Of a DNA stretch of 53,491 bases, positions 1 to 53,491 are shown in pieces. The position numbers and the translations under genes are program-made. The stretch comes from Acidobacteria bacterium RIFCSPLOWO2_12_FULL_66_21 (GTDB lineage Bacteria > Acidobacteriota > Vicinamibacteria > Vicinamibacterales > 2-12-FULL-66-21), in assembly GCA_001767455.1 (NCBI GenBank), contig MELC01000091.1, forward strand, positions 148,119 through 201,609, read 5' to 3'. Positions within the stretch are counted from its first letter, which is position 1. Each line of letters opens with the position of its first letter. The notes beneath the pieces are model-generated. The model did not search any database, had not been told where the DNA came from, and saw only the letters and a list, made by a program, of their open reading frames with translations.

Positions 1-31
1 TAGGGGTCCCCGCGAGCGACCGAGCCGGGGT

Positions 32-48
32 TCGGGGCGGAGCCCCGA
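32..48. repeat. Short GC hairpin upstream of accB
   Basis: TCGGGGC (32-38) and GCCCCGA (42-48) form a perfect 7-bp stem with a 3-nt loop. There is no T-run after it, so a classical intrinsic terminator is not supported. The preceding bases (GGGTCCCCGCGAGCGACC) resemble the 3' part of the 141-bp repeat at 34949-35230, so this may be the tail of a dispersed repeat that continues off the window edge. Confidence 0.4.
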
Positions 49-65
49 CTAAAGCTGGAGGCGGA

Positions 66-536
<471 letters not shown>

Positions 537-566
537 CACCGACGGACACCGATCGAGTCCACAAGC

Positions 567-1946
567 ATGTTCAAGAAGATCCTGATTGCCAACCGCGGTG
601 AGATTGCGCTGCGGGTGATTTACGCCTGCCGCGAGCTGGGCATCAAGACGGTCGCGGTGTACTCGGAGGCGGACGAGAACTCGCTGCACGTGCGGTTTGC
701 CGACGAGGACGTGTGCATCGGCCCGGCGAAAAGCGCGGACAGCTATCTGAGCGTGCCGGCGGTGCTGAGCGCCGCGGAGATCACGGGCGCCGACGCGATC
801 CACCCGGGCTACGGGTTCCTCGCGGAGAGCGCCTATCTGGCCGAGGTGTGCGAAGCCTGCCACATCAAGTTCATCGGGCCGGCGCCGAACGTCATCCGCC
901 TGCTCGGCGACAAGGCGCGCGCGCGGCGCGCGATGAAGAAGGCGGGGGTGCCGATCCTGCCCGGCAGCGACGGCCCGGTCGACAGCGAGGAGAAGGCCCA
1001 GAAGATCGCGAAGGACCTCGGCTTCCCGGTCATCATCAAGGCCGTGGCCGGCGGCGGGGGGCGCGGCATGCGCGTCATCCGCGCGGCGGGCGAGCTCGCC
1101 AAGTCGCTGAAGACCGCCACGCGCGAGGCCGAAGCGGCCTTCGGCGTCGGCGACGTGTACATCGAGAAGTTCGTCGAGAACCCGCGGCACATCGAGTTCC
1201 AGATCCTGGGCGATCACCATGGCGCCGTCGTCCACCTCGGGGAGCGCGAGTGCTCGATCCAGCGGCGGCACCAGAAGCTGCTCGAGGAGGGTCCATCGGT
1301 CGCCGTGACCGAGAAGATGCGCCGGAGGATGGGGGGCGTCGTCGTGGACGCCGCGCGCGCGGTTCAGTACACGAACGCGGGGACGTTCGAGTTCCTGATG
1401 GACGACAAGGGGAACTTCTTCTTCCTCGAGGTCAACACGCGAATCCAGGTCGAGCATCCGGTCACCGAGTTCATCACCGGCGTCGACATCGTCAAGGAAC
1501 AGATCCGGATCGCGGCCGGCGAGCGGCTGTCGGTGCGGCAGGGGGACATCACCTTCGACGGCCACTCGATCGAGTGCCGGATCAACGCGGAAGATCCCGA
1601 GACGTTCGCCCCCTCGCCGGGCGTCATCCACGCGTTCAGCGTGCCGGGCGGCCCCGGCGTGCGCGTCGACACGTTCGCCCACTCCGAGTGCACGGTTCCG
1701 CCGTACTACGATTCGCTCGTGGCCAAGATCATCGTGCACGGCCGCGACCGGCAGGAGGCCATCGCGCGCATGCGCCGGACCCTGGAGATGACGGTCATCG
1801 AAGGCATCAAGACGTCGATCCCGCTGCACCTGCGGATCCTCGCGGATCCGGAGTTCGTGGCCGGGCGGCTCAACACCGGCTTCATGGAGCGGCTGATCGC
1901 CGAGAAGAACACGGCCAACGGCGACAGTCTGGCCGAGGCGGTCTGA
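567..1946 (+). CDS. accC: Acetyl-CoA carboxylase, biotin carboxylase subunit
   Basis: This is the ATP-grasp biotin carboxylase that carboxylates the biotin on AccB using bicarbonate and ATP. At 459 aa it is close to the family length. The N-terminal Rossmann-like part begins [16 protein letters not shown]. The glycine-rich ATP loop AGGGGRGMR lies in the ATP-grasp domain. The signature [14 protein letters not shown] marks the metal/ATP site and is followed by the C-terminal biotin carboxylase domain. The ATG at 567 matches the conserved start, although no strong Shine-Dalgarno is seen. It is co-directional with accB, and thiE begins 5 bases after its stop. Confidence 0.97.
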
Positions 1947-1950
1947 CCGG

Positions 1951-2607
1951 GTGCCTGCCGCGCCGAAGCGCAGTCCAGCGGCCCCGCGCGAAGGCGGGTT
2001 TCCCCGTTTTTATCCCGTCATCGACGTCACGCTCTGCGCCGCGCGCGGCCTCGCGGCCGGCGCGCTGGCCGCGGCGTGCCTGCGCGGCGGCGCGCGGCTC
2101 CTGCAGGTCCGCTGGAAGGACGGCGCCAGCCGCGACTTCCTCGCCGTCGTCCAAAGCGTTGTCGCGCTCGCGCGGCCGTACGGGGCGTGCGTCATCGTCA
2201 ACGACCGGGTGGACATCGCGCTGATGGGGGGCGCCGACGGCGTCCACGTCGGCCAGGAGGACCTGCCCGCCGCGGACGCCCGCAACCTCCTCGGCCCTGC
2301 CGCGCAGATCGGCCTGTCGACGCACGACGAACCTCAGATCGACGCCGCGCTCGAGACCGACGTGGATTACGTCGCTGTCGGGCCGATTCATGCAACCTCC
2401 ACAAAAGACACCGGCTATGGTGCGCGGGGCGCGGATCTGCTGCGCCATGCGGCGGGACGGGGCAAGCCAATCGTCGCGATCGGGGGGATTTCGCTCGAGA
2501 ACGGCCGGTCGGTCCTCGACGCCGGCGCCTCATCGCTGGCGGTCATCAGCGACCTGCTGGAGGGAGGCGGCCCCGAAGCCCGGACCCGCGCCTTCCTTGC
2601 GCTCTAG
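1951..2607 (+). CDS. thiE: Thiamine phosphate synthase
   Basis: This is a TIM-barrel enzyme that joins hydroxymethylpyrimidine diphosphate and thiazole phosphate into thiamine phosphate. The protein is 218 aa. Visible family motifs are QVRWKDG (usually QlR.K), VNDRVDIAL followed by GADGVHVGQEDLP, GLSTHD, DYVAVGPIHATSTK and VAIGGIS. The start is a GTG at 1951, five bases after the accC stop, so it is probably cotranscribed with accBC. The N-terminal 20 residues before FPRFYPVIDVT are not conserved family sequence, so a later start is possible. Confidence 0.9.
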   Translation: MPAAPKRSPAAPREGGFPRFYPVIDVTLCAARGLAAGALAAACLRGGARLLQVRWKDGASRDFLAVVQSVVALARPYGACVIVNDRVDIALMGGADGVHVGQEDLPAADARNLLGPAAQIGLSTHDEPQIDAALETDVDYVAVGPIHATSTKDTGYGARGADLLRHAAGRGKPIVAIGGISLENGRSVLDAGASSLAVISDLLEGGGPEARTRAFLAL

Positions 2608-2670
2608 CGCCCTGGCGTCTGGCAGCCGGCACCCGGGCACCTGGCACCCAATCCCCGGCCCCTTTGTGTG

Positions 2671-2676
2671 TATAAT
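2671..2676 (+). promoter_or_regulatory. Possible -10 hexamer upstream of the permease
   Basis: A perfect TATAAT lies in the 188-bp gap after thiE, 120 bases before the permease start. No recognisable -35 lies 16-18 bases upstream, so the promoter call is weak. Confidence 0.3.
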
Positions 2677-2795
2677 GCCGCGACTTTCGGCCAGGCCTGC
2701 AATCACCGTCTAGGGTCGCCTGTCGTTTTGCGCGCGCCGGCGCCGGCCGTTGCGCGGCGAGGGGGCGGAATGCGCCCGTCGGACGCGGAGGGTGA

Positions 2796-4496
2796 ATGGA
2801 TTCGAATCTCCTCAGAACGAAGTCTATCGAACAGCTCGTCGGCGACGCGGAGCACGGCGGCAAATCGCTGAAGCGCACGCTGACCGCAACGGACCTGACG
2901 CTGCTCGGGATCGGCGCGATCATCGGCACCGGGATCTTCGTCCTCACGGGGACGGCGGCCGCCAATCAGGCGGGACCGGGGATCGTGCTCTCCTATGTCA
3001 TCGCCGGCCTGGCCTGCGGCTTCGCGGCGCTCTGCTACGCGGAGTTCGCCGCGATGATTCCGATCGCGGGCAGCGCATACACGTATGCCTACGCCACGCT
3101 CGGTGAGATTTTCGCGTGGATGATCGGCTGGGACCTCATTCTGGAATACGCGGTCGGGTCCATGACCGTCGCCGTGGGCTGGAGCGGCTACTTTCAGCGC
3201 ATCCTGGCCGGGTTCGAGATCCACCTGCCGACGTGGATGATGGCGGCCCCATCGGCAGCCGAGGGAGCGGTGCTGAACCTCCCGGCGATCCTGATCGTGC
3301 TCGCCATCATGGTGGTGCTCGTCATCGGCGTGCGCGAGAGCGCGCGGTTCAACGCGCTGATGGTCACGATCAAGCTGGCCGCGGTCGCCTTCTTCATCGT
3401 GATGGGCATCACCTACGTGAAGCCCGAGAACTGGACGCCGTTCATGCCCTACGGGTTCTCCGGCGTCATGACCGGAGCGGCGGTGGTGTTCTTTGCCTAC
3501 ATCGGCTTCGACGCCGTGTCGACGACGGCCGAAGAGGCCAAGAACCCCAGCCGGGATCTTCCAATCGGCATCATCGCGTCGCTGATCATCTGCACGGTCC
3601 TCTACCTCGTGGTCGCGGCTATCCTGACCGGCATCCTTCCCGTGGTGGCGTACAAGAACGACGTGCAGTTCCTCAACGCGCCGGTGGGCTACGCCCTGGC
3701 GGTGATCAACAAGGACTGGGCGGCCGGACTCGTCTCGGCCGGCGCCGTGGCGGGGATCACGAGCGTGCTGCTCGTCATGCTCATGAGCCAGCCGCGCATC
3801 TTCTTCTCGATGAGCCGCGACCAGCTCCTGCCGGCGGGCGTCAGCAAGGTGCACCCGCGGTTCCGCACGCCGTACATCACGACCATCATTACGTGCGTCA
3901 TCGTCGCGGTCGTCGCCGGCTTCGTGCCGATCCAGATCCTGGGCGAGATGACGAGCATTGGCACGCTGTTCGCCTTCGTGGTCGTGTCGATCGCCGTGAT
4001 CATCCTGCGGATCAAGCGGCCGGATGCGCGGAGGCCGTTCCGGGTTCCGTTCGGTTTCGTCATCCCCGTCCTCGGCGTGATCTTCTGCGTGTACCTGATG
4101 GTCAGCCTCTCGGTCATGACCTGGGTGCGCTTTCTCGGCTGGCTCGACCTCGGGATGATCATCTACTGGACGTACGGCCGGGTTCACAGCCCCCTCGTCG
4201 ACCGCGCGGAAGCGTCGGCGCGGTCGGCGGCCGAGGGCTTTGCGAACCTGTGCAAGATCCTCGGCTTCATGCTGCTGTTCAACGGGTTCGCCATCACGCT
4301 GCTGGCGTACCTCACCGAGTTCGGAGTCACCAACGAGACGCTGGCCAAGTGGAGCGAGCTCGACGCGGTGCTGCAGTACGTGGGCATGCATATCAACCCG
4401 GAGATCGCCGACGCGTTCGGGTGGAAGATCCTCCTCGGCGGCGCCGTCCTGACGGCGCTCGGCTTCGTGCTCGCTCGCTCGTCGAGCAAGCGGTAG
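2796..4496 (+). CDS. APC-superfamily cationic amino acid permease
   Basis: This is an inner-membrane amino acid transporter of the APC superfamily, resembling the CAT (cationic amino acid transporter) group. The protein is 566 aa and strongly hydrophobic, with about 12-14 membrane segments. The first segment carries the glycine-rich motif GIGAIIGTGIFVLTG, which forms part of the substrate site in this family. GFDAVSTTAEEAKNP after the sixth segment is also characteristic. The C-terminal third continues past the 12-helix core with two or more extra hydrophobic segments, as in CAT proteins. GGAGGG just before ATG 2796 supports the start. Substrate specificity cannot be read from sequence. The K+ channel gene begins 4 bases after the stop. 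Confidence 0.9.
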   Translation: MDSNLLRTKSIEQLVGDAEHGGKSLKRTLTATDLTLLGIGAIIGTGIFVLTGTAAANQAGPGIVLSYVIAGLACGFAALCYAEFAAMIPIAGSAYTYAYATLGEIFAWMIGWDLILEYAVGSMTVAVGWSGYFQRILAGFEIHLPTWMMAAPSAAEGAVLNLPAILIVLAIMVVLVIGVRESARFNALMVTIKLAAVAFFIVMGITYVKPENWTPFMPYGFSGVMTGAAVVFFAYIGFDAVSTTAEEAKNPSRDLPIGIIASLIICTVLYLVVAAILTGILPVVAYKNDVQFLNAPVGYALAVINKDWAAGLVSAGAVAGITSVLLVMLMSQPRIFFSMSRDQLLPAGVSKVHPRFRTPYITTIITCVIVAVVAGFVPIQILGEMTSIGTLFAFVVVSIAVIILRIKRPDARRPFRVPFGFVIPVLGVIFCVYLMVSLSVMTWVRFLGWLDLGMIIYWTYGRVHSPLVDRAEASARSAAEGFANLCKILGFMLLFNGFAITLLAYLTEFGVTNETLAKWSELDAVLQYVGMHINPEIADAFGWKILLGGAVLTALGFVLARSSSKR

Positions 4497-4500
4497 CGCT

Positions 4501-5580
4501 GTGTTGACGCCGGGGCGCGGGGTACGGCCGGACCGACTGGCGTCCGGCCGCCCGTCCCCCTGGTGGGCGGGCTGGCGGCTGTCGATGCTGCTGCTGGGCC
4601 TGATCGTCTGCGGGGGCACCCTCGGCTACTCGGCCATCGAGGGCTGGGACACGTGGGACGCCTTCTACATGACGGTCATCTCGGTCACGACGGTGGGGTA
4701 CCGGGAGGTCCACCCGCTGTCCCGCGCGGGTGAGGCCTTCACCGTCGTCGTCGTGACGGTCGGCGTGGCGACCGTCCTTTACACGTTCTCCTTCCTGATG
4801 GCGCGGATCGTGGAAGGGGACCTGCAGGAGCGCTGGACCCGCCGTCGGCGCGAGCGCATGCTCGATCAACTCGATCACCACTTCATCGTCTGCGGCTTCG
4901 GCCGGATGGGGCACATCATCGCGCGCGAGTTCTCGCGGCAGCAGGTGCCGTTTGTCATCATCGAGCGCGATCCCGATCGCATGCAGGAGGCGATCGACGC
5001 CGGCTACCTCGCCGTCGAGGCGGACGCCAGCAGCGAGCAGGTGCTGCGGCGGATCGGCATCGATCGCGCTCGTGGCCTGATCGCCGCGGTCAGCACAGAT
5101 GCCGAGAACGTCTACGCGGTCCTGACGGCGCGCCTGCTGCGGCCCGACCTCTTCATCATCGGGCGCGCGGAAACCGACGACGCGCGTACGAAGCTGGAAC
5201 GGGCGGGGGCGGACCGCGTGTTGTCGCCGTACCAGATCGGCGGGCTCCAGCTCGCGCAGACGGCGCTGCGCCCCGCCGTGGTCGACTTCGTCCAGCTCGC
5301 CACCAGCTCCGACAACCTCGAATTGAACATGGAGCAGGTCCGCATCGCGGAAGGGGCGGCCCTGGCCGGGCGCACGATCGTCGACGCCAATCTGCGCCAG
5401 CGCTACGGCATCATCGTCGTGGGCATCCAGCGCGCCGACGGGCAGATGGAGTTCAACCCGGCGCCGGAGCTGGTGATGCATCCCGGCGACCACCTCGTCG
5501 TGCTCGGCCGCGCGGACAACCTGCGCGAGCTCGAACAGGCCGCCGGCGTCGAGCGGTCGCGGACGCCGGCGGGCCGGTGA
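4501..5580 (+). CDS. Two-TM potassium channel with RCK/TrkA domains
   Basis: This is a ligand-gated prokaryotic K+ channel subunit, probably tetrameric. The protein is 359 aa. TM1 is at about 26-44, the pore loop and filter at 58-70 (TTVGYRE), and TM2 at about 78-102. A basic linker leads to an RCK domain from about 127 with the nucleotide-binding motif CGFGRMG, and a TrkA-C domain fills the last 90 residues. The filter reads TVGYR rather than the usual TVGYG-D/E. The start is a GTG four bases after the permease stop; no better start precedes TM1. The stop overlaps the folD start by four bases (GTGA), so the genes are probably translationally coupled. Confidence 0.9.
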   Translation: MLTPGRGVRPDRLASGRPSPWWAGWRLSMLLLGLIVCGGTLGYSAIEGWDTWDAFYMTVISVTTVGYREVHPLSRAGEAFTVVVVTVGVATVLYTFSFLMARIVEGDLQERWTRRRRERMLDQLDHHFIVCGFGRMGHIIAREFSRQQVPFVIIERDPDRMQEAIDAGYLAVEADASSEQVLRRIGIDRARGLIAAVSTDAENVYAVLTARLLRPDLFIIGRAETDDARTKLERAGADRVLSPYQIGGLQLAQTALRPAVVDFVQLATSSDNLELNMEQVRIAEGAALAGRTIVDANLRQRYGIIVVGIQRADGQMEFNPAPELVMHPGDHLVVLGRADNLRELEQAAGVERSRTPAGR

Positions 5581-6515
5581 GCGTGATGGGCGCGCGACTG
5601 CTCGACGGCCTGGCGGTGGCGGCCACGATCCGCGAGTCGGTCATGCCGCGGGTGCAGGCGTTCACGGCGCGCGCGGGGCGACCGCCGGGCCTTGGCATCG
5701 TCCTCGTCGGCGACAATCCGGCGTCGGAGCTGTACGTCAGCAGCAAGGTGAAGGCCGGAGGCGAGTCGGGCCTCCGGGTCGATCTGCAGCGCCTGCCCGC
5801 GACCGCGACGCTCGACGAGCTGCTGCGGCTCGTCGATGCCCTCAACCGCAGCGATCAGCACGATGGCATTCTCGTCCAGGATCCGCTGCCCGAGGCGATG
5901 GGCAAGGGGGCGTCGCAGCGGGTCTTCGACGCGATCGATCCCGCGAAGGACGTGGACGGCTTTCACCCGATCAACGTGGGCAAGCTGGTGCAGCAGCGGG
6001 CGCACCTCGTCGCGTGCACGCCGTCGGGCGTGATCGAGATGCTCGATCGCAGCGGCATTGCCATTGAAGGGCGCCGCGCGGTCGTCATCGGCCGCAGCGA
6101 TATCGTCGGCAAGCCGATGGCGATGCTCCTGCTGCATCGGAGCGCCACCGTCACCATCTGCCACTCGAAGACGCGGGATCTCGCGGCGCTCGCGGCGGAG
6201 GCGGACATTCTCGTCGCGGCCCTCGGCCGCCCGGGGTTCGTGACGCGTACGTTCGTCAAGCCGGGCGCCACGGTGATCGACGTCGGGATCAACCGCGTGA
6301 CCGACGAAGCGCTGGCGCGGTCGCTGCTCGCGGGCTCGCCGCGCCTCGCGGTGTTCGAGAGGCGCCGCTCGATCGTGGTCGGCGACGTGCATCCCGAGGT
6401 CGCCGAGATCGCCGGTGCGCTGACGCCCGTCCCGGGCGGCGTCGGCCCGCTCACCATCGCGATGCTCTTGAAAAACACCGTTACGGCAGCCGAGGCCCGG
6501 AAAAGTGGAAAGTAG
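5577..6515 (+). CDS. folD: Methylene-THF dehydrogenase / methenyl-THF cyclohydrolase
   Basis: This bifunctional one-carbon enzyme interconverts 5,10-methylene-THF and 10-formyl-THF with NADP. The protein is 312 aa. The catalytic lysine lies in YVSSK (K57) and the folate-site Asp in PAKDVDG. The NADP-binding stretch is VIGRSDIVGKPMA, and the C-terminal signature is PVPGGVGPLT. The conserved GILVQLPLP motif reads GILVQDPLP here: the catalytic-site Gln (Q101) is kept but the following Leu is Asp. The GTG start overlaps the stop of the K+ channel gene; an ATG three codons later is an alternative. Confidence 0.95.
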   Translation: MSVMGARLLDGLAVAATIRESVMPRVQAFTARAGRPPGLGIVLVGDNPASELYVSSKVKAGGESGLRVDLQRLPATATLDELLRLVDALNRSDQHDGILVQDPLPEAMGKGASQRVFDAIDPAKDVDGFHPINVGKLVQQRAHLVACTPSGVIEMLDRSGIAIEGRRAVVIGRSDIVGKPMAMLLLHRSATVTICHSKTRDLAALAAEADILVAALGRPGFVTRTFVKPGATVIDVGINRVTDEALARSLLAGSPRLAVFERRRSIVVGDVHPEVAEIAGALTPVPGGVGPLTIAMLLKNTVTAAEARKSGK

Positions 6516-6533
6516 AACATAGAACGTAGAATG
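6512..6533. repeat. GTAGAACATAGAACGTAGAATG simple repeat
   Basis: The folD-coaE gap opens with units of the type GTAGAAC/ATAGAAC. The reverse complement of the same units fills part of the gap at 9391-9420, so this is a dispersed low-complexity repeat of the genome. Confidence 0.5.
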
Positions 6534-6573
6534 CCGATCAGGCTGTCACGCTCCAGTAGAAGGGACCGGTAAC

Positions 6574-7170
6574 GTGCTCCGGGTGGCGCTGACAGGCGGG
6601 ATCGCGACCGGCAAGTCGTACTGCCTCGCGAAGTTCGCGGAGCTGGGCGCCGCGACCATTGACGCCGACGTCCTGGCGCGCGACGCGGTCGCCCCGGGCT
6701 CGTCCGCCCTTGCCGCGGTGGTCGCCAGGTTCGGCGACGCCATGCGGCGTCCCGACGGTACGCTGGATCGCGCGGCACTGGCGCGGGTCGTCTTTTCCGA
6801 CGGCGCCGCGCGCGCGGATCTCGAGGCAATCGTCCATCCCCGCGTGTACCACGCGGTGCGCGAGTGGTACGTCAGGTTGTCCCCCGCGACCCCGATGGCC
6901 GTCGCCGACATCCCGCTGCTGTTCGAGACCGGCCATACGCACGAGTTCGACCGGATTGTCGTCGCCGCGTGCAGCGCTCCGGAGCAACTCCGGCGCCTCA
7001 TGGCGCGCGACAGCCTGAGCGAGGCCGACGCCCGCGCCCGTCTGGCCGCGCAGTGGCCGATCGAGGAGAAGGCCGCACGCGCCGACTACGTGATCTCCAC
7101 CGACGGCACGTTCGCCGAGACCGAAGCGCAGGTTCGTGCGGTGTTCGCCAAACTGCGCGGAGAGTGGTGA
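6574..7170 (+). CDS. coaE: Dephospho-CoA kinase
   Basis: This enzyme phosphorylates the ribose 3'-OH of dephospho-CoA in the last step of CoA synthesis. The protein is 198 aa, the usual length. The P-loop GGIATGKS starts at about residue 8. DADVLARD (Asp for substrate), HPRV, and DIPLLFE are the family's other landmarks. The GTG start fits the conserved beginning LRVALTGG; AAGGGA lies about nine bases upstream. It is separated from folD by 58 bp containing a repeat. Confidence 0.94.
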   Translation: MLRVALTGGIATGKSYCLAKFAELGAATIDADVLARDAVAPGSSALAAVVARFGDAMRRPDGTLDRAALARVVFSDGAARADLEAIVHPRVYHAVREWYVRLSPATPMAVADIPLLFETGHTHEFDRIVVAACSAPEQLRRLMARDSLSEADARARLAAQWPIEEKAARADYVISTDGTFAETEAQVRAVFAKLRGEW

Positions 7171-7228
7171 TCAGCCACTACCGACAGCCAGAGTCACGCT
7201 GAGACGTGCCCACGGCCCTCACAAAGAG

Positions 7229-7456
7229 CACGAAGCACACGAAGGACACGAAGACAGTAAAGAAAGAATGATCGATGGCGAAGTCGCGCTGCGCGCGGCT
7301 CGACGGCACATGCAGCAGACGCGTCGTAGCTCGTGGCTCGTGTCTCCAGCGCTGTCCGCGCGGCGTGGGGATCTTCAGCAAACCTGGCGGGCGTGAGGTC
7401 TTCAGAAGAAGGCCTTTTCAGTCTTCGTGAACTTCGTGAACTTCGAGGTCTTCGTG
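7229..7456. repeat. Inverted CACGAAG / CTTCGTG arrays enclosing about 170 bp
   Basis: Three CACGAAG heptamers with a 9-nt period (7229-7253) face three CTTCGTG/CTTCGAG units at 7423-7456. The arrays are reverse complements, and the match continues inward (GAAGACAGTAAAGAAAG against a complement of CTTTTCAGTCTTC). The interior is GC-rich with no clear ORF. It is the same architecture as the CACGGAG elements at 22.4 and 32.7 kb. Confidence 0.6.
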
Positions 7457-7477
7457 TCGTAAGAGCCGTCGGCGCGT

Positions 7478-7560
7478 GCAGCGGGACAGCGTGGCAGCGG
7501 GACAGCATGGCAGCGGGACAGCGTGCAGCGGGACAGCGTGGCAGCGGGACAGCGGGACAC
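7478..7560. repeat. Tandem repeat, about five units of 15-16 nt
   Basis: The unit GCAGCGGGACAGCGTG is repeated about five times with one-base length variation (15 or 16 nt) and single substitutions. It lies just downstream of the lapB stop, that is, at the 3' end of the Kdo operon. Slippage-type amplification is likely. Confidence 0.75.
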
Positions 7561-7585
7561 GCGAACGGCGCCGGTGTTCCGGCTG

Positions 7586-8800
7586 CTACGTCGCGACGTC
7601 CGTCTCCTTGGCCGGCGCGATACGTTCTTCCACGAACGTGTTCCACTCGTGGCAGTGCGGGCACTGCCAGAGCAGCTCCGTGCTGCGATAGCGGCAGCGC
7701 ACGCAGATGTGCGGGTCGAGGTAGAAGATCGCGTCGCGGGACAGGTCGACGTAGCGCGTGACGAGATCGGGCGGCAGGCCCAGGTCGGACAGCGTGTGCC
7801 AGATCGCCTGGTGGAGCACCAGGGCGTGCGGGTTGATGACGAGCGCCTCGAACATGAGCGCGAGCGCCTCGCGCGCGTGGCCCCCGGCGCGCAGGTGCTT
7901 CCCGAGCGCGAGCCGCGCGCGCCACTCCTGCGCGTTGGCCCCGATCAGCCGCCGGCACAAGTCGGGGAACCGGGCGGGCTGCCCGGCCGTGGGGTACGCG
8001 TCCTCGAGCCGCGGAAACGCAAGGTACGCGCGATCGGGTGACGTGTCGACGAGCCGCTCCCACGCGGCGATGGCCCCCGCGATGTCCCCCTGGTGAAGAC
8101 GGACGTCGCCAAGGTTCAGGTACGCGTGCGGGTTCTTCGGGTCCAGCTCGATGGCCGCCGCGAACCGCCGCGCCGCTTCCGCGTGGTTCCCCTGCTTCAG
8201 CGCCACCAGTCCGATTTCGGTCTCGAGGAAGGCGAGAATCGCGTGGTGCCGCGGCTGGTTCGTCGAGGTGTCCCCGGCGGCGAGCTGCTGGCGCGTCCTG
8301 TACGCCTCGGTCCACTGGTGCTGCTCTTCGTACAGCTTCTCGAGATTCGTCAGGGCGTACCGGTTCTCGGGGTCGAGCCTCAGCACTTCGGTGAACGCTT
8401 CCAGCGCGCGATCGACGAACCCGCCGTGCTTGTAGTCCAGTCCCAGGCAGAGGAGCACGTTCGCGTGTTCGAGCTTGCGGAGGTTCGGCCGCTGCAGGAG
8501 CGACTGGTGTTCCTGGATGGCGCGGCCCACCTGGCCCTTCTCTCGATAGAGGTTGCCGAGGATCAAGTGAATCTCGAGCGGATCGCCGGCCGATTCAGCC
8601 GCCTTGACGAGCTCCTCGATCGCCGAGTCGATCTGGTTGGCGACGAGGAAATTCAGCCCGAGCATGTAGTGCGGAGATTCGCGTGCCCGGCGCCGGTCGA
8701 TCCAGCGGCCGTCCTGCAGCTTGTAGCGCTCCCAGGCCTTGCCGATGGCCAGGCCCGCGAGCAGCGCGACGAGCGCGACGAGGGTTCCGTACGGTCCCAT
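7586..8800 (-). CDS. lapB: LapB/YciM-like TPR protein with C-terminal zinc ribbon
   Basis: LapB homologues coordinate LPS assembly and, in E. coli, target LpxC for FtsH proteolysis; that role is inferred here. The protein is 404 aa. It has one N-terminal membrane anchor (about residues 5-21) followed by TPR repeats over most of its length. A four-cysteine rubredoxin-like ribbon closes it (C366, C369, C380, C383, in CVRC...CPHC). The ATG at 8800 overlaps the kdsC TAA by one base (TAATG), which decides the start over longer readings. It is the last gene of the Kdo operon, which supports the LPS role. Confidence 0.88.
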   Translation of the reverse strand: MGPYGTLVALVALLAGLAIGKAWERYKLQDGRWIDRRRARESPHYMLGLNFLVANQIDSAIEELVKAAESAGDPLEIHLILGNLYREKGQVGRAIQEHQSLLQRPNLRKLEHANVLLCLGLDYKHGGFVDRALEAFTEVLRLDPENRYALTNLEKLYEEQHQWTEAYRTRQQLAAGDTSTNQPRHHAILAFLETEIGLVALKQGNHAEAARRFAAAIELDPKNPHAYLNLGDVRLHQGDIAGAIAAWERLVDTSPDRAYLAFPRLEDAYPTAGQPARFPDLCRRLIGANAQEWRARLALGKHLRAGGHAREALALMFEALVINPHALVLHQAIWHTLSDLGLPPDLVTRYVDLSRDAIFYLDPHICVRCRYRSTELLWQCPHCHEWNTFVEERIAPAKETDVAT

Positions 8801-9324
8801 TATGAGGAAGCCAGGAATGGCTGCGTGACGGCGTCCCAACGCGACTGGGCGCGCAGCACCATCTCGATGAATTCCCGCACCGCGCCGCGGCCGCCGGCGA
8901 CCGTGCTGGTCCAGTGCACCCGCTCGCGCACCTCCGGCGCGCCGTCGAGGGGCGCGGCCGCCAGCCCGACACGCGACAGCACGGGAATGTCGACCAGGTC
9001 ATCCCCCATGTACGCCACCGACGCGTCATCGAGCCCCGCGTCCCTGAGGATCTGCTCGTAGGCCGTCACCTTGTCCGGCACTCCCTGGATCACGAGCCGC
9101 ACCGCGAGCTGCGCCGCGCGCTGTGTGGTCGCACCCGACGCGCGCGAGGACAGGAACCCGACGGTCAAGCCCGCGCGCTGCGCCCAGACGATCGCCGCGC
9201 CGTCGCGGATGTGAAAGCCTTTCGACTCCGTCCCGTCGGCATGCATCACGACGACGCCATCGGTGAGAACGCCGTCGACGTCGAACAGCAGGAGCTTCAC
9301 GCGCGCCGCGCGCTCCTCGACCAT
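8800..9324 (-). CDS. kdsC: 3-deoxy-D-manno-octulosonate-8-phosphate phosphatase
   Basis: This HAD-family phosphatase removes phosphate from Kdo-8-P to give Kdo. HAD motif I is FDVDGVLTDG, motif II is LSSR, and motif III/IV is YMGDDLVDIP. Starting at ATG 9324 gives 174 aa and has AGAGGA seven bases upstream. An ATG at 9354 would add ten residues but lacks a ribosome site. The stop overlaps the lapB start. A repeat-filled gap of about 130 bp separates it from kdsD. Confidence 0.93.
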   Translation of the reverse strand: MVEERAARVKLLLFDVDGVLTDGVVVMHADGTESKGFHIRDGAAIVWAQRAGLTVGFLSSRASGATTQRAAQLAVRLVIQGVPDKVTAYEQILRDAGLDDASVAYMGDDLVDIPVLSRVGLAAAPLDGAPEVRERVHWTSTVAGGRGAVREFIEMVLRAQSRWDAVTQPFLASS

Positions 9325-9390
9325 GATCCGTTCCTCTGCGCTCCCGTTCGACATTCGTCGTTCTGTGTCCAGCGTGGCAGTGTGAGGGCC

Positions 9391-9457
9391 TTCTACGTTC
9401 TACATTCTACGTTCTACATTTCCGCGTGCTTCCGTGTTTTCCGTGTCCGTCCGTGTT
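9391..9457. repeat. TTCTAC simple repeats followed by TTCCGTG units
   Basis: TTCTACG/TTCTACA units run from 9391 to 9420. They are followed by CTTCCGTG, TTCCGTG and CGTCCGTG units up to the kdsD stop at 9458. These are the right-hand half of the CACGGAA/TTCCGTG type seen in full at 41222-41332. Confidence 0.6.
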
Positions 9458-10429
9458 TCAGAACATCTGGGTTCGCCACAGATCGTGCAGATGCACGACC
9501 CCTTCGACGTGCCGCAGCGCGTCGACGACGACGACCGAGGTGATCTTGTGCGTCTCCATGATCTTGAGCGCTTCGACGGCCAGCAGCTCGCGGTGGATGG
9601 TGATGGGATTGGGTGTCATCGCCTCCCCCGCGGTGAGCTCCAGCACGTTCGACGCGCGGCTCATGAGACGGCGCAGGTCGCCGTCGGTGAAGATCCCCAC
9701 GAGCGAGCCGGTGTCGTCGACCACGCACGTCATGCCGAGCCGCTTGCTCGACATCTCGTGGAACACGTCGGGCATGGGCGTCGACGTCCGCACGACGGGT
9801 GCGGCGTCGCCCGAGTGCATCACGTGATCGACCCGCATCAGCCGGCGGCCGAGTTTTCCTCCCGGGTGGAGCGACGCGAACTGCTCCTCGCGGAAGCCCT
9901 TGCGTACGAGCAGCGTCATGGCCAGCGCATCGCCCATCGCGAGCGCCGCCGTGGTGCTGGCGGTCGGCACGAGGTTCATCGGGCACGCCTCGTGCGCGAT
10001 CCCGCAGTTGAGCGTCACGTCGGCCGCGCGCGCGAGCGTGGACGCCGGATCGCCCGTGAGCGCGATCAGCTTCGCGCCGATCCGGCGGATCGATTCGAGC
10101 AGCCGGACGATCTCCTCGGTCTCGCCGCTGTACGACAGCGCGATGACGAGGTCGTCGTCGCGTATCGCGCCGAGATCCCCGTGGATGGCCTCGGCCGGGT
10201 GCAGGAACCAGGCGGACGTGCCGGTGCTCGACAGCGTCGCGGCGATCTTCCGGCAGATGATGCCGGACTTGCCCATGCCCGTGACGATGACACGCCCGCG
10301 ACAGTCGAAGAGGAGCTGCACCGCGCGCTCGAAGTCGCCGTCGATGCGATCGACGAGGCCGAGAATGGCCGCCGCCTCTATCCGCAGGACCTTGCGCGCG
10401 AGATCGAGACCCGACATGGTGTCCGTCAT
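9458..10429 (-). CDS. kdsD: D-arabinose-5-phosphate isomerase (KdsD/KpsF)
   Basis: This enzyme converts ribulose-5-P to arabinose-5-P, the entry step of Kdo synthesis. The protein is 323 aa. An N-terminal SIS domain contains VIVTGMGKSG and ALSYSGETEE, and a conserved SLHPGGKLG sits at its end. Two CBS domains follow (about residues 205-323; HVMHSGD and GEAMTPNPI begin them). The ATG at 10429 overlaps the kdsA stop (ATGA), so the two are translationally coupled. Confidence 0.95.
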   Translation of the reverse strand: MTDTMSGLDLARKVLRIEAAAILGLVDRIDGDFERAVQLLFDCRGRVIVTGMGKSGIICRKIAATLSSTGTSAWFLHPAEAIHGDLGAIRDDDLVIALSYSGETEEIVRLLESIRRIGAKLIALTGDPASTLARAADVTLNCGIAHEACPMNLVPTASTTAALAMGDALAMTLLVRKGFREEQFASLHPGGKLGRRLMRVDHVMHSGDAAPVVRTSTPMPDVFHEMSSKRLGMTCVVDDTGSLVGIFTDGDLRRLMSRASNVLELTAGEAMTPNPITIHRELLAVEALKIMETHKITSVVVVDALRHVEGVVHLHDLWRTQMF

Positions 10430-11253
10430 ACCGCCTCGGATGCAATCGCGTGGAGGCGCACGAGCCGCCGGAGCAGCGGCTCCAGCTTGTCGAGCCGGAG
10501 CGCGTTCTGCGCGTCGCTCTTCGCCTGTTCCGGCCGCTCGTGGACTTCCAGGAAGATGCCGTCGATGCCGGCCGCCACGCCCGCCGACGCCATCGGCTCG
10601 ATGAACTCGGCCTGACCGGCGGTCACGCCGTCGCCGGCGCCGGGCAGTTGAAGGCTGTGAGTGACATCGTAGATCACCGGGTACCCAAGCGCGCGGAGCA
10701 GCGGGAACGCGCGCATGTCGACGACCAGGTTGTTGTAGCCGAAGGTGAAGCCGCGCTCCGTCACGATCACCTTCGGGTTGCCCGTGTCGGTGACCTTGGC
10801 GATGGCGTGCCGCATGTCCGCCGGCGCGAGGAACTGTCCCTTCTTGATGTTGACCACGCGCCCGGTCCTGGCCGCTGCGACGATGAGATCGGTCTGGCGC
10901 GACAGGAATGCGGGGATCTGCAGGATGTCGGCGACCTCCGCCGCCGCCGCCGCATGGGCGGGCTCGTGGATGTCGGTCAGGATGGGGACGCCGACATCGT
11001 GCCTCACCCGCGCGAGTACGCGCAGACCCTCTTTCAGCCCCGGGCCGCGAAAGGACCGCCCGGACGTGCGGTTCGCCTTGTCGTACGACGCCTTGAAGAC
11101 GTACTGCGCCCCGGCGCGGCGCGCGATGTCGCGCACCGCCATCGCGGTGTCGATGGCGTGTGACTCGGATTCGATGACGCAGGGACCCGCAATCAGCAGC
11201 AGCGCGGAGCCGCCGCCGCCCACCGTGATCCCGGCAAACTGGATCGGCTGCAC
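10426..11253 (-). CDS. kdsA: 3-deoxy-8-phosphooctulonate synthase
   Basis: KdsA condenses phosphoenolpyruvate with arabinose-5-P to Kdo-8-P. It is a TIM-barrel enzyme. Visible motifs are IAGPCVIESE, FKASYDKANRTS, PILTDIHEP, QIPAFLSRQTDL, KKGQFLAP and TERGFTFGYNNLVVDM. The start is a GTG at 11253, five bases after the pyrG stop, which gives 275 aa, close to the usual 280. Longer in-frame readings run inside pyrG and are not supported. It overlaps kdsD by four bases. Confidence 0.95.
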   Translation of the reverse strand: MQPIQFAGITVGGGGSALLLIAGPCVIESESHAIDTAMAVRDIARRAGAQYVFKASYDKANRTSGRSFRGPGLKEGLRVLARVRHDVGVPILTDIHEPAHAAAAAEVADILQIPAFLSRQTDLIVAAARTGRVVNIKKGQFLAPADMRHAIAKVTDTGNPKVIVTERGFTFGYNNLVVDMRAFPLLRALGYPVIYDVTHSLQLPGAGDGVTAGQAEFIEPMASAGVAAGIDGIFLEVHERPEQAKSDAQNALRLDKLEPLLRRLVRLHAIASEAV

Positions 11254-11258
11254 GCCGC

Positions 11259-13768
<2,510 letters not shown>

Positions 13769-13822
13769 AACTGCGCGCGGCTGCCCGCGGCTGCGCGGGG
13801 TATCACCGCAAACGCCAACGTG

Positions 13823-14302
13823 TCACTCGTGGCTTCTTCGCGGCGTGCGGTCGGCGCGCTGCATCGCGGGCGGTTCGGCAAATGGATTGCGAACGCGAAC
13901 GCCTCTGAGCACCTGTCCGTCATGGAGATCTTCGGTCCAGAGCACGTCGCATCCCGACTCCGCCGCGGCATGCACCACCATGGCGTCCCAGAATGCGAGC
14001 TTCGTCTGTTTGTGGAGGGCGATCGCGGCGAGCACATCGTCGGGGCCGGGCGCGAACACCCTCCACGTGCCGAACTCGCGAACGCGGTCAGCGGCGTCGT
14101 CAACGGAGAGGGGCGCGGGGACTTTTCGTGTCACGGCGACGAAGAACTCCTGCAGGACCTGCACGCTGAGGCATCCGGTGCCGGTCTCCCAGAGGCCGGC
14201 AAGGAGTCGTTCGGCGGCGATCTTCTTCCTGCCGGCCGACGCGTCGAAGGCATAGACGAGGACGTTCGCGTCGACGAAGGCTCGTGCCGGGTCAGCGCTC
14301 AT
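13823..14302 (-). CDS. PIN-domain toxin (VapC-like)
   Basis: This is a predicted Mg2+-dependent RNase toxin of a type II toxin-antitoxin pair. The protein is 159 aa. The PIN fold shows the first acidic residue in FVDANVLVYAFD, the conserved Glu in QVLQEFFV, and the later acidic pair in FWDAMVVHAA and WTEDLHDGQ. The C-terminus after VRNPF is a 17-residue basic extension. The ATG at 14302 overlaps the antitoxin gene by 11 bases. A 119-bp copy of the middle of this gene lies at 16558-16676. Confidence 0.85.
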   Translation of the reverse strand: MSADPARAFVDANVLVYAFDASAGRKKIAAERLLAGLWETGTGCLSVQVLQEFFVAVTRKVPAPLSVDDAADRVREFGTWRVFAPGPDDVLAAIALHKQTKLAFWDAMVVHAAAESGCDVLWTEDLHDGQVLRGVRVRNPFAEPPAMQRADRTPRRSHE

Positions 14303-14537
14303 GGAGCTGGTCGCGGGTCCAGGCCGGCCGGCCACGGGTGCCGAGCGATCGAGCGGATGTCATGGCGGCCAGCGCCCGCTTTCGCGCGGCTGAGTATCGC
14401 CGTGTCTCGTCAGCCAGACGGGCCAGTGCTTCGGTCATGAGCGCCGACACCGATGTGTCCCGATCGGCCGCGAGGCGCTTGACTCGCTTCAGGAGCTCCC
14501 GCGGCAGACTCAACGTCACGTTCTGATTCTCGGCCAC
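14292..14537 (-). CDS. Ribbon-helix-helix antitoxin (VapB/CopG-like)
   Basis: This is the predicted antitoxin of the downstream PIN toxin. The GTG start at 14537 gives 81 aa. The N-terminal NVTLSLPRELLKRVKRLAA matches the CopG/RHH pattern of a DNA-binding beta strand followed by two helices. The C-terminal half (RSLGTRGRPAWTRDQLHER) would bind the toxin. Translation overlaps the toxin start. Upstream in-frame sequence is Arg-rich and not supported. Confidence 0.75.
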   Translation of the reverse strand: MAENQNVTLSLPRELLKRVKRLAADRDTSVSALMTEALARLADETRRYSAARKRALAAMTSARSLGTRGRPAWTRDQLHER

Positions 14538-14842
14538 GAAAAACAGTGTAGCACGTAAAATCGTGAACAGATGCCGCCGCCGGGCGGGCCGTCCGGCGCC
14601 TCCCGCGAAACGGCTGAGGGGGCTGTCTTCGTCACCGCCGCGGCACGTCACCGTCCCGGGGGATTGGTGGTAAGGTCACCAGTACTCCGACCTGCTTCTT
14701 CGGAGCCGTTGACAATCACGGGGCGTTCCGGGTCACACGTGGCGAGAATGGAGCGATTCCGTATCAAGCGTTTGCGGCGATTTTGGACGAGCTCCTTGCG
14801 ACGGCTGTTTCCAGTAGTTCCTGAGCCTTGGCGTGTGGGGAC
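14538..14842. other. Intergenic gap upstream of the first VWFA gene
   Basis: This 305-bp gap separates two divergent units. A lone TTGACA is at 14709-14714 on the plus strand, with no convincing -10 at standard spacing. No ORF, repeat or RNA structure is evident to me. Confidence 0.5.
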
Positions 14843-16522
14843 GTGAAGCGGATGCGGTCGATCATCTGGAGTCAGACGCTGGCGCTGGTCCTGGCGGCGC
14901 AGACCTTCGATGCGCACCAGGGGCAGCCGCCTCCGCAGGTCTTTCGAGGCCGCATCGCGCTCGTGCCCGTCGATGTACGCGTGGTCGATCGGGCCGGCGA
15001 CCCGGTTCGCGATCTCACCCGCGACGACTTCACCATTCTGGAAAATGGAGTCCGGCAGACGATCAGTCACTTCGAGATCGTCGATCGGACTGGCCCGGCC
15101 GCGCCCGAGGCGCGAGAGCCGTCCCGGGAGGCTGCCGCGTTGGGCGCATCGGCGCCGCGCAATTTCGTGATCGTCCTGGGCCGCGGCCGGTTGCAGGGGC
15201 CCGCGAAGGGGTTCGACGCCGTCCGCACGTTCCTCAACCGGCTGAGCGTGCCGCCCGACCGCGTGGCCGTTGCCGCCTACGATCGCATCAGCGAGCTGAC
15301 GACGGATCGGGAGGCCGTCCTGCGTCTCATCGCGCGATACCGCCAGCGCTATGAACGCATCGAGGCCCTGCTGGATCACTGGTTCAGGGGTCTGACTGTG
15401 GTCTACGGGGCCATCGAGCCTCCCCCCAGCGTGCAGGCCCTCATCGACGACGTCTTCGACGCGCCGGGACTGCCGGCTTCCCGTTCGCTGGCGGTCGTTC
15501 CGCCGACGGAGGTGATGTCGGAGGACGAACGCGACGTCCTGTTCGGCAACCTTTTTGGCAAGAGGGACGATGGATCGAGACGCGGTTTCATCTACAACGC
15601 CGCCGCGCGGCAGGACCTCGAGAAACTGCACGCCGCCGTGGAGTACCTGCGGTACATCGATGGAGAAAAGCACGTCGTCCTGATCTCGTGGGAGGGCTTG
15701 GTGAACATCGAAACGTTCATGACCGAGCGCCTCACCCGTTTGGCGGCCGACGCGCGTGTGACCCTGTCCGTCATTCACACCGGGGGGATTGCCACGTCCT
15801 GGCTGCGCAGCGGAAAGACGGTCATCTTTCAGGGGCCGTCATGGGACCAGCTCTGGGCGAACGCCGATTCACGCACGATGGCCGACGAGACCGGGGGGAT
15901 AACGTCCATCTACGCCTATGCCGACAAGACCCTGGACCGGGTCGACCGCGCGACGCGCTTTGAATACCTGCTCGGGTACTATCCGCAGGACTCGAAGACC
16001 GACACCGGCTTTCGGCACATCACGGTGGAGGTGCGCCGCCCCGGAGTGACGGTGCTCTATCGGCACGGCTATTACGCGCGGCCGGACGAGCGCGCGTCCG
16101 ACAGGCGCGAGTCCGTCGCGGCCGCCCGCATCGCGTCGGCCGGCGCGTACCCGGCCGTACTCGACGACCTCCCGGTCGAGCTGTCGGCAAGCGTGGTGAA
16201 GCCGTCGAAAGCCGGGGCGTGGGAGGTGGAGGCACGCGTCCGCATCGCCCCCGCCTCGATCGCGTTCAGCGACGCCGGCGGGCGCCACATCGCGTCCCTC
16301 GATGTGGCGCTGTTCGTCGGCGCGTCCGACACGCGAACGATCGGCGAGCTGCGGACGCGTGTCGATCTGAAGCTCAGCCCCGACAACTACGCGCGCACCA
16401 TGCGGGACGGCGTGATCTTCACCGGACGCGTCACGGCGACGGCGCGGCCGCGGCACGTCAAAGCGGTCGTGTACGACTATCGCGGCGACCGCCTCGGATC
16501 GGCACTCGTTGACATCCGCTAG
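14843..16522 (+). CDS. VWFA-related acidobacterial-type protein
   Basis: This looks like a secreted protein of the VWFA-related family expanded in Acidobacteria; its function is unknown. From GTG 14843 it is 559 aa, with a Lys-Arg start and a hydrophobic signal-peptide-like segment up to about residue 22 (ATG 14852 is an alternative). Then come the family's N-terminal strand (VPVDVRVVDRAGDPVRDLTR, DDFTILENG), a VWA-like Rossmann region (FVIVLGRGRL...DRVAVAAYD), and FEYLLGYYP...VRRPGVTVLYRHGYYARP near residue 375-415. A C-terminal beta-rich extension of about 140 residues follows. The DxSxS metal site is not intact (VLGRGRLQ). Confidence 0.8.
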   Translation: MKRMRSIIWSQTLALVLAAQTFDAHQGQPPPQVFRGRIALVPVDVRVVDRAGDPVRDLTRDDFTILENGVRQTISHFEIVDRTGPAAPEAREPSREAAALGASAPRNFVIVLGRGRLQGPAKGFDAVRTFLNRLSVPPDRVAVAAYDRISELTTDREAVLRLIARYRQRYERIEALLDHWFRGLTVVYGAIEPPPSVQALIDDVFDAPGLPASRSLAVVPPTEVMSEDERDVLFGNLFGKRDDGSRRGFIYNAAARQDLEKLHAAVEYLRYIDGEKHVVLISWEGLVNIETFMTERLTRLAADARVTLSVIHTGGIATSWLRSGKTVIFQGPSWDQLWANADSRTMADETGGITSIYAYADKTLDRVDRATRFEYLLGYYPQDSKTDTGFRHITVEVRRPGVTVLYRHGYYARPDERASDRRESVAAARIASAGAYPAVLDDLPVELSASVVKPSKAGAWEVEARVRIAPASIAFSDAGGRHIASLDVALFVGASDTRTIGELRTRVDLKLSPDNYARTMRDGVIFTGRVTATARPRHVKAVVYDYRGDRLGSALVDIR

Positions 16523-16557
16523 AGTTCACAGCTTACAGAAACGGGTCGTTCTGTTGG

Positions 16558-16676
16558 ACTCGCGAACGCGGTCAGCGGCCTCATCGACCGAGAGCGGCTC
16601 GGCGCCCTTTCGAGTCACGGCGACGAAGAACTCCTGCCACACCTGGACGCTGAGGCCCCCGGCGCCCGTCTCCCAG
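16558..16676 (-). pseudogene. Fragment of a PIN toxin gene, copy of 14074-14192
   Basis: The 119 bases align without gaps to the middle of the vapC-like gene at 13823-14302 and keep its reading frame, with scattered substitutions (for example SVQVWQEFFVAVTRKG against SVQVLQEFFVAVTRKV). The N-terminal Asp region and the C-terminal half are missing and no start codon remains. This is a decayed duplicate or recombination relic. Confidence 0.75.
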
Positions 16677-16710
16677 CACGCCCCGAGAGTCAGGACTCGC
16701 CGCTGTCTTT

Positions 16711-16736
16711 ACATCACAGCATGATGTGCTTACACA
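16711..16736 (+). promoter_or_regulatory. Dyads upstream of the second vapBC pair
   Basis: ACATCA-N5-TGATGT (16711-16727) and TGTG-N4-CACA (16725-16736) are two overlapping inverted repeats that end six bases before the antitoxin start. RHH antitoxins usually autoregulate from such sites. The role is inferred. Confidence 0.5.
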
Positions 16737-16742
16737 TAGACG

Positions 16743-16991
16743 ATGGTCAGGACGCAGATTCAGCTCACCGAGCAGCAGGCGCGGCGACTACGGGCCGAGG
16801 CCCACGAGCGTCGCGTGTCGCTCGCCGAGATCATCCGGCGGTATGTCGAGAAGGGACTGTCCGACGACACGCCGGTGCGCGCCGCGCTGTACGACCGCGC
16901 GGCGCGGGTCGTCGGTCGCTTCCGCGACCGCCGCGGCTCGCGTGACGTCTCGACCAGGCATGACCGGTATCTCGACGAGGCGTTCGAGTGA
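16743..16991 (+). CDS. Ribbon-helix-helix antitoxin
   Basis: This is an 82-aa antitoxin. The N-terminal MVRTQIQLTEQQARRLRAEA and SLAEIIRRYVEKGL form the RHH DNA-binding fold. The basic C-terminal part would neutralise the toxin. Its stop overlaps the toxin's GTG by four bases (GTGA), a typical TA coupling. Confidence 0.85.
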   Translation: MVRTQIQLTEQQARRLRAEAHERRVSLAEIIRRYVEKGLSDDTPVRAALYDRAARVVGRFRDRRGSRDVSTRHDRYLDEAFE

Positions 16992-17389
16992 GTGCGGTCT
17001 TCGTGGATACGTCCGCGCTCCTGGCACTCCTCAATGCCAAGGACGAGAACCACGCGCGCGCGGAGCGCGCCTTCGCCAACCTCCGTGCCCGCCAGGCTGC
17101 ACTCGTGTCGACGTGCTTTGTTCTGGTCGAAACGTATGCGCTCGTCGGCCGCCGCCTCGGTCTCGACGCCGTCCGGGGCTTTCGGGCGGACTTTGCGCCG
17201 CTCGTCGAGGTGGTCTGCGTCGACGACGCGCTGCACAACGCCGGTCTCGACCTGCTGGCCGAGCGCCGCACGCGGCGGTTGAGTCTGGTCGACGCCGTGT
17301 CTTTCATCACGATGCGCCAGCGGAACGTCGCCGAGGCCTTCGCGTTCGATCCGCATTTCGAGCAAGAGGGGTTCTCGCTCGTGAGCTGA
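16988..17389 (+). CDS. PIN-domain toxin (VapC-like)
   Basis: This is a 133-aa predicted RNase toxin. SAVFVDTSALLALLNAKD carries the first catalytic Asp, FVLVETYALV the conserved Glu, and LSLVDAVSF and AFDPHFEQEGF the remaining acidic residues. The length and motif spacing are those of a standard VapC. The start GTG overlaps the antitoxin stop. The HEPN gene starts 29 bases downstream. Confidence 0.9.
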   Translation: MSAVFVDTSALLALLNAKDENHARAERAFANLRARQAALVSTCFVLVETYALVGRRLGLDAVRGFRADFAPLVEVVCVDDALHNAGLDLLAERRTRRLSLVDAVSFITMRQRNVAEAFAFDPHFEQEGFSLVS

Positions 17390-17418
17390 TGGTTCCGTGC
17401 TGCCATAATGGTGCAATC

Positions 17419-17802
17419 ATGAATCGCTCGCGCGACTGGTTCGCTCAAGCGGACAAGGACCTGGCGCATGCCAAGGCTGCCCGTGAGGACGGCTCCCACG
17501 AGTGGGCGTGCTTCGCGTCCCAGCAAGCCGCGGAGAAAGCGGTCAAGGCGCTGCATCTCCGCCTCGGCCAGGAGGCGTGGGGCCACGTCGTGGCGCGCCT
17601 GTTGGCGGAGTTGCCGGCGTCCGCCGGCGCGGAGCCCCTCATCGAAAAGGGACGGGTCCTCGACAATTTCTACGTCGCGACACGGCACGCGAACGGGCAT
17701 CCCGAAGGGGCGCCGTTCGAGCATTACGGTCCGCTCCAGAGCGAGCAGGCGATTGCCTATGCCGGTGAGATCGTTGAATTCGTCCGTGCTCGTCTGGCCT
17801 GA
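17419..17802 (+). CDS. HEPN-domain toxin of a HEPN/MNT pair
   Basis: This 127-aa, mostly helical protein opens WFAQADKDLAHAKAA and SQQAAEKAVKALHL, typical of HEPN domains. The RNase motif R-x4-H is present as RHANGH (R89, H94). It is probably an RNase toxin whose activity is blocked by the downstream nucleotidyltransferase, as shown for related HEPN/MNT systems. The ATG at 17419 follows the sequence CCATAATGG, which may hold a -10. Confidence 0.85.
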   Translation: MNRSRDWFAQADKDLAHAKAAREDGSHEWACFASQQAAEKAVKALHLRLGQEAWGHVVARLLAELPASAGAEPLIEKGRVLDNFYVATRHANGHPEGAPFEHYGPLQSEQAIAYAGEIVEFVRARLA

Positions 17803-18106
17803 CCGCGATCGCGTGATTCGGGAAGCGAGACGCTGGGCGCGCGTGGTTGCCTCTGAACCGGGCGGCGTCCAGAGAATCGGGTACTTCGGCTCGTACGCAC
17901 GCGGAGACTGCGGCGTAGGCAGCGATCTGGATCTGGTCGCGATCGTCGAACGTTCCGATGAACCGTTCGTGCAGCGGAGCGCACGGTGGCCAACCGAGAC
18001 GCTCCCGGTCCCGGCGGACCTGATCGTCTATACCACGGGGGAATGGGAACGTCTGGCGACGACGCAGTCCAGATTCGCGCGCGCGTTGCGACGCGAGACC
18101 ATTTGA
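17774..18106 (+). CDS. MNT-type minimal nucleotidyltransferase antitoxin
   Basis: This is a small DNA-polymerase-beta-fold nucleotidyltransferase, about 110 aa. The signature GSYARGDCGVGSDLDL gives the GS-x10-DxD active site. In characterised HEPN/MNT pairs the MNT protein AMPylates the HEPN toxin; that role is inferred here. The exact start is uncertain: TTG 17774 has GGTGAG just upstream, while ATG 17759, GTG 17765 and GTG 17786 are also in frame. All overlap the 3' end of the HEPN gene. Confidence 0.82.
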   Translation: MNSSVLVWPDRDRVIREARRWARVVASEPGGVQRIGYFGSYARGDCGVGSDLDLVAIVERSDEPFVQRSARWPTETLPVPADLIVYTTGEWERLATTQSRFARALRRETI

Positions 18107-18491
18107 ATCTGGCCTGAGTAGCTGCGCCGCCCGCACCCGCGTTCGTGCGGCCGAGTGCCGGCGTCTCGCGCGGCCTCTCTGGAGGGCGGAGCGCGGCTTC
18201 GCAGCTGTTATCGAGCCGTGCGTGCTTGAGCGTCGTGAGCATCTGATCGGTCCGGAGCACGAGGACCGAGGCGCCGCGCCGGCAGGCGATGTGCCCGATC
18301 ATCGTGCTGACTGGTTTCGGCACCATCGAAAGCGCGATAAGCGCCACGAAGATGGGGCCGAGGCATTCAAGTCCAAACCGTTCCTGGCGGAAGATCTGGC
18401 GAGGCTGCTGCGCGAGGCGATCCGTCGAGGAACGATATAACAGTTCCCTGTTCCAGTTGCCGTCCGTGAGGCGATCGGGCGGGAGGGTGCC
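18107..18491. other. Gap with decayed response-regulator sequence
   Basis: The 385-bp gap after the MNT gene has no intact gene. Its centre (18289-18440) encodes the C-terminal half of a receiver domain in two frames, listed separately. The first 180 bp show nothing I can identify. Confidence 0.6.
18289..18440 (+). pseudogene. Response-regulator receiver fragment, frameshifted
   Basis: One frame reads CPIIVLTGFGTIESAISATKMG and the next, shifted one base at the GGGG run 18354-18357, reads AEAFKSKPFLAEDLARLLREAI and then stops. Joined, this is the second half of a CheY-like domain: the conserved Thr in LTG and the Lys in KPF are present. The N-terminal half with the phospho-acceptor Asp is absent and a stop lies upstream in frame. 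A single missing G explains the shift, so it is a pseudogene or, less likely, an assembly error in an already truncated gene. Confidence 0.65.
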
Positions 18492-19172
18492 GTGAATGTT
18501 GCAGGGTGTATTTGCATTTTTCTGGTCGTCACGGTAGCCGGCGAAGCACAGGCGCAGGACGCCTCCCGCCGACTTGAATTGGGAATCGTCGCGTCCGGCA
18601 TTCGCTTCGTGGAATTCGATCCGGTGCCGGAACTCAAGGCGCAGTGGCTCCCCAGCGGACGCGCGCGGATTCCGAAGGGGACGTGGCTCGAAGGTGGCAT
18701 CGGCGGCCGCGCCGGTTACCGACTGTCAAAGCACCTCAAGATGGAAGGCGAGGTTGTTTTCTTTCCGCAGTATGCGGGCAGACCGTTCGACGGAGCGGGA
18801 CCGATGTACCGGGGCTGGGGAAAGATCCAGGCCCTTGCCGGAGTCGTCGCGGGCAGGCGTTTCGGCGCTGCAACACTGTTCATGAAAACCAGACCTGGAG
18901 CCGTGCGCTTCGAGCGCTTCCCCGAGATTTTCATGCTGCGACGATTTGAAGAAGCGGTACTTCTGGGTTCGGGAGATAGCCACCCCAGAACGTGCCTGGC
19001 CGTTGACATCGGCGGTGGAGTTGAATACCCGGTATCGTCGCGGGTGGTACTCAGATTCGACCTCGGCGACACCGTAATCAGATACCGGCCGTCGCCGTCG
19101 GAGCTCAATCCGAAGTTCAGCCGTCACAACGTGCAAGCGATTTCCGCGCTTGGATTCCGATTCGTGTCTTGA
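18492..19172 (+). CDS. Predicted secreted/outer-membrane beta-barrel protein, unknown
   Basis: I do not recognise the family. The protein is 226 aa from GTG 18492, with GGGAGG about six bases upstream. A signal peptide is visible (hydrophobic core up to AQAQ, about residues 1-22). The mature part alternates polar and hydrophobic residues, with repeated short strands (GGRAGYRLSKHLKMEGEVVF, VVLRFDLGDTVIRY) and ends in ALGFRFVS, which resembles a small outer-membrane barrel. GC and codon use look somewhat lower than in flanking genes. Confidence 0.55.
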   Translation: MNVAGCICIFLVVTVAGEAQAQDASRRLELGIVASGIRFVEFDPVPELKAQWLPSGRARIPKGTWLEGGIGGRAGYRLSKHLKMEGEVVFFPQYAGRPFDGAGPMYRGWGKIQALAGVVAGRRFGAATLFMKTRPGAVRFERFPEIFMLRRFEEAVLLGSGDSHPRTCLAVDIGGGVEYPVSSRVVLRFDLGDTVIRYRPSPSELNPKFSRHNVQAISALGFRFVS

Positions 19173-19259
19173 AGATCCGTGCCTTGAAGACGAAGAAGTC
19201 TCGCGAGAGGGCGCCGAGAGGACGTCGGTGGTGGTCGCAGGCGCGAGCGTGAAACGGCC

Positions 19260-19643
19260 CTACCAGATGACGCGGACGGGATACTGCGCGATTGCCTGAT
19301 CGGGCGTCACGATCGCGAGGCCATGCGCGACCGCCTGCGCGATCAACATGCGATCGAACGGATCGCGATGCAGCGCGGGAAGGCGGAGACCCTGGAGCGC
19401 GGCGTCTTCGTCGAAGGCAAGCGCCGTCAACCCGCGCACGCGTCGCTCGGCGGGAATCAAACGATCGGGCGGCTCGGGCAGCGGGAGTCGGCCCAGGCGA
19501 TACTTCGTCACGATCTCCCAGACGGACACGGCACTCAGGAAGACGTCGTTCGACGGATCGCGGACGGCGGCGGCCGCCGCCCGCGACAGCATTCCGCCGC
19601 CAGCCAGCCAGAGGAACGTGCACGTGTCGAGGAGCAGCTTCAC
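19260..19643 (-). CDS. PIN-domain toxin (VapC-like)
   Basis: This is a 127-aa predicted RNase toxin. KLLLDTCTFLWLAGG holds the first Asp, VSVWEIVTKYRLGRL the conserved Glu, and HRDPFDRMLIAQA and IVTPD the last acidic residues. This subfamily normally pairs with a Phd/YefM antitoxin, which is exactly what lies upstream. The GTG at 19643 overlaps the antitoxin TGA by four bases. Confidence 0.9.
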   Translation of the reverse strand: MKLLLDTCTFLWLAGGGMLSRAAAAAVRDPSNDVFLSAVSVWEIVTKYRLGRLPLPEPPDRLIPAERRVRGLTALAFDEDAALQGLRLPALHRDPFDRMLIAQAVAHGLAIVTPDQAIAQYPVRVIW

Positions 19644-20011
19644 GAGCGCCGCCCGCCGGGACGCCGTCCGTGCTTCCGCCGGTAGCCGCCGCGGGTCTCG
19701 GCCACTTTCGACGCCCCCTTGGCCGGACCCGTCAGACTTGCCGTCACAGGGTCGGCGTTCCCGCCGCCCTCCCACAGATCGAGCTCGTCGCCCGGCAGCG
19801 GGTCGAAGAACGAGGCGGGGACATCGAAGGTGGGCCGCCCGGGCAGCGGACCGATCGGCCGCTCGTCGGTCCGCGCCTCGCCGACGGGCCGCAGCTCCGC
19901 GACGGGTGTGTTGTGGCGGCAGATCAGGATCCGCTCGCCGGCGGCGGCCCGGTCGAGATACGCCGAGAGCTTGGCCTTGACCTCGAAGACGTTGACCTTA
20001 ACCATGACCAT
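19640..20011 (-). CDS. Phd/YefM-type antitoxin
   Basis: This is the predicted antitoxin, 123 aa from ATG 20011 (121 aa from ATG 20005). The N-terminal KVNVFEVKAKLSAYLDRAAAGERILICRHNTPVAELRPV matches the Phd/YefM DNA-binding fold; this is described by its start (VNVFEVKAKLS) and end (PVAELRP). It is longer than the usual 70-90 aa, because of a C-terminal tail rich in Arg, Gly and Lys (about residues 95-123). It is coupled to the PIN toxin by a GTGA overlap. Confidence 0.82.
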   Translation of the reverse strand: MVMVKVNVFEVKAKLSAYLDRAAAGERILICRHNTPVAELRPVGEARTDERPIGPLPGRPTFDVPASFFDPLPGDELDLWEGGGNADPVTASLTGPAKGASKVAETRGGYRRKHGRRPGGRRS

Positions 20012-20082
20012 ATTATTGCCTAGAGTGACGACTTATTTCAAGCCCTGCCGTCGCCATTCGGGCGCGGCGGCGTCATGCCGTT

Positions 20083-20436
20083 TTGAGCGCAGTCGTAATG
20101 CAGGAACTCGCCGCGGGGGCACGCACGCCTGAGGTGGCGCGCGATGTCCGGCGGGGCGTCTTCGAGCCGTTCGAACGCCGCCGGCGTGTGTTCGCGCCTT
20201 CGGCTGCCGCGTTTGCCGAGAGCGGCCGCGTGCTCGCCGCCGTGGCTGTACGCGAGGGGTGGCAGTTGATCGATGAGAACCCGTCGCTGCTCAACGATGC
20301 GCTGATTGCCGCATCGTGCCGCGAGCAGGGCATCACGCTCATCACCAGGGACGGCGATTTCCGGCGTCTCGCGCCATTCCTGAAAGGACTGCGTTACGTC
20401 GAGCCGTGGCCGCCGGCGCCGAGCGCCCGTGCGTGA
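20083..20436 (+). pseudogene. N-terminally truncated PIN-domain gene
   Basis: The reading frame gives LSAVVMQELAAGA, NDALIAASCREQGITLITRDGDF and a normal PIN C-terminus. The N-terminal 25-30 residues that should carry the first catalytic Asp (LLDTS-like) are missing. The frame is open back to a stop at 20026 but contains no PIN start and no start codon other than TTG 20083. It is adjacent and divergent to the Phd antitoxin, with no partner antitoxin of its own. It is probably a remnant of another vapBC locus. Confidence 0.65.
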
Positions 20437-20655
20437 TCCGTGGCCGCAGTTGCGCGGGGCGTGTCAGCCGGGCTGCCGGCGTTGGCCCGGCTCGCCGCGT
20501 TGGTGCCCGCTCGGCGTGCTCGCGCGTCGAACCCGCCGCCGCGTTGCGGCACGACTGAATGAGGGGACGCGGTAGCGGACAAACGTGCAATAATCGCCGC
20601 CCCTGCGTTATGCGTAGCCGTTCCACCCTCCCGCTTGGCGCGTTACGCCGCATCC

Positions 20656-20772
20656 GTGGCCGAGACCTTCTTCACGACTGCGCCGCCGCGCGATCCGTGG
20701 CGACAATATCCCGGAGGGGATGCCCGCTTCTGGGCCGATTACCTCGCTCGCCTGCGGAGGGCGCTGCGATGA
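20656..20772 (+). CDS. Candidate small protein overlapping the VWFA start
   Basis: A frame different from the VWFA gene reads 38 codons from GTG 20656 (45 from TTG 20635). It ends in CGATGA, so its TGA overlaps the VWFA ATG by three bases (ATGA). The peptide contains TAPPRDPWRQYPGGDARFW followed by an amphipathic basic tail (ADYLARLRRALR). The overlap and non-random composition suggest a coupled small gene or the 3' relic of a longer one. No family is recognised, and it may be chance. Confidence 0.4.
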   Translation: MAETFFTTAPPRDPWRQYPGGDARFWADYLARLRRALR

Positions 20773-21656
20773 GGCGCGCGGCTTTCGTCGCCTGCACCCT
20801 GGCGGCAGCGCTCGCGGCCGCGGTCGCGTCATGGGCTCGGGGGCAGGAGCAGCGTCCCGTCTTTCGGTCGCGCGCGAGCGTCGTTCTGGTGGACGTGCTC
20901 GTGCGCGACGGCAACCGGGTGGTTCAGGGGCTCACGAAAGAGGACTTTCAGGTGTTCGACGCTGGGGTGCCGCAGCGGATCGACGAGCTGCTGGGCGAGC
21001 AGCTTCCGGTCGATCTCACGATCCTTCTCGACGCCAGCGGCAGCACCGCGCGCGCGATCGACCGCTTCGAGACGAGCGCGGCCGAAATTGCCGCCATGCT
21101 GCGCCCCGATGACCGCGTTCGGATCACGGCGTTCGCCACCGGCATCGCTGATGTCGTCCCGTTGACTTCGTCGCACCCTGTGTTCGCGATCGCGCCGCTC
21201 GGCGCGACGACGTCGCTGCACGACGCGCTGCTCCTGACGCTCGCGCGGCGACAGCACCCGGGCCGCCGGCACCTCGTCGTCGCCTACACCGACGGAGAAG
21301 ATACGAGCAGCGTGCTCGACAGGCCCGCCGTGAACGCCGTCGCGCGGCGATCCGAGAGCGTCTTGCATCTCGTCCTGTCCGCCGGCGCGGGCCAGACGGC
21401 GCCCAGGCCGGAACACATCCGCATTCTTCGCCAGGCCGCCGAGGCCACGGGAGGCGGCGTCTCGACGCGGTTTCGCGACGCCGTGGACACGCTGAAACAG
21501 GTCTTCGCCGACTTCAGGGAAAGCCATGTGCTGCGGTACACGCCCACGGATGTGAAGGCGGGCGGCTGGCATGAGATTACCGTGCGGCTGCGGCGAGCCG
21601 ATGCGCAGCGATTCACGCTTCGGGCGCGAAAGGGCTACGCCGGAGGACCGGAGTGA
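20769..21656 (+). CDS. VWFA-related protein, short form
   Basis: This is a secreted VWFA-related protein, 295 aa from ATG 20769 (GGAGG upstream at about 20756). The signal peptide ends near residue 27. The N-terminal family strand VVLVDVLVRDGNRVVQGL and KEDFQVFDAG precede a VWA domain with an intact metal site, LLDASGSTAR (DxSxS), and VAYTDGEDTSS. The family C-terminal pattern WHEITVRLRR...FTLRARKGYAGG closes the protein. The function of the family is unknown. Confidence 0.85.
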   Translation: MRRAAFVACTLAAALAAAVASWARGQEQRPVFRSRASVVLVDVLVRDGNRVVQGLTKEDFQVFDAGVPQRIDELLGEQLPVDLTILLDASGSTARAIDRFETSAAEIAAMLRPDDRVRITAFATGIADVVPLTSSHPVFAIAPLGATTSLHDALLLTLARRQHPGRRHLVVAYTDGEDTSSVLDRPAVNAVARRSESVLHLVLSAGAGQTAPRPEHIRILRQAAEATGGGVSTRFRDAVDTLKQVFADFRESHVLRYTPTDVKAGGWHEITVRLRRADAQRFTLRARKGYAGGPE

Positions 21657-21657
21657 G

Positions 21658-21765
21658 GCCGCCCCGCTGCGGCTGAAGCGGCCGGACGCCGATAGGTACA
21701 CAATCCAGGCGCGAAAAGGGTACTTTGCCGCGCCCCCGCAAGGCGGTTCCGCGTTACCATATTGA
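21658..21765 (+). pseudogene. Orphan C-terminal tail of another VWFA-related gene
   Basis: Immediately after the VWFA stop, another frame reads PLRLKRPDADRYTIQARKGYFAAPP and then a stop. This repeats the end of the preceding protein (RLRRADAQRFTLRARKGYAGGP). It has no start codon of its own. It is the tail of a deleted tandem paralogue or an alternative 3' end left by recombination. Confidence 0.65.
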
Positions 21766-21772
21766 TGGACCG

Positions 21773-22306
21773 ATGACAGCAAGACGGGCGACGATGTACG
21801 CGGGTGCGGCGGTTCTGCTGGCTGCGTGGCTGTCGGCGGCGGCGGGTGTGCCTCGGGCGCCGCGCCAGGTCCGCGCCGCCCCTTCGCGTCCCGCCGAGAC
21901 TGCCGTGCTCGACTCGCTGGCCCTCGACGTCCAGTCGCAGGCCGCGCGGCTGCGCCAGCGCCTCGCGACAGCGCCGGCACCGCAGGGTCCGATCCGAAAC
22001 CCGTTCGTATTCGCGCCCAGGGCCGCGCCGCGCGTGGCCTCCGCGGCGCCGCGCCGGACCGCTGAGGTTGTCGCCGAGGTTGCGGCGACGCCTGAGCCCT
22101 CGCTGACGCTGCTGGGGATCGCTGAGAGCAAGACCGCCAAAGGCCTGACACGGACGGCGGTCATCGGCACCGACGGTGACGATGTCCTGATGGTGACGGA
22201 AGGCGAGGAGCTCGCCGCGCGCTATCGGGTCGTGGCGATCGGTCCCGACGTCATCGAGCTCAAGGACCTCACGACCGGTTCAGTCCGGCGCCTCGCGCTC
22301 CGCTGA
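21773..22306 (+). CDS. Predicted GspC/PilP-like periplasmic protein
   Basis: The protein is 177 aa from ATG 21773. A single N-terminal hydrophobic segment (about residues 9-25) anchors or exports it. A Pro/Ala-rich part and RNPFVFAPR follow. The C-terminal beta domain reads LTLLGIAESKTAKGLTRTAVI, then a Gly/Glu-rich turn, YRVVAIGPDVIELKDL and RRLALR. This resembles the homology-region domains of GspC and PilP, which link inner-membrane pilus or secretion parts to the secretin. No other secretion gene is nearby, so the assignment is tentative. Confidence 0.5.
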   Translation: MTARRATMYAGAAVLLAAWLSAAAGVPRAPRQVRAAPSRPAETAVLDSLALDVQSQAARLRQRLATAPAPQGPIRNPFVFAPRAAPRVASAAPRRTAEVVAEVAATPEPSLTLLGIAESKTAKGLTRTAVIGTDGDDVLMVTEGEELAARYRVVAIGPDVIELKDLTTGSVRRLALR

Positions 22307-22350
22307 CCGAGCTCACGGGGCGAGCGGAGCGCACGAAGCAAAGATCCTTT

Positions 22351-22610
22351 ACACGGAGACACGGAGCTCACTGAGACGCACGGAGGGCTGGCCGGTCTGG
22401 CCGCGCTCGCGCGCGGTGAGGTGATCTGAGATCCACAGATGCAAACACGCTCCTTGGCGTGCTTGCATCTGCGGATCTCAGATCACCTCGGACGTCGGCC
22501 GTGGGCGGCAGACGGCCGACGCCGACCGGCCACGACCGACGAGCCCCGAGCCACGAGCGACGAGCGGCCGGGCTTCCCCGTGCGTCTCCGTGCCCTCAGT
22601 GTCTCCGTGT
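22351..22610. repeat. Long imperfect palindrome with CACGGAG arms (copy A)
   Basis: The left arm (22351-22387, ACACGGAGACACGGAG and more) is complementary with few mismatches to the right arm (22576-22610, CTCCGTG units ending GTGTGATC). Between them lies structured element A (22390-22531), followed by a short GAGCCACGAGCGACGAGC stretch. The whole is a MITE-like palindrome without an ORF. Confidence 0.75.
22390..22531. ncRNA. Four-helix structured element, copy A
   Basis: By eye this 142-nt stretch folds into four helices. The closing stem is GGCCGGTC with GACCGGCC (22390-22397, 22524-22531). A small hairpin is CCGCGC-TCGC-GCGCGG (22401-22416). The main hairpin 22418-22489 has 17+9+5 bp separated by A-C mismatches at 22435/22472 and 22445/22462, with a 6-nt loop. 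The last hairpin is 22493-22502 with 22512-22521 (10 bp). Copy B at 32750-32896 keeps the same layout. It may act as RNA, as cruciform DNA, or as a mobile repeat; the strand is unknown because the shape is nearly symmetric. Confidence 0.6.
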
Positions 22611-22756
22611 GATCGTCTCGGTGTCATCGTCTCCGCGCCCTCCGGGCCTGAGGGTTCTCCGTGACCTCCCTGCCGGGATTCCGGCGTCTCTGCTCATTAT
22701 TGGCACAACTTCCGCGTATCTCCGTCGACCGGATCGGGAATGCGGCGTGCAAGCGC

Positions 22757-22888
22757 GACCACGGAATTCACGGAATCACAACCACCGAAGACCACCGAAT
22801 TCACGGAATCACATAACCACGGAAGAACACGGAATTCACGGAGTTACAACACGCAATCACAACGACGGAGGGCACGGAATCACACGGA
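22757..22888. repeat. Degenerate CACGGAA-type tandem units
   Basis: Repeated ACCACGGAATTCACGGAATCACA-like units (broken up by CACCGAAG and CACGGAAGAACACGGAATTC variants) run from 22757 to 22888. Only one orientation is present, so no hairpin forms. It appears to be a half-element of the CACGGAA type. Confidence 0.6.
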
Positions 22889-22900
22889 TGTGCTGTGTGG

Positions 22901-22929
22901 TTACCAGGCCGGCGCGCCGACTGTATAAT
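22901..22929 (+). promoter_or_regulatory. Promoter for icd
   Basis: TTACCA (22901-22906) and TATAAT (22924-22929) are spaced 17 bp. This predicts transcription from about 22936 and a 5' leader of about 180 nt before icd. Confidence 0.65.
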
Positions 22930-22946
22930 GTCCCGTTCTCATCGAC

Positions 22947-23108
22947 ATGAAGCGCACACTGGGAGCGTCACGTGCGCGCACCACGATGGTGCAAACCGCT
23001 CGAAACTGCGGATTGACGCGGTACGAAGCGCCAACGGCGTCCGATTTCCACAAGCTTTTCCACAGGAACTGTGAAGATCGCCGCGCGCCGGACGGTGATG
23101 TGACCTAA
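22947..23108 (+). CDS. Possible 53-codon leader ORF upstream of icd
   Basis: An ORF starts at ATG 22947, just after the predicted start site of transcription, and ends at TAA 23106-23108, eight bases before the icd ATG. It encodes a basic peptide ([20 protein letters not shown]...). It has no clear ribosome binding site and no recognised family. It could be a leader peptide or chance. Confidence 0.25.
23044..23064 (+). repeat. Two TTTCCACA direct repeats (DnaA-box-like)
   Basis: ATTTCCACA (23044-23052) and TTTTCCACA (23056-23064) are direct repeats 12 bp apart in the icd leader. They resemble DnaA boxes (TTATCCACA), but only two are present, with no AT-rich region and no replication gene, so an origin is not supported. 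They could be regulatory sites. Confidence 0.35.
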
Positions 23109-23116
23109 TCCTCCTT

Positions 23117-24448
<1,332 letters not shown>

Positions 24449-24449
24449 T

Positions 24450-24598
24450 TGGCGAATTGGCGAATTGGTGAGTTGGTGAGTTGGTGAATCGTGAGTTGAG
24501 GAGCAACCGGCCGTAGTCGCCCGTCACGACGATTGCGGCCGCGTTTGTCAAGTCACAAAGTCACCAATTCACCAATTCACAAATTGCAGAGAGGACTC
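24450..24598. repeat. TTGGTGA / TCACCAA inverted simple repeats between icd and mdh
   Basis: Left units GAATTGGCGAATTGGTGAGT (24456 onward) are matched by right units TCACCAATTCACCAATTCAC just before the mdh start. The loop is about 80 bp. The same unit type appears between dcd and the sirtuin gene (39870-39972). It could form a large hairpin in the icd-mdh transcript. Confidence 0.6.
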
Positions 24599-24600
24599 AT

Positions 24601-25545
24601 ATGAACAGAAAGGTCACCGTTGTGGGAGGCGCCGGGAACGTGGGCGCCACGGTCGCTCGCGCGATTGCCGACAGGGAGCTCGCCGACGTCGTCATCGTCG
24701 ACATCGCCGAATCGAAGTCGCAGGGGATCGCGCTGGACCTGCTCGAGGCGTGCCCGATCGAGGGGTCCGACTCCCGCATCATCGGCGTGGGGGCGACCGA
24801 GGACGGCTGGAAGGAGACGGCGAACTCCGACGTCGTGGTGATTACCTCAGGCGTGCCGCGCAAGCCGGGAATGAGCCGAGACGATCTGCTGAACGTGAAC
24901 TTCGGGATCATGAAGGCGGTCACCGAGCAGATCGTCAAGTACTCGCCGAACACGATCATCGTGCCCGTCGCGAACCCGCTCGACGCGATGTGCCAGGCGG
25001 TCTACAAGCTGAGCCGGTTCCCGAAGAGCCGCGTCATCGGCATGGCCGGCGTGCTCGACTCGGCGCGCATGCGCACGTTCATCGCGATGGAAGCCAACGT
25101 CTCGGTCGAGAACGTGCACGCGTTCGTGCTCGGCGGACACGGCGACACCATGGTGCCGCTGCCGCGGTACTCGACCATTTCCGGCATCCCGCTTCCGGAT
25201 TACCCGGGGATGACGCCGGAGAAGATCGCGGCCATCGCGAAGCGCACGGCGGACGGCGGCGCCGAGATCACCAGGCTGGTGGGCACGAGCGCCTGGTATG
25301 CGCCCGGGTCGGCCGCGGCCGAGATGGTCGAAGTCATCCTGAAGGACAAGAAGAAGATCCTCCCGTGCTCGGTGTACCTGGAAGGGGAGTACGGGATCAA
25401 CAACCTGTTCGTCGGCGTGCCGGTCAAGCTCGGCGCGCGCGGCATCGACCAGATCATCCAGATCAAGCTGACCGCGGAAGAAGATGCGGCGCTGAAGAAG
25501 TCAGCGGCGGCGGTCAAAGAACTGATCGACGTCATTAAAGTCTGA
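24601..25545 (+). CDS. mdh: Malate dehydrogenase (LDH-like family)
   Basis: This enzyme interconverts malate and oxaloacetate with NAD. The protein is 314 aa. The NAD loop is [10 protein letters not shown] and an Asp at the end of the second strand (VDIAES) indicates NAD preference. [14 protein letters not shown] contains the substrate Arg that favours malate, and [11 protein letters not shown] holds the catalytic His. It belongs to the LDH-like MDH group. AGAGAGG is seen about eight bases before ATG 24601. Confidence 0.95.
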
Positions 25546-25552
25546 CTCGTTG

Positions 25553-25634
25553 CCCGTTACTCGTTACTCGTGTCTCGCAGTTCGTCGCCGCCCACCTCGG
25601 CTTCCGAGCCACGAGGCACGAGCCACGGCTGCGA
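25553..25634. repeat. GTTACTCG and GCCACGAG simple repeats before mscL
   Basis: CGTTACTCGTTACTCGTGTC is followed about 40 bp later by CGAGCCACGAGGCACGAGCC, which partly complements its CTCGTG part. This is another small member of the short-repeat blocks that fill gaps in this genome. Confidence 0.45.
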
Positions 25635-25645
25635 AGGGAGTAGCC

Positions 25646-26071
25646 ATGCTGAGCGGATTCAAGCAGTTCCTGATGCGCGGCAACGTCGTGGATTTGGCGG
25701 TCGCCGTCGTCATCGGGGGTGCGTTCGGCGCGGTGGTGGCAGCGCTTGTGAAGGACCTCGTCACACCGCTCATCGCGGCTGTCGTCGGCCAGCCGGACTT
25801 CTCGGCGATCCAGTTCACGCTGAACGGCAGCAGGTTCCTGGTGGGCGACTTCATCAACGCCGTGGTCGCCTTCGTGCTGGTCGCGGCGGCGATCTACTTC
25901 TTCGTCGTGGTGCCGCTGAACATGATTGAGGAAAGACGCCGGCGCGGGGAAGCGCCGGCGGATCCCACGACGAAGCGGTGCCCGGAATGCCTCAGCGAAG
26001 TGCCCATCGCGGCGCGCCGCTGCGCGTTCTGCACGCAGCCGCTCACCGGCAGCGTGACAGCGGGACGTTAG
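25646..26071 (+). CDS. mscL: Large-conductance mechanosensitive channel with zinc ribbon tail
   Basis: This is an inner-membrane channel that opens under hypo-osmotic stress. The protein is 141 aa. FKQFLMRGNVVDLAVAVVIGGAFG is TM1 and its N-terminal helix, described by its ends (FKQFLMRGN, GGAFG); the second membrane helix is INAVVAFVLVAAAIYFFVVV. The usual C-terminal helix bundle is followed by a four-cysteine ribbon, CPEC...CAFC (C112, C115, C126, C129). ATG 25646 is preceded by GAAGGGAG. Upstream in-frame sequence is repeat-derived (CGAGCCACGAGGCACGAGCC) and rejected. Confidence 0.93.
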   Translation: MLSGFKQFLMRGNVVDLAVAVVIGGAFGAVVAALVKDLVTPLIAAVVGQPDFSAIQFTLNGSRFLVGDFINAVVAFVLVAAAIYFFVVVPLNMIEERRRRGEAPADPTTKRCPECLSEVPIAARRCAFCTQPLTGSVTAGR

Positions 26072-26170
26072 CTTTCACGAGCAACGAGCCCGCCTTCGCG
26101 CGAGGTGACGGCATGCGCTTCGGCGCGGCAAGCCGATTTGCGAGCCGCGAGCTGCGAACTGCGAGCTGCG

Positions 26171-26770
26171 TTACTCCACTCTCTCGATCGTGACCGTCTT
26201 CATGATGACGGGCTGCATCGGCTTGTCGTTCGCGTCGGTCTTCACCTTCCCGATTGCCTGCACGACCCCGAGTCCGTCCACCACCTCACCGAAGATCGTG
26301 TAGGTCGTCGGCAGGTTATAGGGCGCGACGGTGATGAAGAACTGGCTGCCGCCGGTGTTCGGCTGCCCGGTATTGGCCATCGCCATGATCCCCGCCTTGT
26401 CGAAGTGATGGCTCTTGTCGAGCTCGTCGGGGATCCGGTACCCCGGCCCTCCGGTCCCGGTGCCGGTCGGATCGCCACCCTGAATCATGAACCCGTCGAT
26501 GATCCGGTGGAACGTCACGCCGTTGTAATACGGCTTCGACTTGCCGGGCCTGCCGGTCACGGGATCGATGGTCCCCTCGGCGAGTCCCACGAAGTTGGCG
26601 ACGGTCTTGGGTGCCTTGTCGGTCAGCAACCGCACCGTGAAGTTCCCCTTGTTGGTGACGAAGTGCGCGTAGGTGCCGGGCTTGAGTTTCTTCGCGGGCT
26701 TGTCCTGGGCGTATGAGGGAACCGCCAGGGCGAGCGCGGCGAGAGCGACGAGAGCAAACCGTCGAGACAT
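26171..26770 (-). CDS. Exported cyclophilin-type peptidyl-prolyl isomerase
   Basis: The protein is 199 aa with a signal peptide (ending near VPSYAQ, residue 22), so it folds proteins in the periplasm. The cyclophilin core shows TVANFVGLAEG, FHRIIDGFMIQGGDPTGTG and AMANTGQPNTGGSQFFITV, which include the catalytic Arg and Phe/Gln residues. AAGGAG lies five bases before ATG 26770. It sits 11 bases after sdhB and is probably the last gene of the sdh operon. Confidence 0.92.
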   Translation of the reverse strand: MSRRFALVALAALALAVPSYAQDKPAKKLKPGTYAHFVTNKGNFTVRLLTDKAPKTVANFVGLAEGTIDPVTGRPGKSKPYYNGVTFHRIIDGFMIQGGDPTGTGTGGPGYRIPDELDKSHHFDKAGIMAMANTGQPNTGGSQFFITVAPYNLPTTYTIFGEVVDGLGVVQAIGKVKTDANDKPMQPVIMKTVTIERVE

Positions 26771-26781
26771 AGGACTCCTTG

Positions 26782-27531
26782 TTAGTCGCGGCTGATGAGC
26801 ATCGCGCGGAAGTACTCGCGATTCATCCGCGCGATGTTGGTGATCGGGATCTCCTTCGGGCAGACCGCTTCGCATTCCCCTTCGTTCGAGCAGCTCCCGA
26901 AGCCTTCGTCGTCGTGGCGTTCCACCATGGCGATGGCGCGGGCGCGCCGCTCGATCTGCCCCTGCGGCAGCAGCGCGAGGTGGCTGATCTTGGCCGACGT
27001 GAAGAGCGCGGCCGATGCGTTCTTGCAGGCCGCCACACAGGCGCCGCAGCCGATGCACGCGGCCGAGTCCATCGCCTTCTCGGCCAGCGTCCCGGGGATC
27101 AGGATGGCGTTGGCGTCCTGCGCGCCGCCCACGTTGACCGACGTGTAGCCGCCCGCCTGGATGATGCGGTCGAAGGCACTGCGATCGACGACGAGATCCT
27201 TGATGACCGGGAACGCCTTCGCCCGCCACGGCTCGAGCGTCAGGCGATCGCCGTCCTTGAAGTGCCGCATGTGCAGCTGGCACACCGTGGTGCCGGGCTC
27301 GGGGCCGTGCGGGACGCCGCTGACGAGGAACCCGCACGTGCCGCAGATCCCCTCGCGGCAGTCCGAATCGAAGGCAATCGGATCCTCGCCCTTGACGATC
27401 AGCTCCTCGTTGATGACGTCGAGCATCTCGAGGAAGGACATGTCGGGCGACACGTCGGGTGCGGTGTATTCCACGAAGCGTCCGGGCTTGTCGGGTCCCG
27501 ACTGACGCCAGATCTTGAGATTGATGCGCAT
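26782..27531 (-). CDS. sdhB: Succinate dehydrogenase iron-sulfur subunit
   Basis: SdhB passes electrons from the flavoprotein to the membrane subunit. The protein is 249 aa. The 2Fe-2S ligands are in [10 protein letters not shown] and a later Cys (VCQLH), the 4Fe-4S ligands in [11 protein letters not shown], and the 3Fe-4S ligands in [12 protein letters not shown]. The ATG at 27531 fits the family start RINLKIWRQ; the longer reading runs into an intergenic repeat. Confidence 0.95.
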
Positions 27532-27540
27532 ATGAGAGTT

Positions 27541-27592
27541 TCCAGTTCCAAGCTCCCAGCTGCCAGCTGGAAGCTGGAAGCTGGAAACTGGC
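27541..27592. repeat. CCAGCT/AGCTGG simple repeat between sdhA and sdhB
   Basis: Units of the type AGCTGGAAGCTGGAAACTGG with opposing CCAGTTCCAAGCTCCCAGCT form an inverted block that fills the 64-bp gap inside the sdh operon. It could form a hairpin in the transcript between the two cistrons. Confidence 0.55.
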
Positions 27593-27595
27593 AAC

Positions 27596-29509
<1,914 letters not shown>

Positions 29510-29529
29510 GGGCACCTGAACAACTGAAA

Positions 29530-30198
29530 CTACTGCGTGAAGTAAACCCAGACCGGAATGAACGCGAGCCCGCCGCCGATGATGATTGCGAGAACGACGC
29601 CGGTCACCGTCAGCCGTCTGGTGTAGACCGGGTGGTCGAAGCCGATCGACTGGAACCCGCTCGCGATGCCGTGCCTGAGATGCAGGCCGACGACGATCGT
29701 GCAGAGCGCGTAGAACGCCACCCAGAGCGGCTGCCGGAACACCTCGAACTCCAGCCGCGCGAGGTCCCGGACCGACGGCGCGGTCGTCGTCAGGTACCAC
29801 GCGCCGTACTTGAACTGCTTCACGTGGATGACGACGAACAGCAGCAGCACGAGCCCGGAGAAGATCATCGTCGACGACGCGACGCTCTTGCGGCTGGTGT
29901 GCCCGGCGAACTTCTTCTCCGCGTAGCCCGTCGGACGGGCCGACTGGTTGGAGAAGTAGTTCACGATCGTCTTGTAGACGTGGAGCAGGAAGATCAGCAG
30001 CAGGCCGGTTTCGATCGGGATGATCAGCGGATTCGAGATGAGGGCGTGGGAATAGTGGTTGAACGTGTCAGGGCCGGCAAAGATGAGCGCGTTCCCGATG
30101 AGATGAAGAATCAGGTACACGAACATCGCGAGCCCCGTTAGCCCGATCAGCAGCTTCGTGCCGACCGAGGAGGAGAACACACGACGGAAAGTCGACAT
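29530..30198 (-). CDS. sdhC: Succinate dehydrogenase cytochrome b558 subunit
   Basis: This is the membrane anchor and haem b subunit of a two-cofactor type succinate dehydrogenase. The protein is 222 aa with five predicted membrane helices. Likely haem-ligand histidines lie in [24 protein letters not shown] and [14 protein letters not shown] 30198 has GGAG about eight bases upstream. It leads the minus-strand operon sdhC-sdhA-sdhB-ppiase. Confidence 0.93.
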
Positions 30199-30221
30199 TA
30201 ATGGACTCCAGGGATCGGGCG

Positions 30222-30251
30222 ATTGTATCCGCTGGCTTTCCCGCCGCGCAA
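30222..30251 (-). promoter_or_regulatory. Predicted promoter of the sdhCAB operon
   Basis: On the minus strand TTGCGC (30251-30246) and TACAAT (30227-30222) are 18 bp apart, about 20 bases before the expected 5' end and 24 bases before the sdhC ATG. Confidence 0.5.
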
Positions 30252-30282
30252 GTGGCGGGCGTTGGGCGTTGGGAGGTCTCTC

Positions 30283-30328
30283 TTTAGCGTGTCGAGAGGT
30301 CCAGCGGTCGTGTCCCACTGCCCGCGCC
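30283..30328. repeat. 46-bp dispersed repeat, copy 1
   Basis: The sequence from TTTAGCGTGTCGAGAGGTCC to CTGCCCGCGCC recurs at 53415-53460 with one substitution (A/G). Here it is flanked by TTGGGCG simple repeats. Confidence 0.85.
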
Positions 30329-30525
30329 CACTCGACTGATCTTCCTGAAAAGCCGTGGCCCGTTTCAGCGTGGTCCCGGGAGAACCTCGCTGAACACAGA
30401 CGTTGGGCGTTGGAAGTTGGGAGTTGGGAGTTGCGGCGCGCTTGATCGAGCGCCGCCCCCCGGCACATGATTAGCAGGTTGCGCGCCTCATCAACACGCG
30501 CGCCGTTCATTCATAACCACACATC

Positions 30526-31689
30526 ATGAAAATCCACGAGTATCAAGCCAAAGCCATCCTCGCGCGGCACGGCGTGCCCGTGCCCGAGGGCGCCGTCGTC
30601 TTCACCGCCGCCGAAGCGGCGGACGCCGCGCGGCGTCTTGGCGGCACGGTCGTCGTCAAGGCGCAGATCCACGCCGGCGGCCGCGGCAAGGGAGGCGGCG
30701 TCAAGGTCGTCAAGACGCCCGAAGACGCCGACAAGACCGCCAGGGACATGCTCGGCATGCGCCTGGTCACCTACCAGACCGGACCGCACGGTCAGATCGT
30801 GCAGCGCGTGCTGGTGGAGCAGGGGCTCCGCATCAGGCGCGAGCTGTATCTCGGGCTCGTCATCGACCGCGCGACCGAGCGCCCGGTGCTGATGGTGAGC
30901 CAGGAGGGGGGCGTCGAGATCGAGAAGGTCGCCGCCGAAACCCCCGAGAGGATCTTCAAGGCCTATATCGATCCCGGGATCGGTCTCAGCGCCTACCAGA
31001 CGCGCAAGCTCGCCTTCGCGCTCGATCTGCAGGGGCCGCAGATCGCCCAGGCCGGCAAGTTCATGAACGCGCTGTACGAGGCCTTCAAGGCCACCGACGC
31101 GTCGCTCATCGAGATCAACCCGCTGATCGTCACCGAAGAGGGGAGCCTCCTGGCGCTCGACGCCAAGATGAACTTCGACGACAACGCGCTCTACCGCCAC
31201 CCCGACATCAGGGACCTGCGCGACACGAGCGAGGAGGACCCGCTCGAGGTCGAAGCCTCGCAGTTCTCGCTGAACTACATCAAGCTCGATGGCACCGTGG
31301 GCTGCATGGTCAACGGCGCGGGGCTCGCGATGGCCACGATGGACATCATCAAGCTGGCGGGAGGGGAACCGGCGAACTTCCTCGACGTCGGCGGCGGCGC
31401 CAACGCCGAGCAGATTCGCAACGCGTTCAAGATCCTGATCTCGGACAAGCACGTGAAAGCGGTGCTCATCAACATCTTCGGCGGCATCCTTCGCTGCGAC
31501 ATCCTCGCCGAAGGGGTCATCGCCGCCGTCAAGGCACTGCACGTCTCGGTGCCGATCGTCATCCGCATGGAAGGGACGAACGTCGAGCGCGGCAAGCAGA
31601 TGCTGAAGGAAAGCGGACTGAATTTCACCACGGCCGACACGATGAGCGAGGCCGCCGAACGAGTCGTGGCCCTGGGCCACGCCTCGTAA
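30526..31689 (+). CDS. sucC: Succinyl-CoA synthetase subunit beta
   Basis: SucC/SucD interconvert succinyl-CoA and succinate with substrate-level phosphorylation. The protein is 387 aa with an N-terminal ATP-grasp domain ([38 protein letters not shown], described by its ends). The C-terminal part has [10 protein letters not shown] and [16 protein letters not shown], which interacts with CoA-subunit residues. No ribosome site is clear before ATG 30526. sucD follows after 72 bp. Confidence 0.96.
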
Positions 31690-31761
31690 GCCGCAGCTCG
31701 TGGCTCGCAGGTGGGGTCTCTCGGAGGCCGGGGCTCTTGGCCCCGGCATCATAAGGAGAAT

Positions 31762-32634
31762 ATGGCTGTACTAATCGACAAGAGTACGCGCCTCGTCGTC
31801 CAGGGACTGACCGGCCGCGAAGGGACCTTTCACGCGAAGCAGGCCGCCGCGTACGGCACGACCGTCGTCGGCGGCGTCACACCCGGCAAGGGTGGCACGA
31901 CCCACGAAGGCTGGCCGGTGTTCAACACGCTGGCGGATGCCATCCGCGAGACCGGCGCCGACGCGTCGGTGATCTTCGTGCCGCCCGCCGGCGCGGCCGA
32001 CGCGGTGCTCGAGGCCGTTGAAGAGCAGTTGCCGCTGGCCGTGTGCATCACCGAGGGGATTCCCACGCTCGACATGATGCGGGCCATGGTGCTCCTCCGG
32101 CGGAGCAAGACGCGACTCATCGGGCCGAACTGCCCCGGCGTCATCAGCGCAGGCCGGGCGAAGGCCGGCATCATCCCCGGACATATCTGCAAGGAAGGAC
32201 GGGTCGGTGTCGTGTCGAGAAGCGGCACGCTGACCTACGAGGCCATCCACCAGCTGACGCATCTCGGGCTCGGCGAGACGACCTGCATCGGCATTGGCGG
32301 CGACCCGCTCATCGGCACGAACTTCATCGATGCCCTGACCCTGTTCGAGGCGGATCCGCAGACCGAGGCCGTGGTGATGATTGGCGAGATCGGGGGGACC
32401 GCGGAAGAAGAGGCGGCCGCTTTCATCCGGGCGAACGTGACGAAGCCGGTTGTCAGCTTCATCGCCGGTCAGACCGCGCCTCCGGGACGGCGGATGGGGC
32501 ACGCCGGCGCGATCATCGCCGGCGGGAAGGGCACGGCGGCCGAGAAGATGGCCGCGCTCACGGGCGCCGGCGTGCACGTCGTGAGGAGTCCCGCGGAGAT
32601 CGGCGAGGCGGTCCGCAGCGCGCTTCGCGCCTAG
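31762..32634 (+). CDS. sucD: Succinyl-CoA synthetase subunit alpha
   Basis: The alpha subunit binds CoA and carries the phosphorylated histidine. The protein is 290 aa. [14 protein letters not shown] and VTPGKGGT are in the CoA-binding domain, GPNCPGVI is the ligase signature, and [18 protein letters not shown] contains the active-site His. AAGGAG lies five bases before ATG 31762, which decides the start. Confidence 0.96.
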
Positions 32635-32638
32635 AAGG

Positions 32639-32970
32639 CACGGAGCGGACGGAGCGCACAGAGACGATCACACGGAGGCGCGGAGCACACGGCGACGCAC
32701 GGGGACGATCACACGGAGGCACGGAGCACACGGAGACGCGCGGAGACGAGGCCGGTCTGGCCGCGCTCCGCGCGGTGAGGTGGTCTGAGATCCACAAACG
32801 CAAACACCGGTCGATCCCACGGTGCTTGCGTTTGCGGATCTCAGACCACCTCGTAACGCCGGCCAACGGCAGGCCATGGCCGGCGCCAGACCGGCCTTCT
32901 CGTCCGGGCGTGACCGCCTCCGTGCGTCTCCGTGGGCTCCGTGTCTCCGTGTCGAGGCGCCTCCGTGACC
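32639..32970. repeat. Long imperfect palindrome with CACGGAG arms (copy B)
   Basis: Left units (CACGGAGCGGACGGAGCGCA and further CACGGAGG/CACGGAGA units, to 32748) oppose right units CTCCGTG from 32930 to 32967. Structured element B lies between them. The left array is about twice as long as in copy A, with an internal ACGATCACACGGAG repeat. Confidence 0.75.
32750..32896. ncRNA. Four-helix structured element, copy B
   Basis: The layout matches copy A. The closing stem is GGCCGGTCTGG with CCAGACCGGCC (32750-32760, 32886-32896, 11 bp). The small hairpin is CCGCGC-TCC-GCGCGG (32761-32775). The main hairpin 32777-32852 has 17+9+5 bp with A-C mismatches at 32794/32835 and 32804/32825 and a 10-nt loop. 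The last hairpin is CGCCGGCC with GGCCGGCG (32857-32864, 32878-32885). Both copies carry CGGCAG in the last loop. Function unknown. Confidence 0.6.
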
Positions 32971-32975
32971 TCCTT

Positions 32976-32984
32976 TGCTATAAT
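32976..32984 (+). promoter_or_regulatory. Extended -10 promoter upstream of korA
   Basis: TGC-TATAAT is a perfect extended -10 motif, 69 bases before korA. No -35 match is evident, as allowed for extended -10 promoters. Confidence 0.55.
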
Positions 32985-33052
32985 CTCGCTCAAGGCCACT
33001 TTCCTCTCGCACCGGGACGTTCACGCGCAACAGCACAGTTGAAGGACCCAGA

Positions 33053-34948
33053 ATGGCTACAAGTGCCGGCGCGGCCCATGAGGCCGCCGACCAGCCCGCT
33101 ACCCGCCGCATCGTCAACGATTTCAGCATCCAGGTTGCCACCGTCAACGGGTCGGGAAGTCAGACCGCGAACCTCGTGCTCCTGCGGTCCCTCTTCCAGA
33201 TGGGCGTGCCCGTGTCCGGCAAGAACATGTTCCCGTCGAACATCGCGGGACTGCCGACGTGGTTCACCATCCGCGCGAACAAGGACGGCTACATCGCGCG
33301 CAAGAAAGAGGTCGATTTCCTCGTCGCGATGAACCCGGAGACGGCGAAGGAGGACGTCCTGTCGCTCCACCCCGGGCAGGCGGTGCTGTACGACGAGCCG
33401 CTGAAGCTGAACGCGCTCAGGACGGACCTGATCTTCTACCCGGTCCCCTTCGACAGGATCGTGGCGGAGGTCTGCAAGGACGCGAAGCTGCGCCGCCTCG
33501 TGAAGAACATGATCTACGACGGCGTGCTGTCGCGGCTCCTCGGCGTCGACATGGCGCAAATGGAGCAGGCGCTCCGCAAGCAGCTCGGGAAGAAGCTGAA
33601 GGCGGTGGAACTGAACCTCGGCGCGCTGAAGGCCGGCCACGCGTTCGCCGCGGAACATCTCATCAAGCAGGATCCCTACTACATCGAGCCGATGGACAGG
33701 ACGGCCGGCATGATCCTCGTCGAGGGAAATGCCGCCGGCGCGCTCGGCTCCATGATGGCCGGCGTCACCGTCGTCGCCTGGTATCCGATCACGCCGTCGT
33801 CGTCGCTGCCCGAGACGCTGATCGCGTACATGCGGAAATACCGGGTCGACAAGACCACCGGCAAGGCCACGTTCGCCATCGTCCAGGCGGAGGACGAGAT
33901 CGCGTCGATCGGGATGGTGATCGGGGCGGGATGGGCGGGCGCGCGCGCGATGACGTCCACCGCGGGCCCCGGGATCTCGCTGATGAGCGAGTTCGCCGGC
34001 CTCGCGTACTACGCGGAAGTGCCCGGCGTCGTGTTCGACATTCAGCGGGTCGGTCCCTCGACGGGCCTTCCGACACGGACGGCGCAGGGCGACATGCTCA
34101 CGACGGCCACGCTGTCGCACGGCGACACGAAGCAGATCCTGCTGATCCCCGCATCCGTCGAAGAGTGCTACACGATGGCCATCGACGCGTTCGATCTCGC
34201 CGAGCGGTTCCAGACGCTGGTCTTCGTGATGAGCGACCTCGATCTCGGCATGAACACCTGGATGTCCCGGGCGTTTCCGTACCCGGAGAAGCCGATCGAC
34301 CGCGGCAAGCTGCTCGACGCCGCGTCGCTGAGGCGCCTCGGGGAATGGGGCCGGTACCAGGACGTCGACGGCGACGGGATTCCGTATCGGACGGTTCCCG
34401 GCGACGGCATGGCCGCGTACTTCACGCGCGGGTCGGGCCACAACACCAAAGGCCAGTACAGCGAGCGCCCCGACGACTACGTCCAGAACATGGAGCGGCT
34501 CGCGCGGAAGTTCGAGACGGCCCGGTCTCACGTGCCGCGCCCCGACGTGGAGGACGCGGCCGGGGCCGAGATCGGGATCGTCGGCTACGGCACCAGCCAC
34601 TGGGCCATCGACGAGTGCCGCCATCAGCTCGCGCGCGAGTCCGAGGTCAGGACGGGGTACCTCCGCCTCCGCGCCTATCCGTTCACGGAGGAGCTTTCGG
34701 CCTTCGTCGACCGCTACGAGCGCATCTACGTCGTCGAACAGAACCGGGACGCGCAGATGGCGATGCTCATGCGGATGGAAATGCGGCCCGATCAGATCGC
34801 CAAGGTGCGGAGCGTCCTGCACTACAACGGCCTGCCGATCGACGCGCGGTCGGTGACCGACGACATCCTGGTGCAGGAAGGACTGAAGGCGAGGACCGAG
34901 GTGCACGCGGACGTGATTTCCGCCGGCATGCACGCGGGCGGGGAGTAG
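33053..34948 (+). CDS. korA: 2-oxoglutarate:ferredoxin oxidoreductase, alpha (gamma-alpha fusion)
   Basis: This is the larger subunit of a 2-oxoacid:ferredoxin oxidoreductase; with KorB it converts 2-oxoglutarate and CoA to succinyl-CoA and reduces ferredoxin. The protein is 631 aa. Residues about 10-190 are the gamma domain (NGSGSQTANLVLLRS, GVPVSGKNMFPSNI). The pyrimidine-binding alpha domain follows, with YPITPSSSLPE, AEDEIASIGM and TSTAGPGISLMSEF, and the C-terminal domain ends near residue 625. GAAGGA precedes ATG 33053. Substrate is inferred from the sucCD and TCA neighbours. Confidence 0.9.
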   Translation: MATSAGAAHEAADQPATRRIVNDFSIQVATVNGSGSQTANLVLLRSLFQMGVPVSGKNMFPSNIAGLPTWFTIRANKDGYIARKKEVDFLVAMNPETAKEDVLSLHPGQAVLYDEPLKLNALRTDLIFYPVPFDRIVAEVCKDAKLRRLVKNMIYDGVLSRLLGVDMAQMEQALRKQLGKKLKAVELNLGALKAGHAFAAEHLIKQDPYYIEPMDRTAGMILVEGNAAGALGSMMAGVTVVAWYPITPSSSLPETLIAYMRKYRVDKTTGKATFAIVQAEDEIASIGMVIGAGWAGARAMTSTAGPGISLMSEFAGLAYYAEVPGVVFDIQRVGPSTGLPTRTAQGDMLTTATLSHGDTKQILLIPASVEECYTMAIDAFDLAERFQTLVFVMSDLDLGMNTWMSRAFPYPEKPIDRGKLLDAASLRRLGEWGRYQDVDGDGIPYRTVPGDGMAAYFTRGSGHNTKGQYSERPDDYVQNMERLARKFETARSHVPRPDVEDAAGAEIGIVGYGTSHWAIDECRHQLARESEVRTGYLRLRAYPFTEELSAFVDRYERIYVVEQNRDAQMAMLMRMEMRPDQIAKVRSVLHYNGLPIDARSVTDDILVQEGLKARTEVHADVISAGMHAGGE

Positions 34949-35230
34949 CGCCTGCGGCCCGAGCGACCCTTCGACGAAGCTCAGGGTCGCCCTGAGGCTC
35001 TCGAAGGGCGAGGCGACGGAGTGGAGCCGGCCGGGAGGCCGGCCGCCGAGCGAGAGCGAGCGGGGGTGGGGCCCCGCGAGCAGGGATAGCGCCTGCGGCC
35101 CGAGCGACCCTTCGACGAAGCTCAGGGTCGCCCTGAGGCTCTCGAAGGGCGAGGCGACGGAGTGGAGCCGGCCGGGAGGCCGGCCGCCGAGCGAGAGCGA
35201 GCGGGGGTGGGGCCCCGCGAGCAGGGATAG
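34949..35230. repeat. Exact tandem duplication of a 141-bp unit
   Basis: Two copies, 34949-35089 and 35090-35230, appear identical. Each begins CGCCTGCGGCCCGAGCGACC, contains the inverted CCCTTCGACGAAGCTCAGGG / CCTGAGGCTCTCGAAGGG hairpin and a GCCGGCC-rich palindrome, and ends GCAGGGATAG. The block separates korA from korB within one operon. Confidence 0.9.
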
Positions 35231-35241
35231 ATGAGGACAAG

Positions 35242-36281
35242 ATGCCTGAACCCACGCCAACAGCGCCGAAGAAGACCAATCGCATCGGCCTCGAGCCGCA
35301 GCCGTATCGCGGCGGGAAGACGACGCTCTGCGCGGGGTGTGGCCACAACGCGATCTCCGAGCGCATCATCGACGCGTTTTACGAGATGGGGGTGGATCCC
35401 GCCCAGGTGGTGAAGCTGTCGGGCATCGGCTGCTCGAGCAAGAGCCCGGCGTATTTTCTCGGCGCGGCGCACGGATTCAACGCGGTGCACGGGCGCATGC
35501 CGTCGGTCGCGACCGGCGCGGTGCTGGCCAACCGGAGGCTCATCGCGATTGGCGTGAGCGGCGACGGCGACACGGGCGCCATCGGCATCGGCCAGTTCGT
35601 CCACGCGATGCGCCGCAACATCCCGATGATCTACATCATCGAGGACAACGGCTGCTACGGGCTGACGAAGGGGCAGTTCTCGCCGACGGCCGACCTCGGA
35701 TCGACGCTGAAGACCGGCGTCATCAACGACCTGCCGCCGCTCGATACGTGCGCGCTGGCGATCGAGCTCGGCGCGTCGTTCGTCGCGCGGTCGTTTTCCG
35801 GCGACAAGAAGCAGCTCCTGTCGATCCTCAAGGCGTCCCTGTCGCACCGCGGCATGTGCATGATCGACATCATCTCGCCGTGCGTGACGTTCAACGATCA
35901 CGAGGGATCGACGAAGAGCTACGCCTACGCGAAGGACCACGACGAGCCGCTCGGCGAGCTGAACTTCGTGCCGTTCTTCGAGGACATCTCCGTCGAGTAC
36001 GACCCGGGCACCACGCGAGAGGTGACGATGCACGACGGGTCGAAGCTGCTGCTGAAGAAGGTGGCCGAGGACTACGACCCGACGGACAAGCTCGCGGCGA
36101 TCAGCCTCATTCACGAGACGGTGCGGCGCGGCGAGTTCCCGACCGGCATCCTCTATATCGAGCCGGACAAGGACGACTTCGTGACGCTGCTCGACCTGAC
36201 GGCGGAGCCGCTCAACACGCTCCCGCTCGACCGGATCCGCCCAAGTCGAGAAGCGCTCGACGAGATCATGGAGAGCCTCCG

Positions 36282-36285
<4 letters not shown>
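35242..36285 (+). CDS. korB: 2-oxoglutarate:ferredoxin oxidoreductase, beta (TPP) subunit
   Basis: This is the thiamine-diphosphate subunit of the complex. The protein is 347 aa. CAGCGHNAISE and GIGCSSKSPAYF carry cysteines and TPP contacts, HGRMPSVATG the conserved His, and GVSGDGDTGAIGIGQFVHA the GDG Mg/TPP motif; DNGCYGLTKGQFSPT completes it. ATG 35242 has GAGGAC upstream. Its stop overlaps the next start (GTGA). Confidence 0.92.
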
Positions 36286-38309
<2,024 letters not shown>

Positions 38310-38343
38310 TGCGGCCCTTGAGGGCTGCCGTGACACGGAGCGG

Positions 38344-38535
38344 TTACCCTTCGGTTTCGTCGATGTTCGCGCCGAGCGCGTCCTCGCAGATCTTGACCCG
38401 ATCGGACGGCAGCCCCTCGTCGTCCAGCGCATCGGCGTTCTGATTGCCCGGCTGCGGATCGGTCGCGCGATCCCCTTCCACGGCGCCGATGTGCTCGTCC
38501 GAGATCGGCGTGTCCTGTTTGACGTCAGGCTGCAT
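38344..38535 (-). CDS. Small acidic protein of unknown function
   Basis: This is a 63-aa protein rich in Asp and Glu, with no membrane segment. It contains ISDEHIGAVEGD, NADALDDEGLPSDRVKICED and ALGANIDETEG. A very good ribosome site (GGAGGGAG) lies about four bases before ATG 38535, which supports expression. The sequence looks like a conserved, mostly disordered small protein, but I cannot name the family. It is divergent from ndk. Confidence 0.6.
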   Translation of the reverse strand: MQPDVKQDTPISDEHIGAVEGDRATDPQPGNQNADALDDEGLPSDRVKICEDALGANIDETEG

Positions 38536-38617
38536 GGTCTCCCTCCGCGGCGTCTGCTGGCCACCCTGGCTGACGGCGCTGCGTTGACGTGCGCAAAGCC
38601 GATATAATCGGCCAGAT

Positions 38618-39034
38618 ATGGAACGTACATTCGCGATCATCAAGCCGGACGCGGTGGCCGCCCGGCACACCGGCCGGATTATTCAGCGCATTGAAGAGGC
38701 GGGATTCCAGATTCGTGCCATGCGGATGCGTCACCTGTCCAAGGCAGAGGCCGAGGGGTTCTACGCCGTCCACCGCGAGCGCCCGTTTTTTCCGAGCCTC
38801 ACCACGTTCATGTCGTCGGGCCCCTCGGTCGTGATGGCGCTTGAGGCGCCGGATGCGATCAGGAAGTGGCGCACGCTCATGGGCGCGACCGACCCCGCGA
38901 AGGCGGACGCCGGGACGCTGCGCAAGGAGTTCGGCCGGTCGATCGAGAACAACGCGACGCACGGCTCCGATGCGCCGGAAACCGCCGCGTTCGAGCTGGG
39001 ATACTTCTTCCCGGGAATCGACCTGATAGGGTGA
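38618..39034 (+). CDS. ndk: Nucleoside diphosphate kinase
   Basis: Ndk balances NTP pools by transferring the gamma-phosphate through a histidine. The protein is 138 aa. [12 protein letters not shown] is the family N-terminus and [15 protein letters not shown] the signature after the active-site region; the phospho-His is in the NATHGSD-type motif. A TATAAT at 38603-38608 lies only ten bases before the ATG, so the transcript may be almost leaderless. DUF2905 follows after 6 bases. Confidence 0.96.
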
Positions 39035-39040
39035 GCGCCG

Positions 39041-39235
39041 GTGGGCAGGACGGTTCTCGCGATCGGCCTTGTCATCGCGGGCATCGGCCTGCTGATGATG
39101 GCGGGCGTGCCGCTCGGACGCCTGCCGCTCGATTTCAGCTGGCGCCGCGGCAACACGGCGGTCTATTTTCCGCTGGGGACGACGATACTTCTGAGTATCA
39201 TCCTGACACTGTTGTTTGCGCTCTTCAGACGGTGA
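39041..39235 (+). CDS. DUF2905 family small membrane protein
   Basis: This is a 64-aa protein with two membrane segments (about residues 4-21 and 44-61) and the family motif LGRLPLDFSWRRGNTAVYFPL, here described by its ends (LGRLPLDF, AVYFPL). It ends LFALFRR. The function of the family is unknown. GTG 39041 follows ndk by 6 bases, so the two are probably cotranscribed. Confidence 0.88.
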   Translation: MGRTVLAIGLVIAGIGLLMMAGVPLGRLPLDFSWRRGNTAVYFPLGTTILLSIILTLLFALFRR

Positions 39236-39261
39236 TGCAGCCGCGGGCCCTCGCACGGTGA

Positions 39262-39309
39262 CTTGGACTTCGACTTTGACTTTGACTATCGACTAACGAC
39301 TATCGACTG
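39262..39309. repeat. TTGACTTTGAC / ATCGACTAACG simple repeat
   Basis: ACTTGGACTTCGACTTTGAC followed by ACTATCGACTAACGACTATC fills the gap before dcd and ends a few bases before its ATG. It is another low-complexity block, in one orientation. Confidence 0.5.
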
Positions 39310-39311
39310 AC

Positions 39312-39866
39312 ATGTCCATCAAACCCGACCACTGGATTAGGAAAATGGCGCTCGAGCACCGCATGATCGAGCCGTTCGAGGATCGGCAGGTGCGCGAGGG
39401 AGTCGTCTCCTACGGCCTGTCGTCGTACGGCTACGACATCCGCGTGGCGAACGAGTTCAAGGTCTTCACCAACATCAACAACACGCTGATCGATCCCAAG
39501 AACTTCGATCCGCGGTCGTTCGTGGACATCGTCGCCGACACGTGCATCGTCCCGCCGAACTCGTTCGTGCTGGCGCGGACGGTCGAGTACTTCCGCATCC
39601 CGCGCGACGTGCTCACGGTCTGCCTCGGAAAATCCACGTACGCGCGCTGCGGCATCATCGTGAACGTCACCCCGTTCGAGCCCGAGTGGGAAGGCACCGC
39701 GACGCTCGAGATCTCCAACACCACGCCGCTGCCGGCGAAGGTGTACGCCAACGAGGGCATCGCGCAGGTGCTGTTCTTCCAGAGCGACGAGCCGTGCGAA
39801 ATCTCGTACGGCGACAAGAAGGGCAAGTACCTGAGGCAACTCGAGGTCACGTTGCCAAGAGTGTAA
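39312..39866 (+). CDS. dcd: dCTP deaminase
   Basis: Dcd deaminates dCTP to dUTP for thymidylate synthesis. The protein is 184 aa. [25 protein letters not shown] (with the conserved Ser/Arg), [12 protein letters not shown] (catalytic Glu region) and [13 protein letters not shown] are visible. The start [13 protein letters not shown] fits the family. It is followed by inverted simple repeats and a convergent sirtuin gene. Confidence 0.95.
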
Positions 39867-39869
39867 TTC

Positions 39870-39972
39870 GTGTGTTGGTGAATCTGTGAGTTGGTGAATT
39901 GGAAACCGTTGTCGATCTGCCAACCTGCCAATTCACTGCTTCACCAATTCACCAACCCACCAATTCACCGAT
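39870..39972. repeat. Inverted TTGGTGA / TCACCAA repeats between convergent genes
   Basis: GTGTTGGTGAATCTGTGAGT on the left faces CACCAATTCACCAACCCACC on the right, across a short loop (about 39905-39920). It overlaps the 3' end of the sirtuin gene (stop at 39949). A large hairpin here could end transcription in both directions. Confidence 0.6.
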
Positions 39973-40686
39973 TAGCGGGAGCGCCACCTCCGCGGGCATC
40001 GCAATCGCAAGATCAAGGACCGCGGCGGCGTCGGTTGCTGCCACATTGATTTCGGCCGCGAACGCGCCGCGCGCCCGCGCGGCGTGCGCGAGTCCCGCCG
40101 CGGGATAGACCACCGACGATGTGCCGATTGACAGGAAGACGTCGCAGTCGAGCGCCGCTTCGGCGCGCGTGAGGACGGCGCGATCGATCGCCTCCCCGAA
40201 CCAGACGACGCCGGGTCGGGCCAGCCCGCCGCACCGCGGACAGCGCGGCGGGATCAGGGTCAGCGGTGCACAGCGATCTTCCCAGGCGCCTGCGCCGCAC
40301 GACGCGGCGCAGCGCAGCTGCCAGATCGATCCGTGAAAGCGGATCACGTCACGGGTGCCGGCGAGCTCGTGGAGGCCGTCGACGTTCTGCGTGATGAGCG
40401 TCAGGCCGTGCGACCGGCTCCACCGCGCCAGCACTTTGTGGGCGGCGTTCGGCCGGCACTCGGCAATCAAGGTCCGGCGCCAGTCGTACCACTCCCACAC
40501 GAGCCCCGGATCGCGGTCGAACGTGGCCGGGGTGGCCAAATCCTCCGGCCTGAACGACTTCCAGAGACCGTCCGGCCCCCGGAACGTGGGCACGCCGCTC
40601 GCGGCGGACACGCCCGCGCCGGTGACGGCCGTGACGCGCCGGGCTTCTTTCAAACGGGCCGCAAGCGCCTCGAGTTTCGATCCCAC
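39949..40686 (-). CDS. NAD-dependent protein deacylase (sirtuin, CobB/SIRT5-like)
   Basis: This sirtuin removes acyl groups from lysines using NAD. From GTG 40686 it is 245 aa. VTGAGVSAASGVPTFRG is the NAD loop, TQNVDGLHELAG the core, and H118 in FHGS the catalytic base. Zinc ligands are C126, C130, C149 and C152. Y67 and R70 (WYDWRR) match the Tyr-x-x-Arg pair that prefers succinyl and malonyl groups in SIRT5 and CobB. The last residues overlap the simple repeat region. GGAGG is 12 bases upstream of the GTG. Confidence 0.9.
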   Translation of the reverse strand: MGSKLEALAARLKEARRVTAVTGAGVSAASGVPTFRGPDGLWKSFRPEDLATPATFDRDPGLVWEWYDWRRTLIAECRPNAAHKVLARWSRSHGLTLITQNVDGLHELAGTRDVIRFHGSIWQLRCAASCGAGAWEDRCAPLTLIPPRCPRCGGLARPGVVWFGEAIDRAVLTRAEAALDCDVFLSIGTSSVVYPAAGLAHAARARGAFAAEINVAATDAAAVLDLAIAMPAEVALPLIGELVGW

Positions 40687-40753
40687 CGGATTATTTAACC
40701 TCCACAGGGCGTTCCGGTCTAATTTGTCAGGACAGGGGATCCGGAGGGGGATT

Positions 40754-41227
40754 ATGAAACGCTTATTCGTAGCCGGCGCGGTCGTCCTTGCCATGGCCGC
40801 ATCGAGCGCCGCCGCGCAAGGGCGGGCCCAGGGGCCCGCGGGCCAGCGACTGCAGCAGGCGCGTGCCCGCCAGCAGGCGGCCGTTTTCCAGCGGCTCGAC
40901 AAGAACAACGACGGCAGCCTCTCGCGCGACGAGTGGCCGCGTGCACAGCAGGCGTTCGATCGCGTGGACGCCAACAAGGACGGCGTGCTGTCGCGTGAAG
41001 AAACCGGGAAGCTCGGCGGGGCCGTCCAGCGGGTCCGCCAGGCGCGAGGGCGCCAGGCGCGCGTCCGTGTCGCGAAGATGCGGGTGCGCCGCATGGACGG
41101 CAACCGGGATCGCGTGATTTCGCGCAACGAGTGGAAAGGCAGGCCGGAGCCGTTCGACCGCCTCGACACGAACAAGGACGGCCAGCTCACGCCCGCGGAA
41201 ATCCGGGCCCGCGGAAAGCGCCGCTGA
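40754..41227 (+). CDS. Exported EF-hand calcium-binding protein
   Basis: The protein is 157 aa with a signal peptide (ending ASSAAAQ, about residue 22). Four EF-hand loops are visible: DKNNDGSLSRDE, DANKDGVLSREE, DGNRDRVISRNE and DTNKDGQLTPAE. The third has Arg in place of the usual Gly and may bind Ca2+ poorly. The linkers are Arg-rich. GGAGGGGG lies about six bases before ATG 40754. The role is unknown; similar small EF-hand proteins are common in soil bacteria. Confidence 0.88.
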   Translation: MKRLFVAGAVVLAMAASSAAAQGRAQGPAGQRLQQARARQQAAVFQRLDKNNDGSLSRDEWPRAQQAFDRVDANKDGVLSREETGKLGGAVQRVRQARGRQARVRVAKMRVRRMDGNRDRVISRNEWKGRPEPFDRLDTNKDGQLTPAEIRARGKRR

Positions 41228-41332
41228 AACACGGAAGGACACGGAAGACACGGAATTCATGAACCACGGAAGCACACGGAAACACACGGACTAGTTTCTG
41301 TGTGTTCCGTGGTTTTCCGTGTTTTTCCGTGT
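41222..41332. repeat. CACGGAA / TTCCGTG palindrome between convergent genes
   Basis: Units ACACGGAAGGACACGGAAGA to about 41290 face GTGTGTTCCGTGGTTTTCCG and TTTTTCCGTG on the right, with only CTAGTT at the centre. It starts inside the EF-hand gene end and covers the last 14 codons of the convergent TPR-like gene. Confidence 0.75.
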
Positions 41333-42172
41333 TTCGAGGAAGACCGCGAGCTCGCGGTTGTCGGGGAAATCGAGCGCGAGCGCTCGAGCGGACTCGGTCG
41401 CCCGGATCATGTCGTGTTCGCGGACCTGCATGTCCCACAGCCCGAATCCGGCTTCGGCGTGGCTGAAGAAATCCGAATCGATCCGCTCGGCGCTGCGCAT
41501 GGTCGCGAGCGCCCGTTTCTTGCTGCCGCCGCCGAGCACCCATCGCGTGCCCCACGGCATCTTCGTGTTGACGATGTAGTCGATCCAGGCGCGCGCGACG
41601 AGCGCCCGGACGTGCCGCGGGTGCTTCTTGAGGACCGCGTCGAGCGAACGCCTCGCCTCCCAGTACTCGTCCCACCCGGTCTTGTGTCCCAGCGGCCCGA
41701 GCTGCAGCCAGACGTAATTCAGATTGAGCTTGCCAAGGAAGAATAGCGCAGCCTCATCGCCTGGATTGGCCTTGAGGCTCGCGCGCGCGAGCGTCTGGCC
41801 GTGCCGGACGTCGGCGAAGAAGGCCGCCATCAGCGCAGGACAGGCCGCGCATAGCCTGAGCGCTTTTTTCTTGTCGGCGTCCTTCCGGTCGGCGTCCTTG
41901 TCCGAGGGGCGCTCGAGCAGTCCCTTGAGCTGAAAGAGCAGCGCGGAGGTGCGCAGCTCGTCGTTGGCAAGGTCCTGTCCCTGCGACGCCCGCAGTTCCA
42001 GGGTCAGCGCCGCGGCCGCCTCGTAGCGGGCGTTGTAGAACAGACGTTGCGCGTCCGTGAAGGTCTGCTGCGCGATCGGCACCCCCGCGCGCCCGATCCC
42101 TGACGGGACAGGCGCCGCCGCCGGCGCGACGATCAGTCCCAGCCCGACGGCAAGGGCCCACATATGATGCAT
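41291..42172 (-). CDS. Exported TPR-like protein of unknown function
   Basis: The protein is 293 aa from ATG 42172, with a signal peptide or anchor (WALAVGLGLIVAPAAA). The rest is helical with TPR-like pairs (AQRLFYNARYEAAAALTLEL, NPGDEAALFFLGKLNLNYVW), a Lys/Asp-rich loop and RLCAACPALMAAFF with two Cys. No enzyme motif is seen. The last 14 residues (ETRKNTENHGTHRN) are translated simple repeat, so the original C-terminus was replaced or extended. It is divergent from blaI and is transcribed from across the blaI promoter region. Confidence 0.65.
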   Translation of the reverse strand: MHHMWALAVGLGLIVAPAAAPVPSGIGRAGVPIAQQTFTDAQRLFYNARYEAAAALTLELRASQGQDLANDELRTSALLFQLKGLLERPSDKDADRKDADKKKALRLCAACPALMAAFFADVRHGQTLARASLKANPGDEAALFFLGKLNLNYVWLQLGPLGHKTGWDEYWEARRSLDAVLKKHPRHVRALVARAWIDYIVNTKMPWGTRWVLGGGSKKRALATMRSAERIDSDFFSHAEAGFGLWDMQVREHDMIRATESARALALDFPDNRELAVFLETRKNTENHGTHRN

Positions 42173-42200
42173 CGACCAAGGATACCCCCTGCGCACCCCC

Positions 42201-42243
42201 CAACGAAACTCTTCGTTGACATCTACGAACACATTCGTATATC
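42201..42243 (+). promoter_or_regulatory. blaI promoter with two operator dyads
   Basis: The promoter is TTGACA (42216-42221) and TATATC (42238-42243) with a 16-bp spacer. Two perfect dyads share the ACGAA-N4-TTCGT core: CAACGAA-N4-TTCGTTG (42201-42218) touching the -35, and TACGAA-N4-TTCGTA (42224-42239) between -35 and -10. Their centres are 22 bp apart, two helical turns. They are probably BlaI operators, giving autorepression. Confidence 0.7.
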
Positions 42244-42251
42244 TTTGGGCC

Positions 42252-42641
42252 ATGAGCCGTCCGCTGCCCCGACCGACCGACGCCGAGCTGGCGATTCTCC
42301 GTGTGTTGTGGGACCGTGGGCCGTCCACCGTCCGGCACGTTCACGAAGCGCTGGCCGGCTCCCGGGAGACCGGCTACACGACGACGCTGAAGCTGATGCA
42401 GATCATGGCGGAGAAGGGCCTCGTCACTCGCGACGAGTCCTCGCGGACGCACGTCTACGACGCGCGCGTCTCGCGCGACGTGACGCAGCGGCAGCTCGTC
42501 AGCGACCTGCTCGATCGGGCGTTTGGCGGATCGGCCGCCGCGCTCGTACTCCAGGCGCTCAGCGCCCAGCCTGCGTCCTCGAGAGAGCTGGCTGAAATCC
42601 AACGATTGATCGCGGACTACAAGGAAAGGCGAGACTCATGA
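42252..42641 (+). CDS. BlaI/MecI/CopY-family repressor
   Basis: This is a winged-helix repressor, 129 aa. PTDAELAILRVLWDRGPSTVRHV, shown by its ends (PTDAELAIL, GPSTVRHV), and GYTTTLKLMQIMAEKGLV are the family's DNA-binding helices. The C-terminal helices (SDLLDRAFGGSAAALVL) dimerise, and cleavage by the partner M56 protease normally occurs between the two parts. ATG 42252; the stop overlaps the M56 start (ATGA). Family members are autoregulated, in keeping with the dyads upstream. Confidence 0.92.
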   Translation: MSRPLPRPTDAELAILRVLWDRGPSTVRHVHEALAGSRETGYTTTLKLMQIMAEKGLVTRDESSRTHVYDARVSRDVTQRQLVSDLLDRAFGGSAAALVLQALSAQPASSRELAEIQRLIADYKERRDS

Positions 42642-44647
42642 GCGCTTTGACCTCTCTACTCGACGCGCCGGGCGCGACCGCGCTCTCCTGGACGCTCCTG
42701 CATTTCCTGTGGCAGGGGACGGCCCTCGCGGCCGCGTTCTTCCTCGTCGCGCGCTACGCGCGGCTGGGGTCCTCCGCCCGCTACACGGCGGGCGTGCTGA
42801 CGCTGGCGTCCATGCTCGCCGCTCCGGTGGCGACCTATCTCGTTGTCGCGCCGGATCTCGACGGAGGAGCTGCGGCGACGACGATCGCGATGGACCGAAC
42901 GCCCACCGTGTGGACCGGCGCGGGTGTGCCGCTCGACGCCGTCGCCCTTCGAAGCCAGGAGCCGGTGGCGCCTGATGGCTGGCCGATGACGGCCCTTGTC
43001 GTCGGCTTCTGGGCGCTCGGCGTGTGCATTCTTGCGATCCGGCTGGCCGGCGGCTGGCTACTCGCGCGCCGCCTTGTGCATCGCGCGATGGAGCCTGCCA
43101 GTCAGGAAATTCAGTCGATCGCGGTTCGCATCGCCGGCCGCCTTGGGCTCGACCGGATCGTCCGCGTTGCGCAGTCGTCGGCCGTCGCGGTGCCGGTGAT
43201 GGTCGGGTGGCTGAAGCCCGTGGTGCTCCTGCCCGCGGCGGTCCTCGCCGGAATGACCCCGACACAGATCGAGGCGCTGCTGGCGCACGAGCTCGCGCAC
43301 GTCAGGCGGCATGACTATCTTGTCAACCTCTTGCAGTCGGTCGTCGAGACGCTGCTCTTCTATCACCCTGCCGTCTGGTGGGTATCGCGCTCGGTCCGCA
43401 TCGAGCGCGAGCACTGTTGCGACGATCTGGCGGTTGGCGTGTGCGATCGGCTGGTGTACGCGACCGCGCTCAGTGAGCTGGCCACGTTGTGGGCGCCGCC
43501 ACGCCCTGCGCTTGCGGCGACGGACGGACCGCTCGTCGAGCGCATCCGCCGAATCCTTGGCGCGGCCGACCATGCGCAGGGCGCCGGCTCCGGCTGGCTG
43601 CCTACGCTGGCTCTCGCGATCGTCGTTGGCACCGTCGTCCCTGTGCTGCTGGCCTCAGGCAATCGTCCCGATGGCGCTGCCCAGTCCGGGAGCGCGTCCG
43701 GCGCCGTCGCCGGGAGTGCAGGAGCCGTCCAGGGAGGCGTGCCGGGTGGCGTCCCGGGAGGCGTGCCGGGTGGGGTTCCGGGAGGCGTCCGGGGAGGCAT
43801 CGCTGGAACCGTGCCGGGCGGCCTTGAAGGAGGTCTCCCAGGTGGCATCGAGGGAGGCGTGCCTGGCGGGGTGACCGCTGGGGTGTCGGCGGGTGTCGAG
43901 GGGCAGTCCGGTGCGCCGAAAGCCCAGAGTACGGCCACAAGCGACGCGCAGCGCCGCGAGCTGGCCGCCCAGATGGAAGCCATCCAGCGCGACGCCGAGC
44001 AGAAGGCAGAGGAGCTCAGGAAGGCGCTTCAAGCGCTCGAGGTCGAACGGCTCGACTCGCAATTGAAGCTGCAGCTCGCTGAACTCTCGGCGCAGCTCGA
44101 GCCCATGAGGAAGCAGCTCGAACGCATGAAACAGCAGGTGGAAAGGGGCGTGATGAGTCCAACGGACCTCGGGCAGCTCGAAGCGCAGATAACCGTCCTG
44201 CAGCAGAAGATGGTGGCCGCCCGGACGGAACGGGCTCTCCATGCCAAAGAGCTCGAGCTTCGCGCCGCTCAGCACCAGCAGCATGCGGAGCTCTCGCGCA
44301 AGATGGAAGAGTACGCGACGATGAAGCGCCTGTTCGATGAGCAGGCGGCTGCGTCGGCGGGCGAGCGGCCGGCTACGGGGGCATCGATCCTGAGCGGAAC
44401 CGTGGAAGTCGCCGCGGGCGAGCGCGTCCGTGCCGGGGACGTGCTCACGATCGAGATCCGCGGTGAGCCGGATGTCCCGCATGCCTATTCCGTGCGCGAG
44501 AACGGCGCGATCAAGCTGCCGCTCAGTCCTCCGCTGCGCGTGCAGGGCCTCACGGCGCAGGAAGTCGCGCAGGCCGTGACGAAGCAATTGACGGCGCGCG
44601 GCCTCGAAGGATCCGCGGTCGTCGTGCACCTGCGCCGGCATCGCTGA
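42638..44647 (+). CDS. M56 (BlaR1-type) membrane peptidase fused to a polysaccharide-export-like domain
   Basis: The protein is 669 aa. The N-terminal 340 residues are an M56 integral-membrane zinc protease: membrane segments at about 18-40, 48-70, 118-140 and 322-340, and the active site HELAH at 217-221 followed by CCDDLAV (260-266). In BlaR1 the outer part binds beta-lactams. Here it is instead a GGVPGGVPGG repeat (about 367-421), a coiled coil (about 436-570) and a C-terminal domain (about 593-667: VRAGDVLTIEIRGEPD, YSVRENGAIKLPL, VQGLTAQEVAQAV) that resembles the Poly_export domain of Wza. It probably senses an envelope signal and cleaves the BlaI repressor. Confidence 0.82.
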   Translation: MSALTSLLDAPGATALSWTLLHFLWQGTALAAAFFLVARYARLGSSARYTAGVLTLASMLAAPVATYLVVAPDLDGGAAATTIAMDRTPTVWTGAGVPLDAVALRSQEPVAPDGWPMTALVVGFWALGVCILAIRLAGGWLLARRLVHRAMEPASQEIQSIAVRIAGRLGLDRIVRVAQSSAVAVPVMVGWLKPVVLLPAAVLAGMTPTQIEALLAHELAHVRRHDYLVNLLQSVVETLLFYHPAVWWVSRSVRIEREHCCDDLAVGVCDRLVYATALSELATLWAPPRPALAATDGPLVERIRRILGAADHAQGAGSGWLPTLALAIVVGTVVPVLLASGNRPDGAAQSGSASGAVAGSAGAVQGGVPGGVPGGVPGGVPGGVRGGIAGTVPGGLEGGLPGGIEGGVPGGVTAGVSAGVEGQSGAPKAQSTATSDAQRRELAAQMEAIQRDAEQKAEELRKALQALEVERLDSQLKLQLAELSAQLEPMRKQLERMKQQVERGVMSPTDLGQLEAQITVLQQKMVAARTERALHAKELELRAAQHQQHAELSRKMEEYATMKRLFDEQAAASAGERPATGASILSGTVEVAAGERVRAGDVLTIEIRGEPDVPHAYSVRENGAIKLPLSPPLRVQGLTAQEVAQAVTKQLTARGLEGSAVVVHLRRHR

Positions 44648-44660
44648 GGTCCGATTCGGG

Positions 44661-44710
44661 TTGACACCTTACCCGAGCTGTCGTACTCTCGGGTCAAATG
44701 TCTACCCGAG
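44661..44710 (+). promoter_or_regulatory. padR promoter and operator dyad
   Basis: TTGACA (44661-44666) and TACTCT (44684-44689) are 17 bp apart. ACCCGAG (44671-44677) and CTCGGGT (44688-44694) form a perfect dyad with a 10-bp spacer that overlaps the -10. A third ACCCGAG is at 44704-44710, inside the first codons. This is a likely PadR autorepression site. Confidence 0.65.
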
Positions 44711-45054
44711 ATGGCGCCGGCCGCCTTGCGTTGATGCAGGGGACCCTCGAGGTCCTGATTCTCCGCACGCTCATCTTCGGCCCCGAGCACGGACAGGGCA
44801 TCGCACGTGCCATCCAGCAGACCTCCGACGACGAGCTGCTCGTTGAGCACGGGGCGCTGTATCCGGCGCTGCAGCGCCTCGAAGCCAAGGGCTGGATCGC
44901 CGCGAAGTGGGGGACGTCCGCGAACAACCGCAGGGCGCGGTTCTACACGCTGACGAAGACCGGGCGCGCACAGCTGCTCCGCGAAACGACGAAGTGGCGC
45001 CGGCTGGCGGCCGCGATGGCGCGCGTGCTCGGTCCCGAGCCGGAGCGGGGATGA
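44698..45054 (+). CDS. PadR-family transcriptional regulator
   Basis: This is a 118-aa PadR repressor: [20 protein letters not shown] begins the winged helix, [22 protein letters not shown] is the recognition region (given here by its ends), and [16 protein letters not shown] the wing and dimer helix. It overlaps the following permease gene by four bases (ATGA). PadR-permease pairs of this sort are very common in Acidobacteria. The dyad in the promoter suggests autoregulation of both genes. Confidence 0.93.
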
Positions 45055-47645
45055 CGTTCCGGCGCCGCCGCACTCACGACGACTTCTCGGACGAGATCCG
45101 GGCGCACCTCGAGCTGGAGGCCGATCGTCTCGCCGCCGACGGCATGAGCCGCGAGGCCGCGCGCGACGCGGCACGCCGCGCCTTCGGCAGCGTCACGCGT
45201 GTCCGGGAGCGGTTCTACGAGACGAGCCGCTTCGTGTGGCTCGATCAATTCGCCCAGGACCTCCGGTATGCCTGGCGCAGCATGCGCCGCAACCCCGCGT
45301 TCCTCGTCACCACGGTGCTGACGCTCGCCGTCGGCATCGGCGTGGTGGCCATCGCGTTCACCGTCTTCAACGCCTACGTCCTGCGGCCGTTCGCGGTCCA
45401 CGATCCCAGGAGTCTCCACCAGATCGGATGGCGCTCGCGCGACGCCGGTGGAGAGAGCTTCCGGTGGCGCGACTACGAGCAACTGCGCCGCCGCGGCGAT
45501 CTGTTCACCAGTGTCCTCGCCGAGAGCACGCGATTCGTGTCGTCGAACGGCCGTCCGCTCGCGGCGGCGCTCGTCTCCGGCAGCTACTTCACCGTGCTGG
45601 GACCGCGGATGGCAGCCGGACGCGGCCTCGGCGCCGCCGACGACGGAGTGGAGGTCGCCGTGCTCAGCCACCAGGCGTGGGTGCGGCTGTTCGCCGGGGA
45701 TCCCGGCATCCTCGACCGCCGCCTCGACGTCAACGGCCGGCCCTTCGCCATCGTCGGCGTCGTCGGCCCCGACTTCACCGGCCTCGGCGACATGCCGCGC
45801 GACGTCTGGGTGCCGTTGACGACCTATGCGTCGATGGCGCAGCCGGACCTCGTCGGCCGCGACCAGCCACGCGCTGTCACCATCGTCACGCGCCTTCGAG
45901 ACGACGTGACGGCGGAGCAGGCGCGGAGCGCGCTTGGATCGTTCGTGGCGGGCGCGATCGAGGGCGAGGAGGACGTGCGTGCGTTCGTTCGGCGGCAGGA
46001 CTCGCCCAACCCGCTGTCCCTGGATCTGCTCGCGGTGCTGTCGCCGGTGTTCGCCGCCTTCGTGCTCGTGCTCGTGACCGCGTGCGCCAACGTCTCCAAC
46101 GTGATGCTCGCGCGCGCCGTCGCGCGCGGCCGCGAAATCGCCGTGCGGCTGTCGCTCGGAGCGAGTCGCAGCCGCCTGGTCCGGCAGTTGCTGACCGAAG
46201 GGCTGCTCATCGCCGTCGTGGCGGGGCTGCTCGGGCTGGCGCTCACCGCCGTCGCGCTGCGCGCGGGCACCGTCCTCGTGTTTCGGACGCTGCCGCCGTC
46301 GGTCAGCGCGATCTTCCGCACCGCGCCGATCCCCATCGATCATCGGGTGTTCCTGTTCGCGCTCGTGGTCGCGGCTCTGACGACGCTGCTGTTCGCGTTG
46401 GTACCGGCGCTCCGGGCCTCGCGCCTGACGCTCGTGAACGCCCTGCGCGGGCATGGAGGCGACGCGGGCCGCGGATCGAGGCTGCGCGCGGCGCTGGTCG
46501 TCGCGCAGGTCGCCGTGTCGCTCGTGCTCGTGATCATCGCGCTCACGCTGGCGCGCAACGGCGCGGCGGTCGGGGCGGTGGATCTCGGCTACGATGCGCG
46601 CGGGGTGCTCTCGATCAACGTTCGCGAAGGGCAGACCCGTCTCGTTCGAGGCCTCGCCGAAGCGTTCGAGGTTGAGCCGGGCGCCGGCGACGTCGCGGTC
46701 ACCGGCGGCAATCCTCTCTTCATCCGGTCGCGGCCGGTCGCGGCGGCTCCCGCCGGCGCGGCGACAGCGGTCGCGACGAGATTCACGTTCGTGTCGCCTG
46801 AGTATTTCCCGCTGCTTCGAATTCCCATTGTGGGGGGGCGCGGGTTCCAGCCGGACGAGGCGCGCACCGGCGCCGCAGTGGCCGTTGTCAGTGAAGCCAC
46901 CGCGCGCGCCTTCTGGCCTCACGAGGATGCCGTAGGAAAGACCATCCGGATCGAGCGGCCGGAGGGCAGGCCCGTTGTCGATTTGCCCGGGTACTCGGAG
47001 GTGCGGATCGTCGGGGTCGTGAAGGATGTCGTCAGCGGGTTCGTCATGGACGGGCCGGACGCCGGACATGTCTACCTGCCCATCAGCGCGTCGAGCCCGC
47101 ATGCGCTGGCGCTGCTGGTCCGCCCGCGCCCTGGCGGCGGCCTCGGTCCCGAGGTGTTGCAGCGTCTTTTCGTGCGCGCGGCGCCGGATCCGCAGATCTT
47201 CGAGGCGCTGCCGCTCGACGACATGCGGGCCCTCCAGGTGTATCCGCTCCTCGCCGCTTCGTGGGTGGGGTCACTGCTTGGCGCCATCGCGCTCGCACTG
47301 AGCGTATCGGGACTCTACGGCGTGCTCACATACACATTGAGCCAGCGCAGGCGTGAAATCGGCATCCGCATGGCGCTCGGCGCGACTGCCGGCGCGGTGG
47401 TACGGCTCGTGATGCGTCAGTCGGCGCGCCTTGCGGGCGCCGGGGCGGCCATTGGCCTGTCGATCGCTTTGGCCGCGATGATGGCCCTGAGCTCCGTCGT
47501 CCGGCTTCAGCGAATCACGATTGTGGATGTGCCGGCGTTCGCGGCGGGGGTCTTCGTCGTGCTTGCCGCGACCGCGCTGGCGGCGTACCAACCCGCGCGC
47601 CGCGCGACCCGAATCGAACCATCCGAAACCCTTCGCGATTCCTGA
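45051..47645 (+). CDS. ADOP-type ABC transporter permease (duplicated MacB/FtsX)
   Basis: The protein is 864 aa. A cytoplasmic prefix domain (about 1-65, [17 protein letters not shown] and RAFGSV) precedes the first FtsX half: TM near 85-110 ([20 protein letters not shown]), a MacB-like periplasmic domain (about 115-320), then TMs with [23 protein letters not shown]. The second half repeats this, with a periplasmic domain (about 510-740) and TMs ending [27 protein letters not shown]. No ATPase is encoded nearby. Such orphan permeases are an acidobacterial expansion, with unknown substrates. ATG 45051 overlaps padR. Confidence 0.9.
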
Positions 47646-47646
47646 G

Positions 47647-47695
47647 CACGAGCCACGAGCCACGAGCCACGAGCCACGAGCCACGAGCCACGAGG
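47647..47695. repeat. Seven tandem CACGAGC heptamers
   Basis: Six perfect CACGAGC units and a seventh CACGAGG follow directly, one base after the permease stop. The block lies between the ADOP gene and the HIRAN-like gene. The phase is purely tandem with no inverted partner. Confidence 0.9.
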
Positions 47696-47711
47696 TGATA
47701 CGATCAATGCC

Positions 47712-48044
47712 ATGACCGACGGCATCCTTCATCGCATCCCCGTGGTCGGGGGCCTGGGATACATCGAGTCCGTGCGGCGGCTGCCTTCACCATTCACCGC
47801 CACCCTCGTGACGGAGCCTGACAACCGATACTTTCGTCACGCGATTGCCGTTGTGGCCAACGGCGAGAAGGTCGGCTACGTCGCTCCCGAAATCGCGAGC
47901 CGCTATTTCGAGTCGCTGAATTCACGAGCCGCCGGGTCTCCTGTGACGTGCCCAGGGCGTCGCGGCACCTACGCGGACCATCAGACGTCTGGTGTCGAGC
48001 TGCTGCTCGACTTCACGGCGCTGAGGGTGGCGGCGGTCGAATGA
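47712..48044 (+). CDS. HIRAN-like domain protein
   Basis: This is a 110-aa protein. PVVGGLGYIESVRR, ATLVTEPDNRYFRHAIAVVA and GEKVGYVAPEIASRYFESL match the pattern of a HIRAN domain (V..EPdNpyD..Av.V...g..vGYlp...a), a fold that binds DNA ends in helicases and nucleases. Here it stands alone. The C-terminal 40 residues are not recognised. Its stop overlaps the start of the M28 peptidase (ATGA). The HIRAN assignment is by pattern only. Confidence 0.55.
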   Translation: MTDGILHRIPVVGGLGYIESVRRLPSPFTATLVTEPDNRYFRHAIAVVANGEKVGYVAPEIASRYFESLNSRAAGSPVTCPGRRGTYADHQTSGVELLLDFTALRVAAVE

Positions 48045-49801
48045 GACGCGTCCGCGCGCTCGCCGTCATCACTTGCCTTCTCGCGGCCGGCGATGCGTTC
48101 GTCGCCGCGCCGCGCCCCCAATCGTCCTCGACCGTCCAGGCGCTGCCGTCGCGCGCCGAGCAGGCGTACAAAGCGATTGCGGCCGAATTCGATCGAGAAG
48201 GTGCGTTCGAGATCGTCACCTTCATGGATCGCTACTGGCGGCTCGCGGGCAATCCCGGGTTCGACGCGTCCATCGATCACATCCGGCAGAAGCTCATCTC
48301 CGCCGGATACGCCGAAACGCGCGAGGGCGTGGGCACCGTCCGCGTCGAGGAATACGGCACCAATGTCAAGGGATGGGACTACACGATAGGAACCCTGGCG
48401 TTCGACGACGGCAGCAAGCCGCCGCTCCTCTCGCGGGAGCAGGACCGCGTGTCCCTCGCGATCAATTCGTTTTCCACGCCGCCCGGCGGGGTGCGCGCGC
48501 CGCTCGTGGACGTCGGTGCAGGCATGGCCGAAGGCGACTACGCGGGCAAGGAGATCCGGGGGGCCATGGTCCTGGGCGACGCGTCACCCGGCCGGCTGTG
48601 GCAGGAGGCGGTGAAGAAGCGCGGCGCCGCCGGTGTCGTGTCCACGCAGATCGCGCCGTACATCCGTCCGTCCGATCCGGCCGCGATGACGCCGCAGCAG
48701 AAGGATGTCCTGCAGTGGGGGGCCATTCCCTACGACGCAGCCGTCAAGGGCTTCGGGTTCAAGTCGTCGTGGCGTGCCGCCGACCGCATGCGTCAGCGCC
48801 TGCGGAAGGGTCCCGTCGCCGTCCGCGTCACCGTTCGGTCCACCTTCTACGACGCTCCGGCGCGCTCGCTGATTGCGGAGATTCCGGGACGCTCGCTCGC
48901 GTCCGACCGCATCGTGCTGGTCGCGCACGTGCAGGAGCCCGGCGCGAACGACGATGCGAGCGGGTGCGGGACGTTGTATGGACTGGCCCGGGCGCTTGCG
49001 AGCGGCATCCGGAGCGGGACGTTGCCGCGTCCCGAGCGCACGCTCACGTTTCTCTGGGTGGACGAGGTGCGCGGAAGCCGGCAGTGGATTGCCAGCCATC
49101 CTGATGAGGCGCGCCGCGTGCACTACATGTTCGCCATGGACATGACGGGAGAGGACACCGCGAAGACCGGCGGCACGTTCCTCATCGAGAAGCAGGCGGA
49201 TCCGAGCGCGGTGTGGGCCCGTCCCTCCGACCCTCATACGGAGTGGGGTTCGGGCCAGGTTCGCGCGGAGACGCTCAAAGGGAGCCTCCTCAACGACCTT
49301 CACCTGGCGTTTTGCCAGCGGCGCGCGCGGGATACCGGCTGGATCGTGCGCACGAATCCGTACGAAGGCGGAAGCGATCATACGGCGTTCGCCAGTGCCG
49401 GTGTGCCATCGCTGCTCAACTGGCACTTCACGGATCGCTACTACCACTCGAACCAGGATCGGCCCGACAAGACGAGCGCGGCGGAGATGGAGAACGTCGG
49501 CGTCGCGGTCGCGGCCTCCGCCTGGTTCCTGGCGTCGGCGACTCGCGCCGATGCACCGGATGTTGTCGCGTTGCTCGCGTCAGCCGCGAACCGTCGTCTC
49601 GCTCTGGAGCGGAGCCAGGGACCGGCCATCGTGGCGCGCGCGCCGAACAGGGCCGAGGCCGAAGCGACGGAGGCCAGGGTCATCGACGCGTGGCTGAAGT
49701 GGTACCGCGAGGCGTTCGACACCGTCCTCAAACTGCCCGTCGACGGCGCGGACGACGCGCTGAGGAACCGCGTGGCTGAGGCGAAGGCCTCTCTGCGGTG
49801 A
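48041..49801 (+). CDS. Exported M28-family zinc peptidase with PA domain
   Basis: The protein is 586 aa with a signal peptide (ending about residue 22, DAFVAAPRPQ after it). A PA-type insert lies around residues 150-250 (VRAPLVDVGAGMAEGDYAGK). The M28 core shows VAHVQEPGANDDASGCGTLY (metal His and Asp), LWVDEVRGSRQW (here Asp-Glu where the family usually has Glu-Glu), FAMDMTGED and the last metal His region WHFTDRYYHSNQDRPDK. It is probably an aminopeptidase acting outside the cytoplasm. It overlaps both neighbours by four bases. Confidence 0.85.
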   Translation: MRRVRALAVITCLLAAGDAFVAAPRPQSSSTVQALPSRAEQAYKAIAAEFDREGAFEIVTFMDRYWRLAGNPGFDASIDHIRQKLISAGYAETREGVGTVRVEEYGTNVKGWDYTIGTLAFDDGSKPPLLSREQDRVSLAINSFSTPPGGVRAPLVDVGAGMAEGDYAGKEIRGAMVLGDASPGRLWQEAVKKRGAAGVVSTQIAPYIRPSDPAAMTPQQKDVLQWGAIPYDAAVKGFGFKSSWRAADRMRQRLRKGPVAVRVTVRSTFYDAPARSLIAEIPGRSLASDRIVLVAHVQEPGANDDASGCGTLYGLARALASGIRSGTLPRPERTLTFLWVDEVRGSRQWIASHPDEARRVHYMFAMDMTGEDTAKTGGTFLIEKQADPSAVWARPSDPHTEWGSGQVRAETLKGSLLNDLHLAFCQRRARDTGWIVRTNPYEGGSDHTAFASAGVPSLLNWHFTDRYYHSNQDRPDKTSAAEMENVGVAVAASAWFLASATRADAPDVVALLASAANRRLALERSQGPAIVARAPNRAEAEATEARVIDAWLKWYREAFDTVLKLPVDGADDALRNRVAEAKASLR

Positions 49802-50217
49802 TCCGCATCAACGACCGCGTCGTCCTTCAGGACTCCGAGATCGAGGAGCGGTTCGTGCGCGCCTCCGGGCCCGGGGGACAGAACGTCAACAAGGTGGCGA
49901 CGGCGGTGCAGGTCCGCGTCGACATCGCGGCGGCGTCGTTGCCCGAGGACGTCAAGGCGCGGCTGGCGGCGCTTGCGGGGTCGCGGTTGACCTCGACGGG
50001 GGTGCTCGTCATCGACGCGCGGGAGCATCGCACGCAGGGCCGGAACCGCGAGGCGGCGAGGGAACGGCTGACCGAGCTGTTGCGGCACGCGTCGCGGAGG
50101 CCGCGCGTGCGGCGCGCGACAAGACCCACCGCGGCCTCGCGTGAGCGCCGGATTACCGTCAAACGTCATCGCAGCGAGACGAAACAACGCCGCCGCGCGG
50201 GCGGTGATGATGACTGA
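49798..50217 (+). CDS. arfB: Peptidyl-tRNA hydrolase ArfB (YaeJ), ribosome rescue
   Basis: ArfB releases peptides from stalled ribosomes lacking a stop codon. The protein is 139 aa. It has the GGQ motif in ASGPGGQNVNKVATAV and the basic C-terminal tail (ERRITVKRHRSETKQRRRAG) that reads the empty mRNA channel. GTG 49798 overlaps the M28 stop by four bases (GTGA). Confidence 0.93.
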   Translation: MIRINDRVVLQDSEIEERFVRASGPGGQNVNKVATAVQVRVDIAAASLPEDVKARLAALAGSRLTSTGVLVIDAREHRTQGRNREAARERLTELLRHASRRPRVRRATRPTAASRERRITVKRHRSETKQRRRAGGDDD

Positions 50218-50264
50218 GCCGTTTCGTTTCGACGCGCGTCTCTGTTGCGCAGCCCTTCCACCTT

Positions 50265-50318
50265 CGCGCGAAGCGCTTCGGCGGACCGCCGTAGCCTTGG
50301 CGGAGGCGGTTAGGGCTG
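50265..50318. repeat. GC-rich CTTCGCGCGAAGCGCTTCGG sequence
   Basis: The region from CTTCGCGCGAAGCGCTTCGG to GGCGGAGGCGG holds short overlapping palindromes (TTCGCGCGAA, CGAAGCGCTTCG). It looks like a dispersed intergenic repeat, but no second copy is present in this window. Confidence 0.35.
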
Positions 50319-50322
50319 CCTG

Positions 50323-50363
50323 AATTCGCGGGTAGTGATCAACTTGATCACTACCAATTCGCG
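50323..50363. repeat. 25-bp palindrome flanked by 8-bp direct repeats
   Basis: GGTAGTGATCAA (50331-50342), one C, then the exact complement (50344-50355) form a perfect palindrome. AATTCGCG lies directly on both sides (50323-50330 and 50356-50363). This is the layout of a tiny insertion with a target-site duplication, or of a regulatory dyad. It is 7 bases upstream of the tRNA promoter's -35. Confidence 0.8.
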
Positions 50364-50370
50364 CGTCGCG

Positions 50371-50399
50371 TTGACCGTGTCCGCCGCGCGTGTTACGAT
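50371..50399 (+). promoter_or_regulatory. Promoter of tRNA-fMet
   Basis: TTGACC (50371-50376) and TACGAT (50394-50399) have a 17-bp spacer and place transcription start a few bases before the tRNA at 50413. Confidence 0.75.
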
Positions 50400-50412
50400 C
50401 TATAATTCCAGA

Positions 50413-50489
<77 letters not shown>

Positions 50490-50497
50490 AGTTCTAG

Positions 50498-50531
50498 AAG
50501 GGCTTGCAGCCATTCGCTGCAAGCCCTTTTT
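50498..50531 (+). terminator. Rho-independent terminator after tRNA-fMet
   Basis: A 13-bp perfect stem (AAGGGCTTGCAGC with its complement), a 5-nt loop CATTC and a T5 tail follow nine bases after the tRNA. This is the clearest intrinsic terminator in the window. Confidence 0.95.
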
Positions 50532-50617
50532 CGGTCCATCCAGCAGCCATCCAGCCACTCACGAGCGCGGTGCTGCGCGCAACACCCCCATCGCAGCGGC
50601 GTGGTACGATCTCGGCC

Positions 50618-50848
50618 ATGCGAGATACCGATTACGCGACGTTGATTTCTGAGGTGGTTCTGCCTCTCGAGGACGGCGAAGAGGCTCGCCTGGAACGAAT
50701 ACGGGTTAAGGCGCTCGGCCAGGAAGAGATTCGCCTCTCGTGGTGGAAAAACGGCAACATCGTGCCGCGTCCGCTCGACCTGTCCGAGGACGCCCTGTGG
50801 AAACTGATCGCGAAGGGGATCACCGACGGCGTGCTCTGTCGCCCGTGA
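50618..50848 (+). CDS. Small conserved-looking protein of unknown function
   Basis: The protein is 76 aa from ATG 50618: TDYATLISEVVLPLEDGEEA, RIRVKALGQEEIRLSWWKNG and LDLSEDALWKLIAKGITDGV. It is soluble and mixed alpha/beta, with no recognised family. TACGAT at 50605-50610 lies seven bases before the ATG, so the transcript may be almost leaderless. No ribosome site is seen. It is in front of the ABC pair. Confidence 0.55.
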   Translation: MRDTDYATLISEVVLPLEDGEEARLERIRVKALGQEEIRLSWWKNGNIVPRPLDLSEDALWKLIAKGITDGVLCRP

Positions 50849-50937
50849 CGGGGCATCGCGCCCCGCTTGCGGCGAGAAGTTGACGTGTGGCGGCCTGCAC
50901 GGTTGCGTCCGGCCGCTGAGAGGGGGACTGAAGTCTC

Positions 50938-51720
50938 ATGGCCGAGTCCGGCATACTCGAAGCGCGGCACCTCGTGAAGCGGTTTTACGGGCACGCCGCC
51001 GTGTCAGACGTCAGTTTTGTACTCAAGCCTGGTGAGATCCTTGGTTGCCTTGGACCGAATGGGTCGGGCAAGTCCGTCACGCTGAAGATGTTGACGGGCC
51101 TGATCGAGCCGACGCGCGGCAGTGTTCTGTACTCAGGAGTCGACGTCACAGGCGGAGACGTCGAGTTCCGGCGAAGGTTCGGGTACGTTCCCGAGGAGCC
51201 GCACCTGTACCCGTTTCTCTCCGGGCGGGGGTACCTCGAGCTGGTCGCGGGATTGCGCGATCTGCCGACGAACGTCGCTCGGCCCAAGATCAACGCGCTG
51301 CTCGAGCGGTTCGGGCTCGGCGAAGCCGCTGAGCAATCCATCAGCGGGTACTCGAAAGGCATGAAGCAGAAGACGCTGCTGATCGCGGCTCTGCTCCACG
51401 ATCCCGACGTGGTCATCCTCGACGAACCTGAGTCGGGGCTGGACGTGGGTTCCATCCTGGTGGTACGCGAGCTTCTGCGAGTCCTTGCCGTGCGAGGCAA
51501 GGCGATCCTCTACAGCTCTCACATCGTTGAAATCGTCGAGCGGCTGTGTACTCGCGTCGTCGTCCTCAGCGCCGGTCGCGTGATCGTTGACGGCAGCGTT
51601 GACCACGTCCGCACAGTTACGAGGTCCGGATCGCTCGAGGAAGCCTTCGCCACGCTCTCCGCGCAGCATCCACACGCGCTCGCGTCCGAGATCGCGGACA
51701 TCGTGACGGCCCATGCGTAG
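50938..51720 (+). CDS. ABC transporter ATP-binding protein
   Basis: This is a 260-aa ATPase: Walker A GPNGSGKS (residues about 40-47), the Q-loop region near FRRRFGYVPEEPHLY, the signature SGYSKGMKQK (usually LSGGQ; here the SxGxxKR/Q form of two-component export ATPases), and Walker B DVVILDEPESGLD. The family (CcmA/NatA-like) drives export through a separate permease. It overlaps the permease by 8 bases, and AGAGGG is present before ATG 50938. Confidence 0.93.
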   Translation: MAESGILEARHLVKRFYGHAAVSDVSFVLKPGEILGCLGPNGSGKSVTLKMLTGLIEPTRGSVLYSGVDVTGGDVEFRRRFGYVPEEPHLYPFLSGRGYLELVAGLRDLPTNVARPKINALLERFGLGEAAEQSISGYSKGMKQKTLLIAALLHDPDVVILDEPESGLDVGSILVVRELLRVLAVRGKAILYSSHIVEIVERLCTRVVVLSAGRVIVDGSVDHVRTVTRSGSLEEAFATLSAQHPHALASEIADIVTAHA

Positions 51721-53419
51721 TCGTTTGCTCGCCCGGCATTTTCTCAGTCAATTCGTCGAAAACGATGCCGCGCCGGAGATCGACCGCCACCAGGTCCTGG
51801 CTCTGGTGGCCGCCGGCGTCATTACGGTGCCGCTGTTTGCCACCGTATTCATGAGCGTGAAGTACCTGATGCAACCGCTCCAGACCCCCGCCTGGACACA
51901 GGTCACGGCCGTCACCGACCGGATGATCTTCTGCGCGACATCGATGTTGGTGAGCGCCATCGTGGCGACGCTCGAATGGGACACCCTCACCTTGAGCTCT
52001 CGCGATTCGGCCATCCTCGGGGTGTTGCCCATCTCCCATTTGGAGATTGTTCGTGCAAAAGTCGTATCACTGGTCACGTTTGCAACCTCTTTTGTCGTCG
52101 CGCTCAATGCATTGCCAACCTTGCTCCATCCGACGGTGATGGTTGCCAACCTCTCCCTGAATCTACTCATGCTTGCGCCGTTGATCGTTGCCCGTGGATT
52201 CAGCACGATGGCGGCCGGAGCATTTGGCTTCGCCTGCGTGTTGGCGATTCGAGAAGGTTTGTACCTGTTGATCGGCCGGCGCAGGTTCGAGCGTGTTTCG
52301 GACCTGGTCCGGTCTGCATTGCTCTTTTCGCTGCTCCTGCTGTTGCTGCTCGTTCCGAGCCGGTTGTCAGGACGACACGACTGGATGTTCGAGCGTAATG
52401 CCGGACCTGTCCTGCAGCGTCCCGTCGGCTGGTTCGTCGCCATGGACATTGTGATGGCAGCCAAGGTACTGGACGATGTCCCGAGGCCTGATCTGTCGAC
52501 GTGGGAAGCCGAGCAGGACGATTTGCTCGTGACGCAGTATCGAAACGGCCTCCCATACATGGCGACGCAGGCGCTAGGCGGCGCAGGCGTGCTCCTCGTC
52601 CTGCTGCTGGTTTCCTCGACGACGTACCTGTGGAATGCGAGACGGTTGCATGTATTGCCGGAGGGGCGCGGCGGGCCAGCGATTGTGCCTGCTTCCGCTG
52701 TCACCAACGTTCTCGCGAACGTCGTGGCCAGGCGACCCGCCAAGCGCGCGGGTCTAGTATTTCTGGGCCAAACCGTGCTTGGCAGTCCCGTTCACCGAAT
52801 CTACCTCATCGCCTCAGTCGCGATCGGGGCCGCTCTGTTGCTCGGAATGGCACCCGCCGGAACAGGCAGTCCGGGCCTGCCGGTCCGCGCATCGCAACTC
52901 GCCGCGCAGACGTTGCTGCTGACCGCCATCATTGCTGGTTTCCGCGCGACCATCCGTACGTCAGCGGACCCCCGCGCGACATGGCTTTTTGGAGTCGCCG
53001 ATACGGGCAACCTCGCCGCGTTCCGGAACGGCGTGCGGGTAGGTACGCTGACCGCCGTCACTGCAACGGTACTCATGCTCGTGCCGCTGCATGCAGCCGC
53101 CTGGGGCGTGTGGATCGCCTCGATGCATGCGCTCAACGGCGCGGCCCTTGGATGGCTGCTCGTCGAGATCGCATGCGGGGATGTAGAGCAGCCACTCATG
53201 CGGACCATTCCGCCAAATGACGCGTTGAACACCGTCGGGGCCGTGTTCCTGGGTGCGATCGTGATCTGTGTGGTGATTCTCGCCCGAATCGAACGCGCAG
53301 TACTGACGAGCAGTCTCGCGAGCGTTGTGTTTGCACTTGTGATGGCGGCGTCAGCGATGTGGGTCCGCCACCTACATGAGCGCGATCACCGCGCCGCAAC
53401 AATTGTTGTCTCTGTTTAG
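51713..53419 (+). CDS. ABC-2-like membrane permease
   Basis: The protein is 568 aa with about 10-12 membrane helices and a soluble stretch in the middle (about 225-290). It is the partner of the overlapping ATPase. The family is not recognised beyond general ABC export permease. The stop TAG lies inside the dispersed 46-bp repeat, so the last residues (TIVVSV) end at its edge. Codon usage is slightly less GC-biased than upstream genes. Confidence 0.75.
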   Translation: MRSRLLARHFLSQFVENDAAPEIDRHQVLALVAAGVITVPLFATVFMSVKYLMQPLQTPAWTQVTAVTDRMIFCATSMLVSAIVATLEWDTLTLSSRDSAILGVLPISHLEIVRAKVVSLVTFATSFVVALNALPTLLHPTVMVANLSLNLLMLAPLIVARGFSTMAAGAFGFACVLAIREGLYLLIGRRRFERVSDLVRSALLFSLLLLLLLVPSRLSGRHDWMFERNAGPVLQRPVGWFVAMDIVMAAKVLDDVPRPDLSTWEAEQDDLLVTQYRNGLPYMATQALGGAGVLLVLLLVSSTTYLWNARRLHVLPEGRGGPAIVPASAVTNVLANVVARRPAKRAGLVFLGQTVLGSPVHRIYLIASVAIGAALLLGMAPAGTGSPGLPVRASQLAAQTLLLTAIIAGFRATIRTSADPRATWLFGVADTGNLAAFRNGVRVGTLTAVTATVLMLVPLHAAAWGVWIASMHALNGAALGWLLVEIACGDVEQPLMRTIPPNDALNTVGAVFLGAIVICVVILARIERAVLTSSLASVVFALVMAASAMWVRHLHERDHRAATIVVSV

Positions 53420-53460
53420 CGTGTCGAGAGGTCCAGCGGTCGTGTCCCGCTGCCCGCGCC
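53415..53460. repeat. 46-bp dispersed repeat, copy 2
   Basis: It matches 30283-30328 with one mismatch (G for A) and overlaps the stop codon of the ABC permease. It is followed by CACGAAG units (53477 to the window end), which start another short-repeat block that runs out of the window. Confidence 0.85.
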
Positions 53461-53491
53461 GACGGCTTACAACGCACGAAGACCACGAAGC

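Follow-up and report, generated by a model that had tools for sequence, protein, structure and literature searches.

The two structured elements of the window, by which we mean the whole 53,491-nt stretch of DNA that was analysed, belong to a dispersed repeat family that is real and large. The reading that we favour, with a probability of roughly 0.6, is that the family represents non-autonomous, dispersed and structure-defined mobile DNA of about 340 bp, the arms of which are homogenised by template switching or the DNA fold of which is selected, through a mechanism that we infer in part. The unit is gene-less; its core, made up of one closing stem and three hairpins, is flanked by two inverted arms, and the fold of the unit and the length of its main hairpin (P3) are kept while the letters of the stems change in matched pairs. 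The covarying arms are probably matched at the DNA level and not for an RNA. Covariation commonly passes for all but proof that an RNA is structured; in this family it spans tens of copies and nothing indicates that pairing is selected on one particular strand, so that the family lends itself to efforts to separate selection on RNA from homogenisation of DNA.

In the initial annotation it was proposed that two four-helix elements lie 10 kb apart in the window. Both proved to be real, and together they are a small sample of the 49 places at which the family was found in this genome. The core of each (22391-22531 in copy A, 32751-32895 in copy B) consists of a closing stem P1, a short hairpin P2, with a stem of 7 bp in copy A and 6 bp in copy B, the main hairpin P3, with 33-nt arms that are 94% complementary in both copies, and a terminal hairpin P4, and in both the structure continues outward into ACGGAG/CTCCGT arms. 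The parts are as follows.

22351-22383, + strand: left outer arm of copy A, with ACGGAG motifs, 88% complementary to 22578-22610
22391-22397, + strand: 5' side of P1 of copy A, predicted from the fold of the core, pairing with 22524-22530
22400-22417, + strand: predicted short hairpin P2 of copy A, of the CCGCGC..GCGCGG type, conserved in sequence across the family
22418-22489, + strand: main hairpin P3 of copy A, with two A.C mismatches, from the fold and arm complementarity
22490-22523, + strand: predicted terminal hairpin P4 of copy A, from the fold
22578-22610, + strand: right outer arm of copy A, with CTCCGT motifs, from complementarity to the left arm
32635-32978, + strand: whole gained unit of copy B, approximate, from the sucD stop codon to the TATAAT before korA, absent in nine of nine syntenic relatives
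32670-32712: additional left array of copy B
32711-32748, + strand: left outer arm of copy B, 89% complementary to 32915-32952
32751-32760, + strand: 5' side of P1 of copy B, predicted from the fold, pairing with 32886-32895
32761-32775, + strand: predicted short hairpin P2 of copy B, from the fold
32777-32852, + strand: main hairpin P3 of copy B, with two A.C mismatches as in copy A, from the fold and arm complementarity
32857-32885, + strand: predicted terminal hairpin P4 of copy B, from the fold
32915-32952, + strand: right outer arm of copy B, from complementarity to the left arm

The four-stem fold first drawn for the two copies was confirmed, with minimum free energies of -120.9 and -124.3 kcal/mol and z values of -10.76 and -12.92 for copies A and B, respectively, and none of 200 dinucleotide shuffles of either copy folded equally well. 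Reading of both sequences likewise verified the five compensated P3 pairs that distinguish the copies and the two A.C mismatches kept at shared positions.

A blastn search of the same genome gave 56 matches; 34 places beyond the window copies were inspected, and full cores, including those of the window, numbered 25. The covariance model built from these cores yielded 82 hits on both strands of this genome, which were merged to 49 places comprising 25 group A copies, 18 copies with P3 in the diverged group B, and 6 in which P3 is absent or shortened, the main hairpin being present at 43 of the 49. Group A cores are 134-156 nt long and have four stems. The CGGCAG of the last loop, which had been listed as a shared feature, occurs in the P4 part of 4 of the 25 group A copies and is not family-wide. 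In one group B copy (L085) P4 has collapsed, and in L031-L033, L036-L038, L086, L087 and L166 P3 is lost with P1, P2, P4 and the arms mostly kept. From their sequence, the losses in L031 and L035 look like deletions between short direct repeats, an outcome to be expected where palindromes are extruded as DNA. The outer arms carry ACGGAG- or ACGAAG-type motifs in this genome. A score of 14 or more was reached by 69 of 74 copies, in which the arms are on average 81% complementary over about 60 aligned positions; shuffled arms reached a score of 19 at most. Searching this genome for the arm pattern returned further degenerate or arm-only copies (11 regions taken, 10 folded). A simple ACGGAA-type arm hairpin devoid of a core is found in a spacer at 41228-41333 of the window, and a second arm-only hairpin, L167, is longer and nearly perfect. 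At L025 (C72:21675) the element is truncated inside P3 and runs into GCAGCCCT-type repeats.

It had been expected that related genomes would hold further copies with compensated changes, and such copies were found by the covariance-model search. At least 7 of 60 relatives, at least 11 of 193 genomes of the class and at least 2 of 396 sampled genomes of the phylum (this genome and another member of its order) gave matches, this genome being counted each time; these tallies are lower bounds, since the candidates scored per genome were limited to 53, 16 and 8, respectively, and the model was built on group A. Many of the relatives are fragmented assemblies. All carrier genomes fall within one order. 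With hits merged, the model placed 23 copies in G004 and 7 in G002, both of other genera, two in G106, and one each in G003, G006, G011, G036, G117, G124 and G157. Two of the G004 copies, L049 and L052 (C38:128890 and 129364), stand in tandem at a spacing of 474 bp. In the cores of other genera and families the same stems recur, written in quite different letters, and P3 measures 74-80 nt in 68 of 74 copies drawn from several genera. A distant blastn search with the copy B unit as sole query gave no match in phages and plasmids, nor did viral contigs match one exact pattern. No earlier account of the repeat family was found in the open-access literature searched.

The initial annotation read the compensated changes as a sign of selection or repair on structure, and the covariation is far above both shuffled and slid controls (RNAalifold; 25-copy table). 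Among the 25 aligned copies both sides have changed at 25 of 50 pairs, compared with 9.3 in shuffles and 5-10 in slid versions, pairing cells amount to 96.4% compared with 89.3, and the covariation score is 0.236 compared with 0.096. None of 500 shuffles reached any of the five measures, a result that is not to be taken as a probability, because the copies share kinship and the shuffle control, like the Fisher and binomial values given below, overstates their independence. Double transversions, which cannot go via G.U, account for 25 of the 91 both-sided cells (cells, not events). Copy pairs with a flank divergence below 0.13 (8 pairs) show 1.1 compensated and 1.75 single differences per approximately 27 pairs, and those at 0.22-0.26 (228 pairs) show 3.6 and 2.05, in a comparison that covers copy pairs with a flank divergence up to 0.26 and in which individual copies recur in many pairs. 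Both-sided differences that leave pairing unrestored number 0.25-0.69 per pair of copies. Since single differences stay flat while compensated ones rise, single changes are either lost or converted to paired ones.

It could be argued that the family is a structured RNA, such as a 3' UTR element, a terminator-like RNA or a small RNA, of which the RNA fold is selected. The very strong covariation and the conserved four-stem fold are what such an RNA would show, and none of the 77 places scored lies inside a called gene (simple codon-usage gene caller). However, if an RNA fold were selected, G.U would be expected above A.C on the transcribed strand, and in P3 the mismatches are 54 G.T, 50 A.C and 37 other with the CAARC site excluded (p 0.77) and 78, 67 and 37 with it included (p 0.41), counted in 74 copies after L056 (a duplicate), L101 and L102 were dropped, with L045, which is close to a contig end, also excluded. 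Thus, neither strand shows tolerance of G.U, in a test that stands without a positive control, the tRNA set having been too small and mis-registered (7 tRNAs; 4 G.T, 2 A.C). In the outer arms G.T is not clearly above A.C either (185 and 163, p 0.26), and 479 of the 827 mismatches are neither, which indicates that the outer arms are not homogenised like P3. A balance of G.T and A.C could also be expected if copies decay neutrally after insertion, with an RNA or DNA fold selected in active copies alone.

Orientation points the same way. Copies are found in codirectional, convergent and divergent spacers (41, 20 and 14 of the 75 distinct places in several genomes for which genes were called on both sides, one duplicate having been removed and one place being undetermined), compared with 53, 11 and 20 of 84 element-free spacers of at least 50 nt at loci of this genome (p 0.09); divergent spacers are not avoided, and convergent spacers are at most mildly overrepresented. 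In the accessible text of a survey of REP sequences, frequent GT pairs and a bias to uni- and convergent spacers were taken as signs of transcription (PMC3733652), and neither sign is clear in these repeats. At the gathering score the sole Rfam match in the window is a tRNA elsewhere in it. A permissive search with copy B returned MIR2600 on the minus strand over P3 (E 3.3e-6, 37.7 bits where the gathering score is 98) and weaker matches, all of which were taken as generic long-hairpin matches below the gathering score. Of the readings that the initial annotation had left open, that of a non-autonomous mobile or dispersed repeat is supported, and the structured RNA is disfavoured by the balance of G.T and A.C, the lack of a clear orientation bias and the lack of an Rfam match, so that we regard it as unlikely; selection or repair on structure, which had been called the natural reading, is partly supported, with DNA favoured over RNA.

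Comparison of syntenic loci, which had been suggested as a check on presence and absence, showed the site of copy B to be empty in nine of nine relatives and about 340 bp to have been gained. The gap between sucD and korA is 422 nt in this genome, where it holds copy B, and 10-152 nt (tblastn ends) in all nine relatives in which the genes are adjacent, the sequences of which read without the element; 11 relatives were searched, two of them having no sucD match, and a second match in G001, at a contig end, was unreadable. In G003 the TATAAT follows the sucD stop codon almost directly and in this genome 344 nt lie between the two, so that the arms were gained along with the core. The relatives are too diverged for a target-site duplication to be read at sucD-korA. 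This is the one clean empty site obtained, three other sites having yielded none. In neither of two relatives with a full-length match at copy A, upstream of icd, and in none of six at L010, upstream of a radA-like gene, was the neighbouring gene of this genome present; both sites are therefore synteny breakpoints and uninformative on gain. When a G004 copy was searched as DNA in nine genomes, none had both flanks together among the matches listed. The closest copy pairs align over approximately 300-410 bp, arms included, and then diverge, and the closest separate copies of this genome are about 88-89% identical; the best 45 pairs, on which both values are based, give no sign of recent transposition.

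Gene order differs from that of relatives at the element in two of the three sites compared across genera (22307-23116 of the window and 2654-3216 of L010), possibly through recombination at the repeats or by chance. Adjoining copy A, at 22770-22880, is a one-sided array of CACGGAATTC-type motifs that has no matching inverted array. The leader before icd (approximately 22920-23110) holds a TATAAT, a hairpin GCACCA..TGGTGC and TTTTCCACA motifs, is conserved in G010 and G011 (L134, L135), and is a possible regulatory leader, the tRNA being the only Rfam match in the window.

Rather than being mobile, the repeats may be a chromosomal DNA element, for instance a cruciform with a gyrase, nucleoid or terminator function, of which the DNA fold is selected and the spread is incidental. 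Strand symmetry, intergenic location and the fixed dimensions of P3 are consistent with such a role, but the distribution is patchy, with matches in at least 11 of 193 genomes of the class and at least 2 of 396 of the phylum, relatives lack the element at sucD-korA, and several degenerate copies persist without P3. We consider this reading improbable.

Like the repeats described here, REP or REPIN sequences, for which mobilisation by RAYT (Y1 tyrosine transposase) proteins has been proposed, are palindromic, intergenic, multi-copy and structure-defined. Three Y1_Tnp matches were found in this genome, and 10 of the 12 family genomes have one. However, G002, which carries 7 copies and is 93% complete, has no Y1_Tnp match, and the Y1_Tnp genes of this genome adjoin other repeats: arrays of another palindrome, GCAGCCCT..AGGGCTGC, enclose two of them, and GGGGTCAGACCCC-type sequence lies beside the third, this element being absent within about 1.5 kb on each side of the three, so that no Y1 gene flanked by the repeat was seen at these loci. 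The Y1 transposase genes between GCAGCCCT..AGGGCTGC copies are those of L105 (about 1165-1395 and 1960-2170) and L106 (about 1275-1335 and 1875-2120), and by their sequence these loci may be REPtron-like units that belong to another repeat family; the gene of L106 has an internal stop. No autonomous partner was found by the arm pattern in this genome. A long-spaced pair of arms at C86:195676 and 199004 was considered as an autonomous version and rejected, since the sequence that they enclose reads, as we take it, as a permease-type gene and the pair looks like a broken copy.

REPs are described as intergenic palindromes that occur in many copies and have alternative but complementary residues in their stems, and the transposase proposed to mobilise them would process single-stranded DNA in its folded form (PMC3733652, PMC8266576, PMC3116915). 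Published REP families, as far as the text of the survey at hand goes, are palindromes of 20-40 bp with a GTAG or CGTC tag, in which GT pairs are frequent and which lie mainly in uni- and convergent spacers (PMC3733652); with cores of 134-156 nt and a shared unit of about 300-410 bp, the present repeats fall outside that length, and their mobilisation by a RAYT is in our opinion very unlikely. That the family is a mutational by-product alone, its arm hairpins grown and reshaped by template switching or slippage with neither mobility nor function, is hardly credible, for although arm-only hairpins without a core exist (41228-41333 of the window; L167), the set of stems and the length of P3 recur across genera and families and sister copies share approximately 300-400 bp at unrelated sites.

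The tip of P3 bears on how the arms of the mobile unit might be matched. Near it, in the CAARC motif, one pair is mismatched in 24 of the 25 group A copies, as A.C in 14, G.T in 9 and A.G in one, the remaining copy having G-C. When copies were sorted by tip type, the base after the stem at the loop was G or C in ratios of 8:4 and 1:8 (Fisher p 0.024) and the base before it in ratios of 9:3 and 0:5 (Fisher p 0.009), other bases being left out in both cases. As A.C and G.T are one duplex in opposite readings, and the loop-closing bases switch along with them, the tip is present in both orientations. Arm homogenisation and spacer inversion are, in the accessible text, stated results of template switching (PMC8604942), and for RNA genes loop inversions and multibase compensatory changes have been discussed, to the extent that the text is available (PMC8794818). 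Both features are seen in the present family, namely homogenisation of the P3 arms, including changes impossible via G.U, and linked tip markers in both directions, the copies being non-independent. That P3 keeps to a fixed length hints at selection in addition to template switching.

Under the favoured reading of mobile DNA, P3 would form as a DNA hairpin and a polymerase switching template would copy one arm off the other, which we infer to be the main cause of the matched changes. Such copying would turn single changes into paired ones, would be blind to G.T versus A.C, and would sometimes invert the tip. The folded DNA, either a single-stranded hairpin on the lagging strand or a cruciform, may be the unit that a mobilising enzyme recognises; if the enzyme recognises the fold, geometry rather than sequence would be kept, and the element may move as folded single-stranded DNA. 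A more far-reaching and tentative proposal, doubtful at present, is that the family exemplifies bacterial mobile DNA of a class whose defining trait is a four-stem fold of the single strand and not its sequence, moved by a non-RAYT enzyme not yet recognised, with stems that are rewritten pairwise by template switching and so mimic RNA covariation. In this family one could look for a mobility system that recognises structure and does not belong to the RAYT group.

Miniature inverted-repeat transposable elements (MITEs) are short, gene-less, dispersed and intergenic and have inverted arms. The present repeats are likewise short, gene-less, multi-copy and intergenic, with inverted, partly complementary arms and unit ends that are approximate; they differ in that the arms are imperfect (mean 81%) and the inner P3 is better kept than the arms. 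The attC sites of integrons are single imperfect hairpins, in which structure and not sequence is conserved in the folded single strand. A possible likeness to attC is that structure is kept over sequence, the difference being one hairpin in attC and four stems in these repeats.

With REP or REPIN sequences and their RAYTs the family has in common the intergenic, multi-copy palindromes and the alternative complementary stem residues, whereas REPs are 20-40 bp, tagged and often show GT pairs, and the present repeats are about 340 bp with four stems and arms and with G.T about equal to A.C; a further difference is the one carrier genome (G002) that has no Y1_Tnp match. Quasi-palindromes formed by template switching share arm homogenisation and spacer inversion with the family (PMC8604942, PMC8794818). 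The precedents given in the accessible text of those studies are yeast coding genes and rRNA and microRNA genes, and the same process is proposed here for dispersed bacterial repeats, in tens of copies.
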